Below the pieces are notes generated by a model, which saw only the letters and a list, made by a program, of their open reading frames with translations, ran no database searches and had not been told where the DNA came from. Positions 1 through 64,000 of a stretch of 64,000 bases of DNA are shown in pieces. Within the stretch, counting starts at the first letter, position 1, and the number at the start of each line of letters is the position of its first letter. This DNA comes from Bacteroidota bacterium. GTDB taxonomy: Bacteria > Bacteroidota > Bacteroidia > NS11-12g > UBA9320. The translations under genes were made by a program, and so were the position numbers. The stretch is from positions 62,001-126,000 of the forward strand of contig CANIKO010000003.1 of NCBI GenBank assembly GCA_947468275.1, read 5' to 3'.

Positions 1-1
1 T

Positions 2-1513
2 TTCAACACCGAAACCATCTTATCGGAACACCTAGGTCCCAGTCATTCCTTTGGGGTGGCAGCTGCTGCCCATAGCGGAATAGGAACCTTGCCGTTGTTG
101 TATTTTGGAACTGAAGCACAAAAGCAAAAGTATCTACCTGATTTGGCCTTAGGTAAAATTAAGGCTGCATATTGCCTTACCGAACCTGGAAGTGGAAGCG
201 ATGCTTTAGCCGCCAAAACTAGAGCCGACCTAACAGAGGATGGTACACATTATTTAATAAATGGCCAAAAAATGTGGATTACCAATGCCGGATTTGCCGA
301 CTTGTTGACCGTGTTTGCTAAAATTAGTGGCGAGCATTTTACAGCATTTTTAATTGATGCCAAAACCCCTGGAATCTCTTTGGGCGAAGAAGAAGAAAAG
401 CTTGGAATTAAAGGGTCTTCTACCCGGCAGATATTTTTTGAGAATGTAAAAATACCGGTTGAAAACCTTTTGGGAGAAGCTGGAAAAGGACATAAAATTG
501 CCTTCAATGTATTGAACATCGGGAGATATAAATTGTGCGCTATGGTAATGGGCGGAGCTAAGGAAGCTACAACTACAGCAGTGAAATACGCCAATGAACG
601 CCATCAGTTTGGCGCACCCATTTCCAGTTTTGGAGCTATTAAACATAAAATTGGTGAAATGGCGGTTCGGGTTTTTGCAGCCGAATCGGCTACTTACCGC
701 ACTTCAGCTTTGATAAATACTAAAATTCTTGATTTGGTATCTGAGGGAAAAGACAAGGTTTCAGCTAAGTTGGAAGCTGCCGAAGAATATGGGATTGAAT
801 GTGCCATTTTAAAAATATTAGGTTCTGAAGTTTTGGATTATGTGGTGGACGAAGCCTTACAGATATTTGGCGGTTACGGATACAGTGAGGATTACCCCAT
901 AGCCCGTTATTACCGCGACAGCCGTATAAACAGGATTTTTGAAGGAACCAATGAAATTAATAGAATGCTGACTGTGGGGATGATGTTGAAACGCACCATG
1001 AAAGGCCAATTGGATTTGATGGGTCCAGCTCTAGCCATTACGAAGGAGCTTACTAGTATTCCTGATTTTGGTGATGAACCAGAAGGTTATTTGGCCAAAG
1101 AAAAGAAAGCCTTAGCGCAATCTAAAAAAGCAATACTGATGGTGGCAGGAGCGGCCGTTCAAAAATTTATGATGGACTTTGAAAAGGAACAAGAAATAAT
1201 GATGAACCTAGCGGATATGCTTATAGACTTATATGCTGCTGAAAGCACCATCCTACGTGTAGAAAAACTCCACAACTTGAAACCTGAAAGTTCCGAGTTG
1301 TTTGAAAATATTGCTAAATGCTTTATGAGCGATGCACTTGAACGCATTAATCTGAGTGGAAAACATGCAGTTACCGCATTTGCTGAAGGGGATGAATTGC
1401 GCATGATGCTTTTAGGATTGAAACGCTTTACAAAATATGAACCGATTAATACCACTGCCGTTCGCAGGGATGTAGCAAATTATATTATAGCTGCGGGTGG
1501 GTATAATTTGTAA
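2..1513 (+). CDS. Acyl-CoA dehydrogenase, 5' end outside the window
   Basis: Flavin enzyme that introduces a trans-2,3 double bond into acyl-CoA in beta-oxidation or a related pathway. The reading frame is open from base 2, so the GTG at 56 is not the real start and the N-terminal helical domain is partly missing. The segment TEPGSGSDA and the following beta-domain (W-I-T-N-A-G) are typical of the FAD- and substrate-binding region. FEGTNEINR near residue 300 carries the conserved glutamate of the C-terminal domain. About 180 further residues follow, which fits the longer (about 600-residue) type found in Bacteroidota rather than the 380-residue mitochondrial type. Family assignment is secure; acyl chain-length specificity cannot be read. 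Confidence 0.93.
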   Translation, partial: FNTETILSEHLGPSHSFGVAAAAHSGIGTLPLLYFGTEAQKQKYLPDLALGKIKAAYCLTEPGSGSDALAAKTRADLTEDGTHYLINGQKMWITNAGFADLLTVFAKISGEHFTAFLIDAKTPGISLGEEEEKLGIKGSSTRQIFFENVKIPVENLLGEAGKGHKIAFNVLNIGRYKLCAMVMGGAKEATTTAVKYANERHQFGAPISSFGAIKHKIGEMAVRVFAAESATYRTSALINTKILDLVSEGKDKVSAKLEAAEEYGIECAILKILGSEVLDYVVDEALQIFGGYGYSEDYPIARYYRDSRINRIFEGTNEINRMLTVGMMLKRTMKGQLDLMGPALAITKELTSIPDFGDEPEGYLAKEKKALAQSKKAILMVAGAAVQKFMMDFEKEQEIMMNLADMLIDLYAAESTILRVEKLHNLKPESSELFENIAKCFMSDALERINLSGKHAVTAFAEGDELRMMLLGLKRFTKYEPINTTAVRRDVANYIIAAGGYNL

Positions 1514-1692
1514 TTGTTTGGTTTGGAGATTTAAAAATTTGGAGATTTGGGAATGTCTCGGTCGAAAAGTCCCCCTTGTGTGGTAGGTTGAGAAATAGGT
1601 TAGAGGATGTTTTTGAGAATGATTTGTCACTAGGACCCGCTAATCCATGCGCTATTACGAGGGGAGCGATATCGTTTGAGGTAGCTTTTCAA

Positions 1693-3150
1693 TTACCTGG
1701 CGATGATTATTTTCTTATCATAAACTGTTTGATTACCCGAAGTCATTCGAATAAAATATATTCCTTCACTAAAATGTGAAATGTCAAGTGTCGATGTCCT
1801 ATTATTTTTAAAGGTTTCCTGTTCAAAAACTTGCTGACCAAAAGTGTTAAATATTTTAAAATCAATCTGTTTGCCATTGTTTTCATCAATTGTAATCGTC
1901 AGTTTTTCACTGGATGGATTTGGAGAAATACGTATACCATTTTCATTTTTGTAGTCAAAAACACTCGTTTTAAGTGGTTGTGATTTGAAATGCATTTCAT
2001 CAATTTTTAAACTTGAACCTTTAAATGACAACAAACTATCCTGCCAAATGGAAGATTGTGCACTTACAATTACGGTATCAGGAATTTGCCCAATATTGAA
2101 AGGGATTTCCTTATATTGATAGTTTGGTGAAGCAAGAAGATTTATACCTGTTCCCCAAATATTATTACCGTTCTTTTTGAAACTTAAATTTACCTCAGCC
2201 TTATCGCTACTTGAGGGAGCATACTTATACCAAAACGCAAGTGTATCCACCTGATTGGAAAAAGGATAACCGCCTTGTTCACAATTATTATTGCAATTAT
2301 TTTTATACCAACCAGTTGAAATTCGTCCACCTTGTGCCTTAGGATTATTATAGCGTTCTCCAATATAGGTTATTAATTCTATGGCATTATTGCCCCCTTT
2401 TGCATCGGTTGTTTTATAAGCTCCTCCTGTTGCATTTCTGTTATCTCCTTCAGTATACCAATTACTTGGGTTGTCAATTGTTGTGCTTTTCCATGTTTCA
2501 AAATCACCATTGAACAATGTAGGTTGGCTAGTTACGCCTGTAAATGAAATACTGTCTAACTTCAACATACTGCCATTTCGCATTCGGCTATTAAAGTTGC
2601 TAGATCCCGCCCCAAATATTATCGAATCTGGGATCTGCGCAAGTGAAGGACTAAATAGGACTAAAAATGGGGTGTAAGTGCTGTGCGTACCATAAAAGTA
2701 AAATCCATATTGTCCAATCATAATACCTGATTTGTAGAAAAACGCAAGAATGAAACCCGTATCAGGAGCAGCAATGGCTGATTTATAATATCCGCGCATA
2801 CCGCTTGGCTTTTGGTTATAAGCAAAACCCCCGTGCCAAGTTGCAGGATTACTACCCGTCAAATCTACGTTTACAAAGATTCCAGGCATGCTGTCACCAT
2901 TGGATATTTGAGTGGTCATTTGAACTGCATAGTTTCCGTGATAGGCATCGGTTGACTTAATTACATTAAAAGGTAATTTTTTTCTAAGTGCATCTGTATT
3001 TGAACAATAAGCATAATTCTGAGGAATTTCATAAGTTTTGAAGGTCCATATTTCAAAATTTCCGTTTGGAAGGGATGGAGTTTGTGCATTACTATTTAAG
3101 GCCATTGTGCCAGCTAATGCAAGATTTAAAAGTAATTTATTAGGTTTCAT
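1693..3150 (-). CDS. Secreted T9SS cargo protein with two repeated carbohydrate-binding-like domains
   Basis: An N-terminal signal peptide (about residues 1-22, ending NSNAQ) is followed by two related modules. Each begins with a Gly-Asn/Asp-Phe-Glu-x-Trp pattern: NGNFEIWTF near residue 28 and NGDFETWKS near residue 215. Both have a jelly-roll-like composition, rich in Tyr, Trp, Gly and Asn. The last 75 residues, from ISPNPSSEKL to the end, form a T9SS type A sorting domain, so the protein should be exported through the outer membrane and surface-attached or released. The internal duplication suggests a ligand-binding surface protein, possibly related to the PCMD-type modules of Bacteroidota. 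No catalytic motif is visible and the substrate is unknown. Confidence 0.8.
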   Translation of the reverse strand: MKPNKLLLNLALAGTMALNSNAQTPSLPNGNFEIWTFKTYEIPQNYAYCSNTDALRKKLPFNVIKSTDAYHGNYAVQMTTQISNGDSMPGIFVNVDLTGSNPATWHGGFAYNQKPSGMRGYYKSAIAAPDTGFILAFFYKSGIMIGQYGFYFYGTHSTYTPFLVLFSPSLAQIPDSIIFGAGSSNFNSRMRNGSMLKLDSISFTGVTSQPTLFNGDFETWKSTTIDNPSNWYTEGDNRNATGGAYKTTDAKGGNNAIELITYIGERYNNPKAQGGRISTGWYKNNCNNNCEQGGYPFSNQVDTLAFWYKYAPSSSDKAEVNLSFKKNGNNIWGTGINLLASPNYQYKEIPFNIGQIPDTVIVSAQSSIWQDSLLSFKGSSLKIDEMHFKSQPLKTSVFDYKNENGIRISPNPSSEKLTITIDENNGKQIDFKIFNTFGQQVFEQETFKNNRTSTLDISHFSEGIYFIRMTSGNQTVYDKKIIIAR

Positions 3151-3584
3151 TTTCTTTTGTTAGTGTTTATAGTGCCTACCATGCACTTTTTATATAGTCA
3201 ATTGAGTTAAAAAGCTGCGACCATTATTTTTGAAAATATCACATCATTTTAACTTAGCAATACAACATTCAAACATTCTAAGTTTTAACCGTTGCTATTC
3301 TGTAATACTTTTATGTTTACTAGGTTTACATTTTGTAATTCTATGGTGCAAACTTGATGAAAAAAAAACCTACGGTTTTGACAGAAGTCACTAAAAGAGA
3401 TGATGTTAGTCATTTCGGAAGTATGCGTTAGGTTGGCTCCGGCAATCGCATTTTTTATCGGTTGGTGTCCCACCAAACAAAAGTAAAATCTGTTTCTATG
3501 GGTGCAACCTCGGCCGAGAACTCCATCAACAAAAAAGGCTTCCAACAATTGTTGAAAGCCTTTTATTATAAATTAGATATTAGT
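3151..3584. other. Gene-free interval between two minus-strand T9SS genes
   Basis: This 434-base stretch holds the upstream region of the gene ending at 1693 and the terminator of the gene starting at 4661. The 87-codon minus-strand frame at 3285-3548 has no signal peptide, no recognisable domain and runs through the terminator hairpin, so it is not taken as a gene. No exact TAnnTTTG box was found just upstream of 3150. Nothing else recognisable is seen here. Confidence 0.6.
3531..3564 (-). terminator. Rho-independent terminator of the 358-residue T9SS gene
   Basis: A hairpin with arms AAAGGCTT/AAGCCTTT around CAACAATTG is followed on the minus strand by a run of six T. It lies 21 bases beyond the stop codon at 3585 of the minus-strand gene, where a terminator is expected. 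Confidence 0.75.
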
Positions 3585-4661
3585 TTATTGTGCTTCGAGT
3601 TTTACAAATTTCTGAACTACTACTTGATCACCAAAAATGAAATGGAGGTAATATACTCCGGCTGGCATGGTGTGTTTTAAACCCCCTATTTCACCACTGT
3701 GAAAACCTTCGGATTGTGGTTGGTTTTTGGCTATCTGCTCAGTGTATTTACCTGTAATATCATAAAGCGAGATAGTAACAGGCATATCGTTTTTCAGGAA
3801 ATAGGTATAGTTGATTTTTTCACTGAAAGGATTTGGGAATAAATTAACAGATACATTATTATTAACAGTTTGCTTAATAGTAGTGCCTGAATTTTCTGGA
3901 CCTGTATTTTTTGTAGTAATATTTAACTGCGGAGTAAACACAAGTGCAGTTTTAATAACTTCCGTTGTATTACTATTAAGGTAAGTATTTTCAACAATAC
4001 TAATAGTTAAAACGGGGTATCTGTAGCCATTAGCATACCAGGCATATTTAACAATATTTACATTTACCTCACCGCATCGGTTAATTTGAATTCCTTTTTT
4101 TACCGATTTAATCCGCATCACATTATCAAAAATCAGGTTTGGCAGAATGAGGGTTCCGTATGCATCAGCTGTTACAGTGTTATCTCCTGTAAATTCAATT
4201 TTATAATCATTATTGAAAAGTGCAACTCCTTGAAAATGATCGGTAAACTGATCGCCATAAGAAAATGGATATTTCATTTTTAACACAGGATTAGAATATA
4301 CCATTGACATATTTTTTATTGTGTTTACATAACCCAACTCTTCTAATGTATTGTCTTTAGAGCTCATAAGGTAATTGTAGCCATCATCTAAAATAGACAG
4401 ATTAGAGTTTTCAATACCTTCAGGCTTTTGAGCTAAAGCATACTGATAGGATGTTTCAGGATTTTTGTTAGTAAATTGGAGGTTTGTAAAATTCCAAACT
4501 TGATTTGGTCCATTAGTACCTGGTTCTACAAATTGAATTTCGTGGTAGGTGCACGATTCACCCATAATAAGGGCGTTGTTCTGGTGAGTCAAAGTGGCTT
4601 GTGCATATACACCCATTGACACAAGGGATAAAATTGTTGTAGAAAATAAATTTCGCATCAT
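3585..4661 (-). CDS. Secreted T9SS cargo protein of unknown function
   Basis: 358 residues. An N-terminal signal peptide ends about residue 21 (VYAQ). The middle (about 22-270) is rich in Asn, Thr and Tyr with no family I recognise. The C-terminus from LFPNPFSEKI onward (about 275-358) is a T9SS type A sorting domain with the usual GVYYLHF strand, so the protein should be delivered to the cell surface. The gene has its own terminator and a -7 box (plus-strand complement CAAATATA, 4715-4722), so it is probably monocistronic. It lies next to another T9SS cargo gene in the same direction, but the two bodies are not obviously related. Confidence 0.78.
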   Translation of the reverse strand: MMRNLFSTTILSLVSMGVYAQATLTHQNNALIMGESCTYHEIQFVEPGTNGPNQVWNFTNLQFTNKNPETSYQYALAQKPEGIENSNLSILDDGYNYLMSSKDNTLEELGYVNTIKNMSMVYSNPVLKMKYPFSYGDQFTDHFQGVALFNNDYKIEFTGDNTVTADAYGTLILPNLIFDNVMRIKSVKKGIQINRCGEVNVNIVKYAWYANGYRYPVLTISIVENTYLNSNTTEVIKTALVFTPQLNITTKNTGPENSGTTIKQTVNNNVSVNLFPNPFSEKINYTYFLKNDMPVTISLYDITGKYTEQIAKNQPQSEGFHSGEIGGLKHTMPAGVYYLHFIFGDQVVVQKFVKLEAQ

Positions 4662-4714
4662 TATTTAGTTATCAGATGCAATAATAAACTATAATCAAAG
4701 GATTTTATTGACTA

Positions 4715-4722
4715 CAAATATA
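4715..4722 (-). promoter_or_regulatory. Putative -7 box for the gene starting at 4661
   Basis: Read on the minus strand this is TATATTTG, an exact match to the Bacteroidota TAnnTTTG element, and predicts a leader of roughly 50 bases. No TTTG -33 element is visible at the expected spacing. Confidence 0.4.
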
Positions 4723-4942
4723 AAAATTGAAAAAGAAATCCCCATGTTTTCCAAAGTTTGTTTTGTGCTTGATACATCCCTTGTAAAGAGTATACTAAAA
4801 TAATCTCACTGAAATAGCCTATCTTCGCAGAATAAATACCATTTTTATTCTTTACATTAATTATACTTCTCCTTTTTTGCTACCGCTCTTTCAGGATTTT
4901 AGTTTCACTTACAGCGGTAACAAAACAAACAATTAACAATAC

Positions 4943-6199
4943 ATGTCATTTCAAAATTTAAAGCTTATTGAGCCCATATTAAATGCGCTTAAAACCGAAG
5001 GTTACACCACCCCAACTCCTATTCAGCAGCAATCCATTCCAATTATATTAGATGGAAATGACTTACTTGGATGTGCCCAAACTGGTACGGGGAAAACAGC
5101 GGCATTTGCTATTCCTATTTTACAATTACTAAAATCCCGTCAAGACCTTCATGGTCCTCGAAAAATTAAATCATTAATTCTTACCCCAACGCGGGAACTG
5201 GCAATTCAAATTGATGAAAGTTTTGCAGCCTATGGCAAGCATTGCGGATTGAATCATCTCGTGGTTTTTGGTGGGGTTTCACAATTACCTCAAACTAATG
5301 CATTGAGACGAGGTATTGAAATATTAGTTGCTACTCCAGGTCGTTTGCTCGATTTGATGAATCAGGGATTTATTGATTTACGAAATCTTGAAATTTTAGT
5401 ATTGGATGAAGCTGACCGAATGTTGGACATGGGCTTTATCAATGATGTAAAAAAAATCATTGCAAAAATTCCATCCAAACGTCAAACACTTTTCTTTTCT
5501 GCCACCATGCCGGCAGAAATTCAGAAGTTGGCTAATACTATATTACAAAATCCTCAAAAAGTAGAAGTTTCCCCAGTTTCATCCACCGCTAATACTGTGG
5601 AACAAGGGGTATATTTGGTTGAAAAAAGCGATAAAAAAGCATTGCTTAATCATTTGTTGCAAGATAAAGCCATAAAGTCTGCCTTGGTTTTTACACGGAC
5701 CAAGCACGGTGCCGATAAAGTGGTAAAAGATTTGGCCAAAGCAGGAATTCAAGCTGAAGCCATTCATGGAAACAAATCGCAAAACGCTAGACAGCGGGCA
5801 TTAACCAATTTTAAAAGTGGTGCCACACGCGTTTTGATAGCCACGGATATTGCAGCTCGTGGAATTGATGTGGAAGATTTGTCGCACGTTATTAATTACG
5901 AATTGCCGAATATTCCTGAAACATATGTTCACCGAATTGGCCGTACTGGCCGTGCGGGTGCAAGTGGAATTGCTCTGTCATTTTGCGATGATGAGGAAAA
6001 GGAATATTTAAGAGATATTAATAAATTGATAGGTAAAAATGTACCAATAGTGCCTGAGCATCCTTACCAAATGAGAAATACCTCTATTGAAAAAGTACCA
6101 AATCAACCTGGAGATAACAACAAAAAAGGGCACTCAAAACCCAATTCTGACCGTGGTTCTGGCCAATGGAGAAATGGACGAGGAAGAGGTAAAGGATAA
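4943..6199 (+). CDS. rhlE: DEAD-box ATP-dependent RNA helicase, RhlE-like
   Basis: All superfamily-2 DEAD motifs are present in order: Q motif [10 protein letters not shown], Walker A AQTGTGKT, Ia [17 protein letters not shown], Walker B DEAD in [16 protein letters not shown] in FFSATMP, motif [12 protein letters not shown] and motif [12 protein letters not shown]. The two RecA folds span about residues 1-210 and 220-370. They are followed by a short basic Gly/Arg-rich tail ([15 protein letters not shown]) that usually binds RNA non-specifically. The length of 418 residues and the short tail fit RhlE-type helicases in ribosome assembly or RNA decay. It differs from the longer DEAD protein at 36416, which has an extra RNA-binding domain. 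Confidence 0.93.
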
Positions 6200-6205
6200 A
6201 TTTAA

Positions 6206-6340
6206 AATCCCCCTACCCCCTTGTTAACGGAAAATTGGATGGACTTCGAATATTTTTTTTCAGATATTTTTTCGGATTAATAAGTATTACCTGCAATATA
6301 TCGGGTGAAATTACCCCTTTGTAAAGGGGGCAGGGGGATT
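6206..6340. repeat. C-rich/G-rich inverted repeat element between rhlE and serS
   Basis: The left arm at 6206-6222 (AATCCCCCTACCCCCTT) pairs with the right arm at 6324-6340 (AAGGGGGCAGGGGGATT), with one mismatch over 17 bases. A second, inner hairpin CCCCTTT-GT-AAAGGGG lies at 6314-6329 and shares the right arm. The two structures are mutually exclusive. The layout resembles a small non-coding palindromic element; it may also act as a terminator for the helicase gene, but there is no T-run. Confidence 0.65.
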
Positions 6341-6356
6341 AGTTTCTCAAAATACT

Positions 6357-6364
6357 TATTTTTG
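6357..6364 (+). promoter_or_regulatory. -7 box of serS, abutting the start codon
   Basis: TATTTTTG matches TAnnTTTG exactly and is only four bases from the serS ATG at 6369, so transcription would begin at or next to the start codon. Confidence 0.6.
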
Positions 6365-6368
6365 CAAC

Positions 6369-7640
6369 ATGTTACAAGTAGCCTTTCTACGTGAAAATAC
6401 ACAGGAAGCCATCGATCGATTGGCGATAAGAAATATAGATGCTAAAGCGATTATCAACCAAGTTTTAGTGATTGATGATAAGCGTCGTCAAAACCAATTA
6501 GATTTAGAAACCTTATTGGCTGAAGGAAATAGTATTTCAAAAGAAATTGGAGAGCTTTTTAAATCTGGAAAACCAACTGAAGCTACTCCTCTAAAGGTGC
6601 GCACTGCCGAAATTAAGGAACAATCTAAAAAACTAGAGGATGCCTTAAGTTTGGATGAAGAAGAATTAAAAAATCTTTTATTAACACTTCCAAATACGCC
6701 ATCAAATAAAGTTCCAAAAGGTAAAACACCCGAAGATAACGAAGTTGTTTTTAGTCATGGTCAGGAGCCTAACTATACCTTTGAAGCCTTGCCTCATTGG
6801 GAGTTGGCCAAGAAATATGACTTAATAGATTTTGAACTAGGAGTTAAAATTACAGGGGCTGGTTTCCCCGTTTACAAAGGCAAAGGAGCTAGATTGCAAC
6901 GCGCATTAATTAACTTTTTTCTAGATCAAGCTTTGGCAGAAGGTTACATAGAAATTCAACCCCCGATTATGGTTAATGAAGATTCGGCCTATGCCACAGG
7001 ACAATTGCCAGATAAAGAAGGTCAGATGTATCATGCTAAGGTTGATAATTTCTTTATGATACCAACAGCCGAAGTTCCTATCACCAATATTTATCGCGAT
7101 GTAATTTTAAAGGATGCCGATTTTCCCGTTAAAAATGTTGGCTACACACCGTGTTTCCGCCGCGAAGCGGGGAGTTATGGAAAGGACGTTCGCGGTTTAA
7201 ATCGTTTACATCAATTTGATAAAGTTGAAGTTATTCAATTAGCACATCCCGATAAATCATATGATGTACTTGAAGAAATGCAACAATATGTTCAAGGGTT
7301 ACTTCAGAAATTAGGTTTACAGTACAGGGTATTAAGGCTTTGTGGTGGTGATATGGGGTTTACAAGTGCAATGACCTACGACATGGAGGTATATAGCGCT
7401 GCGCAACAAAAATGGTTAGAAGTTAGCTCTGTCTCAAATTTTGAAGGATTTCAAAGTAATCGTTTGAAATTGAGATTTAAAGACGGAACTGGGAAAACTC
7501 GTTTGGCTCATACCCTGAATGGGAGCGCTTTGGCCTTGCCAAGAATTGTAGCATCTTTGCTTGAAAACTATCAAACTGCTGACGGAATTGAAATGCCAAA
7601 AGTTTTGGTTCCTTATTTAGGATTTGATAGAATAGCTTAG
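6369..7640 (+). CDS. serS: Seryl-tRNA synthetase
   Basis: Class II aminoacyl-tRNA synthetase that charges tRNA-Ser (and tRNA-Sec where present) with serine. Residues about 1-105 form the long antiparallel coiled-coil arm that grips the tRNA extra arm. The catalytic domain follows, with motif 2 FRREAGSYGKDVRGLNRLHQF (Arg residues binding ATP) and motif 3 around NGSALALPRIVASLLENYQ. At 423 residues the length is normal. The ATG at 6369 begins at the conserved N-terminus (MLQVAFLREN). The promoter box lies just four bases upstream, so no ribosome binding site can exist on its mRNA if that box is used. Confidence 0.97.
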   Translation: MLQVAFLRENTQEAIDRLAIRNIDAKAIINQVLVIDDKRRQNQLDLETLLAEGNSISKEIGELFKSGKPTEATPLKVRTAEIKEQSKKLEDALSLDEEELKNLLLTLPNTPSNKVPKGKTPEDNEVVFSHGQEPNYTFEALPHWELAKKYDLIDFELGVKITGAGFPVYKGKGARLQRALINFFLDQALAEGYIEIQPPIMVNEDSAYATGQLPDKEGQMYHAKVDNFFMIPTAEVPITNIYRDVILKDADFPVKNVGYTPCFRREAGSYGKDVRGLNRLHQFDKVEVIQLAHPDKSYDVLEEMQQYVQGLLQKLGLQYRVLRLCGGDMGFTSAMTYDMEVYSAAQQKWLEVSSVSNFEGFQSNRLKLRFKDGTGKTRLAHTLNGSALALPRIVASLLENYQTADGIEMPKVLVPYLGFDRIA

Positions 7641-7680
7641 AAGATTCAATATTTTTTTGGATTTAAGAAATTAGAATTTT

Positions 7681-8208
7681 ATGATTTTAAAAAACGAACC
7701 TTTAAAAAAATGCCCAATACCTTTGAAGGGAGTTAAAGGACTGTTTTTCATTATCCTAAATTTCTTCTTTTTTTATTCAAATGCCCAGTGGCAGCCGCCT
7801 TGTCAGGATACTATGAGGAAGAATACTTATTTTCAGTGCAATGAACCACTTTATGCCCCTGTATGCGGTTGCACAAATAAAACTTATCGTAATCAGTGCG
7901 TTTCTTATAATGTTTTTGGAGTGAATACTATTAAAAATAACGGGGTATGCAAAGACCAGCAATTCGATTTTGATTTTTATCCAAACCCTGCCACAGAGCA
8001 AATAAATTTTGCACTTGAATTTTTTGATCAGGGAAATATGACCCTACAAATTTTTGATACCTATGGTAAGTTGATGTATTTTTCTCATAAAGCATATGTG
8101 CATAGATTTGATGATGTGATAAGTATAGCTGGTTTTAGACCAGGGCTATATTTGGTGACTGTTATAAGTGGAAGTAAATACCTAGCCAAAAAGCTAATTG
8201 TAAAATGA
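7681..8208 (+). CDS. Small secreted Kazal-type domain protein with T9SS sorting domain
   Basis: 175 residues. After a charged N-terminus and a very hydrophobic signal segment (LFFIILNFFFFYSNA, about residues 21-35) comes a six-cysteine module (about residues 38-90). Its PVCG-x(2)-N-x-T-Y-x-N-x-C pattern is the Kazal serine-protease-inhibitor signature. The rest, from FYPNPATEQI (about residue 99), is a T9SS type A sorting domain ending in KKLIVK. Together they predict a surface-displayed or released protease inhibitor or protein-binding module. The stop codon overlaps the next ATG (8205), so translation may be coupled. Inhibitory activity is inferred from the fold only. Confidence 0.8.
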   Translation: MILKNEPLKKCPIPLKGVKGLFFIILNFFFFYSNAQWQPPCQDTMRKNTYFQCNEPLYAPVCGCTNKTYRNQCVSYNVFGVNTIKNNGVCKDQQFDFDFYPNPATEQINFALEFFDQGNMTLQIFDTYGKLMYFSHKAYVHRFDDVISIAGFRPGLYLVTVISGSKYLAKKLIVK

Positions 8209-9047
8209 ACATAAAGTCAATTGATACTGGTTTTTTTAAGTTGGATGGCGGAGCCATGTTCGGGGTTGTTCCTAAAACTATTTGGCAAAACCTGAATCCT
8301 GCCGATGAAAATAATATGTGCAATTGGGCCATGAGATGTCTTTTGGCAGAAGATGGTAATCGACGGATTTTAATAGATACTGGAATTGGGCAAAAGCAAA
8401 GCGAAAAATTTTATGGATATTATTTTCTTAATGGAAATGACAGTTTAGAAAGATCATTGCATAATTCAGGAGTGGATTTTAAAGATATTACAGATGTACT
8501 ATTAACTCATCTACACTTTGATCATTGCGGCGGAGCTGCAAAATGGAACAGCAATCGAGATGGATATTTACCGGCTTTTCCAAATGCAACCTATTGGAGC
8601 CATGAGGAACATTGGCAGCATGCCCTATGCCCTAATGCTCGAGAAAAGCCCTCTTTTTTGAGGGAAAATATTATACCCATTCAGGAATCTGGGCAATTGA
8701 AATTTGTAGGGGATGATTTGAAAATTTCAGAAAATATTTCAGTGATGTTAGCCAATGGACATACCGAAAAAATGATGTGTCCAAAAATTAAAATAGGTGA
8801 TAAAACTTTGGTTTATATGGCCGATATGATCCCGTCGTTGGCCCATATTCCAGTTAATTACGTGATGGGGTATGATATAAGACCTTTGCAAGTGATGGAA
8901 GAAAAGGCTGCATTTTTAAAGGAAGCCGTTGATAATAATTACATCTTATTTTTTGAACATGACAATACCATTGAATGTGCCACACTTGGCGAAACAGACA
9001 AAGGGATTAGAGCAATTCAAAAAGGGAAGCTTTCAGATTTTATTTAA
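8205..9047 (+). CDS. Metallo-beta-lactamase-fold hydrolase
   Basis: The zinc-binding motif HLHFDHCGG (HxHxDH, about residues 105-113) is intact, followed by further metal ligands around NGHTE (about 187) and MADMIPS (about 206); EHD near the C-terminus matches the last loop. The sequence resembles the lactonase-like branch of the MBL superfamily (280 residues), but AHL lactonase, glyoxalase or other hydrolase activity cannot be told apart here. It starts inside the stop codon of the Kazal gene. The order suggests read-through into the GNAT, mobA and fdhD genes. Confidence 0.85.
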   Translation: MNIKSIDTGFFKLDGGAMFGVVPKTIWQNLNPADENNMCNWAMRCLLAEDGNRRILIDTGIGQKQSEKFYGYYFLNGNDSLERSLHNSGVDFKDITDVLLTHLHFDHCGGAAKWNSNRDGYLPAFPNATYWSHEEHWQHALCPNAREKPSFLRENIIPIQESGQLKFVGDDLKISENISVMLANGHTEKMMCPKIKIGDKTLVYMADMIPSLAHIPVNYVMGYDIRPLQVMEEKAAFLKEAVDNNYILFFEHDNTIECATLGETDKGIRAIQKGKLSDFI

Positions 9048-9504
9048 CAGGATTCATATCACTACATCAAAACTAAATATTAAAGAAATTTCATTTGGTT
9101 CTATGGAACAAGTGGAATCTATTGCAATTCGCTATAAAGTTTTGCGTGAGCCTTTGGGGTTGCAATTTGATGAAAATGATTTGGCAAAGGAATACCAAGA
9201 TTTTCACATTGCGGCATATTCAAATAGCGAAATAGTAGGAATTTTACTTCTAAAACCGACAAAAAATCCTGATATAATAAAAATGCGACAAGTGGCGGTA
9301 GCCAATGATTGGCAGCGCAAAGGTGTTGGTAGGGATTTGGTTTTGTTTTCTGAAAAGTTTGCAATAAAAAAGAGCTTTAAAAAAATAGAACTTAATGCGC
9401 GGGAGACAGCAATTCCATTTTATTTAAGTTTGGATTATACCATTATTGGCGATCTATTTTATGAAGTGGATATACCACATAAAAAAATGGTTAAAATCTT
9501 GTGA
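8929..9504 (+). CDS. GNAT-family N-acetyltransferase, start uncertain
   Basis: The GNAT core is clear: MRQVAVANDWQRKGVGRDLV is the acetyl-CoA-binding motif A (R/Q-x-x-G-x-G/A) and IELNARETAIPFYLSLDYTI is motif B. The first beta strand begins around LNIKEISFGS, which is codon 46 or so of this frame and lies after the end of the upstream gene at 9047. The ATG at 8929 would overlap the hydrolase gene by 119 bases, while the ATG at 9103 would remove the first strand. No ATG, GTG or TTG lies between 8962 and 9102 in frame, so a rare ATT start at 9052 (preceded by AGG) is possible. The substrate is unknown. Confidence 0.82.
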   Translation: MIIITSYFLNMTIPLNVPHLAKQTKGLEQFKKGSFQILFNRIHITTSKLNIKEISFGSMEQVESIAIRYKVLREPLGLQFDENDLAKEYQDFHIAAYSNSEIVGILLLKPTKNPDIIKMRQVAVANDWQRKGVGRDLVLFSEKFAIKKSFKKIELNARETAIPFYLSLDYTIIGDLFYEVDIPHKKMVKIL

Positions 9505-9513
9505 ATTTTGTCA

Positions 9514-10110
9514 ATGAGTAAATTATTTGGACTGGTAGTTTGCGGCGGACAAAGTTCCCGGATGGGGACCGATAAAAGTATTTTAGAATATCATAATATG
9601 CCTCAGCGGTATTATATTTATAGTATTTTGAATTTTTGCGATAATGTGTTTTTATCCTGCAATACTAATCAGGCTGCCAGTATACACGCGTCTTATAATG
9701 TGATCATTGATGACTCACAGTATTCTAATATTGGGCCCATGGCAGCCTTGCTAAGTGCTTATTCTAAATTTCCCGAAGCTTCTTTTCTTCTAGTGGGGTG
9801 TGATTATCCATTTGTGGACTCAAAAGTTTTAAAAAAGCTTATTCAAAATCGGAGTAATGAAACAGATGCAATTTGCTATTTTAACCCAAAAACCAACTTT
9901 GAAGAACCCCTATTGGCTATTTATGAAAATAGTTGCCTATCTAATATTGTTAAAAATTTTGTAGTTGGAAATTATTCATTGCGCCATTTTTTGAAGTCAG
10001 TTAATACAAAAAAAATCATTCCTGAATTTTTGGAAAGTTTAACCAGCGTGGATACAATAAAAGACTTTGAAAAAGCATTGATAAAATTAAATGAAAACTC
10101 CGGAAAATAA
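9514..10110 (+). CDS. mobA: Molybdenum cofactor guanylyltransferase
   Basis: Nucleotidyltransferase that attaches GMP to molybdopterin to make the bis-MGD cofactor used by formate dehydrogenase. The Rossmann-like N-terminus has the signature CGGQSSRMGTDKS (GG-x-S-x-R-M-G-x-D-K), and LLVGCDYPFVD carries the metal-binding aspartate. The frame also has a TTG at 9508, but the ATG at 9514 (MSKLFGLVVCGG) fits the family start better. It lies nine bases after the GNAT gene and upstream of fdhD and the formate dehydrogenase genes it serves, which supports the assignment over other NTP transferases. Confidence 0.88.
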   Translation: MSKLFGLVVCGGQSSRMGTDKSILEYHNMPQRYYIYSILNFCDNVFLSCNTNQAASIHASYNVIIDDSQYSNIGPMAALLSAYSKFPEASFLLVGCDYPFVDSKVLKKLIQNRSNETDAICYFNPKTNFEEPLLAIYENSCLSNIVKNFVVGNYSLRHFLKSVNTKKIIPEFLESLTSVDTIKDFEKALIKLNENSGK

Positions 10111-10222
10111 TTCAGATAAAAGAAATAGGAATATTTTACTAAGTTTTATCCCTGGGGCTATTTTTTGAATGGTTAGTTTAATCAAAATGAAATTCAATTG
10201 CCTATTTAGTGGCAATATTCTG

Positions 10223-10230
10223 TAATTTTG
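10223..10230 (+). promoter_or_regulatory. -7 box of the fdhD-formate dehydrogenase operon
   Basis: TAATTTTG matches TAnnTTTG and ends four bases before the fdhD ATG. An ATTG at 10197-10200 could serve as a -33 element (22-base spacing). It probably drives fdhD and the three genes that follow. Confidence 0.55.
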
Positions 10231-10234
10231 GCAA

Positions 10235-11092
10235 ATGGAAGGTTCATCCGTTTCGGAAGTAAAAATTATTAAAATCAACTCTCTTGGATTGTCTGAAAAG
10301 TTGAATGAAAATGATTTTTTGGCAGTAGAAGAACCGTTGGAAATCCGCCTGGTCTATGGTTTGGAAGGTGCTAGAAAAACAAAAAGTATTTCTATTACCA
10401 TGCGAACTCCATGCAATGATTTTGAGCTGGCCGAAGGGTTTCTTTATACTGAGGGGATAATTAAAAATCATACGGATATTTTAAACATTAGTTATTTTAA
10501 TTCGCTGCTCAACCCTGAAAATATAGTGATTGTAGAATTGGTGGAAGATGTGGAATTGGATTTAATTAAATTAGAACGCCATTTTTATACAACGTCCAGT
10601 TGCGGCGTATGCGGAAAAGCTTCTATTGATGCGGTAAAAACCACTGGAGAAGTTCACAAAACCATTAGCGCTGAAAAAATAAAGGTGACAACGGAACTGA
10701 TTTATTCTTTGCCAGATATTCTGAGAAAAAATCAGAATGTTTTTGAATCTACTGGAGGGCTGCATGCCTCCGCTTTGTTTGATTTGGAAGGGGAATTATT
10801 AATAACTCGCGAAGATGTGGGACGACATAATGCATTAGACAAATTGATTGGTGTCGCTTTGACTCAGGATTTGTTGCCTTTAAATAAATATATTTTGCTT
10901 TTGAGCGGTAGGGCTAGTTTTGAGTTGATACAAAAAGCCGCCATGGTAAATATTAAAATTGTAGCTGCTGTTGGTGCTCCATCCAGTTTGGCAGCGCAAA
11001 TGGCCAAAGAATTTGGGATTACCTTAATTGGGTTTTTGAGAAATAATAGGTTTAATATCTATTGTGGGGAAGAAAGGGTTTTGAAGCAATAA
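10235..11092 (+). CDS. fdhD: Formate dehydrogenase accessory sulfurtransferase
   Basis: FdhD passes sulfur from a cysteine desulfurase to the molybdenum of formate dehydrogenase, and without it the enzyme is inactive. The CGVCG motif with the two functional cysteines at residues 123 and 126 is intact (SSCGVCGKAS). TGGLHASALF, REDVGRHNALDK and LSGRASFELIQKAAM are family hallmarks. Length 285 is normal. The gene starts the formate dehydrogenase run, with 0-15 base spacings to the next genes, and its start codon sits directly after a -7 box. Confidence 0.96.
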   Translation: MEGSSVSEVKIIKINSLGLSEKLNENDFLAVEEPLEIRLVYGLEGARKTKSISITMRTPCNDFELAEGFLYTEGIIKNHTDILNISYFNSLLNPENIVIVELVEDVELDLIKLERHFYTTSSCGVCGKASIDAVKTTGEVHKTISAEKIKVTTELIYSLPDILRKNQNVFESTGGLHASALFDLEGELLITREDVGRHNALDKLIGVALTQDLLPLNKYILLLSGRASFELIQKAAMVNIKIVAAVGAPSSLAAQMAKEFGITLIGFLRNNRFNIYCGEERVLKQ

Positions 11093-11461
11093 ATGAAAAT
11101 AAGAATTAAAGGGAATTCAATACGGATGAGACTTTCTAAGTCCGAAGTGGATTATTTTGATACTTCTGGATATTTGGAAGAAAAAACAGAGTTTGGAAAT
11201 TCGGAATTGGTATACACGTTGAAAAGCAACGCCAATGGTAAAGAATTGTCCGCTAAATTTGAAGGCAATACAATTTCCATATCCATTCCCGAAAGCATAA
11301 AAAAATCATGGGTAAAAACCAATCAAATTGGCATTGAGAATAAATTGGACATTGGGATGGGAAAAAAATTATTTTTATTGATAGAAAAAGATTTTGTTTG
11401 CCTTGACAATACTATTGAGGACCAAAGTGATAATTATCTAAACCCAAATGCTACTTGTTAA
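11093..11461 (+). CDS. Small conserved protein, DUF7009-like, in the formate dehydrogenase operon
   Basis: 122 residues, predicted cytosolic, no membrane segment. It starts on the base after the fdhD stop codon. The sequence is a series of short beta strands and closes with the motif EDQSDNYLNPNATC, ending in a terminal cysteine. This fits my memory of the DUF7009 family in Bacteroidota, whose function is unknown. Its position between fdhD and the dehydrogenase subunits suggests a role in assembly or regulation of the enzyme, which is inference from context. Confidence 0.7.
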   Translation: MKIRIKGNSIRMRLSKSEVDYFDTSGYLEEKTEFGNSELVYTLKSNANGKELSAKFEGNTISISIPESIKKSWVKTNQIGIENKLDIGMGKKLFLLIEKDFVCLDNTIEDQSDNYLNPNATC

Positions 11462-11476
11462 AAAAAAGAATAAGAA

Positions 11477-13126
11477 ATGTCAAAAAATTTAAGTGAATTA
11501 TCTGGCCGCAAAGGATTAAGAGAAAATCTTTTTGAAGAGCTTGGAATAGCTGCATCTCAAACTGGAACTCCATCAACTGAAAAGATGGATAAATTGGCGG
11601 ATGAGTTTATCATGGGCAAAGCCAATATTTATGGCACTGCTACCTTCTATGATTTTTTACGACCGGAAAATAAAGGTAAAAAAGTATATGTCTGCAATGG
11701 TTCGGCTTGCCTTACAGCAGGAACTCAACCCGAATTATTAAATAAATTAGGGGAACATTTTGAAGCTTCCGAAATTGGTGAAATGTGCTGCCTTGGTCGT
11801 TGTCATGAAAATAGTTCGTTTTTTTTAGATGGTAAAAATTATTCAGGAAATGACATAGATAATCTTGAAGCCATCAAAAAAGGGGAAACTGCCAGTCAAG
11901 AAAAATACAATGTCAAATCTATTGGAACACCTATCTTAACCAATAAATTTGAAGGAATTGACACCTATTATAAATTACTGGAAACGGTTTTAAAAACCCC
12001 AGTTGATGAACTTTTAAATGAGTTGAAGATTTCAGGATTGCGCGGACGAGGTGGTGCCGGTTTTCCAATTGCTTTTAAATTAGAATCTTGCAAAAACACA
12101 GCGGGCAATCAAAAATATATCGTTTGCAACGCCGATGAAGGAGATCCAGGAGCCTATAGCGATCGGTATTTATTAGAGTTTCAACCCCACTCAGTATTGT
12201 TAGGGATGATGATAGCAGGCTACATAACAGGAGCTAATGCCGGTGTGATGTATATCCGTGGCGAATACCCTGAAGCTATTGAAATTACTGACCAAGCGAT
12301 TAAAGATTTGTATGCAAAAAATTTGCTAGGCCAAAATATTTTGGGTTCAAAATTCTCTTTTGATTTTAAATTGATAAAGGCCCAAGGAGCTTATATATGC
12401 GGGGAAGAAACTGCTTTGCTGTCGTCGATTGAAGGCCAAAGACCAGAAGTAAGAGTAAGACCTCCTTACCCAACTCAGGAAGGATTGTTTAATAAGCCAA
12501 CGGTTGTAAATAATGTTGAAACACTTGCTTGCATTCCTTATGTGATAAAAAATGGAGGAGCAAAATTTGCTTCCATCGGTGTAGGTAAATCCACCGGAAC
12601 TAAGCTAGTTTCATTGGACGGATTTTTCAAAACCCCAGGAATTTATGAGGTAGATATGGGGACCCCACTATCTATCGTTTTTAATGAATTGGGCGGTGGT
12701 TTTAAATCGTCAGTAAAAGCAATGCACATAGGCGGTCCATTGGGTGGTCTTGTTCCTGTAGAAAAAATAAATGATCTCAACATCGATTTTGAATCATTTT
12801 CAAGTAACGGCTTTTTGATGGGGCACGCTTCGGTAGTCTGTATTCCATCTGATTATCCCTTGATAAAATATTTGGAACATTTATTTCAGTTTACCGCACA
12901 TGAAAGTTGTGGTAAATGTTTCCCATGCCGCTTGGGTTCTACCCGAGGATTTGAATTATTAAACAAGGCTCAAACCGAAGATTATAAAATTGACAAAGAA
13001 TTATTTACCGATTTAATAACCACTATGGAAATTGGTTCCTTGTGTGCCTTGGGCGGTGGATTGCCGCTTCCTGTGCGAAATGCTTTAAAATATTTTGAAA
13101 ACGAATTAGCACCTTATTTTAATTAA
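11477..13126 (+). CDS. Formate dehydrogenase beta subunit, NuoE-NuoF fusion (FdsG/FdsB-like)
   Basis: Diaphorase subunit that passes electrons from the catalytic subunit to NAD+. Residues about 1-130 are NuoE/FdsG-like, with a thioredoxin-fold 2Fe-2S site: CNGSAC (C-x4-C) and CCLGRC (C-x3-C). Residues about 155-549 are NuoF/FdsB-like: GLRGRGGAGFP binds NADH and FMN, NADEGDPGAYSDR follows, and ESCGKCFPCR with a distal Cys in GSLCALGGG binds a 4Fe-4S cluster. In Ralstonia and Rhodobacter enzymes these are two separate proteins, so this is a gene fusion. It lies eight bases before the alpha subunit gene. Confidence 0.92.
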   Translation: MSKNLSELSGRKGLRENLFEELGIAASQTGTPSTEKMDKLADEFIMGKANIYGTATFYDFLRPENKGKKVYVCNGSACLTAGTQPELLNKLGEHFEASEIGEMCCLGRCHENSSFFLDGKNYSGNDIDNLEAIKKGETASQEKYNVKSIGTPILTNKFEGIDTYYKLLETVLKTPVDELLNELKISGLRGRGGAGFPIAFKLESCKNTAGNQKYIVCNADEGDPGAYSDRYLLEFQPHSVLLGMMIAGYITGANAGVMYIRGEYPEAIEITDQAIKDLYAKNLLGQNILGSKFSFDFKLIKAQGAYICGEETALLSSIEGQRPEVRVRPPYPTQEGLFNKPTVVNNVETLACIPYVIKNGGAKFASIGVGKSTGTKLVSLDGFFKTPGIYEVDMGTPLSIVFNELGGGFKSSVKAMHIGGPLGGLVPVEKINDLNIDFESFSSNGFLMGHASVVCIPSDYPLIKYLEHLFQFTAHESCGKCFPCRLGSTRGFELLNKAQTEDYKIDKELFTDLITTMEIGSLCALGGGLPLPVRNALKYFENELAPYFN

Positions 13127-13134
13127 TACTATAA

Positions 13135-15864
13135 ATGAGTTCAGTTGCCTATATAAATAACACACCTTACCCAATTGAGGAAGGTGAAACGATATTAAAA
13201 TTTATAAAAAGAAATTTTGGTAATAAAGCAGTTCCTACCTTATGCGACGCGCCCAATCTAGACCCATTCGGTTCATGTCGTGTGTGTAGTGTGGATGTGG
13301 CCTTATCTCAAAATGGAAATGCCAAAGCTCAGGCTTCATGTCACACTCCTGTGATGGCTAATTCTTATATCTATCCAGATTCTGACAGAATTCAAAAGCT
13401 TCGCAAAAATATTGTCGAATTGGTTTTGACCGACCACCCTTTGGATTGCCTTACCTGTGAAGTTAATAACAACTGCGAATTGCAGGAAGTGGCGGCTAAA
13501 GTTGGGGTTCGTGATGTAAGGTATCCCGAAGGCAAAAACCATTTGGATCGCAAAAAGGATTTAAGCCACCCCTACATGACTTCGGATATGAGCAAATGCA
13601 TCAATTGTTTCCGATGTGTTAGAGCCTGTGATGAAGTTCAGGGTCAGTTTGTATTAAGCATGGCCGGACGCGGGTTTGACAGTCATATCGTTAAGGGTCA
13701 AGAAACCACTTTCGGGCTGTCGGATTGTGTAAGTTGTGGTGCCTGCGCTCAGGCTTGCCCAACATCAGCTATCTCTGATATTTTTGAATCCAAATCCATT
13801 CAAGTAGATAAAAAGGTAGATACTATTTGTACCTATTGCGGTGTGGGTTGCAATTTAGAAGTAGCAGTAAAAGGTGGAAAAATAAAATCTATACAGGCTC
13901 CTTATGATGCTGAAGTAAACCAAGGTCACACATGCCTAAAAGGTCGTTATGCCTTCTCTTTTTATAATCACCCTGAACGCCTAAAAACGCCTTTAATAAA
14001 ACGAAACGGAAAATTTGAAGAAGCCACTTGGGATGAAGCGTATGATTTTATTGCAAAAAAATTAACTGAAATAAAAACTAATTACGGTCCCGACTTTATT
14101 GGAGCTATTTCCTCAGCGCGAGGTACCAATGAGGAAAATTATTTGATTCAAAAATTCATGCGGGTTGTTATTGGTAGTAATAATATTGACAGTTGCGCTA
14201 GGGTTTGTCATTCGCCAACAGCTTTGGGAATGCAGCGAACCTTTGGAACAGGAGCCGCCACCAATTCAGTTATTGATATTCAATACACCGATTGTATGAT
14301 GGTAATTGGAGCCAATCCAACCGATGCTCATCCAGTAACCGGAGCCAAAATAAAACAAAGGGCCATGAAGGGTAAAACTCTTATTGTGATTGACCCGCGC
14401 AAAACGGAATTGGTAAAATATGCCAACTACCATTTGCAACTTAGGCCCGGAACTAATGTGGCCTTACTTAATATGATGTTGTATTATATTGTAAAAGCAG
14501 GGTTAGAAGACAAGGAATTTGTAAATACACGAACTGAAGGTTATGAAGATTTTAAAGCCACGCTTTTAGCTTTGGATATAGATGAATTGGAGGCCATCAC
14601 AGGCGTTGACAAAAATTTGGTTCATGATGCAGCCATTGCTTACGCCACTGCTCCAAATGCGATGTCGTTTCATGGACTTGGGGTAACAGAGCACTCTCAG
14701 GGAACATTTACTGTAATGCTAATTGCCGATTTGGCTATGATTACTGGGAATATTGGTCGTCGAGGTGTTGGGGTAAATCCGCTACGAGGTCAGAACAATG
14801 TACAAGGAGCGGCAGATATGGGCTGCCAACCTCATCAAGGAGCGGGTTATTTTGATGTGACCTTACCGGAATATCACCAAAAATACGAACTTTTTTATAA
14901 GGCCAAATTGCCGATTCACGTGGGGTATAAAACTCCACAAATGTATGATGCTTCAATTAACGATAAACTAAAGGCCATGTGGGTTATAGGTGAAGATATG
15001 GCCCAAACTGATCCGAATACGCATCATGTAAAAGCGGCTTTGGGTAAACTCGATTTATTTATCGTCCAGGAACTCTTTATGACCGAAACTGCTAAGCTTG
15101 CCACAGTTATTTTACCCGCCTCATCATTCCTTGAAAAAAGTGGTACTTTTACTAATGGCGAACGCCGAATACAAAGAGTGAACCAAGTTGTTGAACCCAT
15201 TGAAGGAACAAAATCCGATGGGCAAATAGTAATTGATGTGATGAATCGCATGGGATATCCGCATGAGGATTACAACCCGGATACCTTGTTGCAAGAAATT
15301 TCACAAATAGTTCCATTTTTTGCCGGAGTTAAATGGGAAGAATTAGGTGAACAAGGTAAGCAATGGCCAGTGGATTCCGATGGAAAAGGCACTGAAATCT
15401 TACATACTGAAAGCTTTAAACGCGGAAAAGGGAAGTTTGTTCACAATTACTGGAAAGAGTCCGAAGAGATAGTGAAAAATGGAAAGGAATATCCTTATAT
15501 CATAACTACCAACCGTGAGTTAGAGCATTATAACGGAGGAACAATGACCCGCCGAACCAATAATGCTAAAATTTTGAAAGAGGATGTATTGCTTATAAAT
15601 GCAACGGATGCCGCCAATAATAATATTTCTGATGGGGATATGGTATGTGTAGAAAGTGCAAGAGGCAAGGTAGATGTTAAAGCTAAAATAAGCAATGAAG
15701 TGAAGCCTGGAATTTTAAGCACCACCTTTCATTTTCCTGAAGTTGAGATGAATAATATTACATCAAGTGTATCAGATAGTGAGGCTATGTGCCCTGAATA
15801 CAAAGTGGTAGCATGCAGGATTCGCAAAAGTAAGGGGATTTATAAGGAGAAGGTAATGGTATAG
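13135..15864 (+). CDS. Formate dehydrogenase alpha (catalytic) subunit, molybdopterin, Cys type
   Basis: The enzyme oxidises formate to CO2 at a molybdenum bis-MGD centre. The N-terminus is NuoG-like: a 2Fe-2S domain (TLCDAP, SCRVC), a His-ligated cluster region (HPLDCLTCEVNNNCELQ) and two 4Fe-4S ferredoxin motifs (CINCFRCVRAC near residue 157, CVSCGACAQAC near 200). A further 4Fe-4S site, CTYCGVGC, begins at Cys232. In CARVCHSPT, Cys358 takes the place of the molybdenum-ligating selenocysteine of E. coli FdhF. The bis-MGD domains run to the end (909 residues). The order fdhD, small protein, beta, alpha indicates a soluble NAD-dependent FdsABG-type enzyme; no separate FdsD gene was found. Confidence 0.94.
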   Translation: MSSVAYINNTPYPIEEGETILKFIKRNFGNKAVPTLCDAPNLDPFGSCRVCSVDVALSQNGNAKAQASCHTPVMANSYIYPDSDRIQKLRKNIVELVLTDHPLDCLTCEVNNNCELQEVAAKVGVRDVRYPEGKNHLDRKKDLSHPYMTSDMSKCINCFRCVRACDEVQGQFVLSMAGRGFDSHIVKGQETTFGLSDCVSCGACAQACPTSAISDIFESKSIQVDKKVDTICTYCGVGCNLEVAVKGGKIKSIQAPYDAEVNQGHTCLKGRYAFSFYNHPERLKTPLIKRNGKFEEATWDEAYDFIAKKLTEIKTNYGPDFIGAISSARGTNEENYLIQKFMRVVIGSNNIDSCARVCHSPTALGMQRTFGTGAATNSVIDIQYTDCMMVIGANPTDAHPVTGAKIKQRAMKGKTLIVIDPRKTELVKYANYHLQLRPGTNVALLNMMLYYIVKAGLEDKEFVNTRTEGYEDFKATLLALDIDELEAITGVDKNLVHDAAIAYATAPNAMSFHGLGVTEHSQGTFTVMLIADLAMITGNIGRRGVGVNPLRGQNNVQGAADMGCQPHQGAGYFDVTLPEYHQKYELFYKAKLPIHVGYKTPQMYDASINDKLKAMWVIGEDMAQTDPNTHHVKAALGKLDLFIVQELFMTETAKLATVILPASSFLEKSGTFTNGERRIQRVNQVVEPIEGTKSDGQIVIDVMNRMGYPHEDYNPDTLLQEISQIVPFFAGVKWEELGEQGKQWPVDSDGKGTEILHTESFKRGKGKFVHNYWKESEEIVKNGKEYPYIITTNRELEHYNGGTMTRRTNNAKILKEDVLLINATDAANNNISDGDMVCVESARGKVDVKAKISNEVKPGILSTTFHFPEVEMNNITSSVSDSEAMCPEYKVVACRIRKSKGIYKEKVMV

Positions 15865-15955
15865 GTTTTCAGAAAATTAGATTTTTATGCTATAAGTTAA
15901 GCTGTCTGATCCCTTTCAGCCAGATTAATAAACAGGATAATTTAAAAGATGATAA

Positions 15956-16654
15956 CTACAAATGTGCTTTGACAATTTCGTTTAGTACAGTGCTTTTTTT
16001 CATAAAGGTGTATTTTCCTTTTGAAAAATTATTGACTGGCCAACCACCCCATAGAACTATATTTCCCTGACCATCTTTGTAATTATATGCTGCAGTGGTT
16101 TCATCATCAAACTCCCAAATCATGGTATTGTGTTCGGTTGAATTATCCGCCTTAGGAAGTGTGACTTTTACATTAATGAATTTGTGATAAATCGTTTGTT
16201 GTAAATAACCATTACCCACCCCTAAAATCGAAAGCACATCGGTTAACCCTCCTGCTAGTGCAGTTGCCTGCAATTTTGCCTCCACTGTAAAACGGGTTGG
16301 ATTTCCAGGTTCTACAAAAAACTCACCGGTATTAAATCTGAAATTTGCATAATCAAACGCTTGTTTTATTTTAGCTGAAGCTGAAACCCATTTACTTCCG
16401 CCATAAACGGTATATGTGAACATTGGTCCTTGAGTTCCAACCATTCCATTGTCATCTGTTAATTGAAGAGCCGTCACAGGAAAAGCTACCTTGTTTAAAA
16501 TATCCATACCTGTATCATTGGTGGCTGCAATTAATTCCCATGTTCCTTGCATCAATGTTTTTGTAGGCGGCACAACCTCCTCTAGTGCACAACTATTGAA
16601 GAAAAAAATAGAATAAACGACAGTGATTCCAAGTAAGAGTTTAATTTTTAACAT
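15956..16654 (-). CDS. Putative lipoprotein of unknown function
   Basis: 232 residues. The N-terminus is a type II signal peptide with a lipobox ending FNSC, with Cys21 or so as the lipidation site. A Pro-Thr linker follows, then a lipocalin-like GTWELIAATND segment, a pattern common in Bacteroidota outer-membrane lipoproteins that assess or store small ligands. No catalytic motif is visible. It is convergent with the formate dehydrogenase gene and is transcribed from its own -7 box (16676-16683). Function is unknown. Confidence 0.7.
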   Translation of the reverse strand: MLKIKLLLGITVVYSIFFFNSCALEEVVPPTKTLMQGTWELIAATNDTGMDILNKVAFPVTALQLTDDNGMVGTQGPMFTYTVYGGSKWVSASAKIKQAFDYANFRFNTGEFFVEPGNPTRFTVEAKLQATALAGGLTDVLSILGVGNGYLQQTIYHKFINVKVTLPKADNSTEHNTMIWEFDDETTAAYNYKDGQGNIVLWGGWPVNNFSKGKYTFMKKSTVLNEIVKAHL

Positions 16655-16675
16655 TTTTTTTGGTTAATAGTGACT

Positions 16676-16683
16676 CAAAAATA
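16676..16683 (-). promoter_or_regulatory. Putative -7 box for the lipoprotein gene
   Basis: On the minus strand this reads TATTTTTG, an exact TAnnTTTG match, 21 bases before the ATG at 16654. Confidence 0.45.
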
Positions 16684-16738
16684 AGATAATTAAATGTAAG
16701 CGGTATACCATTTTTATTGGCATTTAAGACATTTAATC

Positions 16739-16960
16739 CTAAACTTGATTCTCATGATTTTCTGAATCATTTTGCTCGGTTTCTACTTTTGATTCTGTTA
16801 TTTTATTTTTAATAAATTTAATGAGGTAAGGAACGGCTATGATACCTAATAATAATGCAATAGCTATCCCGTAAAGTAATGTTAAGTCATTAATAGCGGG
16901 AGTGCCGGCATAGGATAAATTGAAGCATAGCATTAAAATGAATAAGAATTTTGTTTTCAT
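16739..16960 (-). CDS. Small single-pass membrane protein
   Basis: 73 residues: a likely cleaved signal peptide (ending SYAG, about residue 19), a second hydrophobic segment (about 28-47, YGIAIALLLGIIAVPYLIKF) and an acidic, Asn/Glu-rich cytosolic tail. It begins nine bases after the stop codon of the GlsB-like gene and is in the same direction, so it may be the last gene of that operon. No family is recognised; the composition and the position make it a credible gene. Confidence 0.6.
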   Translation of the reverse strand: MKTKFLFILMLCFNLSYAGTPAINDLTLLYGIAIALLLGIIAVPYLIKFIKNKITESKVETEQNDSENHENQV

Positions 16961-16969
16961 TATTTTTTA

Positions 16970-17890
16970 TTAAGGTTTCCAATTAATATGTCTTTCTTTT
17001 TTTGAAGGGTAAATGTCTTCCATGGTTAGCATTATTCCCGTTTCTTCAACATACCCAAAATGATCATTAACGGCGGTTCCAAAAGTTCGCATGGTTGGGC
17101 TTAGGTTCATATAGCTGTTAAATAATGGGGGAATATTTTCTCCCAATTCTCTTACCTGTTTATTTAGAAGGTGGTGACCTTCTTTAAATGGCAATCCTTT
17201 TATTTTATCTAAAAATTCAGAAGTATCATTTTCTATTTTTAGTGCGTTAGGAATAAAAATTAATTTATCAGGATCGGGAAAATAATAATGAAGGAAAGTT
17301 AAAATATAATCACGGGCCAGTTTATTGAAATGAGTGTACATGGTTACTTTTCCGAAGAAATATTTCATGTTTGGATTTAATATTGTTAGTGCACCTAAGC
17401 CATCCCATAAATTATCGAGGCTAAATAATCCCTTGCGATTTTCGGCACTTGGTTGGTATTGTGGTTGAACAAAACTTCTGCCTAATTCTATGGTGAATGG
17501 AAAAATTTCTTTTTTAAGTTTTTCGCTATACTCTACTATTTCTGAAGTACTAAGATGGTAGTTGCCTTCGCTGTCCATGGCATTTGGAACATTAATATAT
17601 CGATAGCCACCAATTATTTCTTGGTCTATTGGGTTCCAAACAATAAGCTGATTGTAGGCGTATTTTCCAATATCAAATTCATCAATATCTTTAGATTTTC
17701 CGGTGCCACCACCCGCTTTGCGAAACGACACTTCACGCAATCTACTTACTTCTTTCATTAATGCAGGAGCTTCGCTTCCTTTAAAAATATAGATTTCATT
17801 ATTACCATTATTGGTAAATCGAATGAAACGATTTGGAGTTAGTTCCTTTATTAGTAAATCTCTTTCTATTTTATCAATAATTGGCTCCAT
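16970..17890 (-). CDS. GNAT-fold N-acyltransferase, GlsB/OlsB-like (aminolipid synthesis)
   Basis: Enzymes of this family move a 3-hydroxy fatty acyl group to the amino group of glycine or ornithine, the first step of glycine- or ornithine-lipid synthesis. The hemolysin-like acyltransferase core is visible: FRKAGGGTGK, DEFD, NQLIVWNP, GGYRY, ELGRSFVQPQYQ and LWDGLGAL. The frame extends to an ATG at 17911, but a TATGTTTG -7 box covers 17901-17908, so the ATG at 17890 (MEPIIDKIERDLL) is the better start. The O-acyltransferase partner lies directly upstream. In Bacteroides the equivalent pair makes glycine lipids; the amino acid used here cannot be read from sequence. Confidence 0.85.
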   Translation of the reverse strand: MEPIIDKIERDLLIKELTPNRFIRFTNNGNNEIYIFKGSEAPALMKEVSRLREVSFRKAGGGTGKSKDIDEFDIGKYAYNQLIVWNPIDQEIIGGYRYINVPNAMDSEGNYHLSTSEIVEYSEKLKKEIFPFTIELGRSFVQPQYQPSAENRKGLFSLDNLWDGLGALTILNPNMKYFFGKVTMYTHFNKLARDYILTFLHYYFPDPDKLIFIPNALKIENDTSEFLDKIKGLPFKEGHHLLNKQVRELGENIPPLFNSYMNLSPTMRTFGTAVNDHFGYVEETGIMLTMEDIYPSKKERHINWKP

Positions 17891-17900
17891 ACCTATACCA

Positions 17901-17908
17901 CAAACATA
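17901..17908 (-). promoter_or_regulatory. -7 box in front of the GlsB-like gene
   Basis: Minus-strand TATGTTTG, ten bases from the ATG at 17890. It overlaps the alternative start at 17911 and argues against it. Confidence 0.4.
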
Positions 17909-17930
17909 CATGAATTAGATAATTATAAGG

Positions 17931-18791
17931 TTAAATTTTAATAAATTCTTCGAACATTAAGTTGGGTTTTTTATCAAGGTTATAAACGAAATTTCTTATT
18001 AATGCGGCCCAGCCTTTGGGCGTATGGTGTTTATTAAGTAATTCATTATTAATGGGTTTTCCAATAATAAGTTCAATAGTTTGCCCTTTTTGTTTAAACA
18101 TTTCATCTGGTAGATAAAACATTTCGACATTAGCTTTAATTCCCAATTTTGTTCTAAAATTTGAAAGGTTATAAAACCATGGGCTATTTCTGCCTTTTAT
18201 ATAAACAGGAATAATCGTGGTTTGGTATTTTAAGGCTTTGGTAACAAAACTTTTTTGCCATTCAAAGTCTTGTATTTTTCCATTATAAATTCTGCTGCAC
18301 ATACCTGCTGGAAAAAGCATCGTTACCATATTTGAAGCATAGATTTCTTCAATTCTAAGAAGATTTGATTTTGGGTTAACTCCAATTTTATTCACAGGAA
18401 CAAACACTTCGCCAAAATTAGGAAGTTGGGTTAAAATATCATTGACCAAAAATCGGATATCCTTGCGTTTTTTAGCAACGTAACTAATAAGTGCTAATGC
18501 ATCTAATCCAGCTAAAGGATGATTGGACACAATAATTACGGGTCCTTTGTCTGGTATATTTTCTAAACCAGAACATGAAACATTTACACCCATTTCTTTT
18601 AAAACAACTGTGGCAAAATCAACGCCTAGTATCCCTTCTCCGTTTTTAAGGATGAGATTTATTTTATCTTGATGTATGATGCGTTTTATATAACGCATTA
18701 CAAATCCTGGCAATAATTTATAAAGTTTGGGATTTTTGTCTTTAAATATTTTATCTACGTTTATTACTTGAGGTATCTTTTCTCCACTCAT
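17931..18791 (-). CDS. PlsC-like O-acyltransferase, GlsA/OlsA-like
   Basis: Membrane-associated acyltransferase that would add the second acyl chain to the N-acylated amino acid made by the neighbour. The catalytic motif is NHPLAGLD (His and Asp, about residues 95-101), in the form typical of the hemolysin/GlsA branch, and LFPAGMCSR corresponds to the substrate-binding EGTRS block. Length 286. The frame extends to a TTG at 18800, but that codon lies inside a -7 box, so the ATG at 18791 (MSGEKIPQVI) was chosen. The stop codon is 40 bases before the GlsB-like ATG. Simple lysophosphatidate acyltransferase activity is the alternative. Confidence 0.84.
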   Translation of the reverse strand: MSGEKIPQVINVDKIFKDKNPKLYKLLPGFVMRYIKRIIHQDKINLILKNGEGILGVDFATVVLKEMGVNVSCSGLENIPDKGPVIIVSNHPLAGLDALALISYVAKKRKDIRFLVNDILTQLPNFGEVFVPVNKIGVNPKSNLLRIEEIYASNMVTMLFPAGMCSRIYNGKIQDFEWQKSFVTKALKYQTTIIPVYIKGRNSPWFYNLSNFRTKLGIKANVEMFYLPDEMFKQKGQTIELIIGKPINNELLNKHHTPKGWAALIRNFVYNLDKKPNLMFEEFIKI

Positions 18792-18797
18792 CGTTGG

Positions 18798-18805
18798 CAA
18801 ACCTA
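18798..18805 (-). promoter_or_regulatory. -7 box of the acyltransferase pair
   Basis: Minus-strand TAGGTTTG, an exact TAnnTTTG match, ends six bases from the ATG at 18791 and decides the start of the GlsA-like gene. Confidence 0.55.
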
Positions 18806-18866
18806 CTATTTTTTAATGACAGAGATAAAAATTCTGGAAGAATGTTTTCTTAAAGGGTATTTTTTT

Positions 18867-19394
18867 TTAAATAACATTAATGGCCTTGATAAATCGACGT
18901 CCATATCCCGGGTCTTTTAGTGTTGAATAGAGAACTTTCATCTCCTTTCCTGATGTGGCATGAATAAATTCGGTTTCCATTCCTTTGGGAGTTGTAACAA
19001 TTCCAATATGCCCAATTGCATTATGCCGAGTTGGACTTAAAAAAATCAGAATATCCCCTTTTTCGACTTCATCAATGGATATTGTTTTTCCGAAGTCTTT
19101 ATACTCAGATGAACTGCGGGGAACAGCTAAATTGAAATGCTTAAAAACGAAATAAACAAATCCAGAACAGTCAAATCCGTTTTTATTAGAAGCGCCATAA
19201 ACATATGGTGCGCCTAAATATTGTATTGCAAAATTTACAATGCTATCTCTATTGGTAGATGCAATAATGGAATCCATTACTAAACCGCTGACTTTAATAT
19301 TTTTATTGGATTCGGGTTTAACATTACTATGCACTAGAGTGCGCCCTATAAAAAAGAGTAATAGCACAAACCCAAGTTTTAGATATTTCAACAA
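18867..19394 (-). CDS. NlpC/P60 family cell-wall peptidase
   Basis: Secreted cysteine peptidase that cuts peptide cross-links or stems of peptidoglycan. A signal anchor (LGFVLLLFFIGRTLVHS, residues about 7-23) precedes an NlpC/P60 domain (about 50-170). It has the catalytic Cys in NGFDCSGFVYFVF, His in IGHIGIV and the third polar residue in FIHAT. The frame opens with TTG at 19394 and no in-frame ATG precedes the signal segment. It sits 29 bases downstream of nadK and is probably the last gene of the operon starting at 23041. Confidence 0.9.
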   Translation of the reverse strand: MLKYLKLGFVLLLFFIGRTLVHSNVKPESNKNIKVSGLVMDSIIASTNRDSIVNFAIQYLGAPYVYGASNKNGFDCSGFVYFVFKHFNLAVPRSSSEYKDFGKTISIDEVEKGDILIFLSPTRHNAIGHIGIVTTPKGMETEFIHATSGKEMKVLYSTLKDPGYGRRFIKAINVI

Positions 19395-19423
19395 GCTATT
19401 ATTTTATTGAAAATTTGAAAAAT

Positions 19424-20308
19424 TTAATTTCTTGCATCCATTCCCCACATCATTTTATTTCTAAGTGCATCCAAGTAATTTTTATTACTCAGGCGAATAA
19501 GATTAAATGTGAAGTTTGCTTTTCTTACAGCAATTTGAGTTCCCTTTTTTATGGAGCAACTTCGGCTATCCAAACTAATTAGGTAGCTTTTTACCCGGCC
19601 TTCTATTTCAAATGATAATACTGTGTCATCTGGAATTACAACTGGTCTTACACTTAAATTATGCGGGGCAATTGGAGTAATGGCAAAGCTTGAAGATTTA
19701 GGGATTAATATTGGACCACCACAACTTAATGAATAGGCCGAAGACCCAGTAGGAGTAGCCACTATTAGCCCATCAGCCCAATAGCTATTCATAAATTCAC
19801 CGTTCAAATAAGTATGAACGGTAATCATGCTGGTACTGTCTTTTTTATGAATTACAAAATCATTTAAAGCATATGCAAATCCACCAAAAAGTTCCTGGTC
19901 GGCTTCCAGTTTAAGTATAGTTCGTTTATCCAAACTATATGATTTTTTAACCAATTCATCTATCACCTTTTCAACATCCTCGGGATTGGAAGTGGCTAAA
20001 TAGCCCAATCTTCCTGTATTAAAGCCTAAAACCGGGATGCCAGTTTCTCTTACAATATTTAAAGAATCAAGTAATGTCCCATCTCCCCCAATACATAATA
20101 AATAATCAATTTTTGCTTGTTTTATTTCATCCGTTGAAAATACCTCATACTTGTTTTCAAATGCCAGTTTAGATTCAATAATATTTTTATGAAGGTCCTC
20201 GTGAAAATATATTCCAATTCCATTTTGACCAAGGTAGTTCATAATGTTTTGCAAACATTCAACAGCTAACTTGTTTCTTAGTGCACGGGCATATAATCCT
20301 ATATTCAT
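19424..20308 (-). CDS. nadK: NAD kinase
   Basis: Phosphorylates NAD+ to NADP+. The family signatures are all visible: GGDGTLLDSL (about residues 74-83), GRLGYLA, NDFVIHK, and the Gly-rich GLIVATPTGSSAYSLSCGGP segment. Length 294 and the ATG start (MNIGLYARAL) are normal. It lies 15 bases downstream of the outer-membrane protein gene in a minus-strand operon (amidotransferase, CBS protein, beta-barrel protein, nadK, peptidase), a gene neighbourhood familiar from other Bacteroidota. Confidence 0.97.
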   Translation of the reverse strand: MNIGLYARALRNKLAVECLQNIMNYLGQNGIGIYFHEDLHKNIIESKLAFENKYEVFSTDEIKQAKIDYLLCIGGDGTLLDSLNIVRETGIPVLGFNTGRLGYLATSNPEDVEKVIDELVKKSYSLDKRTILKLEADQELFGGFAYALNDFVIHKKDSTSMITVHTYLNGEFMNSYWADGLIVATPTGSSAYSLSCGGPILIPKSSSFAITPIAPHNLSVRPVVIPDDTVLSFEIEGRVKSYLISLDSRSCSIKKGTQIAVRKANFTFNLIRLSNKNYLDALRNKMMWGMDARN

Positions 20309-20323
20309 TATCTGTTTTTTTAT

Positions 20324-21766
20324 TTAGAACGCCTTGTCAAAATGTAAATTAAAGTTTTTATTACCTAATATGTTTAATGAATACTCAAGCCTGAATATTT
20401 TATCATTCATAAATAAAAAGTCGATTCCAGAACCATATCCGACCAAATCTGTTTGAATTAATTTGTTGTTATAAACGGATTTTGCCCACTGATTATTAAA
20501 TACCTTTCCCCAATCAGAATACAAATTAATATAAACACCTGTAGGCAATTTTACAGGTCGCTTATTTACTTTAATTGGTGTTTTAAGCATATGACGGTGC
20601 AATAATGCATATTTTAAATTTACCTTTCCAAGCATAAATCCATGGCCATCAATGACGTATTGTTCATAACCTCTAACATAATCTTTGTACCCAAATGCTT
20701 TAAAATTATTGTAAGGTATAAAAGGTTTAGGTTCATTACTTAATCGGGTTTTGAAAAAGCCAGACAAATATAGCTTTTTATGAATTTCCTTATATAAGCC
20801 GAGTTCAAGCGTTTCTTTAATAATTTCCAGTGAGGCAGTGTCTCCTTTTATATGTCCTAAAGTTACTTCATTTCTAATATAGAAACCGTTTAATGGATAA
20901 TACTTATTATCGCGTTTTTCATAATTAAGAATATGCTTTATGTAGGTTTCAGTTTGTTTGTTCCCCGATAATAGAAAGTTTGGATTTAAAGCTATGGATC
21001 TAACTGTATCCCGAATCTTTATTTTGTCAAATTCAAGTTCCCAACGTTCCGATAAAAAATTATTGTGCCGGGTGGTGAAGGCTATTTTGTTTTCAAAACG
21101 TTGAATTAGGGTATTTAAATAGTTCTTATAAAATTGCAGAGAATCATTTTTGGTTAAATACCAAATCTCCTTATTTTGTTTAAAACTTGAATTGAGGTCA
21201 AAACCATATTTTCCGGTTTTATCAAGAAAAGGAACGGTATATTGAATTCCATAATTACGGGTATATCCATTTATAAATGACAGTTTTAAGGTTTCATTTT
21301 TGCCTCTAAAATTATAGGTAAATAAATATAAACCATAATTGGTACGGTCTAATTTATACCCCAAATCAGCCCATTGCTTATAATTTCTATCCGCCAGTTC
21401 AAAAAAAGGAATAGGCCATATATACCATTTTTCTAAAACCTTTACCGTGACTTTTACATGCTTTGGTCGAGTTTCTTCCCATTGTACTCCGGCAGTTATA
21501 AATAAATTAGTATTAAACAATAGATTTTTACTGTTAACCGCCATTTTATCTAAATCAGCTGATTCATAAATCGAATCCTTTTTGAACAAAAGTTCACGTT
21601 CGATTACAAATTGTTTAGTTCTAATATTTCCTTCAATTGCTATGCTATCAATAATTATATAATGATTTTTCTGCGCAAATGATTTTGAAGAGAGTAAAAA
21701 GAAAAGACAAAAGACAACCTTAAATTTAGTTTTGAAAGCGAAATATTTAATTGGGAATTTAGACAC
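20324..21766 (-). CDS. Outer-membrane POTRA/beta-barrel protein (BamA/TamA-like)
   Basis: 480 residues. A signal peptide (ends about SFAQ, residue 32) is followed by a POTRA-like domain (about 36-110, SIAIEGNIRTKQFVIERELLF) and a predicted 16-stranded barrel rich in alternating aromatic residues. The protein is shorter than BamA (about 800 residues), so it is an Omp85-family accessory protein, perhaps for transport of lipids or a partner protein, not the main assembly factor. GTG is the start codon. Eight bases separate it from the CBS gene upstream. Confidence 0.82.
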   Translation of the reverse strand: MSKFPIKYFAFKTKFKVVFCLFFLLSSKSFAQKNHYIIIDSIAIEGNIRTKQFVIERELLFKKDSIYESADLDKMAVNSKNLLFNTNLFITAGVQWEETRPKHVKVTVKVLEKWYIWPIPFFELADRNYKQWADLGYKLDRTNYGLYLFTYNFRGKNETLKLSFINGYTRNYGIQYTVPFLDKTGKYGFDLNSSFKQNKEIWYLTKNDSLQFYKNYLNTLIQRFENKIAFTTRHNNFLSERWELEFDKIKIRDTVRSIALNPNFLLSGNKQTETYIKHILNYEKRDNKYYPLNGFYIRNEVTLGHIKGDTASLEIIKETLELGLYKEIHKKLYLSGFFKTRLSNEPKPFIPYNNFKAFGYKDYVRGYEQYVIDGHGFMLGKVNLKYALLHRHMLKTPIKVNKRPVKLPTGVYINLYSDWGKVFNNQWAKSVYNNKLIQTDLVGYGSGIDFLFMNDKIFRLEYSLNILGNKNFNLHFDKAF

Positions 21767-21774
21767 TGATGTTT

Positions 21775-22434
21775 TTAAAATTCCAAATATTTTAATAATG
21801 ACTTATATCGGCTTTCAGAGTCAGATACATCATGGTTATTATAAAATGAAGCCGTTATCTCATAACCAAATCGCTGCAATGCTAAAATGATTCGGTCTGT
21901 AAAAACGGTGTTTAATTTGATATTTATCATTATCCTTGAACTATCGGGTATATTAAAAATACTAACTCCTAAAATTTTAGCATCTTCATTCTCAATTATA
22001 CGATTTAATTCATTTAGTGAATAGTTGCGAGCAATCATCTCTATGCAAATAACGCTTCCTTCGGCCGTTAAAGTATAGCTTCGGGCAATAAAATTTAATA
22101 ATGAAGTTTTTGAAACTATTCCTTTAAATTTATTTTCGGTATCAACAACTGCTAAGCAATCGGCCTTAAATTCAGAAAATCGTTTAAGTGCTTCTGAATA
22201 ATAGTGTTGTTCATTAATAATCCATCCTGGGTTATTTTTCAGTAGTCCCTTAATTTTTGTTTTGGGTTTTAACTCAATCAGAGAAGAACTTTCAATGAAT
22301 CCTATTATTTCCTCATTTTCTATTACTGGCAAGGTCGAAATTTGAGACGATAGCATGGTTTCCATAGCAAAATCAACGGAGTCAGATGATTTAAGCGGGA
22401 ATAAAGAATTCTCAATTATATTTTCTACTATCAA
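21775..22434 (-). CDS. CBS-domain protein with a C-terminal ACT-like region
   Basis: 219 residues, cytosolic. Two CBS motifs are visible (about 1-60, ISTLPVIENEEIIGFI, and about 75-130, DCLAVVDTENKFKGIVS); pairs of these bind adenosyl nucleotides and act as energy sensors. Residues about 140-205 (ISIFN, SRIMINIKLN, ILALQRFGYEI) look like an ACT-type regulatory fold. The frame starts at TTG 22434. It is embedded between the amidotransferase and the outer-membrane protein gene with gaps of 7-8 bases, so it is co-transcribed with them. Target of regulation unknown. Confidence 0.82.
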   Translation of the reverse strand: MIVENIIENSLFPLKSSDSVDFAMETMLSSQISTLPVIENEEIIGFIESSSLIELKPKTKIKGLLKNNPGWIINEQHYYSEALKRFSEFKADCLAVVDTENKFKGIVSKTSLLNFIARSYTLTAEGSVICIEMIARNYSLNELNRIIENEDAKILGVSIFNIPDSSRIMINIKLNTVFTDRIILALQRFGYEITASFYNNHDVSDSESRYKSLLKYLEF

Positions 22435-22441
22435 AGTTCTT

Positions 22442-23041
22442 CTAATTATGCAAAATAAAGGCTTTTAACCAATTATTTAAAATTTCGATGCCACACTGGG
22501 TCAAAATAGCTTCGGGATGAAACTGTATGCCCCATATTGGCAGATGTTTGTGGGCAATGGCCATATTTAAGCCATCGTCTTGGCTGGTGGCAGTGGATAT
22601 TAAAAGACCGCCTTGATCTGTGCCTTCAAGATTTATTTTAAAATCCAATACCAACGAATGGTAGCGGCAAACGTTAAATTTATCAGGCAAATCATTCCAC
22701 ATGGGGTGATGAATAGTGGTTATTGTCGAAACTTTGCCATGCATCGGATATGGAGCTTTAATAAGTTCTATACCAAAATAAGTTCCAATTGCTTGATGGC
22801 CTAGGCATATACCTAATATTGGAACCCGATTATGCCAACGGTCAATCAATGCCATCATTAGTCCTGAATTTTGAGGAATGCCAGGTCCTGGCGAAAGAAC
22901 AATTCCCGAGAAACCAAGTTCTTCAATTTCATCTAAAGTTTTTTCATCGTTTCGGATAACCAATAATTCTTGACCCAATTGCTTAAAATAATCGCAAAGG
23001 TTATAAGTAAAAGAATCGTAATTGTCAAAAATGAGGAGCAA
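22442..23041 (-). CDS. Glutamine amidotransferase, anthranilate/aminodeoxychorismate synthase component II
   Basis: TrpG/PabA-type class I amidotransferase that releases ammonia from glutamine for anthranilate or 4-amino-4-deoxychorismate synthesis. N-terminus IFDNYDSFTYNL, nucleophile region GICLGHQAIG (Cys about residue 79) and the His-Glu pair in IQFHPEA are intact, and LSPGPGIPQ is typical. Start is TTG at 23041. No trpE or pabB is beside it, so tryptophan or folate synthesis cannot be decided; isolated copies are usually PabA-like or dual use. Confidence 0.9.
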   Translation of the reverse strand: MLLIFDNYDSFTYNLCDYFKQLGQELLVIRNDEKTLDEIEELGFSGIVLSPGPGIPQNSGLMMALIDRWHNRVPILGICLGHQAIGTYFGIELIKAPYPMHGKVSTITTIHHPMWNDLPDKFNVCRYHSLVLDFKINLEGTDQGGLLISTATSQDDGLNMAIAHKHLPIWGIQFHPEAILTQCGIEILNNWLKAFILHN

Positions 23042-23061
23042 TGGGTTTTTAATTTAAGTGG

Positions 23062-23069
23062 CAAAGGTA
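23062..23069 (-). promoter_or_regulatory. -7 box of the amidotransferase-nadK operon
   Basis: Minus-strand TACCTTTG is an exact TAnnTTTG match, 20 bases from the TTG start at 23041; it would drive the five-gene minus-strand run. Confidence 0.5.
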
Positions 23070-23161
23070 AATTAATACTATAGAGTCACAATGCAGTGTG
23101 TTTCCATATTTTGTTTTTTTATACAAAACATAGTATCGTTCTTTGCAATTGAATTAATACT

Positions 23162-23887
23162 ATGAGTGAGGACGAAAAAAAAGCACATAATGAAAAGATT
23201 AAGAAAGCTTTTGAATTGCAACAATGGCCAGTAATAAAAAGTACTGATAGTTGGAATATCTTTAAAGTGATGAGTGAATTTGTGGAGGGGTATGATATTT
23301 TAGCTCGGATTGGTCCATGTGTTTCAATATTTGGTTCGGCTCGAACTACAGCTGATAATAAATATTATCAACTGGCTGAAGATATTGCTAAAAAATTGAG
23401 TGAAGCTGGTTATGGTGTTATAACTGGAGGCGGCCCTGGTATTATGGAAGCTGCCAATAAAGGCGCAAAAGAAGCCGGGGGGAAATCGGTTGGTCTAAAT
23501 ATAAATCTGCCTTTTGAACAGTTCCCCAATGATTATATTGACTATGATAAGCTGATTCATTTTAAATTTTTCTTTGTTCGTAAAGTTATGTTTATGAAAT
23601 ATGCACAAGGGTTTATTGTACTGCCGGGCGGCTATGGTACTTTAGATGAATTGTTCGAGGCCTTAACCTTGGTTCAAACCATGAAGGTGGGGAAATTTCC
23701 CATAATATTGGTAGGTAAAGACTATTGGAGCGGGTTGGTAGATTGGCTAAAAAAAGTAGTTTTAGAGCAAGAGAATAATATCCATGCCGAGGATCTTTTA
23801 ATTTTTAAAGTTGTCGATACCGCAAGGGAAGCCACAGACGAGATATTTGATTTCTACAGTAAGTATGCTATGAGTCCTAATTTTTAA
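23162..23887 (+). CDS. LOG-family protein (nucleotide 5'-monophosphate phosphoribohydrolase-like)
   Basis: Rossmann-like protein of the TIGR00730/LOG family. The signature GGGPGIMEAANKGAKEAGG (about residues 91-109) and PGGYGTLDELFE (about 158-169) carry the conserved Arg-less PGGxGT and E residues of the ribohydrolase site. LOG enzymes hydrolyse cytokinin ribotides in plants; the bacterial function is thought to be nucleotide turnover. It is two bases upstream of mnmE, so the pair may be one transcript. Activity on a particular nucleotide is inference. Confidence 0.9.
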   Translation: MSEDEKKAHNEKIKKAFELQQWPVIKSTDSWNIFKVMSEFVEGYDILARIGPCVSIFGSARTTADNKYYQLAEDIAKKLSEAGYGVITGGGPGIMEAANKGAKEAGGKSVGLNINLPFEQFPNDYIDYDKLIHFKFFFVRKVMFMKYAQGFIVLPGGYGTLDELFEALTLVQTMKVGKFPIILVGKDYWSGLVDWLKKVVLEQENNIHAEDLLIFKVVDTAREATDEIFDFYSKYAMSPNF

Positions 23888-23889
23888 AA

Positions 23890-25281
23890 ATGCAAGAAAC
23901 TATTGTAGCATTGGCCACTCCGGTGGGAATTGGCGCTATAGGTGTTATAAGGCTTTCGGGATTTGATGCCATTGATATCGCCCAATCTGTCTTTTCTAAA
24001 AAAATAACAAATAAACTTAGCCATACACTCCATTTTGGAAGAATAACTTCACCCCCTGGACCTCTCTCCCAAGGGGCAACGGGTGAAACTAGACTCAGAG
24101 TCTTAGATGAGGTTGTGCTTTCACTTTTTAAAGGTCCAAATTCTTATACAGGGGAAGATGTAGTTGAAATTTCGTGTCATGGTTCGCACTTTATTCAACA
24201 AAAAATAATTGAATTATTAATTCGTCAAGGAGCTCGAACTGCCAAGGCAGGGGAGTTCACCCTCAGGGCTTTTATGAATGGTAAATTAGATTTGACGCAA
24301 GCTGAGGCTGTGGCTGATTTAATTTCGTCAGATAGTGAACTATCCCACCGCATGGCCATTGATCAAATGCGAGGAGGTTTTTCAAGCAAAATAAAAGAGT
24401 TGCGCCAACAATTGATTGACTTTGCTTCACTTATTGAACTTGAATTGGATTTTGGCGAAGAGGATGTTGAATTTGCCGACCGCAGTCATCTATTTAACTT
24501 AGTACGGGAAATAAGTACTTATATAAATACGTTGAAAGATAGTTTTGCTTTGGGTAATGTGTTGAAAAACGGAATTGCCACCGTAATTGCCGGGAAACCC
24601 AATGCTGGAAAAAGTACTGTATTAAATGCTTTGCTCAATGAAGAACGAGCGATAGTAAGCAGTATTGCAGGTACAACCCGTGATACCATTGAAGAAGCTA
24701 TTTCAATAAACGGTGTTTTGTATCGGTTTATTGATACCGCAGGAATTCGCCAATCGGGAGATGAAATAGAAGGGATGGGTATTGAAAAAACCTTTGAAAA
24801 ACTGAACAAAGCTGATTTAGTAATCTATATTTTTGATGCCCAAACTACTACTGTAAAAGAATTGAAATTGGAAATTGAAAATTTGAAAGTAACAGGCAAA
24901 CCTGTAATACCTGTGGCTAACAAAACCGATTTGTGTGATGATAAATCTTTAAAAGAAACCTTTAAAAATTTTCCTAACATCATTTATATATCCGGCAAGC
25001 AAGGCGAAATTTTAGAGCTTTTAAACCTTTTGCAATCCAAGGCAGCCGAACTTAACCAATCCTCTCAAACCCTTGTAAATAATAGTCGTCATTATGAAGC
25101 GCTTCACAAATCAGGCATTGCTCTAAATGATGTACTGGAAGGATTAACCACCCAACGCACCAGTGATTTAATAGCTTTGGATATCCGCAAAGCACTTTTT
25201 CATTTAGGAGAAATAACTGGTGAGATTACAAGCGATGATTTGTTGGCTAATATCTTTAGCAGGTTCTGTATCGGAAAATAA
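23890..25281 (+). CDS. mnmE: tRNA uridine-5-carboxymethylaminomethyl modification GTPase, with an in-frame insertion
   Basis: With MnmG it modifies the wobble uridine (U34) of several tRNAs. Residues about 1-120 are the folate-binding domain, the helical domain follows, and the G domain has GKPNAGKST (Walker A), the GTTRDT switch, DTAG and NKTD motifs. FSRFCIGK at the C-terminus contains the essential cysteine. At about residues 54-70 there is a stretch that the family normally lacks (SPPGPLSQGATGETRLR), encoded by a palindromic element at 24048-24087. The insertion is in frame, so the enzyme is probably still functional. Confidence 0.95.
   Translation: MQETIVALATPVGIGAIGVIRLSGFDAIDIAQSVFSKKITNKLSHTLHFGRITSPPGPLSQGATGETRLRVLDEVVLSLFKGPNSYTGEDVVEISCHGSHFIQQKIIELLIRQGARTAKAGEFTLRAFMNGKLDLTQAEAVADLISSDSELSHRMAIDQMRGGFSSKIKELRQQLIDFASLIELELDFGEEDVEFADRSHLFNLVREISTYINTLKDSFALGNVLKNGIATVIAGKPNAGKSTVLNALLNEERAIVSSIAGTTRDTIEEAISINGVLYRFIDTAGIRQSGDEIEGMGIEKTFEKLNKADLVIYIFDAQTTTVKELKLEIENLKVTGKPVIPVANKTDLCDDKSLKETFKNFPNIIYISGKQGEILELLNLLQSKAAELNQSSQTLVNNSRHYEALHKSGIALNDVLEGLTTQRTSDLIALDIRKALFHLGEITGEITSDDLLANIFSRFCIGK
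24048..24087. repeat. Palindromic element inserted in frame in mnmE
   Basis: The arms TTCACCC (24048-24054) and GGGTGAA (24081-24087) enclose about 26 bases containing a CCC...GGG inner stem. The element encodes a Pro/Gly-rich peptide. A second small palindrome, AGACTC-A-GAGTCT, follows at 24091-24103. Nothing of this kind is expected in the mnmE coding sequence. Confidence 0.6.
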
Positions 25282-25320
25282 ATACCACAAATCAAACAAA
25301 TACTGCAAAAATCGGAGCCT

Positions 25321-25367
25321 TTGACCACCTTTCGCCGGCCTCACAAAGACTGGCGATAGGTGGTCAA
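25321..25367. repeat. Strong inverted repeat in the gap downstream of mnmE
   Basis: TTGACCACCT (25321-25330) pairs with AGGTGGTCAA (25358-25367), and the stem continues inward with TTCGCC/GGCGAT apart from one mismatch. There is no T-run on either side, so it does not look like a simple terminator. It has the size and form of a REP- or MITE-like element and lies at the left edge of the 25.5-29 kb cluster. Confidence 0.65.
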
Positions 25368-25545
25368 GTGAACCAGCGTTTGCACTAAATTAGCAAAGTG
25401 TTAGAATTGTTGAAAATGATTTAATATTGCTGATATTATAAATACGTGCCTTTTTGGTTTCTCTTAATCCTATAATTTAATAAAAACAGAATTTAAGTTA
25501 GTGAAAATGTGCCAAAACCATTTTTAATATTTTTTAGTTTATACT

Positions 25546-26709
25546 ATGTTTTCAAATGAAACTGTCAATTTACCATTACTAAAGCAACGTGCGTATAATT
25601 TGAGATGGGCGACAGTAAATAAAGGTGTTATTCCTTTGACAGCTGCTGATCCGGATTTTCCTTTTGCTCCAGAAATTGCGGAGGCGATTTGTTCTTATTC
25701 AAAAGACAGGTATTTTTCATATGCTCATCCGGAAGGACTTCCTGAATTTAAAGAAAGTATTGCCAATTATTTTCATCGAAAACGCAATGTTCCTGTTTCT
25801 CCAGCCTTTACCTTTCCAATTGATAGTGCGGCATTTGGAATTTATTTGACCTGTAAGGCTTTTTTGAAAAAGGGAGATGAAGCAATTATATTTGATCCTG
25901 TTGATTTTCTTTTTAGATATTCAATTGAGAAGGTGGAGGCAACTGCAATTCCATTCTCAACTCCTCCGGGAAGTATACATGTCGATTTTCAGAATTTAGA
26001 AAAACTGATTAACAACAATACAAAGATGATTTGTTTGTGCAATCCTTTAAATCCAACGGGGAAAGTATTTACCAAACAAGAATTATTGCAATTAGGGACT
26101 ATTGCTTGTAAATATAATTTAATAGTGTTGTCTGATGAAATCTGGAGTGATATTGTTTTTGAACCCAATGTTTTTACAAGTATAGCTTCTTTAAATCAGG
26201 ATATTAGAAATAATACCATCACAATCACTGGATTTAGTAAGTCTTATGGATTAGCAGGATTAAGAATTGGAGCAGTTATTGCCCACAATGAATCTCATTT
26301 TCTGAAATTAATGGACGCCTCACTTCATAATTCTACAATACATGGGGCTAATATTTTATCTCAAATTGCAGCAACAGCTGCTTTGACGCAATGCGAGTAT
26401 TGGTTAGATAATTTTTTGGTTCATTTAACTAGAATGCGAGATATTACGGTAAGGGAATTAAATTCAATTCCAAATTTCGAATGTATTGCACCTGAAGGTT
26501 GTTATGTTGCATTTACAAATATTAAGGCCACTCAAAAGACAAGTCAAGAAATTCAAGATATTCTTTTAAAGGAAGCAAAAGTATTAGTTGTTCCGGGATT
26601 AAAGCAGTGGTTTGGTGATGGTGCTGAAGGTTATATTAGAATGAGTTTTGCCACATCTGAAGAAATATTGGCGGATGCATTATCAAGAATTAAAAAGGTA
26701 ATGCTATGA
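25546..26709 (+). CDS. PLP-dependent class I/II aminotransferase
   Basis: Fold-type I PLP enzyme of 387 residues. The schiff-base lysine is Lys232 in TGFSKSYGLAGLRIG; NPLNPTGKVF is the aminotransferase Asn-Pro-x-Asn-Pro-Thr-Gly motif; SDEIWSDIVF supplies the Asp/Tyr-type contacts to the PLP ring, and RMSF near the C-terminus has the carboxylate-binding Arg. Similarity to aspartate/aromatic aminotransferases is general, so the substrate is not readable. It overlaps the following FAD/DsbA gene by four bases (ATGA), so the two are translationally coupled. No palindromic or promoter box match was found immediately upstream. Confidence 0.88.
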   Translation: MFSNETVNLPLLKQRAYNLRWATVNKGVIPLTAADPDFPFAPEIAEAICSYSKDRYFSYAHPEGLPEFKESIANYFHRKRNVPVSPAFTFPIDSAAFGIYLTCKAFLKKGDEAIIFDPVDFLFRYSIEKVEATAIPFSTPPGSIHVDFQNLEKLINNNTKMICLCNPLNPTGKVFTKQELLQLGTIACKYNLIVLSDEIWSDIVFEPNVFTSIASLNQDIRNNTITITGFSKSYGLAGLRIGAVIAHNESHFLKLMDASLHNSTIHGANILSQIAATAALTQCEYWLDNFLVHLTRMRDITVRELNSIPNFECIAPEGCYVAFTNIKATQKTSQEIQDILLKEAKVLVVPGLKQWFGDGAEGYIRMSFATSEEILADALSRIKKVML

Positions 26710-28634
26710 AAGTTGTAATTCTAGGAGGGGGAATAGCAGGGCTTACAGCTGGAATTTTGCTTAAAAATAAAAATTGGGAAGTTGTCATCAACGAAAAAGT
26801 GGATGGTGTTTTTAGTAGAGGTCATGCTTTTTTAATGAATTCGCAAGGATTGTCTGTTTTAAATGAATTGTCAGAATCTTCATCGATGGGTTTGAATAAA
26901 AAAAGAATTGATATATTCAGTTTAAAACGACCTAACGGCAATGAGTTAATTAAAATTAAATTGGATCCATGGTTTTGTATCAAGCGAATTGATTTGATGT
27001 CTTATTTAAAAAATCACTTTCCTCAAGAAAACCTGAAAGGGGGAAGACAATTCTCTCATTTTATTTATGAAAAAAATAAAGCTACTGCGGCTGTTTTTGC
27101 AAATGGCGAAGTAGAATACGGCGATCTTTTTATAGGAGCCGATGGAAGTAATTCTGAAGTTCGAAAGACTATTTTTGGGGAAACAAATTATACGCCTATC
27201 GAAGTCAAAGAAATTGTTGGAGTTTCTAAAAAAAGGATTGACTCCATTGATGAAATGACCATTTTTCAGAAAATTCAGGATGAAGAAAAAGGATTATCCT
27301 TTGGATTCATTCCTACCTTCAATGATGAATCGGTTTGGTTTATACAATATGACTCTAAATTTGTTGAAAAAAATCAGTCAGATAGTAAAGATTTAAAGTC
27401 ATTCTGCTATTCGATGCTTGAAAAATTTCCAAGAGACGTTAAAGAGGTTCTGGATGAAAATGATTTTAAAAGCACCTATATATGGAACACAAGAGATTTT
27501 AATTTATTACCGAGTTTCAGTAGCGATAATGTTGTTTTGATAGGTGATGCAGCTCATTTAGCCTTGCCTTTTACAAGTGCTGGAACGACAAATGCTATTT
27601 TAGATGCAAAGATTTTAGTCGATAGTTTAGAAGAATTTAATGATTATTCTAAGGCTTTCAAAAATTACTATGCTTTAAGATCAGAAAGCATACGCGAGCA
27701 TATTGCTCAAGGAAGGGAAGTAAAAGAACTTTTTCTTTATCCAAAAAATCATAGTGAACGAGATTTTTTATTGCCATTAGTATTTGAAAGCAATAAAATT
27801 AAATCACCCATATGCAAGCCTTTAAAAATATTATATTTTACAGATCCTATTTGTTCAACATGTTGGTTAATTCAACCCATATTAAGAAAACTAAAATTGG
27901 AATATGATGATTATTTAGATATTGACTATCGAATGGGAGGCTTATTGCCTTCTTGGAAAGATTATAATAAAGGTATTATAAAAGAACCGTCTGATGCTGC
28001 CAAACATTGGGAGGATATGAGTTCTTTATACAAGACACCTTTAGACGGTGATGTATGGATTGAAGATCCTTTAGACTCCTCATACCCCCCTTCAATTGCC
28101 TTTAAAGCGGCTCAACTACAAAATAAAGACAAGGCGGTTTTGTTTTTGAGAAGAATTAAAGAAATGGTTTTTTTAGAAAAAAAGAATATAACTAAAAGAA
28201 AATTTATTGAGAATGCCGCACTTAGTTGTGGACTTGATTCTGCAGTTCTCTTAAAAGATATTCAAACAAATGCCATTGATCTTTTTAAAGAAGATTTAGA
28301 ACTAGCCCAAACTTATGGAATAACGTCTTTTCCAACTCTTCTGTTTTCAAATGTTTCAGACAAAAAAATAACGTTGAAAGGAATTCAGTCCTATGGTAAG
28401 TTTGAAGAAATTATAAAAGAGTTTATCCCAAATGTTGTAAAAAAGAAAATAGACATTGACCCATTATCTCTTTTTAAACTTTATAATATTATGACTGAAG
28501 ATGAATTTTCTTTTTTAACGGATATAGATATGCAAACCTCTCACAAATTGCTTTTATCGCTTTATAAAAATGGCGAAATAGAAAAGGTTGAAAATAAGAA
28601 TGGTTTTGTTTGGAAATATATGCCATTGCTGTAA
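26706..28634 (+). CDS. FAD-dependent monooxygenase fused to a DsbA-like thiol-disulfide domain
   Basis: 642 residues. Residues about 1-345 form a PHBH/TetX-like FAD monooxygenase: the GGGIAG dinucleotide fold (G7-G12), an Asp-Gly motif in GADGSN, and GDAAHLALPFTSAG (Gly280-Asp281), the second FAD contact. Residues about 370-585 form a DsbA-family (FrnE/SpxH-like) domain with the redox motif CSTC (Cys383, Cys386) and a helical insertion; SFPTLLF supplies the cis-proline. Residues about 590-642 look like a small winged-helix end. No signal peptide, so cytosolic. The fusion is intact and without frameshift. A natural-product tailoring role is inferred from context only. Confidence 0.85.
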   Translation: MKVVILGGGIAGLTAGILLKNKNWEVVINEKVDGVFSRGHAFLMNSQGLSVLNELSESSSMGLNKKRIDIFSLKRPNGNELIKIKLDPWFCIKRIDLMSYLKNHFPQENLKGGRQFSHFIYEKNKATAAVFANGEVEYGDLFIGADGSNSEVRKTIFGETNYTPIEVKEIVGVSKKRIDSIDEMTIFQKIQDEEKGLSFGFIPTFNDESVWFIQYDSKFVEKNQSDSKDLKSFCYSMLEKFPRDVKEVLDENDFKSTYIWNTRDFNLLPSFSSDNVVLIGDAAHLALPFTSAGTTNAILDAKILVDSLEEFNDYSKAFKNYYALRSESIREHIAQGREVKELFLYPKNHSERDFLLPLVFESNKIKSPICKPLKILYFTDPICSTCWLIQPILRKLKLEYDDYLDIDYRMGGLLPSWKDYNKGIIKEPSDAAKHWEDMSSLYKTPLDGDVWIEDPLDSSYPPSIAFKAAQLQNKDKAVLFLRRIKEMVFLEKKNITKRKFIENAALSCGLDSAVLLKDIQTNAIDLFKEDLELAQTYGITSFPTLLFSNVSDKKITLKGIQSYGKFEEIIKEFIPNVVKKKIDIDPLSLFKLYNIMTEDEFSFLTDIDMQTSHKLLLSLYKNGEIEKVENKNGFVWKYMPLL

Positions 28635-28719
28635 ATAGTATTTTTTTTATTTAGCAAGTAACTGTTTAAGGATATTTCTATAATCTTTTAAAGACATACC
28701 TTGGTCATGAATTATTGCA

Positions 28720-29040
28720 ATGTCAAAAATTGAATTAAATGAAGAGCGACAAATAGCCGAGGACCGAGCAAGGGTCTTTATAGCGAAGCATACTTGGAAA
28801 TTTGCAAAAACAATGCCTTGGGTTCCTCACTTTTATTTAGCAAAAGACTATTTGTCTGATTTGGATAAATCAGAATTTCAATGGTTTATTGAACAATCAC
28901 GAATTTATGGTAAAATGATGGTATGGGAAAATAAACCGCCGAAGCCTTATTGGTTTATTGATGAATGGAAATATTGGACCATGATGGATGATCCGATTGA
29001 AATAGAGAATATTTTAAATAGGGCAGAACATCATATTTAA
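28720..29040 (+). CDS. Small tryptophan-rich protein of unknown function
   Basis: 106 residues, no signal peptide or membrane segment. It has seven Trp and many Tyr/Phe, mostly in a helical stretch (TWKFAKTMPWVPHFYLAK, then WFIEQSRIY and KPYWFIDEWKYWTMM). It lies 85 bases after the FAD/DsbA gene in the same direction and may be part of the same transcript. No family is recognised. Aromatic-rich small proteins can be substrate carriers or binding proteins, but that is speculation. Confidence 0.72.
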   Translation: MSKIELNEERQIAEDRARVFIAKHTWKFAKTMPWVPHFYLAKDYLSDLDKSEFQWFIEQSRIYGKMMVWENKPPKPYWFIDEWKYWTMMDDPIEIENILNRAEHHI

Positions 29041-29226
29041 AGATTTAACTTTATCCTTTTAATTTATTAACTGGAAGCTTAATTTATCCCGGTTTAGAAA
29101 TGTATCTGGCTAGTCGTCGCAACAAGAACACATCATTATTGCATCATCTCAAACCTATTAATTAGGTAAATGGTTAAATGAATTGGAATAAATTTACATA
29201 TGGTGGAATTCTGCTTTCGATAAACT

Positions 29227-29234
29227 TATTTTTG
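29227..29234 (+). promoter_or_regulatory. -7 box of pyrF
   Basis: TATTTTTG matches TAnnTTTG and lies 14 bases upstream of the TTG start at 29249, giving a very short leader. Confidence 0.45.
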
Positions 29235-29248
29235 TAAAAAAATACGTT

Positions 29249-30055
29249 TTGAACCGTCAGCAACTTATCGAGCAAATCCAAATAAAACAATCCTACTTAT
29301 GTGTAGGACTTGATACAGAAATGAGCAAAATTCCACAGCATTTAATGGTGGAGGATGATCCAATTTATAGATTTAATAAAGCTATAATTGAAGCCACGGC
29401 CCCTTATTGTGTTGCTTATAAAATTAATCTTGCTTTTTATGAGCAATACGGAATTGCCGGGTGGCAAAGCATGGAAAAAACGTTAGAAGCTATTCCTAAA
29501 AACTGTTTTGTAATAGCTGATGCTAAGCGAGGCGATATAGGCAATACAAGTAAAATGTATGCCAAGGCTTTTTTTGAAGCCTATAATTATGATGCTATTA
29601 CGGTTTCGCCTTATATGGGTCATGATTCGGTAGGCCCTTTTTTAGAATATAAAGATAAATTTACAATCGTTTTGGGGCTTACAAGCAATGCTGGAAGTGC
29701 AGATTTTCAAATGTTGGAAACTGCTGAAGGTAAAGTGTATGAATCTGTATTAAAAAAAATAGCTACTTGGGGCACACCCGATAATTTGATGTTTGTGATA
29801 GGAGCTACCAAAGCTGAAAAATTTGCGGAAATTCGAAAAATATTGCCCAATCATTTTTTGTTGGTTCCTGGTGTTGGTGCCCAAGGTGGTGACCTTGAAG
29901 GGGTGTCAAAGTTCGGCATGAATAAGGATTGTGGCTTATTAGTAAATTCATCCAGAGGCATAATTTACGCCTCCAATGGGTTAAATTTTAAAGAAGCTGC
30001 AGCTGAGGAGGCAAGAAAACTGCAGGCAGAAATGAAAGGATATCTGAAAGGATAA
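29249..30055 (+). CDS. pyrF: Orotidine 5'-phosphate decarboxylase (type 2)
   Basis: Last step of UMP synthesis. The TIM-barrel motif DAKRGDIGNTS (about residues 91-101) holds the catalytic Asp-Lys-Asp charge network. CVGLDTEMSKIP at the N-terminus and VPGVGAQGG plus NSSRGIIYA near the C-terminus are family-typical for the longer (about 270-residue) form. TTG is the start codon; no in-frame ATG is available before the essential N-terminus (residue 25 is the first Met). No other pyr gene is adjacent; pyrE lies at 60781-61416. Confidence 0.95.
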   Translation: MNRQQLIEQIQIKQSYLCVGLDTEMSKIPQHLMVEDDPIYRFNKAIIEATAPYCVAYKINLAFYEQYGIAGWQSMEKTLEAIPKNCFVIADAKRGDIGNTSKMYAKAFFEAYNYDAITVSPYMGHDSVGPFLEYKDKFTIVLGLTSNAGSADFQMLETAEGKVYESVLKKIATWGTPDNLMFVIGATKAEKFAEIRKILPNHFLLVPGVGAQGGDLEGVSKFGMNKDCGLLVNSSRGIIYASNGLNFKEAAAEEARKLQAEMKGYLKG

Positions 30056-30118
30056 AAAGTGTTTTTTTTAAATAAGACTTGTATTTCAAATTTTGTTTTA
30101 TAAAATTTGAATACCTAT

Positions 30119-31399
30119 ATGCAAGAACGACTCATTCATTTTATCTGGCAAAATTTGCTTTTCGATACCAATAATCTAAAAGATTCAGAGAATGAGACCA
30201 TTCAAATATTGCAAAAAGGGGTAATAAATATGAATGCCGGTCCAGATTTTACAAATGCTAAAATTAAATTAGGCGATACCATTTGGGCTGGAAATATTGA
30301 AATACATAATAAATCGGGTGATTGGAAACTGCATGGACATAGCACGGATAACTCTTATGACAATACAATTTTGCACGTTTGCTGGGAAAATGATTTGCCT
30401 ATCTATCGTACCAATGGGACTATAATTCCATGTCTTTCATTAAAAGATAAGGTTAACAAAAATCTATTGAATAAATTTAGCTATTTGATGGAATCGGCCA
30501 ATGATATTCCTTGCAGCTCAATGATTCATACTATTGATGAATTTACTTGGAAAATATGGTTGGAGCGGCTTTTAGTAGAGCGTTTAGAACAAAAAACAGA
30601 GCGAATCTTTAAAGACCTAGAAAAAACAAAATATGAGTGGCAGGAAGTCTTTTATAAGTCTATGGCTCATACCTTTGGTTTGAAAATAAATTCCCAACCC
30701 TTTGAAAATTTAGCAAATAATTTGCCAATAAAAGTGCTTTCAAAGCACAAAAATAATTTTATGCAAATTGAAGCCTTAATATTTGGAGTTGCCGGGTTTT
30801 TAAATAAAAATTGCAAAGATGAGTTTACAATTGGTCTTCAAAAGGAATATCAATTTTTGAAGAAAAAATACCAATTGGCTGAAGTTGAAAGAAATAATTG
30901 GAAATTTTTAAGACTCATGCCTGCTAATTTCCCTACGATTCGATTGGCTCAATTCGCCGCTTTGCTTTATCAATCCAATAGCTTGTTTTCGAAAATTATT
31001 GAGGAAAATGATTTACAAAAAATCACATCATTATTGAAAACAAGCCCTTCTGAATATTGGGATACCCATTATTTATTGGATGAATTATCACCTAAAAGAA
31101 TTAAAAAACTAGGTTCTAGAACCATCCAAAATATTATAATAAATACGGTAGTTCCTTTTAAATTTGCTTATGGCAAACACAAAAATGACGAATCATTGCA
31201 GCAAAATGCTTTTGATTTATTAGAAAAAAGCCCAGCCGAAAATAATTCAATACTGAAAAAATGGAAGTCGTTGGGAATAAATTCAAAAAATTCATTTCAA
31301 ACACAAGCATTATTGCAATTAAAAAACGAGTTTTGCAATAAGAAATTGTGTCTCAGTTGTACTATTGGTTGTAAACTCTTAAAAAATGAAACGCGTTGA
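30119..31399 (+). CDS. DUF2851 family protein
   Basis: A family restricted to Bacteroidota and related phyla, function unknown. The N-terminus MQERLIHFIWQNLLFD and the block NAGPDFTNAKIKLG...GNIEIHNKSGDW are the recognisable parts, with a Cys-rich end (FCNKKLCLSCTIGCKLL). The region around residues 40-80 resembles a nuclease-like core, but I do not see a validated active site. The frame extends to a TTG at 30107; the ATG at 30119 is preferred. Its last 14 bases overlap the PspC gene. Confidence 0.85.
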   Translation: MQERLIHFIWQNLLFDTNNLKDSENETIQILQKGVINMNAGPDFTNAKIKLGDTIWAGNIEIHNKSGDWKLHGHSTDNSYDNTILHVCWENDLPIYRTNGTIIPCLSLKDKVNKNLLNKFSYLMESANDIPCSSMIHTIDEFTWKIWLERLLVERLEQKTERIFKDLEKTKYEWQEVFYKSMAHTFGLKINSQPFENLANNLPIKVLSKHKNNFMQIEALIFGVAGFLNKNCKDEFTIGLQKEYQFLKKKYQLAEVERNNWKFLRLMPANFPTIRLAQFAALLYQSNSLFSKIIEENDLQKITSLLKTSPSEYWDTHYLLDELSPKRIKKLGSRTIQNIIINTVVPFKFAYGKHKNDESLQQNAFDLLEKSPAENNSILKKWKSLGINSKNSFQTQALLQLKNEFCNKKLCLSCTIGCKLLKNETR

Positions 31400-31613
31400 T
31401 TCTATAAAGTTTTTTGTTGAGCAGCGAGCCTTTGGTGTTTGTACGTGGCTTGGCAAAAAAATGGGTATTAAAACCGAACGGGTAAGAATGTATTTTTTAT
31501 ACGTAACCTTTGGTACGCTAGGGTCTTCAGTAATTATATACTTGATTATAGCTTTTTGGTTAAATATTAAAAACTATCAAAAAGAAGGACGAAAAACTGT
31601 TTGGGATCTTTAA
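31386..31613 (+). CDS. PspC-domain small membrane protein
   Basis: 75 residues. The PspC pattern is clear: FGVCTWLGKKMGIKTERVRM followed by a hydrophobic segment (YFLYVTFGTLGSSVIIYLIIAFWL, about residues 37-60). PspC-like proteins are envelope-stress sensors or regulators, but bare versions are common and of unknown role. It begins inside the DUF2851 gene (ATG 31386), which implies coupled translation. Confidence 0.8.
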   Translation: MKRVDSIKFFVEQRAFGVCTWLGKKMGIKTERVRMYFLYVTFGTLGSSVIIYLIIAFWLNIKNYQKEGRKTVWDL

Positions 31614-31638
31614 AAAAGTATAGAAATAACCCAAATTT

Positions 31639-32430
31639 CTAATAAAGGCAAACTACTTCTATATGATGTTTATTCGTTAATACTGGTATATGCACATCCG
31701 CATCTTTGCCATCTCGGTTAACTACTATTAGTGGTGACTGTTTTTCTGAAGCCATTTCTAATAGATATTTTGGTTTGTCCAATTCATCTGAAATAAAATT
31801 AAGCGTGTAAGCTATATTTTTAGTATCCATAGTATTTTTAATAGTATTTACCATTTCGGAAACGGCAAATCCATTATTAGGTTCGGTAAATACAAAATGC
31901 AATTGAGCACTATAAAGATTTGCTATTTCTAGAGTTAATGGATGCAAAGCTTCTCCAGGAAATTCATCTATATAAACAAAGACATTTTCATAAGATTTAA
32001 CAGGGGTTTGCTTTTGGATGACCCAAACTGGCTTATTGGTATTGTTAATTGTTTTCGCTAAAAAACTGCCGGTTAAGTGTTGAACCCCATGAACACCGTG
32101 GGTTCCTAAATATAGAATATCTGATTTTGTTTCTTCCAATACCTCGGCTATTAGTCCAAATAAATCACCATCTTTGGTAAGGTAGTTGGCTTTTACCCCT
32201 TCTTTGTCTTCTATTTCCTTTACAGCTTCCTGCAACTGACGTTTTATATCACGACTCAAAAAATTGGTAGACATCATTTGTTTGGCATATTCATCTACGT
32301 CGGCAATCTCAAAAATATGGAGCAATACAATTTCAGACTCTGTTTTTTTTGCAAGTGCGACAGCACAATCAACTGCTTTTTGTGAAGCATCAGAAAGATC
32401 GGTAGCTACTAAAAAACGTTTTAGATTCAT
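31639..32430 (-). CDS. Tandem universal stress protein (UspA family)
   Basis: 263 residues with two Usp domains. The first (about 1-145) starts RFLVATDLSDASQKAVDCA and has the Gly-rich ATP-binding end GTHGVHGVQHLTGSF. The second (about 150-263) is degenerate, without a clear nucleotide-binding motif, so it may only support dimerisation. Usp proteins respond to growth arrest and energy stress. It is divergent from the MFS gene at 32635. A -7 box lies exactly four bases before the start codon, so the mRNA is probably leaderless. Confidence 0.9.
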   Translation of the reverse strand: MNLKRFLVATDLSDASQKAVDCAVALAKKTESEIVLLHIFEIADVDEYAKQMMSTNFLSRDIKRQLQEAVKEIEDKEGVKANYLTKDGDLFGLIAEVLEETKSDILYLGTHGVHGVQHLTGSFLAKTINNTNKPVWVIQKQTPVKSYENVFVYIDEFPGEALHPLTLEIANLYSAQLHFVFTEPNNGFAVSEMVNTIKNTMDTKNIAYTLNFISDELDKPKYLLEMASEKQSPLIVVNRDGKDADVHIPVLTNKHHIEVVCLY

Positions 32431-32434
32431 AGCT

Positions 32435-32442
32435 CAAAATTA
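32435..32442 (-). promoter_or_regulatory. -7 box of the universal stress gene, abutting the start codon
   Basis: Minus-strand TAATTTTG, an exact match to TAnnTTTG, with four bases between it and the ATG at 32430. Confidence 0.6.
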
Positions 32443-32606
32443 AGAATTAAATTAATCATATTGTTGCTTAAGATTCTAAGTTTTTAGTATTAATTCTACA
32501 ATTTTGAAAATAATTTTTAACTTTCTATGGCTATTAATCACTTATACAATTATTCATAATGGTCTTAAAAAAAATAATAAATTCTTATTCAGAACTTAAA
32601 ATAAAA

Positions 32607-32614
32607 TAAGTTTG
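32607..32614 (+). promoter_or_regulatory. -7 box of the MFS transporter gene
   Basis: TAAGTTTG fits TAnnTTTG and lies 20 bases before the TTG start at 32635. Confidence 0.45.
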
Positions 32615-32634
32615 TCATTCCAATTTAAAAATAC

Positions 32635-33822
32635 TTGATTTACATCACACGAACGGTTTGGATTTTATCCCTCATTAGCTTGTTTACCGATATGGCTAGC
32701 GAAATGTTGTATCCCATTATGCCTGTTTATTTAAAAAGCATTGGTTTTTCGATCGTTTTAATTGGTTTTTTGGAAGGTATTGCTGAAGCTACTGCTGGAT
32801 TAAGTAAAGGGTATTTCGGAAAATTGTCAGATTTTTCAGGTAAACGGGTTCCTTTTGTACAGGTGGGTTATGCATTAAGCGCCATTTCCAAACCAATGAT
32901 GGCAGTATTTGTTTACCCAATTTGGATATTCTTTGCACGAAGTATTGATAGGTTTGGAAAGGGGATAAGAACTGGAGCACGGGACGCCATTTTATCAGAT
33001 GAAGCTACACCCCAAACCAAGGGAAAAGTCTTTGGATTTCATCGTTCTATGGATACTTTGGGAGCAGTAATAGGGCCAATATCTGCCTTGGTTTATCTTT
33101 TTTATAATCCCGATGATTACAAAACTTTGTTTTTTATAGCTTTTTTGCCGGGAGTGCTGGCAGTAGTGGCTTCCTTCTATTTAAAAGACAAACCTCAGCC
33201 ACAGCCCCAATCTCCATCCAAACCCTCCTTTTTTTCGTTTTTAAACTATTGGAAAACCAGTCCGCAGATCTATAGAAAAGTGGTAATAGGTTTATTGGTT
33301 TTTACTCTGTTTAATAGCTCAGATATTTTTTTGTTATTAAATTTAAAACAATCAGGACTTACGGATTCCTATGTAATCGGGGCTTATATTTTTTATAATT
33401 TAGTGTACGCTGCATTTGCCTTTCCTTTGGGCATTTTGGCAGATAGGATTGGATTAAAAACTATTTTTATCGCCGGATTAGTCTTGTTTTCGGGGGTTTA
33501 TGCCGGTATGGCTTTTGCCAATAATATTACTATTTATTTAATCTTATTCTTTGGATATGGGCTGTATGCATCAGCCACCGAAGGAATAAGTAAAGCGTGG
33601 ATTACCAATATTACCGATAAAAAAGATACAGCTACTGCCATCGGCACTTTTTCAGGTTTTCAAAGCATTTGCACCATGTTGGCCAGTTCATTGGCCGGTT
33701 TAATCTGGTATAATTATGGTTCTGCAGTTACCTTCATCACCACATCAATTGCAGCCTTATTAGTAGCGGTATATTTTATGTTTTTGGTTAAAAAACATTT
33801 TCATAAACGGGTAGAGTTTTAA
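32635..33822 (+). CDS. Major facilitator superfamily transporter
   Basis: 395 residues with about 12 predicted membrane helices and the usual loop 2-3 motif region (GYFGKLSDFSGKRVPFV, a variant of the D-x-x-x-R-K/R motif). DRFGKGIRTGARDAILSDE after helix 4 resembles transporters annotated as drug or metabolite exporters in Bacteroidota. Cation or substrate cannot be inferred. The frame starts with TTG; there is no ATG before the first helix. Divergent from the universal stress gene. Confidence 0.88.
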   Translation: MIYITRTVWILSLISLFTDMASEMLYPIMPVYLKSIGFSIVLIGFLEGIAEATAGLSKGYFGKLSDFSGKRVPFVQVGYALSAISKPMMAVFVYPIWIFFARSIDRFGKGIRTGARDAILSDEATPQTKGKVFGFHRSMDTLGAVIGPISALVYLFYNPDDYKTLFFIAFLPGVLAVVASFYLKDKPQPQPQSPSKPSFFSFLNYWKTSPQIYRKVVIGLLVFTLFNSSDIFLLLNLKQSGLTDSYVIGAYIFYNLVYAAFAFPLGILADRIGLKTIFIAGLVLFSGVYAGMAFANNITIYLILFFGYGLYASATEGISKAWITNITDKKDTATAIGTFSGFQSICTMLASSLAGLIWYNYGSAVTFITTSIAALLVAVYFMFLVKKHFHKRVEF

Positions 33823-33840
33823 AACAGAAAGCTTTTAATT

Positions 33841-34533
33841 TTATAAACCTTCAACAATAATTACAATTTCACCTTTGGGGGCAGTTTTGGTATAATGTGC
33901 CGCCAATTCTTCCAAAGTTCCTCTTCGGTTTTCTTCAAATAATTTGGTAATTTCTCTACTTACACAAGCATTTCGGGCATTACCTAAATATTGCCCTAAC
34001 TCTGTTAAAGTTTTTACCAAGCGAAACGGACTTTCGTAAAAAATCATGGTTCGGGTTTCTATTGCCAATTCTTTAAAGCGAGTTTGCCGTCCTTTTTTTT
34101 GGGGTAAAAATCCTTCAAAAACAAAACGTTCTGCAGCCAAACCACTGGCTACCAAAGCGGGTATAAATGCCGTGGCACCAGGAAGTACTTCAAGTGGAAT
34201 ATCATTTCGGTTGCATTCACGCACTATCAAAAAACCGGGGTCAGATATTCCGGGAGTTCCTGCGTCAGAGCAATAGGCTATTTTTTTGCCATCTTCTAAA
34301 AGATTTTTTACATAATCCAACCTCCGGTGTTCATTGAATTTATGCATACTCAAGGTTTCTTTTTTTATACCTAACAGAGAAAGTAATTTGCCGGTAACAC
34401 GTGTGTCTTCGGCAATCACAAGGTCGCAGTTTTTTAACACTTCAATGGCCCGCAATGTGATATCACCCATATTGCCAATAGGCGTGGGCACTATGTATAG
34501 CTTTCCTTTTACTTCATCCATTCTTTCACCCAT
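33841..34533 (-). CDS. rsmI: 16S rRNA (cytidine-1402-2'-O)-methyltransferase
   Basis: RsmI methylates the ribose of C1402 in 16S rRNA. The SAM-binding tetrapyrrole-methylase fold is recognised by KLYIVPTPIGNMGDITLRA at the N-terminus, LVIAEDTRVTGKLL, YCSDAGTPGISDPG and LPGATAFIPALVASGL. 230 residues. The first Met is at 34533, an internal Met at 34521 is also possible. Its 5' end overlaps the 3' end of ribE by 25 bases, so they are likely co-transcribed. It is convergent with the MFS gene. Confidence 0.95.
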   Translation of the reverse strand: MGERMDEVKGKLYIVPTPIGNMGDITLRAIEVLKNCDLVIAEDTRVTGKLLSLLGIKKETLSMHKFNEHRRLDYVKNLLEDGKKIAYCSDAGTPGISDPGFLIVRECNRNDIPLEVLPGATAFIPALVASGLAAERFVFEGFLPQKKGRQTRFKELAIETRTMIFYESPFRLVKTLTELGQYLGNARNACVSREITKLFEENRRGTLEELAAHYTKTAPKGEIVIIVEGL

Positions 34534-35090
34534 TTACCAATTATATCAAATTCTAAATTTACAAGACTTCCTGTTTTTAAATGCTTTATGGAAGTATGCT
34601 CATAAGTGTAAGGAATAATAGCTACTGAAAATCTTCCCGGCTCACTTTCAACAACTGTTAGGCTTGTTCCATTGAGGGTTATTGAGCCTTTAGTTACTGT
34701 TCTAAAATTTTCACCATTCTGAAATTCTATTTCATATTTCCAGCTTCCATTTTGATCCGTCACCTTTTTGCAAATCCCTGTAGTATCCACGTGGCCTTGC
34801 ACCCAATGCCCATCAAGCCGGTCGCCTAATTTAAGACAACGTTCCAGGTTTATTTCATCCCCTGCCGCCCAATTATTTAAAGTTGTTTTTGATAATGTTT
34901 CATCAATAGCCGTTACCCAATGGCAGTCATTTTCAATTTTAGTTATCGTTAAACAAACCCCATCATGTGCCACACTTTGATCTATTTTAAGTTCATGACT
35001 TATGAAAGAGATGATTTTAAATATTTTATTGGTGCCAGCTTTTGATACGGATTCTATTTTTCCTAAACACTCTATGATTCCTGTAAACAT
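34509..35090 (-). CDS. ribE: Riboflavin synthase, alpha subunit
   Basis: Forms riboflavin from two molecules of 6,7-dimethyl-8-ribityllumazine. The N-terminal MFTGIIECLGKIE is diagnostic, with two lumazine-binding-like domains (about 1-95 and 96-193), VAHDGVCLTITK and TLNGTSLTVVE as the paired cores. 193 residues. A -7 box lies five bases from the ATG, giving a leaderless-type promoter. Followed by rsmI with an overlap. No other rib genes lie in the window. Confidence 0.96.
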   Translation of the reverse strand: MFTGIIECLGKIESVSKAGTNKIFKIISFISHELKIDQSVAHDGVCLTITKIENDCHWVTAIDETLSKTTLNNWAAGDEINLERCLKLGDRLDGHWVQGHVDTTGICKKVTDQNGSWKYEIEFQNGENFRTVTKGSITLNGTSLTVVESEPGRFSVAIIPYTYEHTSIKHLKTGSLVNLEFDIIGKWVKEWMK

Positions 35091-35095
35091 CGGAA

Positions 35096-35103
35096 CAAAA
35101 GTA
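35096..35103 (-). promoter_or_regulatory. -7 box of ribE-rsmI, abutting the start codon
   Basis: Minus-strand TACTTTTG matches TAnnTTTG with five bases to the ATG at 35090. Confidence 0.55.
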
Positions 35104-35211
35104 AGTTAAAAGTGAAAAACGAAAAGTGAAAATTTGAAGTAAAATTTAGGGGGGGGGTGGGGTATTTTAAATCTTTTTATTTTTAACTGTTAGTTTTTCA
35201 CATACTTACAC

Positions 35212-35219
35212 TATATTTG
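35212..35219 (+). promoter_or_regulatory. -7 box upstream of fbp
   Basis: TATATTTG is an exact TAnnTTTG match. It would give a leader of nearly 90 bases before the ATG at 35316, longer than for most genes here. Confidence 0.45.
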
Positions 35220-35315
35220 CGGCCTTATTAAAAAGGACTTTTGAGTGTCGGGCTTTACCAATTCCATCTCCACTCTTAGTTCTTATGGCAAAATAAAGAA
35301 CAAGAGTAATTATAG

Positions 35316-36347
35316 ATGAAGACCCAAAAAGTAGTAACCCTTACCCAATTCATTTCTGAACAACAATCCCTTTTTTATGATGCATCAGGCGATTTGACAC
35401 GAATTTTTATGGACATTATTCTTGCCGCCAAAATAGTTAATCGCGATGTTCGTAAAGCTGGTTTGGTAGATATTCTTGGTACGCATGGTACCACCAATAT
35501 ACAAGGTGAAGAAGTGAAAAAACTGGACGTAATGGCTAATGAAGAATTTATGTCGGCCTTATCATTAGGTGGCGATTGTTGCGCAATATTATCAGAGGAA
35601 GATGATGATATTGTTCGGGTTCATAATCCTAATAATTCCAAACCAAAGTATATCGTAGCTATGGATCCATTGGATGGAAGCAGCAATATTGATGTAAACG
35701 CATCCATCGGTACAATTTTCAGTATTTTTAGAAGACGAAGTATGGCCTGGAATGATGTGACAATGGAAGATTGCCTTCAAAAAGGGATAAACCAAATAGC
35801 CGCAGGTTATATTATTTATGGCTCTAGTACGATGTTGGTTTATACCACAGGGCAAGGTGTTAATGGATTTACTTTAGATAGTTCAATAGGTGAGTTTTGC
35901 CTTAGCCATCCGGATATAAAAATCCCTAAGGATGGTAAAATATTTTCACTCAATGAAGGAAATTATTCTGAATTTCCGCAAGGAGTTAAGGATTATGTTG
36001 ATTTTTGTAAAGAAAATGATAAGGAGACCGAACGGCCTTATAGCGCAAGATATATTGGTTCTTTAATAGCCGATTTTCACCGTAATTTATTAAAAGGCGG
36101 AATATTTATTTATCCTCCAACTGCTAAAACGCCCAAAGGAAAACTAAGATTGATGTATGAATGCAATCCAATGGCTTTTATAATTGAGCAAGCAGGAGGT
36201 AAGGCCAGCACAGGAACTAAAAGGATATTAGAAGTAATACCTGAAGAATTGCACCAACGTGTACCATTATTTATTGGTTCCGAAAATATGGTGAATCAGG
36301 CAGAAGCTATGTATAACGCAAAATCTCAATTAGGATTGAGTAATTAG
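35316..36347 (+). CDS. fbp: Fructose-1,6-bisphosphatase, class I
   Basis: Removes the C1 phosphate of fructose 1,6-bisphosphate in gluconeogenesis. The metal-binding segment [20 protein letters not shown] (about residues 114-133) is intact; [26 protein letters not shown] and [20 protein letters not shown] are the other family blocks. 343 residues is normal. The gene stands alone between ribE (divergent) and deaD. Confidence 0.96.
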
Positions 36348-36415
36348 GAATTTTATAATCCTAACTACTTAAAACCCTAACAAATCACTAACAAAATAAC
36401 AATACAATAAAACAA

Positions 36416-38176
36416 ATGACAACATTTTCAGACTTCGGCCTAAAGCCGGAAATTTTACAGGGCATAGCTGAGTTAGGCTATGAAACCCCAACACCTATTC
36501 AAGCTAAAGTAATTCCGCAGGTTCTTGACAACCGCAGTGATATCGTTGGCTTGGCTCAAACCGGAACCGGTAAAACGGCAGCCTTCGGTTTACCCTTGCT
36601 TCAATGGACTGATACATCCTTAAGAACTCCGTCTTCATTGATTTTGGCACCAACGCGTGAACTTTGTGTTCAGATAGCTAAAGACATTGAAAGCTATTCC
36701 AAGTATATGGGAAAATTAAAAGTTTTACCTGTTTACGGTGGAACCAGTATTACCAACCAAATCCGTGATTTAAGAAACGGTGTTCATATTTTAGTAGCAA
36801 CCCCCGGTCGTTTAATTGATTTGATTGAACGCAAAGCAGCTGATCTTTCAGCAGTAGAAATTGTAGTACTTGATGAAGCAGACGAAATGCTTAACATGGG
36901 ATTTATTGATGATATCAATATTATACTTTCAAGTTGCCCAAATGACAGAACCACCATGCTTTTCAGTGCTACTATGCCTCGCGAAATTCAGCGATTGGCC
37001 AGTAAGTATATGAATAATCCTGTAGAAATTTCTTCAGGAGATAGAAATGCTTCAACCAATCAGGTGGAGCATCATTACTACTACATTCGCGAACGTGATA
37101 GATATTTAGCCCTTAAGCGCATTGTAGATTATTATCCGGGCATTTATGGTATTGTGTTTTGCAAAACAAAATTGGATACCCAGCGTGTCGCGGATAAATT
37201 GATGGAAGATGGTTATAATGCTGAACCCTTGCATGGTGATTTAAGCCAACAACAACGCGACAGGGTAATGGATAAATTTCGTCATAAAAGTGTAAGCCTT
37301 TTGGTAGCAACGGATGTGGCTGCCCGCGGTATTGATGTGGACAGTTTAACCCACGTTATAAATTATAATTTACCTGACGAAACGGAAACTTATACTCACC
37401 GTAGTGGAAGAACAGGCCGTGCAGGAAAAACAGGTATTTCATTGGTACTGGTAAATACAAAAGAACGCTCAAAAATCCGTCAAATTGAAAGTATGATCAA
37501 AAAGAAATTTGAGAAGAAATTAATTCCTGAAGGTTCTGAAATATGCCGTGTTCAGTTGTTTAATTTAATTGATAAATTAGAAAAAACAGATGCAATGGAT
37601 AATGATATCGAACCATTTTTACCTGAGATTTTTGCCCGTTTTGAAAACTTCACTCGTGAAGATTTAATCCGCAAAATAGTGGCTGAGGAGTTTCATAGAT
37701 TTTTAGTTTACTACCAAAATTCAGCCAGTTTAAATGTGCCTGAAGGAAGCGACCGTGAATCAGGAAGAGATAGTGACCGTGGCGGCGATAGAAGAGACCG
37801 TGGAAGTCGTGGCCGTGATGGCGACAGAGGTGGTGACCGCGGCGGAGATAGAGGAGGCGACCGTGGTGGTGATAGAGGAGATAGAGGCCCACGTTCAAGT
37901 GGATACAAAGGCGGAAACGATAGCGATAATTTTGCCCGTGTATTTATCAATTGCGGTAAAATGGACGAACTAAATCCACAACGCCTTATGGGTATTGTGA
38001 ACGATGCCGGAAACGGACAACGGGTTCAGTTTGGAAGAATTGAGATTTTAGATAAATTCAGTTTTTTTGAAATTGAAAAATCAGCTGAGCGCAACGTGCT
38101 GGATAGCTTGAATAAATTTGAGTGGAAAAACCGACGAATTAAAGCGGAACCTTCTGAGAAAAGAGGAAGAAGGTAG
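36416..38176 (+). CDS. deaD: DEAD-box RNA helicase DeaD/CsdA-like with RGD-repeat linker
   Basis: 586 residues. The helicase core has motif I AQTGTGKT, Ia PTRELCVQI, II DEAD in VLDEADEMLNMGF, III SAT, V ATDVAARGIDV and VI HRSGRTGRAGKTG. Between about residues 442 and 500 there is a Gly-Arg-Asp repeat region (several DRGG units), and the C-terminus (about 508-580, VFINCGKMDELNPQRLMGI) is a DbpA-like RNA-binding domain. DeaD proteins act in cold adaptation and ribosome assembly. The leader is A-rich (caaatcactaacaaaa and so on) instead of a Shine-Dalgarno. A terminator follows. Confidence 0.95.
   Translation: MTTFSDFGLKPEILQGIAELGYETPTPIQAKVIPQVLDNRSDIVGLAQTGTGKTAAFGLPLLQWTDTSLRTPSSLILAPTRELCVQIAKDIESYSKYMGKLKVLPVYGGTSITNQIRDLRNGVHILVATPGRLIDLIERKAADLSAVEIVVLDEADEMLNMGFIDDINIILSSCPNDRTTMLFSATMPREIQRLASKYMNNPVEISSGDRNASTNQVEHHYYYIRERDRYLALKRIVDYYPGIYGIVFCKTKLDTQRVADKLMEDGYNAEPLHGDLSQQQRDRVMDKFRHKSVSLLVATDVAARGIDVDSLTHVINYNLPDETETYTHRSGRTGRAGKTGISLVLVNTKERSKIRQIESMIKKKFEKKLIPEGSEICRVQLFNLIDKLEKTDAMDNDIEPFLPEIFARFENFTREDLIRKIVAEEFHRFLVYYQNSASLNVPEGSDRESGRDSDRGGDRRDRGSRGRDGDRGGDRGGDRGGDRGGDRGDRGPRSSGYKGGNDSDNFARVFINCGKMDELNPQRLMGIVNDAGNGQRVQFGRIEILDKFSFFEIEKSAERNVLDSLNKFEWKNRRIKAEPSEKRGRR
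37780..37893 (+). repeat. Tandem short repeat encoding a DRGG-type linker in deaD
   Basis: A roughly 12-base unit of the form GGTGACCGCGGC/GGAGATAGAGGA repeats imperfectly and encodes Gly-Asp-Arg-Gly tracts. Slippage here could change linker length between strains without a frameshift. Confidence 0.65.
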
Positions 38177-38481
38177 ATTAACACGGAGGCACAGAGAAAA
38201 CTGAGAAACACATAAATAAATAACAAAAGGTCGGTTTTTATAAACCGGCCTTTTTATTTTTCCAAAACTTCCATCAATACCCTGAAACCTATCGTTGGGT
38301 TTTCATAGATTTTCTTATTTATATAACCCCGCCCTTATTGCTTCATAACTGCATGTTGTAATATACCTATACCAAAATATGACAATAATCATCTTGCTTA
38401 TATAAAAGGAATGCCTAACATTTGAATTAATATTCTTGAATTAAAAACTATAAAATTATTTCTAGTAATTACTAAACTTAT
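38177..38481. other. Gene-free interval between deaD and the next lipoprotein gene
   Basis: 305 bases. It holds a terminator hairpin for deaD at 38226-38258. The rest is AT-rich and no RNA gene or convincing promoter match was recognised. Confidence 0.6.
38226..38258 (+). terminator. Rho-independent terminator of deaD
   Basis: Stem AAAGGTCGGTTT / AAACCGGCCTTT (one mismatch) with a short A/T loop, followed by a T-rich run, 49 bases beyond the deaD stop codon. Confidence 0.75.
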
Positions 38482-39171
38482 ATGAAACATCTTAAACTCA
38501 CCCTTATCATTTTTTCGCTGATAGCAATATCTGCACTGCATAGCTGCAAGCCCGAACCACCTGACCCGCAACCAACTGACCTCGGTTTTTTTGGATTGGG
38601 CGAAGCCAAAGATTATGTTTACTTTAAAAAGGGAACCTGGTGGGTTTATCAAAATACAAGAACTGGCCAGTTAGATACAATCGTAGTATATAATAGTATT
38701 TTAGATACTTCTGAAAGGATAAGTAAAAAGTGGAAATATATAGATGAGGTTTTTGCTGTTGATAGCAGAAGTATTAGTACAGCACATTATTATCATTTGT
38801 ATGAAAGATATGGACCTGTAGATGTTATAAATCGACCAAGGAATTTAATTATCCCAAATTTTGAAAGACGAGAGCCATTCGAGGGGGACATAAACCCCTT
38901 TTATTACCCATTTAATGATCCTATTGCAAATTATTGCATAACAGTAAAAGATACAATGAATATTATGGGCAAGATTTACTCTAAGGTAGCAGTATTCTAT
39001 ATTCAAAGTGACGATAGTGAGCCTATTCCTTTAAAAAATAAACCAGCTAAATATTACTGGGCAAAGAATTATGGATTAGTGCAGAAAGATTTGTTTGATT
39101 CAAAATTTATTGGGGATACCTCCTTATTATATCATTCTTGGAAATTATCTTACTCTAATATAATTCAATAA
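38482..39171 (+). CDS. Putative lipoprotein of unknown function
   Basis: 229 residues. A signal peptide with a lipobox (LHSC, Cys22) is followed by a Pro/Glu/Asp linker PEPPDPQPTD, then a compact domain with FKKGTWWVYQNTRTGQLDTIVV near residue 52. The closing LVQKDLFDSKFIGDTSLLYHSWKL resembles small secreted Bacteroidota lipoproteins. No active-site signature. The gene is monocistronic in appearance and stops just before the broken secreted-protein gene. Confidence 0.75.
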   Translation: MKHLKLTLIIFSLIAISALHSCKPEPPDPQPTDLGFFGLGEAKDYVYFKKGTWWVYQNTRTGQLDTIVVYNSILDTSERISKKWKYIDEVFAVDSRSISTAHYYHLYERYGPVDVINRPRNLIIPNFERREPFEGDINPFYYPFNDPIANYCITVKDTMNIMGKIYSKVAVFYIQSDDSEPIPLKNKPAKYYWAKNYGLVQKDLFDSKFIGDTSLLYHSWKLSYSNIIQ

Positions 39172-39181
39172 AAGAAAAGTT

Positions 39182-39325
39182 ATGAAACAATTTAAAACAA
39201 TTACATTATTAATCACATTATTGGTACCTTTTATTTCATTTTCCCAAACGGCAGCCGAAAAGGACAAAGAACCCCTGCTCTCGCTTCTGTGTTTGCTATC
39301 GCACCGCCTCTGGCGTGTGATTTAA
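39182..39325 (+). pseudogene. Truncated secreted-protein gene (signal peptide remnant)
   Basis: A 47-codon frame begins with a good signal peptide (MKQFKTITLLITLLVPFISFSQ) 10 bases after the previous stop, then changes abruptly to a Leu/Arg-rich segment (LLSLLCLLSHRLWRVI) and stops. The DNA from about 39275 to 39440 differs in character from its surroundings: it is richer in GC and contains several short repeats such as GCCTCTGGC and CTTCGGCCTCTGG. The likely explanation is that a secreted-protein gene was interrupted by repeat DNA, leaving only the start. Confidence 0.55.
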
Positions 39326-39443
39326 GAAATGGCATCTTGCCACTCATTCTCCGCCTTTATTCCTTATACTTCGGCCTCTGGCCAATAAACAAAAAAACAG
39401 AACATCAATTACCTCCGCCTTGATTCGTATTCCTACGAATCAA
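39275..39443. repeat. Repeat-like DNA with a perfect terminal palindrome
   Basis: The segment after the broken signal peptide carries GCCTCTGGCGTG and CGGCCTCTGGCC copies. It ends in a perfect hairpin at 39420-39443, TTGATTCGTA-TTCC-TACGAATCAA. The hairpin lacks a T-run on the minus strand and does not act as a standard terminator for the gene at 39456. It looks like a remnant or small non-autonomous repeat. Confidence 0.5.
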
Positions 39444-39455
39444 TAAAAAAAACAT

Positions 39456-39833
39456 CTATTCAGCCTTACACAATCCCACCAACTTATGAAAAAGGTCATG
39501 CAATTCTGTTAGTTCATCTTTGATGGCTGCATCTGTAGCTCCGGCTTTTATTTTTTCATTTAATTCTTTCGATTCCTCCACCAATTCTTTAAGGATTTTT
39601 TTGGCTTTCTTTTTATCCACACCAGCAGGAACCGTTGATTTTTTCCAAGCTACAGCTTTATCATACATTTCCTGGCTTTTTTCACGTATTGGGTTATAAT
39701 TTCCTTCCTCCATAGGATGAAACGTGGAGGCCATTACTTTGTGAAAGTCATCTTTTTCTTTCCACTCTGCGGGGGTTTGAGCAAAACTGAAGTTGGCAAT
39801 AAATAGCGCGATTAGGATTAATATTTTTTTCAT
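39456..39833 (-). CDS. Small secreted helical protein of unknown function
   Basis: 125 residues. A signal peptide (IALFIANFSFAQ, cleaved near residue 19) precedes an all-helical, Lys/Glu-rich body. It contains His in HKVMAS, FHPMEE, ELHDLFHKL and a Cys near the end (GLCKAE). The helix-His pattern resembles cytochrome c'-like or copper-binding four-helix proteins, but no CxxCH heme motif is present. No family is recognised. Confidence 0.7.
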   Translation of the reverse strand: MKKILILIALFIANFSFAQTPAEWKEKDDFHKVMASTFHPMEEGNYNPIREKSQEMYDKAVAWKKSTVPAGVDKKKAKKILKELVEESKELNEKIKAGATDAAIKDELTELHDLFHKLVGLCKAE

Positions 39834-39977
39834 TTTTGTTAAGAAATTTATATCACAAAGATGGTAATTCTTTTTTTGTTCACCAATTTCTGTAAAATAA
39901 ATCCTTGTAAAATAATAGTGTAACCATTTAACTTTTTAAAAAAGAATTAACAATAAATCTAAAATCGTAAATAGGAT

Positions 39978-39985
39978 TATCTTTG
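39978..39985 (+). promoter_or_regulatory. -7 box of paaN, seven bases from the start codon
   Basis: TATCTTTG matches TAnnTTTG; the ATG at 39993 follows after seven bases, so the mRNA leader is at most a few bases. Confidence 0.5.
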
Positions 39986-39992
39986 CAGATTA

Positions 39993-41639
39993 ATGCGAGT
40001 TTTTAGTAAGCATAAGGAATTGATTTATGAAGTAGCTGAGGCAATTGCAAGTCGCAATTACCATACGGTCTATCACGAGAATCCAAAGGAATATGGAGAG
40101 GAAGAAAAGGCTGCAGGTTTAGCTGCTTTTCTTGCTAAATTTAATACTGATTTTAGTGAACTAAATACTAAAAGTGAGGTTTGGGTGGGGGAAGAAGTTT
40201 CGCCTTACTTGCAAACAGGATTGGGAATTCGTTATCCATATATTGAAGTTGAAAAGCTTATTGAAAATGCACGTCCTGCATGGAAAACTTGGCGAAATGT
40301 TGATATTGAAGAAAGAGCAGGACTGCTTGTTGAGGCATTGGAACGAATAAAGTTACGATTTTTTGAATTGGCTTATTCGGCAATGCACACTACTGGGCAA
40401 GGTTTTATAATGGCATTTCAATCGGCCGGACCACATGCCTGCGACCGAGCTTTAGAAGCGGTGGCCATGGGATTTAATGAAATGAAACGCTTTCCTGAGC
40501 AAGTGAAGTGGGAAAAATGGGTGGGAGGTTCAGCCATATCCATGCGCAAAACGTATAATCCTATTCCAAAGGGAATTAGTTTGGTAATTGGGTGTTCAAC
40601 TTTTCCAACATGGAATAGTATGCCTGGTGTTTTTGCAAGCCTTGTAACCGGCAATCCTGTAATTGTAAAACCACATCCTAAAGCAGTACTTCCAATGGCG
40701 ATAGTAATTGCCGAGATAAGAAATGTATTAAAGGAGAACGGACTTAATGTAGATACTATTCAAATGGCGGTGGATACAAACGCCAAACTAATTACAAAAG
40801 AGTTGGCCGAACATCCAGAAATAAAGCTTATTGATTATACCGGAAATTCAAAGTTTGGGAATTATTTGGAGGCTTTGCACAAAACGACATTTACCGAAAA
40901 GGCGGCGATCAATCCAGTAATAATTGATTCTACAAAGGATATTGAAGGATTGGTTAATAATCTTGCATTCAGTATTTCCTTATATTCACGGCAGATGTGT
41001 ACTGCTCCGCAAAATATTTATGTTCCTGGGTCAGGGGTAAAAATAACGGGTGGTAATGTTTCTTTTACAGATTTTTGTGATCGGTTAAAAGTAGCTTTAG
41101 GTAATATATTAGATACTAAATGGGGGGCTTCTACCTTGGGGTGTGTTCAAAATGATGTTACGTTAAAAAAAGTAAACGAAGTTTCCATGGCCTTGGGCAC
41201 TCCAGTATTAGAAAGCAAGCCTTTTATTATGCCTGAATTTGAATCGGCCCGAACCCAATCTATCAAGGTATTAGCAGTGGATAGTGGTAAGCAGGAAATA
41301 TTTCAAAGAGAGGTATTCGGCCCAATGGTTTTTATTGTAAAAACTGAAAGTACCGAACGCAGCATTGAACTTGCTTTGCGTGGCTGTGAATTTTCAGGAG
41401 TAATTACCTGTTTGGTACACTGCACTGATTTTGTGCTTTGCAAAGAAATTGAAGAAAAATTTAATCATTCATTTATACCTGTATCTCTTAATTTGACAGG
41501 TCAAATTTACGTAAATCAACACGCTGCTTTTTCTGATTTTCATAGTACCGGAGGTAATCCATCAGGAAATTGTTCTTTTGTTGATCCGGGTTTTATAACA
41601 AAACGTTTTGTTTGGGTAGGTAACCGTTATATGGCTTAA
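39993..41639 (+). CDS. paaN: PaaN-like aldehyde dehydrogenase (phenylacetate degradation type)
   Basis: 548 residues. The aldehyde-dehydrogenase core runs from about residue 90, with nucleophile Cys in SRQMCTAPQNIYV (about 337), NPVIVKPHPKAVLP in the cofactor fold and REVFGPMVFIV near the end. The divergent N-terminus (KHKELIYEVAEAIASRNYHTVYHENPK) and length fit the PaaN2 group, which oxidises an aldehyde intermediate in phenylacetate catabolism. No other paa genes are near, so the substrate may differ. The start is supported by a -7 box directly upstream. Confidence 0.87.
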   Translation: MRVFSKHKELIYEVAEAIASRNYHTVYHENPKEYGEEEKAAGLAAFLAKFNTDFSELNTKSEVWVGEEVSPYLQTGLGIRYPYIEVEKLIENARPAWKTWRNVDIEERAGLLVEALERIKLRFFELAYSAMHTTGQGFIMAFQSAGPHACDRALEAVAMGFNEMKRFPEQVKWEKWVGGSAISMRKTYNPIPKGISLVIGCSTFPTWNSMPGVFASLVTGNPVIVKPHPKAVLPMAIVIAEIRNVLKENGLNVDTIQMAVDTNAKLITKELAEHPEIKLIDYTGNSKFGNYLEALHKTTFTEKAAINPVIIDSTKDIEGLVNNLAFSISLYSRQMCTAPQNIYVPGSGVKITGGNVSFTDFCDRLKVALGNILDTKWGASTLGCVQNDVTLKKVNEVSMALGTPVLESKPFIMPEFESARTQSIKVLAVDSGKQEIFQREVFGPMVFIVKTESTERSIELALRGCEFSGVITCLVHCTDFVLCKEIEEKFNHSFIPVSLNLTGQIYVNQHAAFSDFHSTGGNPSGNCSFVDPGFITKRFVWVGNRYMA

Positions 41640-41646
41640 TATACAT

Positions 41647-42414
41647 TTGGCACATTCAGTTTTACATAATCTAGTTTTTGAATTTAATGATAATAGTCTC
41701 ACGATTATTACCGTAAAAAAGAATCAATTTATTGTTGACTTTCGTTTTTTTGAAGCTTTAGATAACGAAAAATTAGAGACTATTTTGGCTGAGTTACCTG
41801 AAATTTATTCTGAGATTACATTATTAATCCGAAACAAAAATTTTATCATATTACCTGAAAGTTTTTACAATGAAGATGTGAATGAAATTTTTAAATTGAG
41901 TTATACATTGCCGGAAAATGAGACGGTTTGGGTGGATAAATCGGAGCAAAATATGGGGATAGCATATGCTATAAATACAGGCCTAATTCAATTAATAATA
42001 GCAAAATTTCCTCGAGTGAAAATACATCATGAGGCTACAGTTATTATTTCTAAGTTATATAAAGAAGTAAATTTTAAACACCCTCGAATACTGATTACCA
42101 TCAATAATGAGAGCCTGATTATCTTTGCGATAAATGAAGGTGATTTATTATTATGTAATTCATATTCAGTAAGTTCAAATGACGATATTTTCTATTTTGT
42201 AATGCTCGCGGTAGAGCAATTGCATTTTATTCCCTCCGAAATGGAGTTAGTTATTTTAGGCGAACCGCCAGCAAGAAATGAAATATTTGAATTGTTTAAA
42301 AATTACATTAATGAAATTAATATATGGATGGAGGAATATCAAACCGACCACCAAATTATAACAACAGAATCTCTTTCACATTCATTTGCATTGCAAACCT
42401 TGGTATGCGAATAA
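41647..42414 (+). CDS. DUF3822 family protein
   Basis: 255 residues, cytosolic. DUF3822 proteins are common in Bacteroidota and sit before rsmD, as here; some models place them in an actin-like ATPase fold, but no function is known. Recognised blocks: LVFEFNDNSLTIITV, ILPESFYNEDVNEIF, PRVKIHHEATVII, PSEMELVILGEPP. TTG at 41647 is the start codon. It overlaps the rsmD ATG by 10 bases, so translation is probably coupled. Confidence 0.82.
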   Translation: MAHSVLHNLVFEFNDNSLTIITVKKNQFIVDFRFFEALDNEKLETILAELPEIYSEITLLIRNKNFIILPESFYNEDVNEIFKLSYTLPENETVWVDKSEQNMGIAYAINTGLIQLIIAKFPRVKIHHEATVIISKLYKEVNFKHPRILITINNESLIIFAINEGDLLLCNSYSVSSNDDIFYFVMLAVEQLHFIPSEMELVILGEPPARNEIFELFKNYINEINIWMEEYQTDHQIITTESLSHSFALQTLVCE

Positions 42415-42938
42415 TTGGAGGCCATTATAAAGGGTTTCGTTTTGACCCGCCATCCAAAATACCCGCACGACCGACTACTGATCGAGCCAAGGAATCCTTG
42501 ATCAATATATTATTATCCAATTATGGCGTAGAAGGTAAAAATTGCCTCGACCTTTTTAGCGGTACCGGAAATATTGCCTACGAATTAGCTTCGCAAGGGG
42601 CGGAGAGTATTATAGCTGTGGATTTAAATTTTAGTTCTGTGGATTATATAAAACAAATTTTTAAAGCTTTGGGTTTCGAAAATTTCAGGGTGATAAAAGC
42701 GGATGTTTTTAAATGGATAAAGCAAAATGAAACCTTAAAATTTGATTTAATATTTGCCGACCCGCCCTATGACCATATAGGAATGTCGCAATTACCCGAG
42801 TTGATTTTTAGTAATAATTTATTAGCACCTGGAGGGCTTTTGGTTATTGAACACCGATCTTCATTGACTTTTCAAAATGAACACTTGAAAAACCATCGAG
42901 ATTATGGACAATCGCGGTTTTCATTTTTTGAATACTAG
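42405..42938 (+). CDS. rsmD: 16S rRNA (guanine-966-N2)-methyltransferase
   Basis: Methylates G966 of 16S rRNA. 177 residues from the ATG at 42405 (MRIIGGHYKGFRF, the family N-terminus). LDLFSGTGNIAYELASQGA is the SAM-binding Rossmann motif and FADPPYDH the catalytic N/DPPY motif. An ATG at 42324 would add 27 residues with no family match, so it was not used. It overlaps the end of the DUF3822 gene. Confidence 0.95.
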   Translation: MRIIGGHYKGFRFDPPSKIPARPTTDRAKESLINILLSNYGVEGKNCLDLFSGTGNIAYELASQGAESIIAVDLNFSSVDYIKQIFKALGFENFRVIKADVFKWIKQNETLKFDLIFADPPYDHIGMSQLPELIFSNNLLAPGGLLVIEHRSSLTFQNEHLKNHRDYGQSRFSFFEY

Positions 42939-42958
42939 TGGCACAAAGATTACCTTTG
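42927..42958 (+). promoter_or_regulatory. Promoter of the OsmC-family gene, -33 and -7 boxes
   Basis: TTTG at 42927-42930, a 20-base spacer, then TACCTTTG at 42951-42958: a complete match to the Bacteroidota sigma consensus, 34 bases upstream of the ATG at 42993. Confidence 0.7.
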
Positions 42959-42992
42959 AGAAAAAATTTATAACCCATTAATTAGTATAAAG

Positions 42993-43406
42993 ATGAAAAG
43001 ACATTCAACAGCCGTTTGGCAAGGAAGTGGAAAGGAAGGAAGCGGACACTTAACCACACAAAGTAAGGTATTAGATAAAACGCAATATTCATTTAGCAGC
43101 CGGTTTGAGGAAGGCACAGGAACCAATCCTGAGGAATTGGTAGCCGCAGCTCATGCAGGTTGTTTTGCAATGAAAATGACTTTTTTATTAGGTGCAGAAG
43201 GATTTATCCCTTCCAATTTAGAAACAAAATGCATTATTAACCTAGTGGAAGGTAAAATCATAAATTCACATTTGGTGTTTAATGCTCAAGTAGAAGGGAT
43301 CTCAGAGCATAAATTTGCTGAAGTTGTGAAAAATGCAATAGAGAATTGTGTTATTTCAGTTGTTCTTAATACTGAAACTACCATTGAATATACACTTAAC
43401 AAATAA
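42993..43406 (+). CDS. OsmC/Ohr-family peroxide reductase
   Basis: 137 residues. OsmC-type proteins reduce organic or inorganic hydroperoxides with two cysteines. Here the peroxidatic Cys is in AAAHAGCFAMKM (about residue 54) and the second Cys in ENCVISVVLNTE (about 120); the catalytic Arg is in FSSRFEEGTGTNPEELV. Length and ATG (MKRHSTAVWQGSGKEG) are normal for the OsmC branch. Its consensus promoter indicates an independent transcript. Confidence 0.9.
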   Translation: MKRHSTAVWQGSGKEGSGHLTTQSKVLDKTQYSFSSRFEEGTGTNPEELVAAAHAGCFAMKMTFLLGAEGFIPSNLETKCIINLVEGKIINSHLVFNAQVEGISEHKFAEVVKNAIENCVISVVLNTETTIEYTLNK

Positions 43407-43438
43407 TTATTGCTTAGCCTTTAATAGCCTTATAATAT

Positions 43439-43477
43439 TATGCATAAACAGTCGATACCATAGGCTTTTTATGCATA
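43439..43477. repeat. Inverted repeat downstream of the OsmC gene
   Basis: TATGCATAAA (43439-43448) pairs exactly with TTTATGCATA (43468-43477) around a 19-base loop. It may be a weak terminator or an operator for the TonB receptor gene. There is no strong T-run. Confidence 0.5.
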
Positions 43478-43610
43478 TATTTATTTGAAGTATACATTAC
43501 AGGGTGTATTTTGTTTCAAGTTCAATTATAATTATTTTCAACATCCCTTAACAATAAGATAACCTTGAGGAAAAGTCACAGTAATATTTCATCACCAACT
43601 TTGCGGGTGC

Positions 43611-46424
43611 ATGAAAAAAGTAAATACAGTCTTACAAAGTCTTAATTTTAAAACATTTTTAATTGGCTCTGTTCTTTTATTGTCATCGTTTGTTGGGGTA
43701 GCTCAAAACAAAATTGTCGGCAAAATAATTGATCAGGCATCAGGAGAGGCCTTGGTAGGAGTAACCGTTTTAATTAAGGGTACCACCAATGCCACTGCCA
43801 CCGATTTGGATGGCAAATATCAATTACATGTTCAGCCAGGAACCTATGAGGTAAATATTAAATACATTCAATATAAAACTGTTGTCTTAACTGGTGTTGC
43901 TGTAAAACTTAACGAAACAGTATATCAAGACATCGTTTTAGAAGAAGTTTCTTCTAATGGTAAAGATTTGTCGGAAGCCACTGTTACGGCTGCCGCCAAA
44001 AAAGAAACGATGACTGCTATAAATGTGGAACGCAAAAATGCTGTAACGGTGAGTGATGGTGTATCGAGTGAGCAATTTCGCAAAACACCCGATCGCAATG
44101 TTTCAGATGTACTGAAACGAGTATCTGGAACCAGTATCCAGGAAAATAAGTTTGCGATTATACGAGGAATGAATGACCGTTACAATGCCGCCTACCTTAA
44201 CGGAGCCCCGCTGCCAAGTAGTGAAAGTGACCGTAAGGCATTTGCCTTTAATATTATACCATCTAACCTGATTGATAACTTGATGATTTATAAAGCTCCG
44301 GCTCCTGATTTAATGGCTGATTTTGCAGGCGGTATAATTGTCATTAACACTAAAAATATTCCGGAATCAAAATCGTCGGTATTGAATTTTTCGTTGGGAT
44401 ATCATTCTCTTACTACGTTTCAAAATTTTCAACATTTTCGCAATTCAAAAACCGACGTATTAGGGTTTGATAATGGAATTAGAAAAATGCCCGTATCAGA
44501 AAGTTTTAAAGAGGGCAAAAAAGCAAGTGAATACGTAGATTTTACAAAGAAATTTAACAATAATTGGAATATTTATAATAAAACTGCCTTGCCAAATGGT
44601 AATCTATCTTATAGCTGGGGTCGTAGTTTTATGCATCATAAAAATTCATTTGGCACCATGGCCACCTTCACGTATTCAAATTCAAACAAATTTAGTCAAG
44701 TGCAGCAAAAAAAATTCAGATACGATGATAATAATCTTGATCAGGATTTTACAGATAAACAATATACAAATAATGTAGCTTTCGGAGCCTTGTTAAATTT
44801 TGGTTATAAGTTTAAAAAGAACCACTCTATTGCAGTAAAAAACCTTTTTAACTTAAATACGGATGATATTACCACTATCAGAACAGGCTTAGCTAGCGGT
44901 GAAAATGGACTTTACGCCAAATCGTCAAGTAATATTTACAGTCAAAACCGAATTTTTTCAACCCAAATAACAGGGGATCATATTGTAAATAAAAATAAAA
45001 ACCGTCTGAATTGGGTGCTTAATGTTGGTGAAATATTCAGAGCCATGCCAGATTATCGCATTGCTACTTATGCAGGAGAGGGTAACAATCCTGAAGCGTA
45101 TACAATGGCAGTAAATAATAATCAATTTTCGGCTTCTACAGGTCGTTTTTATTCCAACATGACGGAAAAAATACTGAGTGGTTCGGCAAACTATATTGTT
45201 CCTTTCAAATTTAAATTTACAAAAAATGAATTTAAATCAGGTATTTTTATTCAGGATAGAAAACGTGAATTCAATTCACGTTACTTTACCTATTACGGTG
45301 CAAATGGAACCACTGGAAGTGCCGATAAAAATTTAGGCGAACAAAATATCAGCGAAAAAGGGGTGTATATGGTGGAACAAAGTTCACCGGCTCGCGATAA
45401 TTACACGGCAAGAGCATCTCTCGCTGCAGGATTTTTGATGATGGACACTCGATTATTTAAAGATTTTAGAGTGGTTTATGGTGTAAGATATGAAAATTAT
45501 CACCAAAAAATAAATACAGCCAATGGCTCAAACCTGCCAATGGTTATCGACTCAACGTATCGCAATTTCTTCCCTTCAATGAATTTTACGTGGAGCCTAA
45601 CACCAAAGGCTAATTTAAGATTATCTGCAGGAAAAACTTTGAATCGCCCTGAATACAGAGAATTGGCGGTTTTTCCATTTTATAATTTTAATTTAAACTC
45701 TAATATTTCAGGAAATACACGTTTACAACCTGCAAAAATTTGGAATTATGACGTGCGTTGGGAATTGTTTCCTACAATGAAAGAGGTTATTTCATTTGGT
45801 GCTTTTTATAAAAAAATTACAAACCCAATTGAAATGGGAATTGATGTAACTCAAGTTGCAATTAGAACTTTTGGTTATGACAATCAAAAAAGTGCTGATA
45901 ATTATGGCGTGGAATTGGAATACAGAAAATCGTTTGATTTTATAACAAAGGCTACAGGAAAAAAAGTATGGGAGAACCTTTTGTTTTCCACCAACCTTTC
46001 CTTAATAAAATCAAATATAGCCTTTAATAAGAATTCGGCAACATTATCAAAAAGACCTTTACAAGGTCAGTCTCCTTATGTTGTTAATTCAGGATTGCAG
46101 TACAATGATCCAGCTACAGGCTGGGGTATGAATATAAGTTATAATAAAGTGGGGCGCCGCATTGCTTTTGTAGGTGCACCAAAATTGGCAAAATACGGTT
46201 TGGATATTTATGAAAACCCAAGAACTGTAATTGATTTGCAGATTAGTAAATCTTGCAAAAAATGGGACTATAAATTAACCGCCGGCGATTTGTTGGCTCA
46301 AAATTTGGTCTTTTACCAAGATCTAAATAATAACAAAAAATACAATTCAGCTGCTGATAATACTATCTTCAATTATAAAATGGGTAGAACCGTAACCGCA
46401 GCTATTGCTTACAAGTTTAAATAG
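43611..46424 (+). CDS. TonB-dependent receptor with carboxypeptidase-regulatory-like domain
   Basis: 937 residues. Signal peptide (ends VAQ, about residue 32), then a carboxypeptidase-D regulatory-like domain (about 34-115; GKIIDQASGEALVGVTVLIKGT is typical). A plug domain (about 160-290, FRKTPDRNVSDVLKRVSG, IRGMNDRYNAAYLNGAPLPS) precedes the 22-stranded barrel, ending in a YKFK aromatic-type terminus. It imports a large ligand across the outer membrane. No SusD partner gene is present, so it is not a standard polysaccharide locus. The next genes encode surface proteins. Confidence 0.93.
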   Translation: MKKVNTVLQSLNFKTFLIGSVLLLSSFVGVAQNKIVGKIIDQASGEALVGVTVLIKGTTNATATDLDGKYQLHVQPGTYEVNIKYIQYKTVVLTGVAVKLNETVYQDIVLEEVSSNGKDLSEATVTAAAKKETMTAINVERKNAVTVSDGVSSEQFRKTPDRNVSDVLKRVSGTSIQENKFAIIRGMNDRYNAAYLNGAPLPSSESDRKAFAFNIIPSNLIDNLMIYKAPAPDLMADFAGGIIVINTKNIPESKSSVLNFSLGYHSLTTFQNFQHFRNSKTDVLGFDNGIRKMPVSESFKEGKKASEYVDFTKKFNNNWNIYNKTALPNGNLSYSWGRSFMHHKNSFGTMATFTYSNSNKFSQVQQKKFRYDDNNLDQDFTDKQYTNNVAFGALLNFGYKFKKNHSIAVKNLFNLNTDDITTIRTGLASGENGLYAKSSSNIYSQNRIFSTQITGDHIVNKNKNRLNWVLNVGEIFRAMPDYRIATYAGEGNNPEAYTMAVNNNQFSASTGRFYSNMTEKILSGSANYIVPFKFKFTKNEFKSGIFIQDRKREFNSRYFTYYGANGTTGSADKNLGEQNISEKGVYMVEQSSPARDNYTARASLAAGFLMMDTRLFKDFRVVYGVRYENYHQKINTANGSNLPMVIDSTYRNFFPSMNFTWSLTPKANLRLSAGKTLNRPEYRELAVFPFYNFNLNSNISGNTRLQPAKIWNYDVRWELFPTMKEVISFGAFYKKITNPIEMGIDVTQVAIRTFGYDNQKSADNYGVELEYRKSFDFITKATGKKVWENLLFSTNLSLIKSNIAFNKNSATLSKRPLQGQSPYVVNSGLQYNDPATGWGMNISYNKVGRRIAFVGAPKLAKYGLDIYENPRTVIDLQISKSCKKWDYKLTAGDLLAQNLVFYQDLNNNKKYNSAADNTIFNYKMGRTVTAAIAYKFK

Positions 46425-46482
46425 ATATTACCAATATTGCGATAATCGAAGAATAACATCACAATTAGATAACATGAACGTA

Positions 46483-46512
46483 ACGAGGCCTTAAAATGGC
46501 CTCGTTTTCTTT
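46483..46512 (+). terminator. Rho-independent terminator of the TonB receptor gene
   Basis: ACGAGGCC (46483-46490) and GGCCTCGT (46498-46505) around a 7-base loop, followed by TTTTCTTT, 58 bases past the stop codon. Confidence 0.78.
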
Positions 46513-46536
46513 GCAGTAGAAATTAGAAATAAACAA

Positions 46537-48318
46537 ATGAGAAAAATTACAAGATTAAAATTAGCCATTGTATTGGCTTTGATGGGAACGGGTTCTGTGT
46601 TTGCACAAAATCCTTACAAGTTTTTAAAAGTTGATTATGTTGGGGCTATGGGTCAATCCGATTGGACCCAAGGTTGGACGAATTGGAATCCAGAACAAAC
46701 TGATTATCCTTCAGTAACAGAAACTGTTGCACTTAATGCTGCTGCAGTAACTTCAGGAGTAATTACTTTAACTACAGATGTGGTTTTAGATAAAAGCAAA
46801 GTTTATTTGTTAACAGGATTGGTATATGTAAAGAGTGGTGTAACCTTAACAATTCCTGCAGGAACCGTTATCCGTTGTGAAGGTAACCCAAGTGCTACAC
46901 CAGCCAATTGGGCGTCTATAATTGTTCAAAGAGGAGGTAAAATTATTTCTGTAGGAACAAAAGATGCACCTGTGGTATTTACTTCAAATAAAGCCAAAGG
47001 TAGTCGTAATAGAGGCGATTGGGGTGGAATAATTCTTTTAGGAAAAGGAACCAACAATCAACCTGGTGGCCAAACAGGTTGCACACAATGTGCCAAAGGT
47101 GAATCAATTATTGATGGTCCTTTTGGATTTCCTGATGGGGTGCATGGTGGAAGTAATGATGCTGATAATTCAGGAAGTATTGTTTACACTCGTATTGAAT
47201 TTCCCGGTTTAGTATTTTCTGCTAACAATGAAATAAACGGATTAACCCTCGGTAGTGTTGGTTATAGCACAGCTTTAAGATATATTCAGGTTTCCTTTTC
47301 AAATGATGATTCTTATGAGTGGTTTGGTGGAGCAGCATGTTCTAAATACATTATTGCCTTTAAAGGAACAGATGATGATTTTGACACAGATTATGGATAC
47401 CATGGTATGAACCAGTTTGGTATTGGAATGAGAGATTCAATTCATTTTGACCTTACTTGGAATGCAACATCAGGTGGAAGTACCTCTGAGGGTTTTGAAA
47501 GTGATAATGATGCTACTGGTACTACTAATAATCCAATGACTACTGCTGTATTTTCAAACTTCACTATGGTTGGTCCTTACGCTGCTGGTGAAACATTTGC
47601 TCAACATTCAGCTACTGTAAAAGGTGCATATAGAAGAGGTGCAAGAATTCGTCGTAATTCAGGACAATCGGTTGTAAATAGTATCTTTATGGGATACCGT
47701 AATGGTATTATGATTGACGGGGTACTTAGTGAAGCAAAGGCTAATGTCGCATCAACTACTACTGAATGTGATACTTTAGAAGTTAGAAATTGCATTTTTC
47801 TTGGACTTACATACACTGGTTCGCTTACTGCAAATGGTTTAGCGGAAGTGGCTACAGGACGCGACACGGGTCTTGTTTCTAAATGGCTTAAAACTTCTAA
47901 TAACAGAATAAACCCTGTAGCTTGGGCAGCTGGTACTTTATTGACCGACCCAAATAACTATACCAATCCTAATTTTATGCCTGTAGCAGGTTCGCCAGCG
48001 CTATCAGGTGCCAATTTTACAACTAACTGCAAAGTTTCAAATAATGAAGCAGGAGTTAAAATTCAAAAAAACGTAGGTTCTATAAAAGTATATCCTAATC
48101 CTAGTAATGGAACTGCTAATGTAGAAATGAATCTTTTAAACAATGCTAATCTATCAATTTTAGTAATTGCATTAGATGGCAAAGTAATAAGAAATTTAAA
48201 CGACACCTATCCTGCCGGTAATTCAGTAGTAACTTTTGATGGTCTAAATCAAGGAGTTTACATTGTAAAAGTATCTCATGATGCTTCGTTTAACACCTTT
48301 AAACTTATAGTAAAGTAA
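46537..48318 (+). CDS. Secreted beta-helix-like T9SS protein next to the TonB receptor
   Basis: 593 residues. Signal peptide (ends VFAQ, residue 24). A right-handed beta-helix-like or jelly-roll region follows, with the recurring phrase ASIIVQRGGKIISVGTKDAP, VVFTSNKAKGSRNRGDWGG and DDSYEWFGGAACSKYI. It resembles the Bacteroidota proteins regularly found beside carboxypeptidase-regulatory-like TonB receptors. The C-terminus from VYPNPSNGTANVEMNLLNN (about residue 520) is a T9SS type A sorting domain. The pairing suggests a surface partner that binds ligand for the receptor. Function is not proven. Confidence 0.82.
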   Translation: MRKITRLKLAIVLALMGTGSVFAQNPYKFLKVDYVGAMGQSDWTQGWTNWNPEQTDYPSVTETVALNAAAVTSGVITLTTDVVLDKSKVYLLTGLVYVKSGVTLTIPAGTVIRCEGNPSATPANWASIIVQRGGKIISVGTKDAPVVFTSNKAKGSRNRGDWGGIILLGKGTNNQPGGQTGCTQCAKGESIIDGPFGFPDGVHGGSNDADNSGSIVYTRIEFPGLVFSANNEINGLTLGSVGYSTALRYIQVSFSNDDSYEWFGGAACSKYIIAFKGTDDDFDTDYGYHGMNQFGIGMRDSIHFDLTWNATSGGSTSEGFESDNDATGTTNNPMTTAVFSNFTMVGPYAAGETFAQHSATVKGAYRRGARIRRNSGQSVVNSIFMGYRNGIMIDGVLSEAKANVASTTTECDTLEVRNCIFLGLTYTGSLTANGLAEVATGRDTGLVSKWLKTSNNRINPVAWAAGTLLTDPNNYTNPNFMPVAGSPALSGANFTTNCKVSNNEAGVKIQKNVGSIKVYPNPSNGTANVEMNLLNNANLSILVIALDGKVIRNLNDTYPAGNSVVTFDGLNQGVYIVKVSHDASFNTFKLIVK

Positions 48319-48342
48319 GTTTTTTTTCATGCAAGAAAAATT

Positions 48343-48370
48343 AAAGGGAACTGAGAAGTTCCCTTTTTTT
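48343..48370 (+). terminator. Rho-independent terminator after the beta-helix T9SS gene
   Basis: GGGAACT (48346-48352) and AGTTCCC (48357-48363) around GAGA, followed by seven T, 24 bases past the stop codon. Confidence 0.8.
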
Positions 48371-48500
48371 GTTATAATATTTTTCAAGTTTAGGAGCTAG
48401 CTTTACAATATAAATTATGAATTGTTGCCCCCTTTTTTTATAAAAAATTGTCAAGATTATTTTACCTTATACTCTTTTAACACTCCTTTAATATTCGTTC

Positions 48501-48532
48501 TTTGATTTGATAACATAGCGGTTTTAGTTTCG
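48501..48532 (+). promoter_or_regulatory. Promoter of the giant PKD-protein gene
   Basis: TTTG at 48501-48504, a 20-base spacer and TAGTTTCG at 48525-48532 (one base off TAnnTTTG). The box ends six bases before the ATG at 48539, so the mRNA leader is almost absent. Confidence 0.55.
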
Positions 48533-48538
48533 CCCACT

Positions 48539-51500
48539 ATGAAATCAATCAAATTAATAAAAGGATTATTAACATTTATCGTATGTTTAACTTTAGGGCA
48601 AAAATTATCTGCTCAAAGTTTATTTTCCTCTGGCAATCTCGTGGTGCTGCAAACATCAGGAACAGCCAGCAAAGCCTCATCAGCAGTTACACTCAAAGAA
48701 ATTACCCCAAGCGGAACACCTGGAATGTCTGTTACAATACCTTCAACAGGGCCTACTCCTTTTCAAAGCGCCGGTATTTTTGGCGGGTCGGAGGGATTTC
48801 TTACAACATCTTCCGATGGTAAATACCTAGTCTTGGGAGGCTACCTTACTTCAGCTACCATTTCTGACATTACGGCAACATCATCTGCATCAGTCCCTCG
48901 TGTTATGGGCATTGTTTATCCATCCGGATTTTATCTTCAAATTGATTCGAGCAATAAATTTTATTCAGTGAATGATATTCGGGGTGGCATTTCCGACGGC
49001 ACCAATTTTTGGGCTTCAGGGGCATCCAATGCTACCGATGGAATAAATTATTTTGGACCAGGTTCAAAAGCAGGGCTTGGGGCATCCGCAACTCCACCCA
49101 AAGCTTATGGATTGCGAATATTTAACGGCCAAATTTATTATTCAACACAAAAAGCGGGACCCACAAATACCACCTCACAATTAGGGATTTTTGCACTTGG
49201 AAGTGGCATGCCAACAAGTGGAACTATATCAGTTAACCAAATTATCAATACTGGCACTGCAATTCCTCAAGATTTTTCTTTTAACCCTAACGGGGATACC
49301 TGCTACATTGCCATTAACTTAAATACTGCTTTAGGAGGAATACAAAAATGGGCTAAAAATGGAAGTTCATGGAGCCTGTTGTATACTCTCGGTACAGGCG
49401 TTACAAATATTGGAGCCTATGGATTGGTTGTAGATTATTCAGGAGCTAATCCAGTAATTTATGCTACAACATTTGATGCAGCAGGAAATCGTGTAATAAA
49501 AATTATTGATAAAGGAAAATTAACAACAGCAATAACCACAACTTTGGTATCAGCCACCACCAATGTATATTATAAAGGAATTGCCTTTGCCCCGGTTGCT
49601 TCCGGTTTGCCTTTGGTAAATTTAAGTATAAGTAAAGATACTGCCTCAGAAGCTGGTAAATCTGTAGTAACCATTACTGCAAATGCCTCATCACCTGTTT
49701 CTGGCAATCAAACGGTTTCACTTGCAATTTCTGGCACAGGAATTACTTCTGGTGACTATAGTTTAACAAATTCAACTATTACACTATTTGATGGAACTAC
49801 AAGCGGTTCAGTTACATTTACTGTAAAGGATGACATCTTAGGAGAAGGAAAAGAAGTGGTAGATTTAAAAATAAGTTCCCCTTCATCCGGCATTATATTG
49901 GGTAAAAGGGTTGTTCAAAGTATTACTATTAATGATAATGATGGAAATAACCGTCCTACAATAGCAATGAACGTTAATAAAACTACAAATTTTATTGATG
50001 GAGAAACAACAACCCCGCCAGCATCTCCTTTTAAACTTAGCGGGGCAGTGAGTGACCCAACGGATCCGGCAAGCAAATTGGGTGTAGACTTTATAATAAA
50101 CGATCTTGAAACCTTTTCTGGTAATTTATCAATTGCAATAAGTAGCAGTAATACTTCGGTTGTTCCAAACAGCGGCATCAACTTTTCAGGTGCAGATACC
50201 TTCAGAAATATTAAAATTACCCCCTCAGGAGTTGGATATTCAAATATTAGAATTCGTGTAAGTGATGGAACAGACAGTACATTTTTTATATTGGCATTTG
50301 CATCATCAGCAACTTCCAAAACACCTTCAAATACATTGTGGCATACTGGTATTTCAGATGCTTCAGATGCCATTGCATTGGATGATAATTATTACCTAAC
50401 CGGAGACGATGAACTTAATTTATTGAATGTTTATTCGCGTTCAGCCTCTGGTTTACCTGTCATTTCTTATAACTATACTTCAAATTTATCATTGCCCGAT
50501 CCCGGAAAGCCTGAAGTGGATTTGGAAGCCGCAACGCCAAGTATGTTAAAATCTAAAAGAATTTATTGGCTTGGTTCCATGAGCAATGGAAAAGATCCAT
50601 TTGACGACAAGCCAAATCGCGATCGAATATTTGCAACCACTTATAGCGGAACAGGAAGCAGTACTTCATTTTCTTTTTCGGGTTACGCAACTTTAAGATC
50701 GCGTATTTTAAGTTGGGGCGATGCCAATGGATATAGTTTTACAGCCAGTGCAGCCGCGGGTGTTGATTCAAAACTTCCTAATGGTTTTGCGGCAGAAGGC
50801 ATGGTTTTTGGACCCGATAGTACCACTTTATACATTGGCTTTAGGGCGCCATTGGTTCCTAAAGGTTCAAGAACAAAAGCAGTAATTGCACCTATTAAAA
50901 ATTTTGAAACTTGGTTCAACAACGGTTCTCCTTCCGGAAATCCATCATTTGGCAATCCAATTGAACTTAATTTAGGTGGACGGGGCATTCGTGACTTAAT
51001 AAGATTATCAAACGGGACCTATATCATTGTAGCCGGAAACTCAGGTAGCGACCCAATCATCGGTGCTATCTATACTTGGAGTGGATATGCTATTGATGCG
51101 CCAATTCCTGTTAAAAGTTCTGCATCAGATTCTTTGAATATGGAAGGTGCAATGCAAGTTAATTCCGGAGGAAAATTATCATTAACCTCATTGCAGGTAA
51201 TTACTGATAAAGGCGCAGATGTGCTTTATAATGATGGTACGGAAGCAAAAGAATTTGGGGATCTTATTTATAGAAAATTCAGGTCGGATAACTTAACTTC
51301 AATTGACCTTTCCAATCCTGAGATTACTTTATGGGGTAATAATATTCTTATTAATGATGGTGATGTAACGCCCAACACTGCTTATAATACAGGCTTTGGA
51401 AACGTAAATTTATTGAGTTCAGGAACAAATAAATTTGTAATTCAAAATACTGGCAATGCAACTCTTTCTGTTTCCGGTATAAACTTTTCAGGAACCAATA

Positions 51501-54500
51501 GCGCAGATTTCAGTTTGGTCAATCCTCCTTCCTTTCCTTTAAGTATTGGTGCAGGAAGTTCCCAAACAATTTCAGTAAAGTTTACACCAACTGCTGCGGG
51601 CAGCCGGTTGGCAACTTTTAATATTTCAAGCAATGATTTTGATGAAGCGACCTATGATGTGGCTTTGGCAGGCAATGGGGTTTGCGCCAGTCCATCCATT
51701 CCAACACTTAGTGCAAGTTCTCTTTCTAATTGTGGAACTAAAAGTACAAGCTTAAATATATCAGGTGGTTTGATTAACAGTGCCACCAATTGGCAATGGT
51801 ACAGTGGAAGTTGCGGAGGAACATCAGTTGGCTCCGGTACTACAATAAATGTATCTCCAACAATTACCACAACCTATTTTGCAAGAGGAGAAGGGGGCTG
51901 TGTTACGGCAGGAAGCTGTGAAAACATTACAATAACAGTAAATCCAAATCCAGTAGCAGCCTTTACTGTATCAAACCATTGTTTGGGAAATGCAGTTAAT
52001 TTTTCAAATCAATCAATAGGTGCAACCACAAGCCTTTGGGATTTTGGAGATGGAAAAATAAGTGCTTTAAATTCGCCAACTTATACCTATGCATCGGTTG
52101 GAAACTATACTATAAAATTAGGTGTAACTACCGCCAACGGGTGTAAAGATTCAATAATAAATACGGTAACAGTATTTCCAAAACCAACCGTATCGTTTAA
52201 TGCCACACCAAACTCAATTTGCAGGGGAGGTTTAATGACCTTCACAAACACCACAACCAATGGTTCAACTTACAATTGGAATTTTGGAAATGGCACTGTA
52301 AGTACTTCCACCAATCCTACAAATAGTTACAATACTGCCGGAAATTTTAACGTAAAATTAGCCGCTACATCCACCAATGGTTGTAAAGATTCTACGACTA
52401 AGTCGGTATCAGTTTTACCAAGACCAAGTGCTGGATTTACCGTTAACAATGGATGTATAAATGATAACCTTTCTTTTGTTTCGAGTTCAATTGGAAGCGT
52501 AACCCATGCCTGGACATTTGGCGATGCAACAACTTCTTCGGCTTCAAATCCTTCAAAAGCATACTCTACTGCTGGAACGTTTAATGTGCAACTTATAATT
52601 ACCTCTTCAAATGGTTGCAGCGATACAGCCATATCATCGATTACAAGCTACCCCCGACCTGCAGCATCATTTACCAGCTCGGGTACTGAATGTGCAGACC
52701 ATCCTGCAATATTTACCAATACCTCAACCTTATCATCGGGCTATATGACGTACCAATGGAATTTTGGAGATGGCAATAAAAGCGGTGCAACCAGTCCATC
52801 CAATACATTTATAGCAGGTGGAACTTATACGGTGGTACTCACCACTACCAGTAATAAAGGATGTTCAGCAAGTGCGGGAAGTAATTTTGTAGTTAATTCT
52901 AAACCGCTTGCTAATTTTAATGCACTTAGCGTTTGCCAAGGAGTTAATGTAGTATTTAATAATATCTCAATAGGTGGTAGCTCATACAGTTGGGATTTTG
53001 GCGATGCGGTTACATCTAACCTTAGTTCACCAACCCACAGCTATTCAAATGCCGGTATTTTCAATATAAAATTAACAGTAAGTAACGCCACCAATTGCTC
53101 TGATGTTGTTACAAAACAGGTTGTTATTTTTGATAATCCTGTTGCAAATTTTACAGCAACCGATCGCTGTTTGGGTCTTCCAATTTCATTTGCCAATAGC
53201 TCAACAGGCGTAAATGATTTAATTTGGCAGTTTGGGGATGGAAACAGTTCAGGCTATACCTATCCAAATTATACATATAAAAACTCAGGCACATATACTG
53301 TTACTTTGGTAGTAAAATCAATGAATGGATGTTTAAGTTCGGTTGCCAAATCAGTTTCAGTATTTGCCAAACCAAATGTTACCTTTAGTGTAAACAACCG
53401 AAACCAGTGTTTAAACGGCAATTCATTCACGTACACTGATAACACCACGATTGCTACAGGTACTTTTAACCGTTTTTGGTCGCTAGGAAATGGTAGCAAT
53501 TCCACAGTTTCGTCAAATGTAATATCTTACTCAGGTCTAGGTAATTACAATATAAAATTGGTTGCAACCAGTAATAATGGATGTAAAGATTCTTCCAGCG
53601 ATTTGGTAAAAGTTTATCCTAAACCTATAGCAAATTTTAGTATTAATAATGCAAACCAGTGTTTCAAAAACCATCTGTTTGTATTTACGGATGCTTCTTC
53701 AATTGCTTCAGGATCTTTAGGCCGCTCCTGGAATTTAGGAAATACTTTAGAAAGTAATGGCACCATTCAATATAAAAATTATAGCACTGCCGATACTTAC
53801 ACGATCAAACTATTTGTTAATTCTGAATTTGGCTGCATGGATAGTATAATTAAAACAATTACTTTGAACCCAAGTCCAACAGCAGATTTTGCTATAAATA
53901 ATGATTTCCAATGTGTAAATGGCAACAATTTCATATTTACAAACAATTCATCAGGTGTTATATTTAATAGTGTATGGAAGTTTGGCGATGGTTCTAACAG
54001 TATTGCTTCAAACTCATCTAAAACCTATGCATTAGCAGGTATTTATACGGTTGTTTTGAAAGTAAATACTGCATTTGGTTGCTCCGATTCCTCAAATAGC
54101 ACTGTTAATATTTTGAACAATCCCTCAAGTATTAAGATTACTGGTGCAACAACAGCAACAAGAGGAAGTTCACAGATTTACAGTGTTCCATATACTGCGG
54201 GTTCCACTTATAATTGGGTAGCCACAAATGGAAAAGTAGTGTCCAATGGTGCCAATATGATTCAAATTATATGGAATACCGTTGGAACGAATGGTTCTGT
54301 TCAGGTAACCGAAACCGCTGCCAATGGTTGTATAGGTAATCCTGCAAATTTGAATGTAGCACTAACATCAAGTGCTGCAGTACAAAGTGTAAATCGCAAT
54401 ACATTTGCAGCCCGCTTGTATCCAAACCCAACAAAAGATAACTTTACAATAACGGTTAGTACTGGTGATATGGTGAACATGCGTATTTATGATCACATTG

Positions 54501-54640
54501 GCAAAGAAGTAATGGCAGATATTAAATTTAACACATCCATTACGGTTTCTGACCACCATTTAACGGCCGGTATTTATACCATAAGATTAACCGATGCAAA
54601 AGGAAACAATACCATCTTAAGACTTGAAGTTAAAGACTAA
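48539..54640 (+). CDS. Giant surface protein: propellers, Calx-beta, PKD repeats and T9SS sorting domain
   Basis: 2033 residues, probably exported to the cell surface. Order: signal peptide (about 1-25); beta-propeller-like region (about 26-355); Calx-beta domain (about 357-466, SISKDTASEAGK...ITINDND); Ig-like segment (about 468-590); second propeller-like region (about 595-950); anchor-D type domain (about 955-1045, SGTNKFVIQNTGNATLSV); Cys-rich Ig-like segment; nine PKD domains of about 80 residues (about 1138-1862; each has a variant of W-x-F/L-G-D/N-G); one PKD-like domain; and a T9SS type A sorting domain from LYPNPTKDNFT. It could be a gliding or adhesion protein; no catalytic motif is seen. 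Its promoter is upstream and a terminator follows. Confidence 0.85.
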   Translation: MKSIKLIKGLLTFIVCLTLGQKLSAQSLFSSGNLVVLQTSGTASKASSAVTLKEITPSGTPGMSVTIPSTGPTPFQSAGIFGGSEGFLTTSSDGKYLVLGGYLTSATISDITATSSASVPRVMGIVYPSGFYLQIDSSNKFYSVNDIRGGISDGTNFWASGASNATDGINYFGPGSKAGLGASATPPKAYGLRIFNGQIYYSTQKAGPTNTTSQLGIFALGSGMPTSGTISVNQIINTGTAIPQDFSFNPNGDTCYIAINLNTALGGIQKWAKNGSSWSLLYTLGTGVTNIGAYGLVVDYSGANPVIYATTFDAAGNRVIKIIDKGKLTTAITTTLVSATTNVYYKGIAFAPVASGLPLVNLSISKDTASEAGKSVVTITANASSPVSGNQTVSLAISGTGITSGDYSLTNSTITLFDGTTSGSVTFTVKDDILGEGKEVVDLKISSPSSGIILGKRVVQSITINDNDGNNRPTIAMNVNKTTNFIDGETTTPPASPFKLSGAVSDPTDPASKLGVDFIINDLETFSGNLSIAISSSNTSVVPNSGINFSGADTFRNIKITPSGVGYSNIRIRVSDGTDSTFFILAFASSATSKTPSNTLWHTGISDASDAIALDDNYYLTGDDELNLLNVYSRSASGLPVISYNYTSNLSLPDPGKPEVDLEAATPSMLKSKRIYWLGSMSNGKDPFDDKPNRDRIFATTYSGTGSSTSFSFSGYATLRSRILSWGDANGYSFTASAAAGVDSKLPNGFAAEGMVFGPDSTTLYIGFRAPLVPKGSRTKAVIAPIKNFETWFNNGSPSGNPSFGNPIELNLGGRGIRDLIRLSNGTYIIVAGNSGSDPIIGAIYTWSGYAIDAPIPVKSSASDSLNMEGAMQVNSGGKLSLTSLQVITDKGADVLYNDGTEAKEFGDLIYRKFRSDNLTSIDLSNPEITLWGNNILINDGDVTPNTAYNTGFGNVNLLSSGTNKFVIQNTGNATLSVSGINFSGTNSADFSLVNPPSFPLSIGAGSSQTISVKFTPTAAGSRLATFNISSNDFDEATYDVALAGNGVCASPSIPTLSASSLSNCGTKSTSLNISGGLINSATNWQWYSGSCGGTSVGSGTTINVSPTITTTYFARGEGGCVTAGSCENITITVNPNPVAAFTVSNHCLGNAVNFSNQSIGATTSLWDFGDGKISALNSPTYTYASVGNYTIKLGVTTANGCKDSIINTVTVFPKPTVSFNATPNSICRGGLMTFTNTTTNGSTYNWNFGNGTVSTSTNPTNSYNTAGNFNVKLAATSTNGCKDSTTKSVSVLPRPSAGFTVNNGCINDNLSFVSSSIGSVTHAWTFGDATTSSASNPSKAYSTAGTFNVQLIITSSNGCSDTAISSITSYPRPAASFTSSGTECADHPAIFTNTSTLSSGYMTYQWNFGDGNKSGATSPSNTFIAGGTYTVVLTTTSNKGCSASAGSNFVVNSKPLANFNALSVCQGVNVVFNNISIGGSSYSWDFGDAVTSNLSSPTHSYSNAGIFNIKLTVSNATNCSDVVTKQVVIFDNPVANFTATDRCLGLPISFANSSTGVNDLIWQFGDGNSSGYTYPNYTYKNSGTYTVTLVVKSMNGCLSSVAKSVSVFAKPNVTFSVNNRNQCLNGNSFTYTDNTTIATGTFNRFWSLGNGSNSTVSSNVISYSGLGNYNIKLVATSNNGCKDSSSDLVKVYPKPIANFSINNANQCFKNHLFVFTDASSIASGSLGRSWNLGNTLESNGTIQYKNYSTADTYTIKLFVNSEFGCMDSIIKTITLNPSPTADFAINNDFQCVNGNNFIFTNNSSGVIFNSVWKFGDGSNSIASNSSKTYALAGIYTVVLKVNTAFGCSDSSNSTVNILNNPSSIKITGATTATRGSSQIYSVPYTAGSTYNWVATNGKVVSNGANMIQIIWNTVGTNGSVQVTETAANGCIGNPANLNVALTSSAAVQSVNRNTFAARLYPNPTKDNFTITVSTGDMVNMRIYDHIGKEVMADIKFNTSITVSDHHLTAGIYTIRLTDAKGNNTILRLEVKD

Positions 54641-54662
54641 TTCAAATAAATCATCTTCATAA

Positions 54663-54703
54663 AAAATCCTGGAAGAGTTGATTCTTTTCCGGGATTTTTT
54701 TTT
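54663..54703 (+). terminator. Rho-independent terminator of the giant PKD gene
   Basis: AAATCCTGGAA pairs with TTCCGGGATTT around an 11-14-base loop, followed by a run of T. Confidence 0.72.
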
Positions 54704-54901
54704 GAAATGAGGGTTAATTTCTTAATATTCCCCATTTAAGTTTAACCTTTTCATAAGGCTAACTTTCCTCTTTATTTATGTTGAAGTGTTTTTTTTTGTA
54801 ATGTGATAAATAACGTATTTCTACAATTCAAATTTAGGGTTATTCAATTTTTTATCAAGTTTCTTTATTAAGGTTTTTTTTAAAGTTTTAAACATTGAAA
54901 A

Positions 54902-55207
54902 ATGATAAATAAACGAAAAGTGAAATTAGCCGTTATATCCGATGTTCATTTAGGCACCTATGGCTGTCATGCTAAGGAACTTAAACACTATTTGGAAACC
55001 ATTTCACCAGAGATATTAATTCTTAATGGTGACATTATTGATATTTGGCAGTTTAGCAAAAACTATTGGCCAAAAAGCCACATGAAGGTTATTCGTCAAA
55101 TTTTAAAGCTTTCGGAAAATTTGATAATAATTTTTTTATCATATGTTGTTTTTTTAAGAGTTCAAAGCAAGGTTGAAAATATTACCAAATTCATATTTCC
55201 AAATTAA
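54902..55207 (+). pseudogene. Truncated UDP-2,3-diacylglucosamine diphosphatase-like metallophosphoesterase
   Basis: The first 70 residues match the metallophosphoesterase family: ISDVHLGTYGCHAKEL (the D-x-H motif), ILNGDIIDIWQF (GDxxD) and MKVIRQILKL. The catalytic GNHD and later His motifs of the about 260-residue enzyme are missing. After residue 78 (SENLIIIFLSYVVF) the sequence becomes unrelated. Neither downstream frame continues it, so it is a 3' truncation plus frame disruption rather than a single frameshift. It has no active-site completeness and is probably a dead copy. Confidence 0.75.
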
Positions 55208-55362
55208 GGTTAAGTAGTTAGAAGGTTATGAAAGTCTATAAAAGGTAAAATTTTTTATATTTAATATTGCAATTTGTCAATATGCTTCAGCAAGTGTCAA
55301 TTTATTTTTTTTATAAACTTAAATGTAAAAATTGTTTATCAAGTCTTTAATTTCATTATTAA

Positions 55363-55370
55363 TATATTTG
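55363..55370 (+). promoter_or_regulatory. -7 box of the Nif3-like gene
   Basis: TATATTTG matches TAnnTTTG and lies 15 bases before the ATG at 55386. No TTTG element is seen at the usual spacing. Confidence 0.45.
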
Positions 55371-55385
55371 CCTTCTTAATAAAAA

Positions 55386-56486
55386 ATGATACTTATAAAG
55401 GATATTATCGAGGAATTAGAAACCGTTGCACCAAGTGCATTTCAGGAAGAGTATGATAATAGTGGATTATTAACAGGTGATGTTAATACTGAGGTTACCA
55501 GTGCCTTGGTTTGCTTGGATTGCACTGAGGAAATAATAGAAGAAGCAATTGCTAAGAAATGCAATCTGGTAATAGCGCACCATCCCATAATTTTCAGAGG
55601 TTTAAAAAGGCTAAATGGTAATAATTATGTGGAAAGAACCATTATAAAAGCTATAAGAAATGATATAGCTATTTATGCCATCCATACCAATTTGGATAAT
55701 GTGTTGAACAATGGAGTGAATACTAAAATAGCTGAAAAAATTAGACTTCAAAACCTTAAAATTTTAGATTCAAAATCGGATAAACTTGCAAAGCTGATAA
55801 CATTTGTGCCAACAGAAAATGCAGCTTCAGTAAGAGAAACTTTATTTAATGCCGGTGCCGGAAAAATTGAAAATTATGATTCCTGCTCCTTTAATACCGA
55901 AGGAAAAGGAACATTTAAAGGCAATGAAAATTCAAAACCTTTTTTAGGAAAAAGAGGTGAACTGCATACCGAAAATGAAACCCGAATCGAGACCGTTTTT
56001 CCCCTACATTTAAAAAATAAAATTATTTCATCATTAATTTTGGCTCACCCTTACGAGGAAGTGGCCTACGATATTATTTTGTTAGAAAACAATTGGTCAC
56101 AGGTTGGGTCAGGTATGGTTGGCGAACTAAAGGAAGAAATGCAAGTAAATGATTTTTTGAAAATGCTTAAAAAAAGCATAAATCTTAATGTTATAAAGCA
56201 CACAGATTATAATAAAAATATAAAGAAAGTAGCGGTTTGTGGCGGTTCAGGTAGTTTTTTATTAAGTAAAGCTTTGAAAGCCGGAGCGGATGTTTTTATT
56301 ACTTCAGATTTTAAATACCATGAGTTTTTTGATGCTGAAGGAAAGATAATGATATGCGATGTGGGGCATTATGAATCCGAGCAATTTACTCCCGAATTAA
56401 TTATTGAAATAATTCAAAAAAAATATGCTAATTTTGCAGCCGTTTTAACGGAAACTAATACCAATCCGGTTAATTATTATTACTAA
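55386..56486 (+). CDS. Nif3-like dinuclear metal-centre protein
   Basis: 366 residues. The Nif3/YbgI family has a dinuclear metal site; members form hexamers. Characteristic pieces are FQEEYDNSGLLTGD at the N-terminus, IAHHPIIFRGLKRL (metal His), YAIHTNLDNVLNNGVN, and the C-terminal CDVGHYESEQF. The central insertion (about 130-240) is the PII-like domain found in the longer bacterial form. Biochemical role is not settled (GTP cyclohydrolase-like or regulatory). It overlaps the zinc-ribbon gene by one base (TAATG), so they are cotranslated. Confidence 0.92.
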   Translation: MILIKDIIEELETVAPSAFQEEYDNSGLLTGDVNTEVTSALVCLDCTEEIIEEAIAKKCNLVIAHHPIIFRGLKRLNGNNYVERTIIKAIRNDIAIYAIHTNLDNVLNNGVNTKIAEKIRLQNLKILDSKSDKLAKLITFVPTENAASVRETLFNAGAGKIENYDSCSFNTEGKGTFKGNENSKPFLGKRGELHTENETRIETVFPLHLKNKIISSLILAHPYEEVAYDIILLENNWSQVGSGMVGELKEEMQVNDFLKMLKKSINLNVIKHTDYNKNIKKVAVCGGSGSFLLSKALKAGADVFITSDFKYHEFFDAEGKIMICDVGHYESEQFTPELIIEIIQKKYANFAAVLTETNTNPVNYYY

Positions 56487-57304
56487 TGGCAGTACAAAAA
56501 TCCTTTTCAGTAGAAGACAAATTAAAAGCACTTTTTAGCGTTCAGGCACTCGACAGTAAATTAGATAAACTAAGAGCTGTAAGAGGCGAACTTCCAATGG
56601 AAGTGTCTGACCTTGAAGATGAACTTGCGGGATTACAAACCCGTATTGTAAATATATCTAGCGAGATAGAAGAGTTAGAAGAGAAAATTAAGGTTAACAC
56701 CGAAAAAATAAAAGACTCTAATTCGCTTATTAAAAAATATACGGAGCAATTAAATAACGTAAAAAACAATCGTGAGTTTGATGCCTTGAACAAGGAAATT
56801 GAATTGCAAGGTTTAGAAATATTGGCTGCCGAAAAAAGAATTAACGATACAGGAAGACAAATTACTGAAAAAAACGACCTCGTAGAGGAAGTTAAAAATG
56901 GTCTTGAAGGCAGAATTTCTGATTTAGAGCATAAGAAAAGTGAACTAACCGAAATTGTGGCTGAAACTGAAAAAGAAGAGGCTCATATTTTAGCCGAACG
57001 AGTTGAAGTTGAAAAGCATGTTGAAGACAAACTTATAAAAGCTTATGACAGGATTCGTATAAATGTTAAAAATGGAATTGCCGTTGCACCAATTTTACGT
57101 TCATCTTGCGGAGGTTGTTTTGCTAAAATGCCACCACAGTTAGAAGCTGATATTAAATCTTACAAAAAGATAGTAATATGCGAACACTGTGGACGTGTTT
57201 TGGTTGATGCAAAATTAGCCGGAATAGATGATGAGATAATTGAGGAAGAAGAAAAACCAAAACTTCGACGTCGATTGGGCGCCAAAAAAGAAGGAGAAGA
57301 ATAA
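56486..57304 (+). CDS. C4-type zinc-ribbon coiled-coil protein
   Basis: 272 residues. A long coiled coil (about 30-180) is followed by a four-cysteine zinc ribbon (RSSCGGCFAKMPPQ near 205 and VICEHCGRVLVD near 230) and an acidic-basic tail. This is the CT398-type family, found next to Nif3-like genes in many Bacteroidota, with proposed flagellar or nucleic-acid functions that are not applicable here. It is one base overlapped with Nif3 and followed by a terminator. Confidence 0.87.
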   Translation: MAVQKSFSVEDKLKALFSVQALDSKLDKLRAVRGELPMEVSDLEDELAGLQTRIVNISSEIEELEEKIKVNTEKIKDSNSLIKKYTEQLNNVKNNREFDALNKEIELQGLEILAAEKRINDTGRQITEKNDLVEEVKNGLEGRISDLEHKKSELTEIVAETEKEEAHILAERVEVEKHVEDKLIKAYDRIRINVKNGIAVAPILRSSCGGCFAKMPPQLEADIKSYKKIVICEHCGRVLVDAKLAGIDDEIIEEEEKPKLRRRLGAKKEGEE

Positions 57305-57324
57305 TATTCTTATAATTTTATATT

Positions 57325-57356
57325 AAAGGGATTGGGTAACCAATCCCTTTTTATTT
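57325..57356 (+). terminator. Rho-independent terminator of the Nif3-zinc ribbon operon
   Basis: AAAGGGATTGG (57325-57335) and CCAATCCCTTT (57340-57350) around GTAA, then a T-rich tail. Perfect 11-base arms. Confidence 0.85.
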
Positions 57357-57361
57357 GAAAA

Positions 57362-58855
57362 ATGTTTAAGCTGAAATTTGGTTTTATTCTTTTATTCGGT
57401 TTAGCTGCAGCTAACGCCAGAGCAAAAATTGATTTCAATAAAAATTGTAATCAGGCATTCGAAGATATTTTCAGTCTAAAGCTGCCAAAAGCAAACGAAG
57501 TTTTAAGTAACGAACTTGAGAAAAACCCTCAAAATGCACTTGCTTATTATTTGAAAGGACTAAGTGAAATAATTTTTGTTTTTATAGATGAGGATGAAAA
57601 AAGCTATAAAAAGCTGCAATCTTCAATCCCTCTTAAAATAAAAAATATTGAAAAGTATGGGGGGAAATCAGCCTATACGCAGTTCTTTAAAGGTCAGCTA
57701 CTTTTTTATTTTGGAATTACACAATCAAAATTTGATAATTTTATTCAGGCTGGTTCTAATATTCGAGATAGCTACATTATTCTAAAAAATAATTCAATAA
57801 AATATCCTGCCTTTTTACCTAATAATACAATTATGGGAGTAATTGAAACCTTTTCAGGAACTATTCCTAGTTCTTTTAAATGGATAATTAATATGTTTGG
57901 TGTTAAGGCCTCCGTAAATAATGGAATGAAACGACTTGTTAAAATTAGCGAATCTAGTATTACAAAAGGTTCAGAATTAACGTATTTTAAATTGGAAGCC
58001 AAAATATTTCAAGGGGGATTAAACCATTTAGTTTTGCATGATGAAAAGAAAGGCTGGGAAATACTTAACACCGCTACAAACGACTGGAGAACCAATCTAT
58101 TCAGTGCCTATTTGCGATCATCTTTCCTTGTTAAAATTGGGACCAATGAAGAAGCTATAGAAATATTGAGTAATCGCCCTAAAGGAATTGATTTTGTAGA
58201 TTTTAAGTTTTTAGATTATCTGCTAGGTGTTAGTAAACTTAGCCGACTTGATTCCGATGCTGATACATATTTACTATCTTATATTACAAATTTTAAAGGA
58301 CGAAATTATTTAAAGAGTGCTGTTCAGAAATTGGCTTGGCATTATTTAATTTTAGGGGATTATAAAAATTACCGTTTTTATATGGCAAAAATTCCTCATA
58401 TTGGAAATGAATTTACAGATGAAGATAAGCAGGCAGCTAAAAATGCAACCTCTAAGTATATCCCAAATATTTCGCTGTTGCGGGCCAGGTTATTATTTGA
58501 CGGCGGATATTATGATCGAGCCTTTAAGGAATTGGAAGGAAAATCGACTAATAATTATGCTGAAAAAAGAGATAAAGTGGAGTTCATTTATCGTCTTGCA
58601 CGTATCTATCAAAAGCAGCAAAATAACACATTGGCTATCGCTTATTTTCAAAAGACAATGTTGGTTGGTAAAAATTTGCCTCACTATTATGCAATGGCCT
58701 CTAGTATTGAAATTGCAACAATTTATGAGTTGGAAAATAATTTAGTTAATGCCAAAAAATATTATGAAAAAGCTTTGAGTTTTAGTAAAAATAAAGAGTA
58801 CGTAAATAGCTTGGAACAAAGAGCTAAAGCTGGATTAAGCCGGATTGAAAAATAG
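57362..58855 (+). CDS. Periplasmic TPR-type protein of unknown function
   Basis: 497 residues. Signal peptide (ends about ANARA, residue 21), then helical repeats, TPR-like in places (NALAYYLKGLSEII, RARLLFDGGYYDRAFKELEGK, IYRLARIYQKQQNNTLAIAYFQKTM, YELENNLVNAKKYYEKALSF). TPR proteins act as scaffolds. It is convergent with the transporter gene, with just three bases between the two stop codons. Confidence 0.8.
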   Translation: MFKLKFGFILLFGLAAANARAKIDFNKNCNQAFEDIFSLKLPKANEVLSNELEKNPQNALAYYLKGLSEIIFVFIDEDEKSYKKLQSSIPLKIKNIEKYGGKSAYTQFFKGQLLFYFGITQSKFDNFIQAGSNIRDSYIILKNNSIKYPAFLPNNTIMGVIETFSGTIPSSFKWIINMFGVKASVNNGMKRLVKISESSITKGSELTYFKLEAKIFQGGLNHLVLHDEKKGWEILNTATNDWRTNLFSAYLRSSFLVKIGTNEEAIEILSNRPKGIDFVDFKFLDYLLGVSKLSRLDSDADTYLLSYITNFKGRNYLKSAVQKLAWHYLILGDYKNYRFYMAKIPHIGNEFTDEDKQAAKNATSKYIPNISLLRARLLFDGGYYDRAFKELEGKSTNNYAEKRDKVEFIYRLARIYQKQQNNTLAIAYFQKTMLVGKNLPHYYAMASSIEIATIYELENNLVNAKKYYEKALSFSKNKEYVNSLEQRAKAGLSRIEK

Positions 58856-58858
58856 AAT

Positions 58859-59602
58859 CTATTCTGAAATTAAATTTTCCGCACTGTCATCCTTTAAATA
58901 GTTGTTTATTAAATGATGAACTAAATACAAAACAGGTATCATTACTATCGCTATTATAAATTTATAGATATAATTTCCAGTTCCAATACTTAACACCTTT
59001 TGCAGTGGCCAATTATTTCCAATATAAAAGGCAATAAACAGCACAAGGTAACTGTCGATTAGTTGCGAAATGAGTGTAGATACGGTGGCTCTAAACCAAA
59101 GCAGTTTATGACTATAAATCGTTTTTAATTTTTGAAAAATAACTGCATCTAATATTTGGCCTACTAGAAAGGAAATGAGTGATCCAACTATAATCCATAA
59201 ACCTTGACCAAAAATCGACTTGAATGCCATTTGCATATCTGGCACTCCTTTGTCTATTTGAGAGCCTATCCACCAAGATGCAGGGACTAAACTAATAGCG
59301 ATGAATACCATAAAAAAAGCATAGACAATTAGCGCCGCCGTAAGCCATGAAAGAAATTTAACACCTTTAACCCCGAAGTGTTCGTTTATAATGTCAGTCA
59401 TTATAAAGACTACCGGCCACAGCAAAACCCCTGCAGTGAGATTGAAGGAGAATATGGAACCAAAAAGAGGAATATTAAACTGTTGCCAACCTAGGGTTGC
59501 CTCCAATGAAAAAATTTTCACCCCAATAAACTCAGCTACTATTGCGTTTATTATAAAAAATCCTCCAAGTACTAAAAATAATTTTTGGCGTTTTGATTTC
59601 AT
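58859..59602 (-). CDS. Queuosine precursor transporter (YhhQ/VUT family)
   Basis: 247 residues with six or seven membrane helices. Family markers: FIINAIVAEFIGVKIF near the start, LTAGVLLWPVVFIMTDIINEHFGVKG, and FRATVSTLISQLIDSYLVLFIAF. These inner-membrane proteins take up queuine precursors (preQ0/preQ1) for tRNA modification. No preQ1-type riboswitch was recognised in the upstream interval. It is convergent with the TPR gene. Confidence 0.9.
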   Translation of the reverse strand: MKSKRQKLFLVLGGFFIINAIVAEFIGVKIFSLEATLGWQQFNIPLFGSIFSFNLTAGVLLWPVVFIMTDIINEHFGVKGVKFLSWLTAALIVYAFFMVFIAISLVPASWWIGSQIDKGVPDMQMAFKSIFGQGLWIIVGSLISFLVGQILDAVIFQKLKTIYSHKLLWFRATVSTLISQLIDSYLVLFIAFYIGNNWPLQKVLSIGTGNYIYKFIIAIVMIPVLYLVHHLINNYLKDDSAENLISE

Positions 59603-59699
59603 GCTATATAAAAAAAATAATGTACAATAATATGTAATTAGATTGTATTGTGTGGAAATAAGACAACACTTCTAAGGCACTAAAGGTTCGTTTCAGTGT

Positions 59700-59707
59700 T
59701 AGCTTTG
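59700..59707 (+). promoter_or_regulatory. -7 box of the TPR gene
   Basis: TAGCTTTG matches TAnnTTTG, 23 bases upstream of the ATG at 59731. Confidence 0.45.
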
Positions 59708-59730
59708 TTACTTTTAAATTAAGGATTGCT

Positions 59731-60738
59731 ATGTTCAGAAAACTTGTATTTATAACCCTAATTATTTTTCTGGTAAAAACAGGATATTCACAGTCTGCGG
59801 CGGAGTGGGTTCAGAGTGGAAATAATAAGATGGAGGAGGGTAATATGCTTGGAGCTATAAAAGATTATACGTCTGCCATTGGTATCGACCCCAATTATGC
59901 GGAAGCCTATTTGGGACGTGGATCGGTATATGGCGAATTACTTTCATTTCCTGAAGCTTATAATGATATTAACAGTGCATTAAGCTTGAAACCTACTTTA
60001 GTAGATGCCTATTTTAACCGAGGTTTTTTGTACTATTTAACTAGAGATTATAATAATGCACTTAAAGATTTTAATCGTTATTTAAGTGCAAAACCAGAGG
60101 ATCCTGATGGATATTTAGCAAGAAGCAACACTCTTTTAAAACTTAATTTTTTGGATTTGGCCAATAAGGATCTTGAAACCTATTTAAATTTTAAACCTAT
60201 AACCTCAACTGATTATGCAACACGCAGTAACGTGAAATTACGAATGCAAGATACTTTGGGGGCAATAAGTGATATAAGCAAAGCCATCGGCCTTGATCCT
60301 GATAATATAGAATTATTTTTAACCCGAGGACATTACTACTGCTCAAAAGGAAATTTTAGAAAAGCCATTGAAGATTATAATGTTTATTTGATAAATAATA
60401 GAACTAACTATATCGCTTTCTTAAAGAGGGGGGAGGCCTATGCGTCGTTGGAAATATATAGTGCTGCCATTGAAGATTATACGAGTGCAATAAAATTGAA
60501 TAACCAAGATGCTAGATTGTTTTTTTATCGCGGAGTTTTTTATTTAGAAAATAAAGACTTTGCAAAAGCAAAAGCTGATTTTTCAGTAGCTTTAACAAAA
60601 AACTACCCGGATCAAGAACTCGTACATTACAATTTAGGAATTGCAGAAATAAATTTGGGTGATACCGACGAAGCCTGCCGCCAATTCAAACAAAGTGGTG
60701 ATATCGCGAAAGAATTTTCAAGCAAATATTGTAAGTAA
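59731..60738 (+). CDS. Secreted tetratricopeptide-repeat protein
   Basis: 335 residues with a signal peptide (ends GYSQ, residue 21) and about eight TPR units, such as AAEWVQSGNNKMEEGNMLGA, DYTSAIGIDPNYAEAYLGRG and DYTSAIKLNNQDARLFFYRG. It probably works in the periplasm as a protein-binding scaffold. No enzymatic domain. It is convergent with pyrE. Confidence 0.88.
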   Translation: MFRKLVFITLIIFLVKTGYSQSAAEWVQSGNNKMEEGNMLGAIKDYTSAIGIDPNYAEAYLGRGSVYGELLSFPEAYNDINSALSLKPTLVDAYFNRGFLYYLTRDYNNALKDFNRYLSAKPEDPDGYLARSNTLLKLNFLDLANKDLETYLNFKPITSTDYATRSNVKLRMQDTLGAISDISKAIGLDPDNIELFLTRGHYYCSKGNFRKAIEDYNVYLINNRTNYIAFLKRGEAYASLEIYSAAIEDYTSAIKLNNQDARLFFYRGVFYLENKDFAKAKADFSVALTKNYPDQELVHYNLGIAEINLGDTDEACRQFKQSGDIAKEFSSKYCK

Positions 60739-60780
60739 TTACGGTCCTATTGTAAAATGCTGATAATAATCAAACAGTTT

Positions 60781-61416
60781 TTATTGTTTCCATAGTGATG
60801 GATTATTGCGCCATTCGGCTAAACTGCTTATTTGATGTTCTGTAACAAATCCGGAGTTTAAAGCTTCTTTAATTAAAGTAGAGTATTCGCTTAATGTAAA
60901 ATATGGACAATTGGCCTTTTTAAAGCTTTCATCAGCTACAGCAAATCCATAACTGAAAATGGCCGCCATCCCTAAAACATTGTAACCATTTTCTCTTAAA
61001 TAATCTACCACCTTAAGACTGCTTCCGCCTGTTGAAATCAAATCTTCAATCACAACAATTTTTTGTCCAGACTCAATTTTGCCTTCAATTTGATTTTTTA
61101 ACCCATGTTCTTTTGGCTTTGGTCGGGCATAGGCATATGGCAGATTAAGTTCATCTGCCGCTAATGCTCCAATGGCAATTCCTGCAGTGGCAACACCTAC
61201 CAAAATTTGGGCATCCGGAAAATGTTCTTTAATTCCTGCCGCTAACGATTCTTTTATAAAACTGCGGATATGGGGAAAGGAAAGGGTAACTCTATTATCG
61301 CAATAAATAGGTGATTTCCAGCCTGAAGCCCATGTGAAAGGGGCCTCAGGACTTAATTTTACAGCTTTGGCTTCCAATAAATATTGGGCTATTTTTGAAG
61401 ATATTTGCAGATTCAT
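60781..61416 (-). CDS. pyrE: Orotate phosphoribosyltransferase
   Basis: Transfers ribose phosphate from PRPP to orotate. 211 residues; the PRPP-binding loop VVIEDLISTGGSSLKV (about 125-139) is intact, and YCDNRVTLSFPHIR and YAYARPKPKEHG fit the family. ATG at 61416 with a -7 box 11 bases upstream. It is divergent from the Nudix gene at 61449 with just 32 bases between them, so both promoters overlap. Confidence 0.96.
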   Translation of the reverse strand: MNLQISSKIAQYLLEAKAVKLSPEAPFTWASGWKSPIYCDNRVTLSFPHIRSFIKESLAAGIKEHFPDAQILVGVATAGIAIGALAADELNLPYAYARPKPKEHGLKNQIEGKIESGQKIVVIEDLISTGGSSLKVVDYLRENGYNVLGMAAIFSYGFAVADESFKKANCPYFTLSEYSTLIKEALNSGFVTEHQISSLAEWRNNPSLWKQ

Positions 61417-61427
61417 AGTGTGAACCG

Positions 61428-61435
61428 CAAACTTA
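61428..61435 (-). promoter_or_regulatory. -7 box of pyrE
   Basis: Minus-strand TAAGTTTG, 11 bases from the ATG at 61416, inside the 32-base divergent gap. Confidence 0.5.
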
Positions 61436-61448
61436 CAGAGATAATCGA

Positions 61449-62051
61449 ATGAAAACCATTTTTTACGAACAAAACCAGCTTAATATTTCAAAAAAAATGG
61501 AGTCTGGTTATTTGCATGTTTATACCGACCCCACTCCAATGCAACTCAAGTTTATTATCGATCTTTTTTTAAACTCAAAAAATTATAACGGATTAATAGT
61601 AGGAGAGGAGTCCACTATTTTAAAGCAAATTAAAAAACAGTTTATTCATATTAAAGCAGCCGGTGGATTGGTTTTTAATAAGAAGGGAGAATTGCTTTTG
61701 ATTAAGAGGTTGGGCAAATGGGATTTACCAAAAGGCAAGCTTGAACCTGAAGAAACCAAACAAATTGGTGCCATCCGCGAAGTGGAAGAGGAATGCGGAA
61801 TACATGGTGTAAGTATCCTTAAAAAGTTGAAATCATCCTATCATGTTTATCCTTTTGCAAATGCTTGGGCACTAAAAACTTCCTATTGGTATAGTATGAA
61901 ATATGAAGGGGATGAAAAATTAATTCCTCAGGTGGAAGAAAATATTACTGAAGCTGTTTGGGTGGATTTTAAAACTTTGGACCTCGATAAATTAGAAACC
62001 TATTCAGCTATAGCAAAGGTTCTACGTCAATCACAATCTCTTTTGGAATAA
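61449..62051 (+). CDS. Nudix hydrolase
   Basis: 200 residues. Nudix box: GKLEPEETKQIGAIREVEEECGI (residues about 97-120; G-x5-E-x7-REVxEEC-G) with the preceding KWDLPK, the signature of enzymes hydrolysing nucleoside diphosphates linked to X. The N-terminal extension (about 1-70) is outside the typical domain. The substrate is not determined. Its last 44 bases overlap, antisense, the coaD coding region. Confidence 0.92.
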   Translation: MKTIFYEQNQLNISKKMESGYLHVYTDPTPMQLKFIIDLFLNSKNYNGLIVGEESTILKQIKKQFIHIKAAGGLVFNKKGELLLIKRLGKWDLPKGKLEPEETKQIGAIREVEEECGIHGVSILKKLKSSYHVYPFANAWALKTSYWYSMKYEGDEKLIPQVEENITEAVWVDFKTLDLDKLETYSAIAKVLRQSQSLLE

Positions 62052-62487
62052 AACTCTTGTAATCGCCATTGTAAATAATCAAATCGCGAACGATGGTGCT
62101 ACTGACTGAACTCACACTTTCGTCACTTATCAAAAAAACATTGAGCATGCCCTCATTCAGGTGTTCATTCACACGTGCGATTTGCTTTTCATATTCAAAA
62201 TCATAAATAGTGCGGAGGCCTCGAACAATAAAATCTACATTATTATCCTTACAAAAAGCACTAGTTAATCCAGAATAGCAATCCACTTTCACTCTAGGTT
62301 CATGGGCAAATATTTTTTTGATCCATTCCAATCGTTTTTCTAGCGGGAAAAGGTGTTTTTTATTGGCATTATGTCCAATAGCTACTATAACCACATCAAA
62401 TAGTTTGAGGGCTTTTATAACAATATCCAAATGCCCGTTGGTAAAGGGATCAAACGTTCCTGGGAAAACTGCTATGCGATTAGACAT
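62008..62487 (-). CDS. coaD: Phosphopantetheine adenylyltransferase
   Basis: Fourth step of coenzyme A synthesis. 159 residues; FPGTFDPFTNGHLDIV contains the T/HxGH signature (TNGH), and SSTIVRDLI with the Ser/Arg at the phosphate site is intact. It is convergent with the Nudix gene and the two coding regions overlap by 44 bases, unusual for genes in this window. Confidence 0.97.
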   Translation of the reverse strand: MSNRIAVFPGTFDPFTNGHLDIVIKALKLFDVVIVAIGHNANKKHLFPLEKRLEWIKKIFAHEPRVKVDCYSGLTSAFCKDNNVDFIVRGLRTIYDFEYEKQIARVNEHLNEGMLNVFLISDESVSSVSSTIVRDLIIYNGDYKSFIPKEIVIDVEPLL

Positions 62488-62830
62488 CGTGACAAAAGTA
62501 GTATTTTTTTATTTTAGTTTAGTAAATTGAACTGCGATACTATTTATAGCCATTATCCATTTCCGTTGGCTTTAGCCAACGGAAGAAATGAATTCTTTTC
62601 AAATTTGCTTTAGTAACATAATATTTGGCTAAAGCCTATTGCCATTTATCTATTTGCAGTTCACTAAAGTGAACTGCAATAGTGCAATAAATTTGCTATC
62701 AAAAAGCAGCAGCAATCTATTGCCGTTGGCTTTAGCCAAAGGATAGAAAGATAAAAAAATCATTTTGATTTAGCATCATCCTACAAAATCCGGTTACATT
62801 AATTAACCACTAACCATTCATCATTAACCA
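62488..62830. repeat. Intergenic palindrome cluster between coaD and nadE
   Basis: A 343-base gene-free interval with at least four palindromes: 62561-62584 (arms TTCCGTTGGCT/AGCCAACGGAA, perfect); 62627-62636 (GGCTAAAGCC); 62654-62679 (TTGCAGTTCACT/AGTGAACTGCAA, perfect 12-base arms); and 62726-62739 (TTGGCT/AGCCAA). Three have the same centre CTTTAG or its inverse CTAAAG. A partial arm-like copy (TTGAACTGCGATACT) lies at 62527. These look like a clustered repeat family, not terminators. Confidence 0.75.
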
Positions 62831-64000
62831 TTAATTAATCTTTCCTACCACCGGCATTTGTCGCCCTATACCAAAAGCCTTATCAGAAACCCTTAGAATG
62901 GGTGGAACTTGGAATCGTTTGTATTCATTGCGATCTACCATTTTTATGATTTTATTTACAGTAGTCGCATCAAAGCCTTTGGCAATAATGGCTTCAGGTC
63001 CCAAAAGATTTTCGATATAGAGGTATAAGATTTTATCAAGTAAATCATAATCGGGCAAGCTATCGCTGTCTTTTTGCCCCGGACTTAGTTCGGCACTTGG
63101 GGGTTTTTTAAATATATTTTGAGGGATAATTTCGCCATTGCGATTGATGTATTGGGCCAACTTGTATACTTGGGTTTTATACACATCCCCCAAAATCGAA
63201 ATGCCCCCGCAGATATCGCCATAAAGTGTTCCATAACCTACCGCTGCCTCGCTTTTGTTGGTGGTATTTAAAAGTATATGACCAAACTTATTACTTATAG
63301 CCATCAGAATATTGCCACGGGTTCGAGCCTGTATGTTTTCTTCGGCCACGCCACGTTGGGTTTCTTTAAACAAAGGATCTAAAAGCGATTCAAAGGAATG
63401 AACAGTGTCTTGAATAGCAATTGTTTCATAATGCATCCCAAGGTTTTGACACAATGCCACCGAATCATTAATGGAATGGTCGGATGAAAATTTGGAAGGT
63501 AATAACACTGGTAAAACATTTTCAACACCAAGGGCATCCGCAGTAATGGCAGTAACTACGGCTGAATCTAACCCACCTGATAAACCAAGAATTGCTTTTT
63601 TGAAACCAGATTTACCAAAATAATCAACCACACCCATTCTAAGAGCATTGTAAATTAAAGCAATGTCATCATTTTTGTAATTGTGACTATGGCTTTGATA
63701 AATTAAATGGGGTTGCCAGTCCACCAACTTATAATCCTCTTTAAAATATTCTAGCTCTTCAGCAATAACTCCATCGCGGTTTATAAACATGGAACCACCA
63801 TCAAAAAGTATATCCGTATTGCCTCCCACTTGATTTACATAGAATAATGGAATATCAAATTTTAAGGCATTTTTTCGCATAAGATCGCCTCTGTTTTCAA
63901 TGTGTTTATAGCTAAAAGGCGAACCTGAGATATTAATAAGTAAATCTGGTCCTAATGGTTGTAAATGTTCCATGGGACTCACTTTATATAATTTAGGCTC
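62831..64000 (-). CDS. nadE: Glutamine-dependent NAD+ synthetase, 5' end outside the window
   Basis: Last step of NAD+ synthesis. The visible part begins in the N-terminal nitrilase-like domain (MSPMEHLQPLGPDLLINISGSPFSYK, GTG at 63982) and the frame continues open to the window edge, so the start lies beyond it. The synthetase domain has the PP-loop LGLSGGLDSAVVTAI (about residue 140 of the visible frame), TTNKSEAAVGYGTLYGD and KPPSAELSPGQKD. The ammonia-supplying cysteine of the nitrilase half would be just outside the window. Confidence 0.94.
   Translation of the reverse strand, partial: EPKLYKVSPMEHLQPLGPDLLINISGSPFSYKHIENRGDLMRKNALKFDIPLFYVNQVGGNTDILFDGGSMFINRDGVIAEELEYFKEDYKLVDWQPHLIYQSHSHNYKNDDIALIYNALRMGVVDYFGKSGFKKAILGLSGGLDSAVVTAITADALGVENVLPVLLPSKFSSDHSINDSVALCQNLGMHYETIAIQDTVHSFESLLDPLFKETQRGVAEENIQARTRGNILMAISNKFGHILLNTTNKSEAAVGYGTLYGDICGGISILGDVYKTQVYKLAQYINRNGEIIPQNIFKKPPSAELSPGQKDSDSLPDYDLLDKILYLYIENLLGPEAIIAKGFDATTVNKIIKMVDRNEYKRFQVPPILRVSDKAFGIGRQMPVVGKIN

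Follow-up and report, generated by a model that had tools for sequence, protein, structure and literature searches.

The locus analyzed here raises the question of whether three adjacent genes of a Bacteroidota bacterium form one functional unit, and what such a unit would do. The window, that is, the whole 64,000-nucleotide stretch of DNA that was analyzed, carries them on the forward strand: a gene for a PLP-dependent aminotransferase-fold enzyme of 387 aa (25546..26709), a fusion gene of 642 aa (26706-28634), and a gene for a Trp-rich protein of 106 aa (28720..29040), whose start is 85 bases past the stop of the fusion gene. The preliminary description of this DNA had proposed a three-gene cluster lying between two housekeeping genes and near a palindromic element, and the layout itself was reproduced. 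The three ORFs have the coordinates given there, and the genes on either side were identified by eye as MnmE/TrmE-like and PyrF-like. The four-base overlap ATGA (26706..26709, + strand), in which the stop of the aminotransferase ORF and the start of the fusion ORF coincide, was also recognized there; the same −4 nt overlap is seen at most homologous loci, and the two genes are predicted to be translationally coupled through it. An imperfect palindrome is indeed present at 25301..25387, in the gap that separates the MnmE-like gene from the aminotransferase gene, as a single site in the window. It may be a terminator-like or a repeat element. Comparison of GC content and codon usage with the flanks, which had been proposed as a check, revealed a close match. 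GC content of the cluster is 31-34%, versus 35.6 ± 2.8% in the remaining genes of the stretch, and the codon usage of the cluster genes agrees with that of the window; thus, there is no foreign signal in composition.

The Trp-rich gene was considered as a third member of the unit and rejected, as it is missing at the other fusion loci and its relatives are found in viral contigs. No homolog is present at any other fusion locus, and a search of 295 further genomes sampled from the phylum gave only one weak match. A 33% match is encoded by a Butyrivibrio plasmid, and relatives with 75% and 63% identity are found in four viral contigs of IMG/VR, between phage-type genes. This distribution indicates that the 106-aa gene is a passenger of a phage protein family, outside the unit. 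At L211-L214, the relatives are in a conserved run of phage genes near genes which, by eye, are glycosyltransferase-, methyltransferase-, and PAPS-reductase-like. The expectation that the same gene order would recur in unrelated lineages of Bacteroidota was borne out for the aminotransferase and the fusion, while it failed for the Trp-rich gene; only two of the three genes constitute a unit.

This two-gene unit, an aminotransferase with a fusion of a FAD monooxygenase and a YjbH/SpxH-like protein, was found from about 20 loci of Bacteroidota belonging to several families and orders. The number is approximate because L054 and G665 are the same genome counted twice. The genome sample corresponds to 1,995 look-ups, repeats included. 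Full-length fusions are encoded in genomes of the same order (G005, G038, G070, G072, and G074), in genomes of the same class (G261, G679, G589, G519, G701, G665, and G669), and in named MAGs, such as those of Flavipsychrobacter and Chitinophagaceae. Full-length homologs at about 20 other loci rule out an assembly artefact as the origin of the fusion. The aminotransferase gene adjoins the FAD gene at every locus found, and it is directly upstream of the fusion wherever the contig extends far enough. In the class sample, aminotransferase matches (e-value ≤1e-75) and FAD matches (e-value ≤1e-25) were detected in the identical 9 of 295 genomes; these genomes are related, so no probability is attached to the co-occurrence, but the pairing has no exception. 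In genomic terms, the pairing of the aminotransferase with the FAD domain is obligate. No description of this architecture was found in open-licence papers; the families are known, and their arrangement is new. In the homologous loci read, no conserved biosynthetic neighbours were observed. The suggestion of a small uncharacterised pathway or a thiol-linked oxidation system is thus reasonable for the first two genes, given their recurrent pairing, while a natural-product pathway is not supported. A histidine kinase of the GAF/PAS type, together with a single-domain response regulator, is encoded directly upstream of the aminotransferase at three loci only, one of them unfused (L049:3566-5991, L051:4163-6560, and L060:4836-6733), and not in the window.

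The fusion is a single unbroken frame. As stated in the preliminary description, it is an uninterrupted 642-residue protein with a FAD-monooxygenase part, a thioredoxin-fold part, and a winged-helix-like tail, and this composition is supported by Pfam and by an AlphaFold2 model built from 40 family sequences (mean pLDDT 89, pTM 0.85). Residues 1-345 (26706..27740) include a match to FAD_binding_3 (PF01494, residues 2-309), and the N-terminal half of the model resembles HpxO with a TM-score of 0.81 in Foldseek. The residues G7, G9, G12, D146, G147, G280, and D281, which correspond to the GxGxxG, DG, and GD motifs, are invariant among 19 of 19 fusions. The N-terminal half is thus predicted to adopt the class A flavin monooxygenase fold. 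It shares the fold (TM-scores of 0.7-0.8) and the FAD motifs with HpxO urate hydroxylase, PRK06753, 6-hydroxynicotinate 3-monooxygenase, and tetracycline destructases, but the identity is 18-22% and the scores are far below all curated cut-offs. Unlike these monooxygenases, the protein bears a YjbH domain and has an obligate aminotransferase partner. Tetracycline destructase or Tet(X)-type resistance was rejected as an annotation, with 63 bits against a curated cut-off of 550 and 36 bits against 750.

Class A monooxygenases hydroxylate aromatic acids. The unit could accordingly serve an aromatic amino acid pathway, in which tryptophan- or kynurenine-type transamination is combined with aromatic hydroxylation and the SpxH domain is passive. 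A tryptophanase gene upstream of the distant unfused pair in five genomes, all from a single genus, fits this idea. In G772, from another genus, the pair has no tryptophanase gene within the 16 kb that was read, and the gene is missing from all fusion loci that were read. The tryptophanase link was dismissed as synteny of one genus only. A passive partner also leaves the occurrence of two fusion orders, described below, unexplained. The aromatic pathway is improbable, the least probable of the functions considered here.

A linker (residues 346-369; 27741..27812), which is variable in the alignment and has pLDDT values <50 at residues 362-366, connects the monooxygenase to the C-terminal half. 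The thioredoxin/DsbA-fold part of this half (residues 370-575; 27813..28430) matches PF13743 at residues 377-567 with 167 bits (cut-off 27; e-value 3.5e-49). The best PDB sequence match is Geobacillus YjbH (6ghb), aligned from residues 370-639 to chain residues 24-293 with the e-value 1.9e-38, and the model of this half is superimposed on 6ghb_B with a TM-score of 0.91 over 272 columns in Foldseek. The C-terminal domain (residues 586-638; 28461..28619), with the predicted secondary structure H-H-H-E-E, is included in the alignment, which reaches YjbH chain residue 293. Sequence and model together indicate that the C-terminal half is a full-length homolog of YjbH/SpxH, and the winged-helix tail noted before corresponds to the C-terminal domain of YjbH. 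The FrnE-type DsbA label proposed before does not hold: PF01323 (DSBA) scores 29 bits versus 167 bits for PF13743. FrnE/DsbA-type oxidoreductases share the thioredoxin fold and the CXXC motif with this half, but they differ in the C-terminal winged-helix-like domain, which matches YjbH.

The CXXC motif is CSTC in the window (residues 383-386; 27852..27863), and among the fused SpxH halves, 18 of 21 keep CS[TSN]C, the three losses belonging to one lineage. The cis-Pro PT of the thioredoxin fold is invariant in the 19 fusions aligned. The fusion has no signal peptide in its sequence and is therefore predicted to be cytosolic. It also differs from standalone SpxH proteins of Bacteroidota in lacking their Cys-containing N-terminal segment NPLLCDPETGxCEIP. 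The cysteines of YjbH are needed in Listeria and dispensable in Bacillus and Staphylococcus (PMC7253607), and thus the conservation of CXXC is only suggestive of thiol chemistry.

SpxH is linked to the monooxygenase in three ways: a C-terminal fusion at about 20 loci, an N-terminal fusion in G674, and an adjacent gene in one lineage. In G674, an N-terminal SpxH domain precedes the FAD domain, and the aminotransferase gene follows. In the aminotransferase tree, this reversed locus (L171) is grouped with the unfused clade in which the FAD gene precedes the aminotransferase gene (support 100/99), while in the SpxH tree it joins the fused clade on a long branch. The domain order and the aminotransferase tree favour an independent second fusion; the SpxH tree, with its long branch, gives no proof. 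No second reversed fusion was found in a further 373 genomes.

The adjacent-gene arrangement accompanies the decay of the fused domain. A standalone SpxH gene, intact and with CSSC, adjoins the unit in G005, G589, and L052, and the fused copy in these has no second cysteine of CXXC. In G602, their sister, only remnants of the fused domain are recognizable (residues 6-37 and 224-271), and an intact SpxH gene is adjacent. These losses are in one lineage and are counted as one event. They read as if the neighbouring SpxH gene relieves the fused domain of its job. No SpxH was found anywhere in the genomes of Pedobacter L105 (G743), G317, and G372, despite the presence of the aminotransferase and FAD pair. 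The dithiol domain is thus dispensable in some lineages.

The unit has moved horizontally. PyrF of the window genome is 91% identical to that of G005, from the same genus, and 57% identical to that of G679, from another family. The aminotransferase, FAD, and SpxH parts show the opposite tendency, with identities of 74/56/57% to G005 and 86/79/85% to G679, which contradict the housekeeping gene and indicate horizontal transfer. Only one of six sampled relatives of the same genus carries the unit. Between the window and G005, only pyrF and the sequence that follows can be aligned at the locus, and the alignment shows no clean empty site. At L175 (G589), the FAD and SpxH parts are all but identical to those of G005, and the aminotransferase clusters with that of G519, a pattern that suggests recombination within the unit.

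What remains is the chemistry. The aminotransferase belongs to PF00155 (e-value 1.1e-51). It has the fold, the catalytic Lys (SKS motif), and the substrate-binding Arg in common with PatB/MalY C-S lyases and related class I aminotransferases. The nearest curated model is the PatB C-S lyase (TIGR04350), and near PDB matches include cysteine-S-conjugate beta-lyases. The PLP enzyme could thus be a C-S lyase, and the unit would then cleave cysteine conjugates or build a sulfur-containing small molecule, with oxidation by the monooxygenase, while the thiol that is released would be taken care of by the dithiol domain. Enzymes of these kinds, a PLP lyase, a flavoenzyme, and a thioredoxin fold, serve in the pathways of dithiol natural products, for example gliotoxin and tropodithietic acid. 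The PatB score, however, is 225 bits, under the cut-off of 340 bits, and transaminase models score almost equally. The motif DPVDFLF is invariant in 23 of 23 partner aminotransferases, and its Asp is aligned with a Tyr of PatB, which we take to be the residue stacking on PLP; the aromatic stacking residue of PatB/MalY is replaced by Asp in all of them. The lack of conserved biosynthetic neighbours noted above also argues against such a pathway, and a C-S lyase function appears unlikely.

The reading favoured here, with a probability of roughly 45%, is that the mobile two-gene unit provides two enzymes of a cytosolic pathway and, tethered to one of them, a dithiol module. In this pathway, the PLP enzyme with its aminotransferase fold and the class A flavin monooxygenase would act sequentially on the same amino-acid-derived molecule. 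The YjbH/SpxH-like domain would be the dithiol module, an accessory to the monooxygenase. It may reduce or trap an oxidized or electrophilic product of quinone, sulfenate, or disulfide type, or it may keep the monooxygenase reduced. In its favour are the gene coupling, the exceptionless pairing of the two enzymes, the three kinds of linkage to SpxH, the conserved CXXC, FAD, and cis-Pro motifs, the lack of Spx/ArsC-family proteins in G038 and G074, and the predicted cytosolic location. Against it speak the genomes that have the enzyme pair and no SpxH, and the YjbH proteins of Bacillus and Staphylococcus with their dispensable cysteines. This reading is placed ahead of both the C-S lyase pathway and a protease adaptor.

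In the adaptor explanation, the YjbH-like half would serve ClpXP as an adaptor while being tethered to the monooxygenase. Oxygen, redox state, or a metabolite would be sensed by the flavin domain, which would gate client delivery, or the adaptor would set the turnover of the enzyme pair. YjbH/SpxH of Bacillus and Geobacillus (PDB 6ghb and 6gho), the ClpXP adaptor for Spx, shares the whole C-terminal half with 28% identity and the CXXC motif. The homology is full-length, including the C-terminal domain, to a protein crystallised with Spx, and a Spirosoma homolog is named "ClpXP adapter SpxH family protein" by NCBI. In Listeria, YjbH has contacts with at least nine proteins (PMC7253607), which makes clients beyond Spx plausible. 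One ArsC/Spx-family protein is encoded in G000, but no PF03960 protein was found in the fusion genomes G038 (99% complete), G070, G072, and G074 (96%). Spx/ArsC is thereby ruled out as an obligate client, and Spx delivery is not the general role. Its absence from G038 and G074 favours an enzyme-linked role over Spx delivery; it bears on delivery and leaves the homology to YjbH untouched. The fused domain also differs from the adaptor in its position behind a flavin monooxygenase. Moreover, CXXC is conserved, although the adaptors of Bacillus and Staphylococcus do without it (PMC7253607), and many standalone relatives in Bacteroidota have a lipoprotein-type signal peptide. A tethered adaptor is about as unlikely as the C-S lyase. 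A shade more doubtful is an enzyme-adaptor chimera, whose YjbH domain delivers or releases a ClpXP client depending on the redox state or product of the enzyme. If true, it would extend YjbH-type control of proteolysis past Firmicutes and past Spx.

For the pathway with a tethered dithiol module, the wider meaning concerns YjbH itself. YjbH has hitherto been known as a protease adaptor of Firmicutes with thioredoxin cysteines of disputed use (PMC7253607). Here, its fold is tied to one flavoenzyme, fused in either domain order or supplied in trans, in a different phylum and in genomes that lack Spx. This suggests an older or wider role of the family as a thiol partner of an oxidizing enzyme, for which the compact two-gene unit is a test case.

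Several features of SpxH relatives were observed besides. The 5′ ends of standalone SpxH genes of Bacteroidota encode a stretch resembling a signal peptide, in most cases with a lipobox-like Cys (L004, L005, L024-L026, L028, L029, L031-L034, L036, L038, L040-L044, L165, L191, L194, and L195). After this stretch, an internal Met is located 3-9 residues ahead of the conserved NPLLCDPETGxCEIP, and the relatives without a signal peptide (L030, L035, L037, and L039) begin at that Met. Two conserved translation starts, giving exported and cytosolic forms, are suggested by this pattern. Standalone SpxH genes are flanked divergently by a regulator that, by eye, resembles the HxlR family (L138:5005-5364, L139:6924-7241, and L141:6941-7258), a family that includes redox and electrophile sensors. 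A distant DsbA-like protein at L048 has the motif CDKESGVC at the C-terminus instead of the N-terminus.
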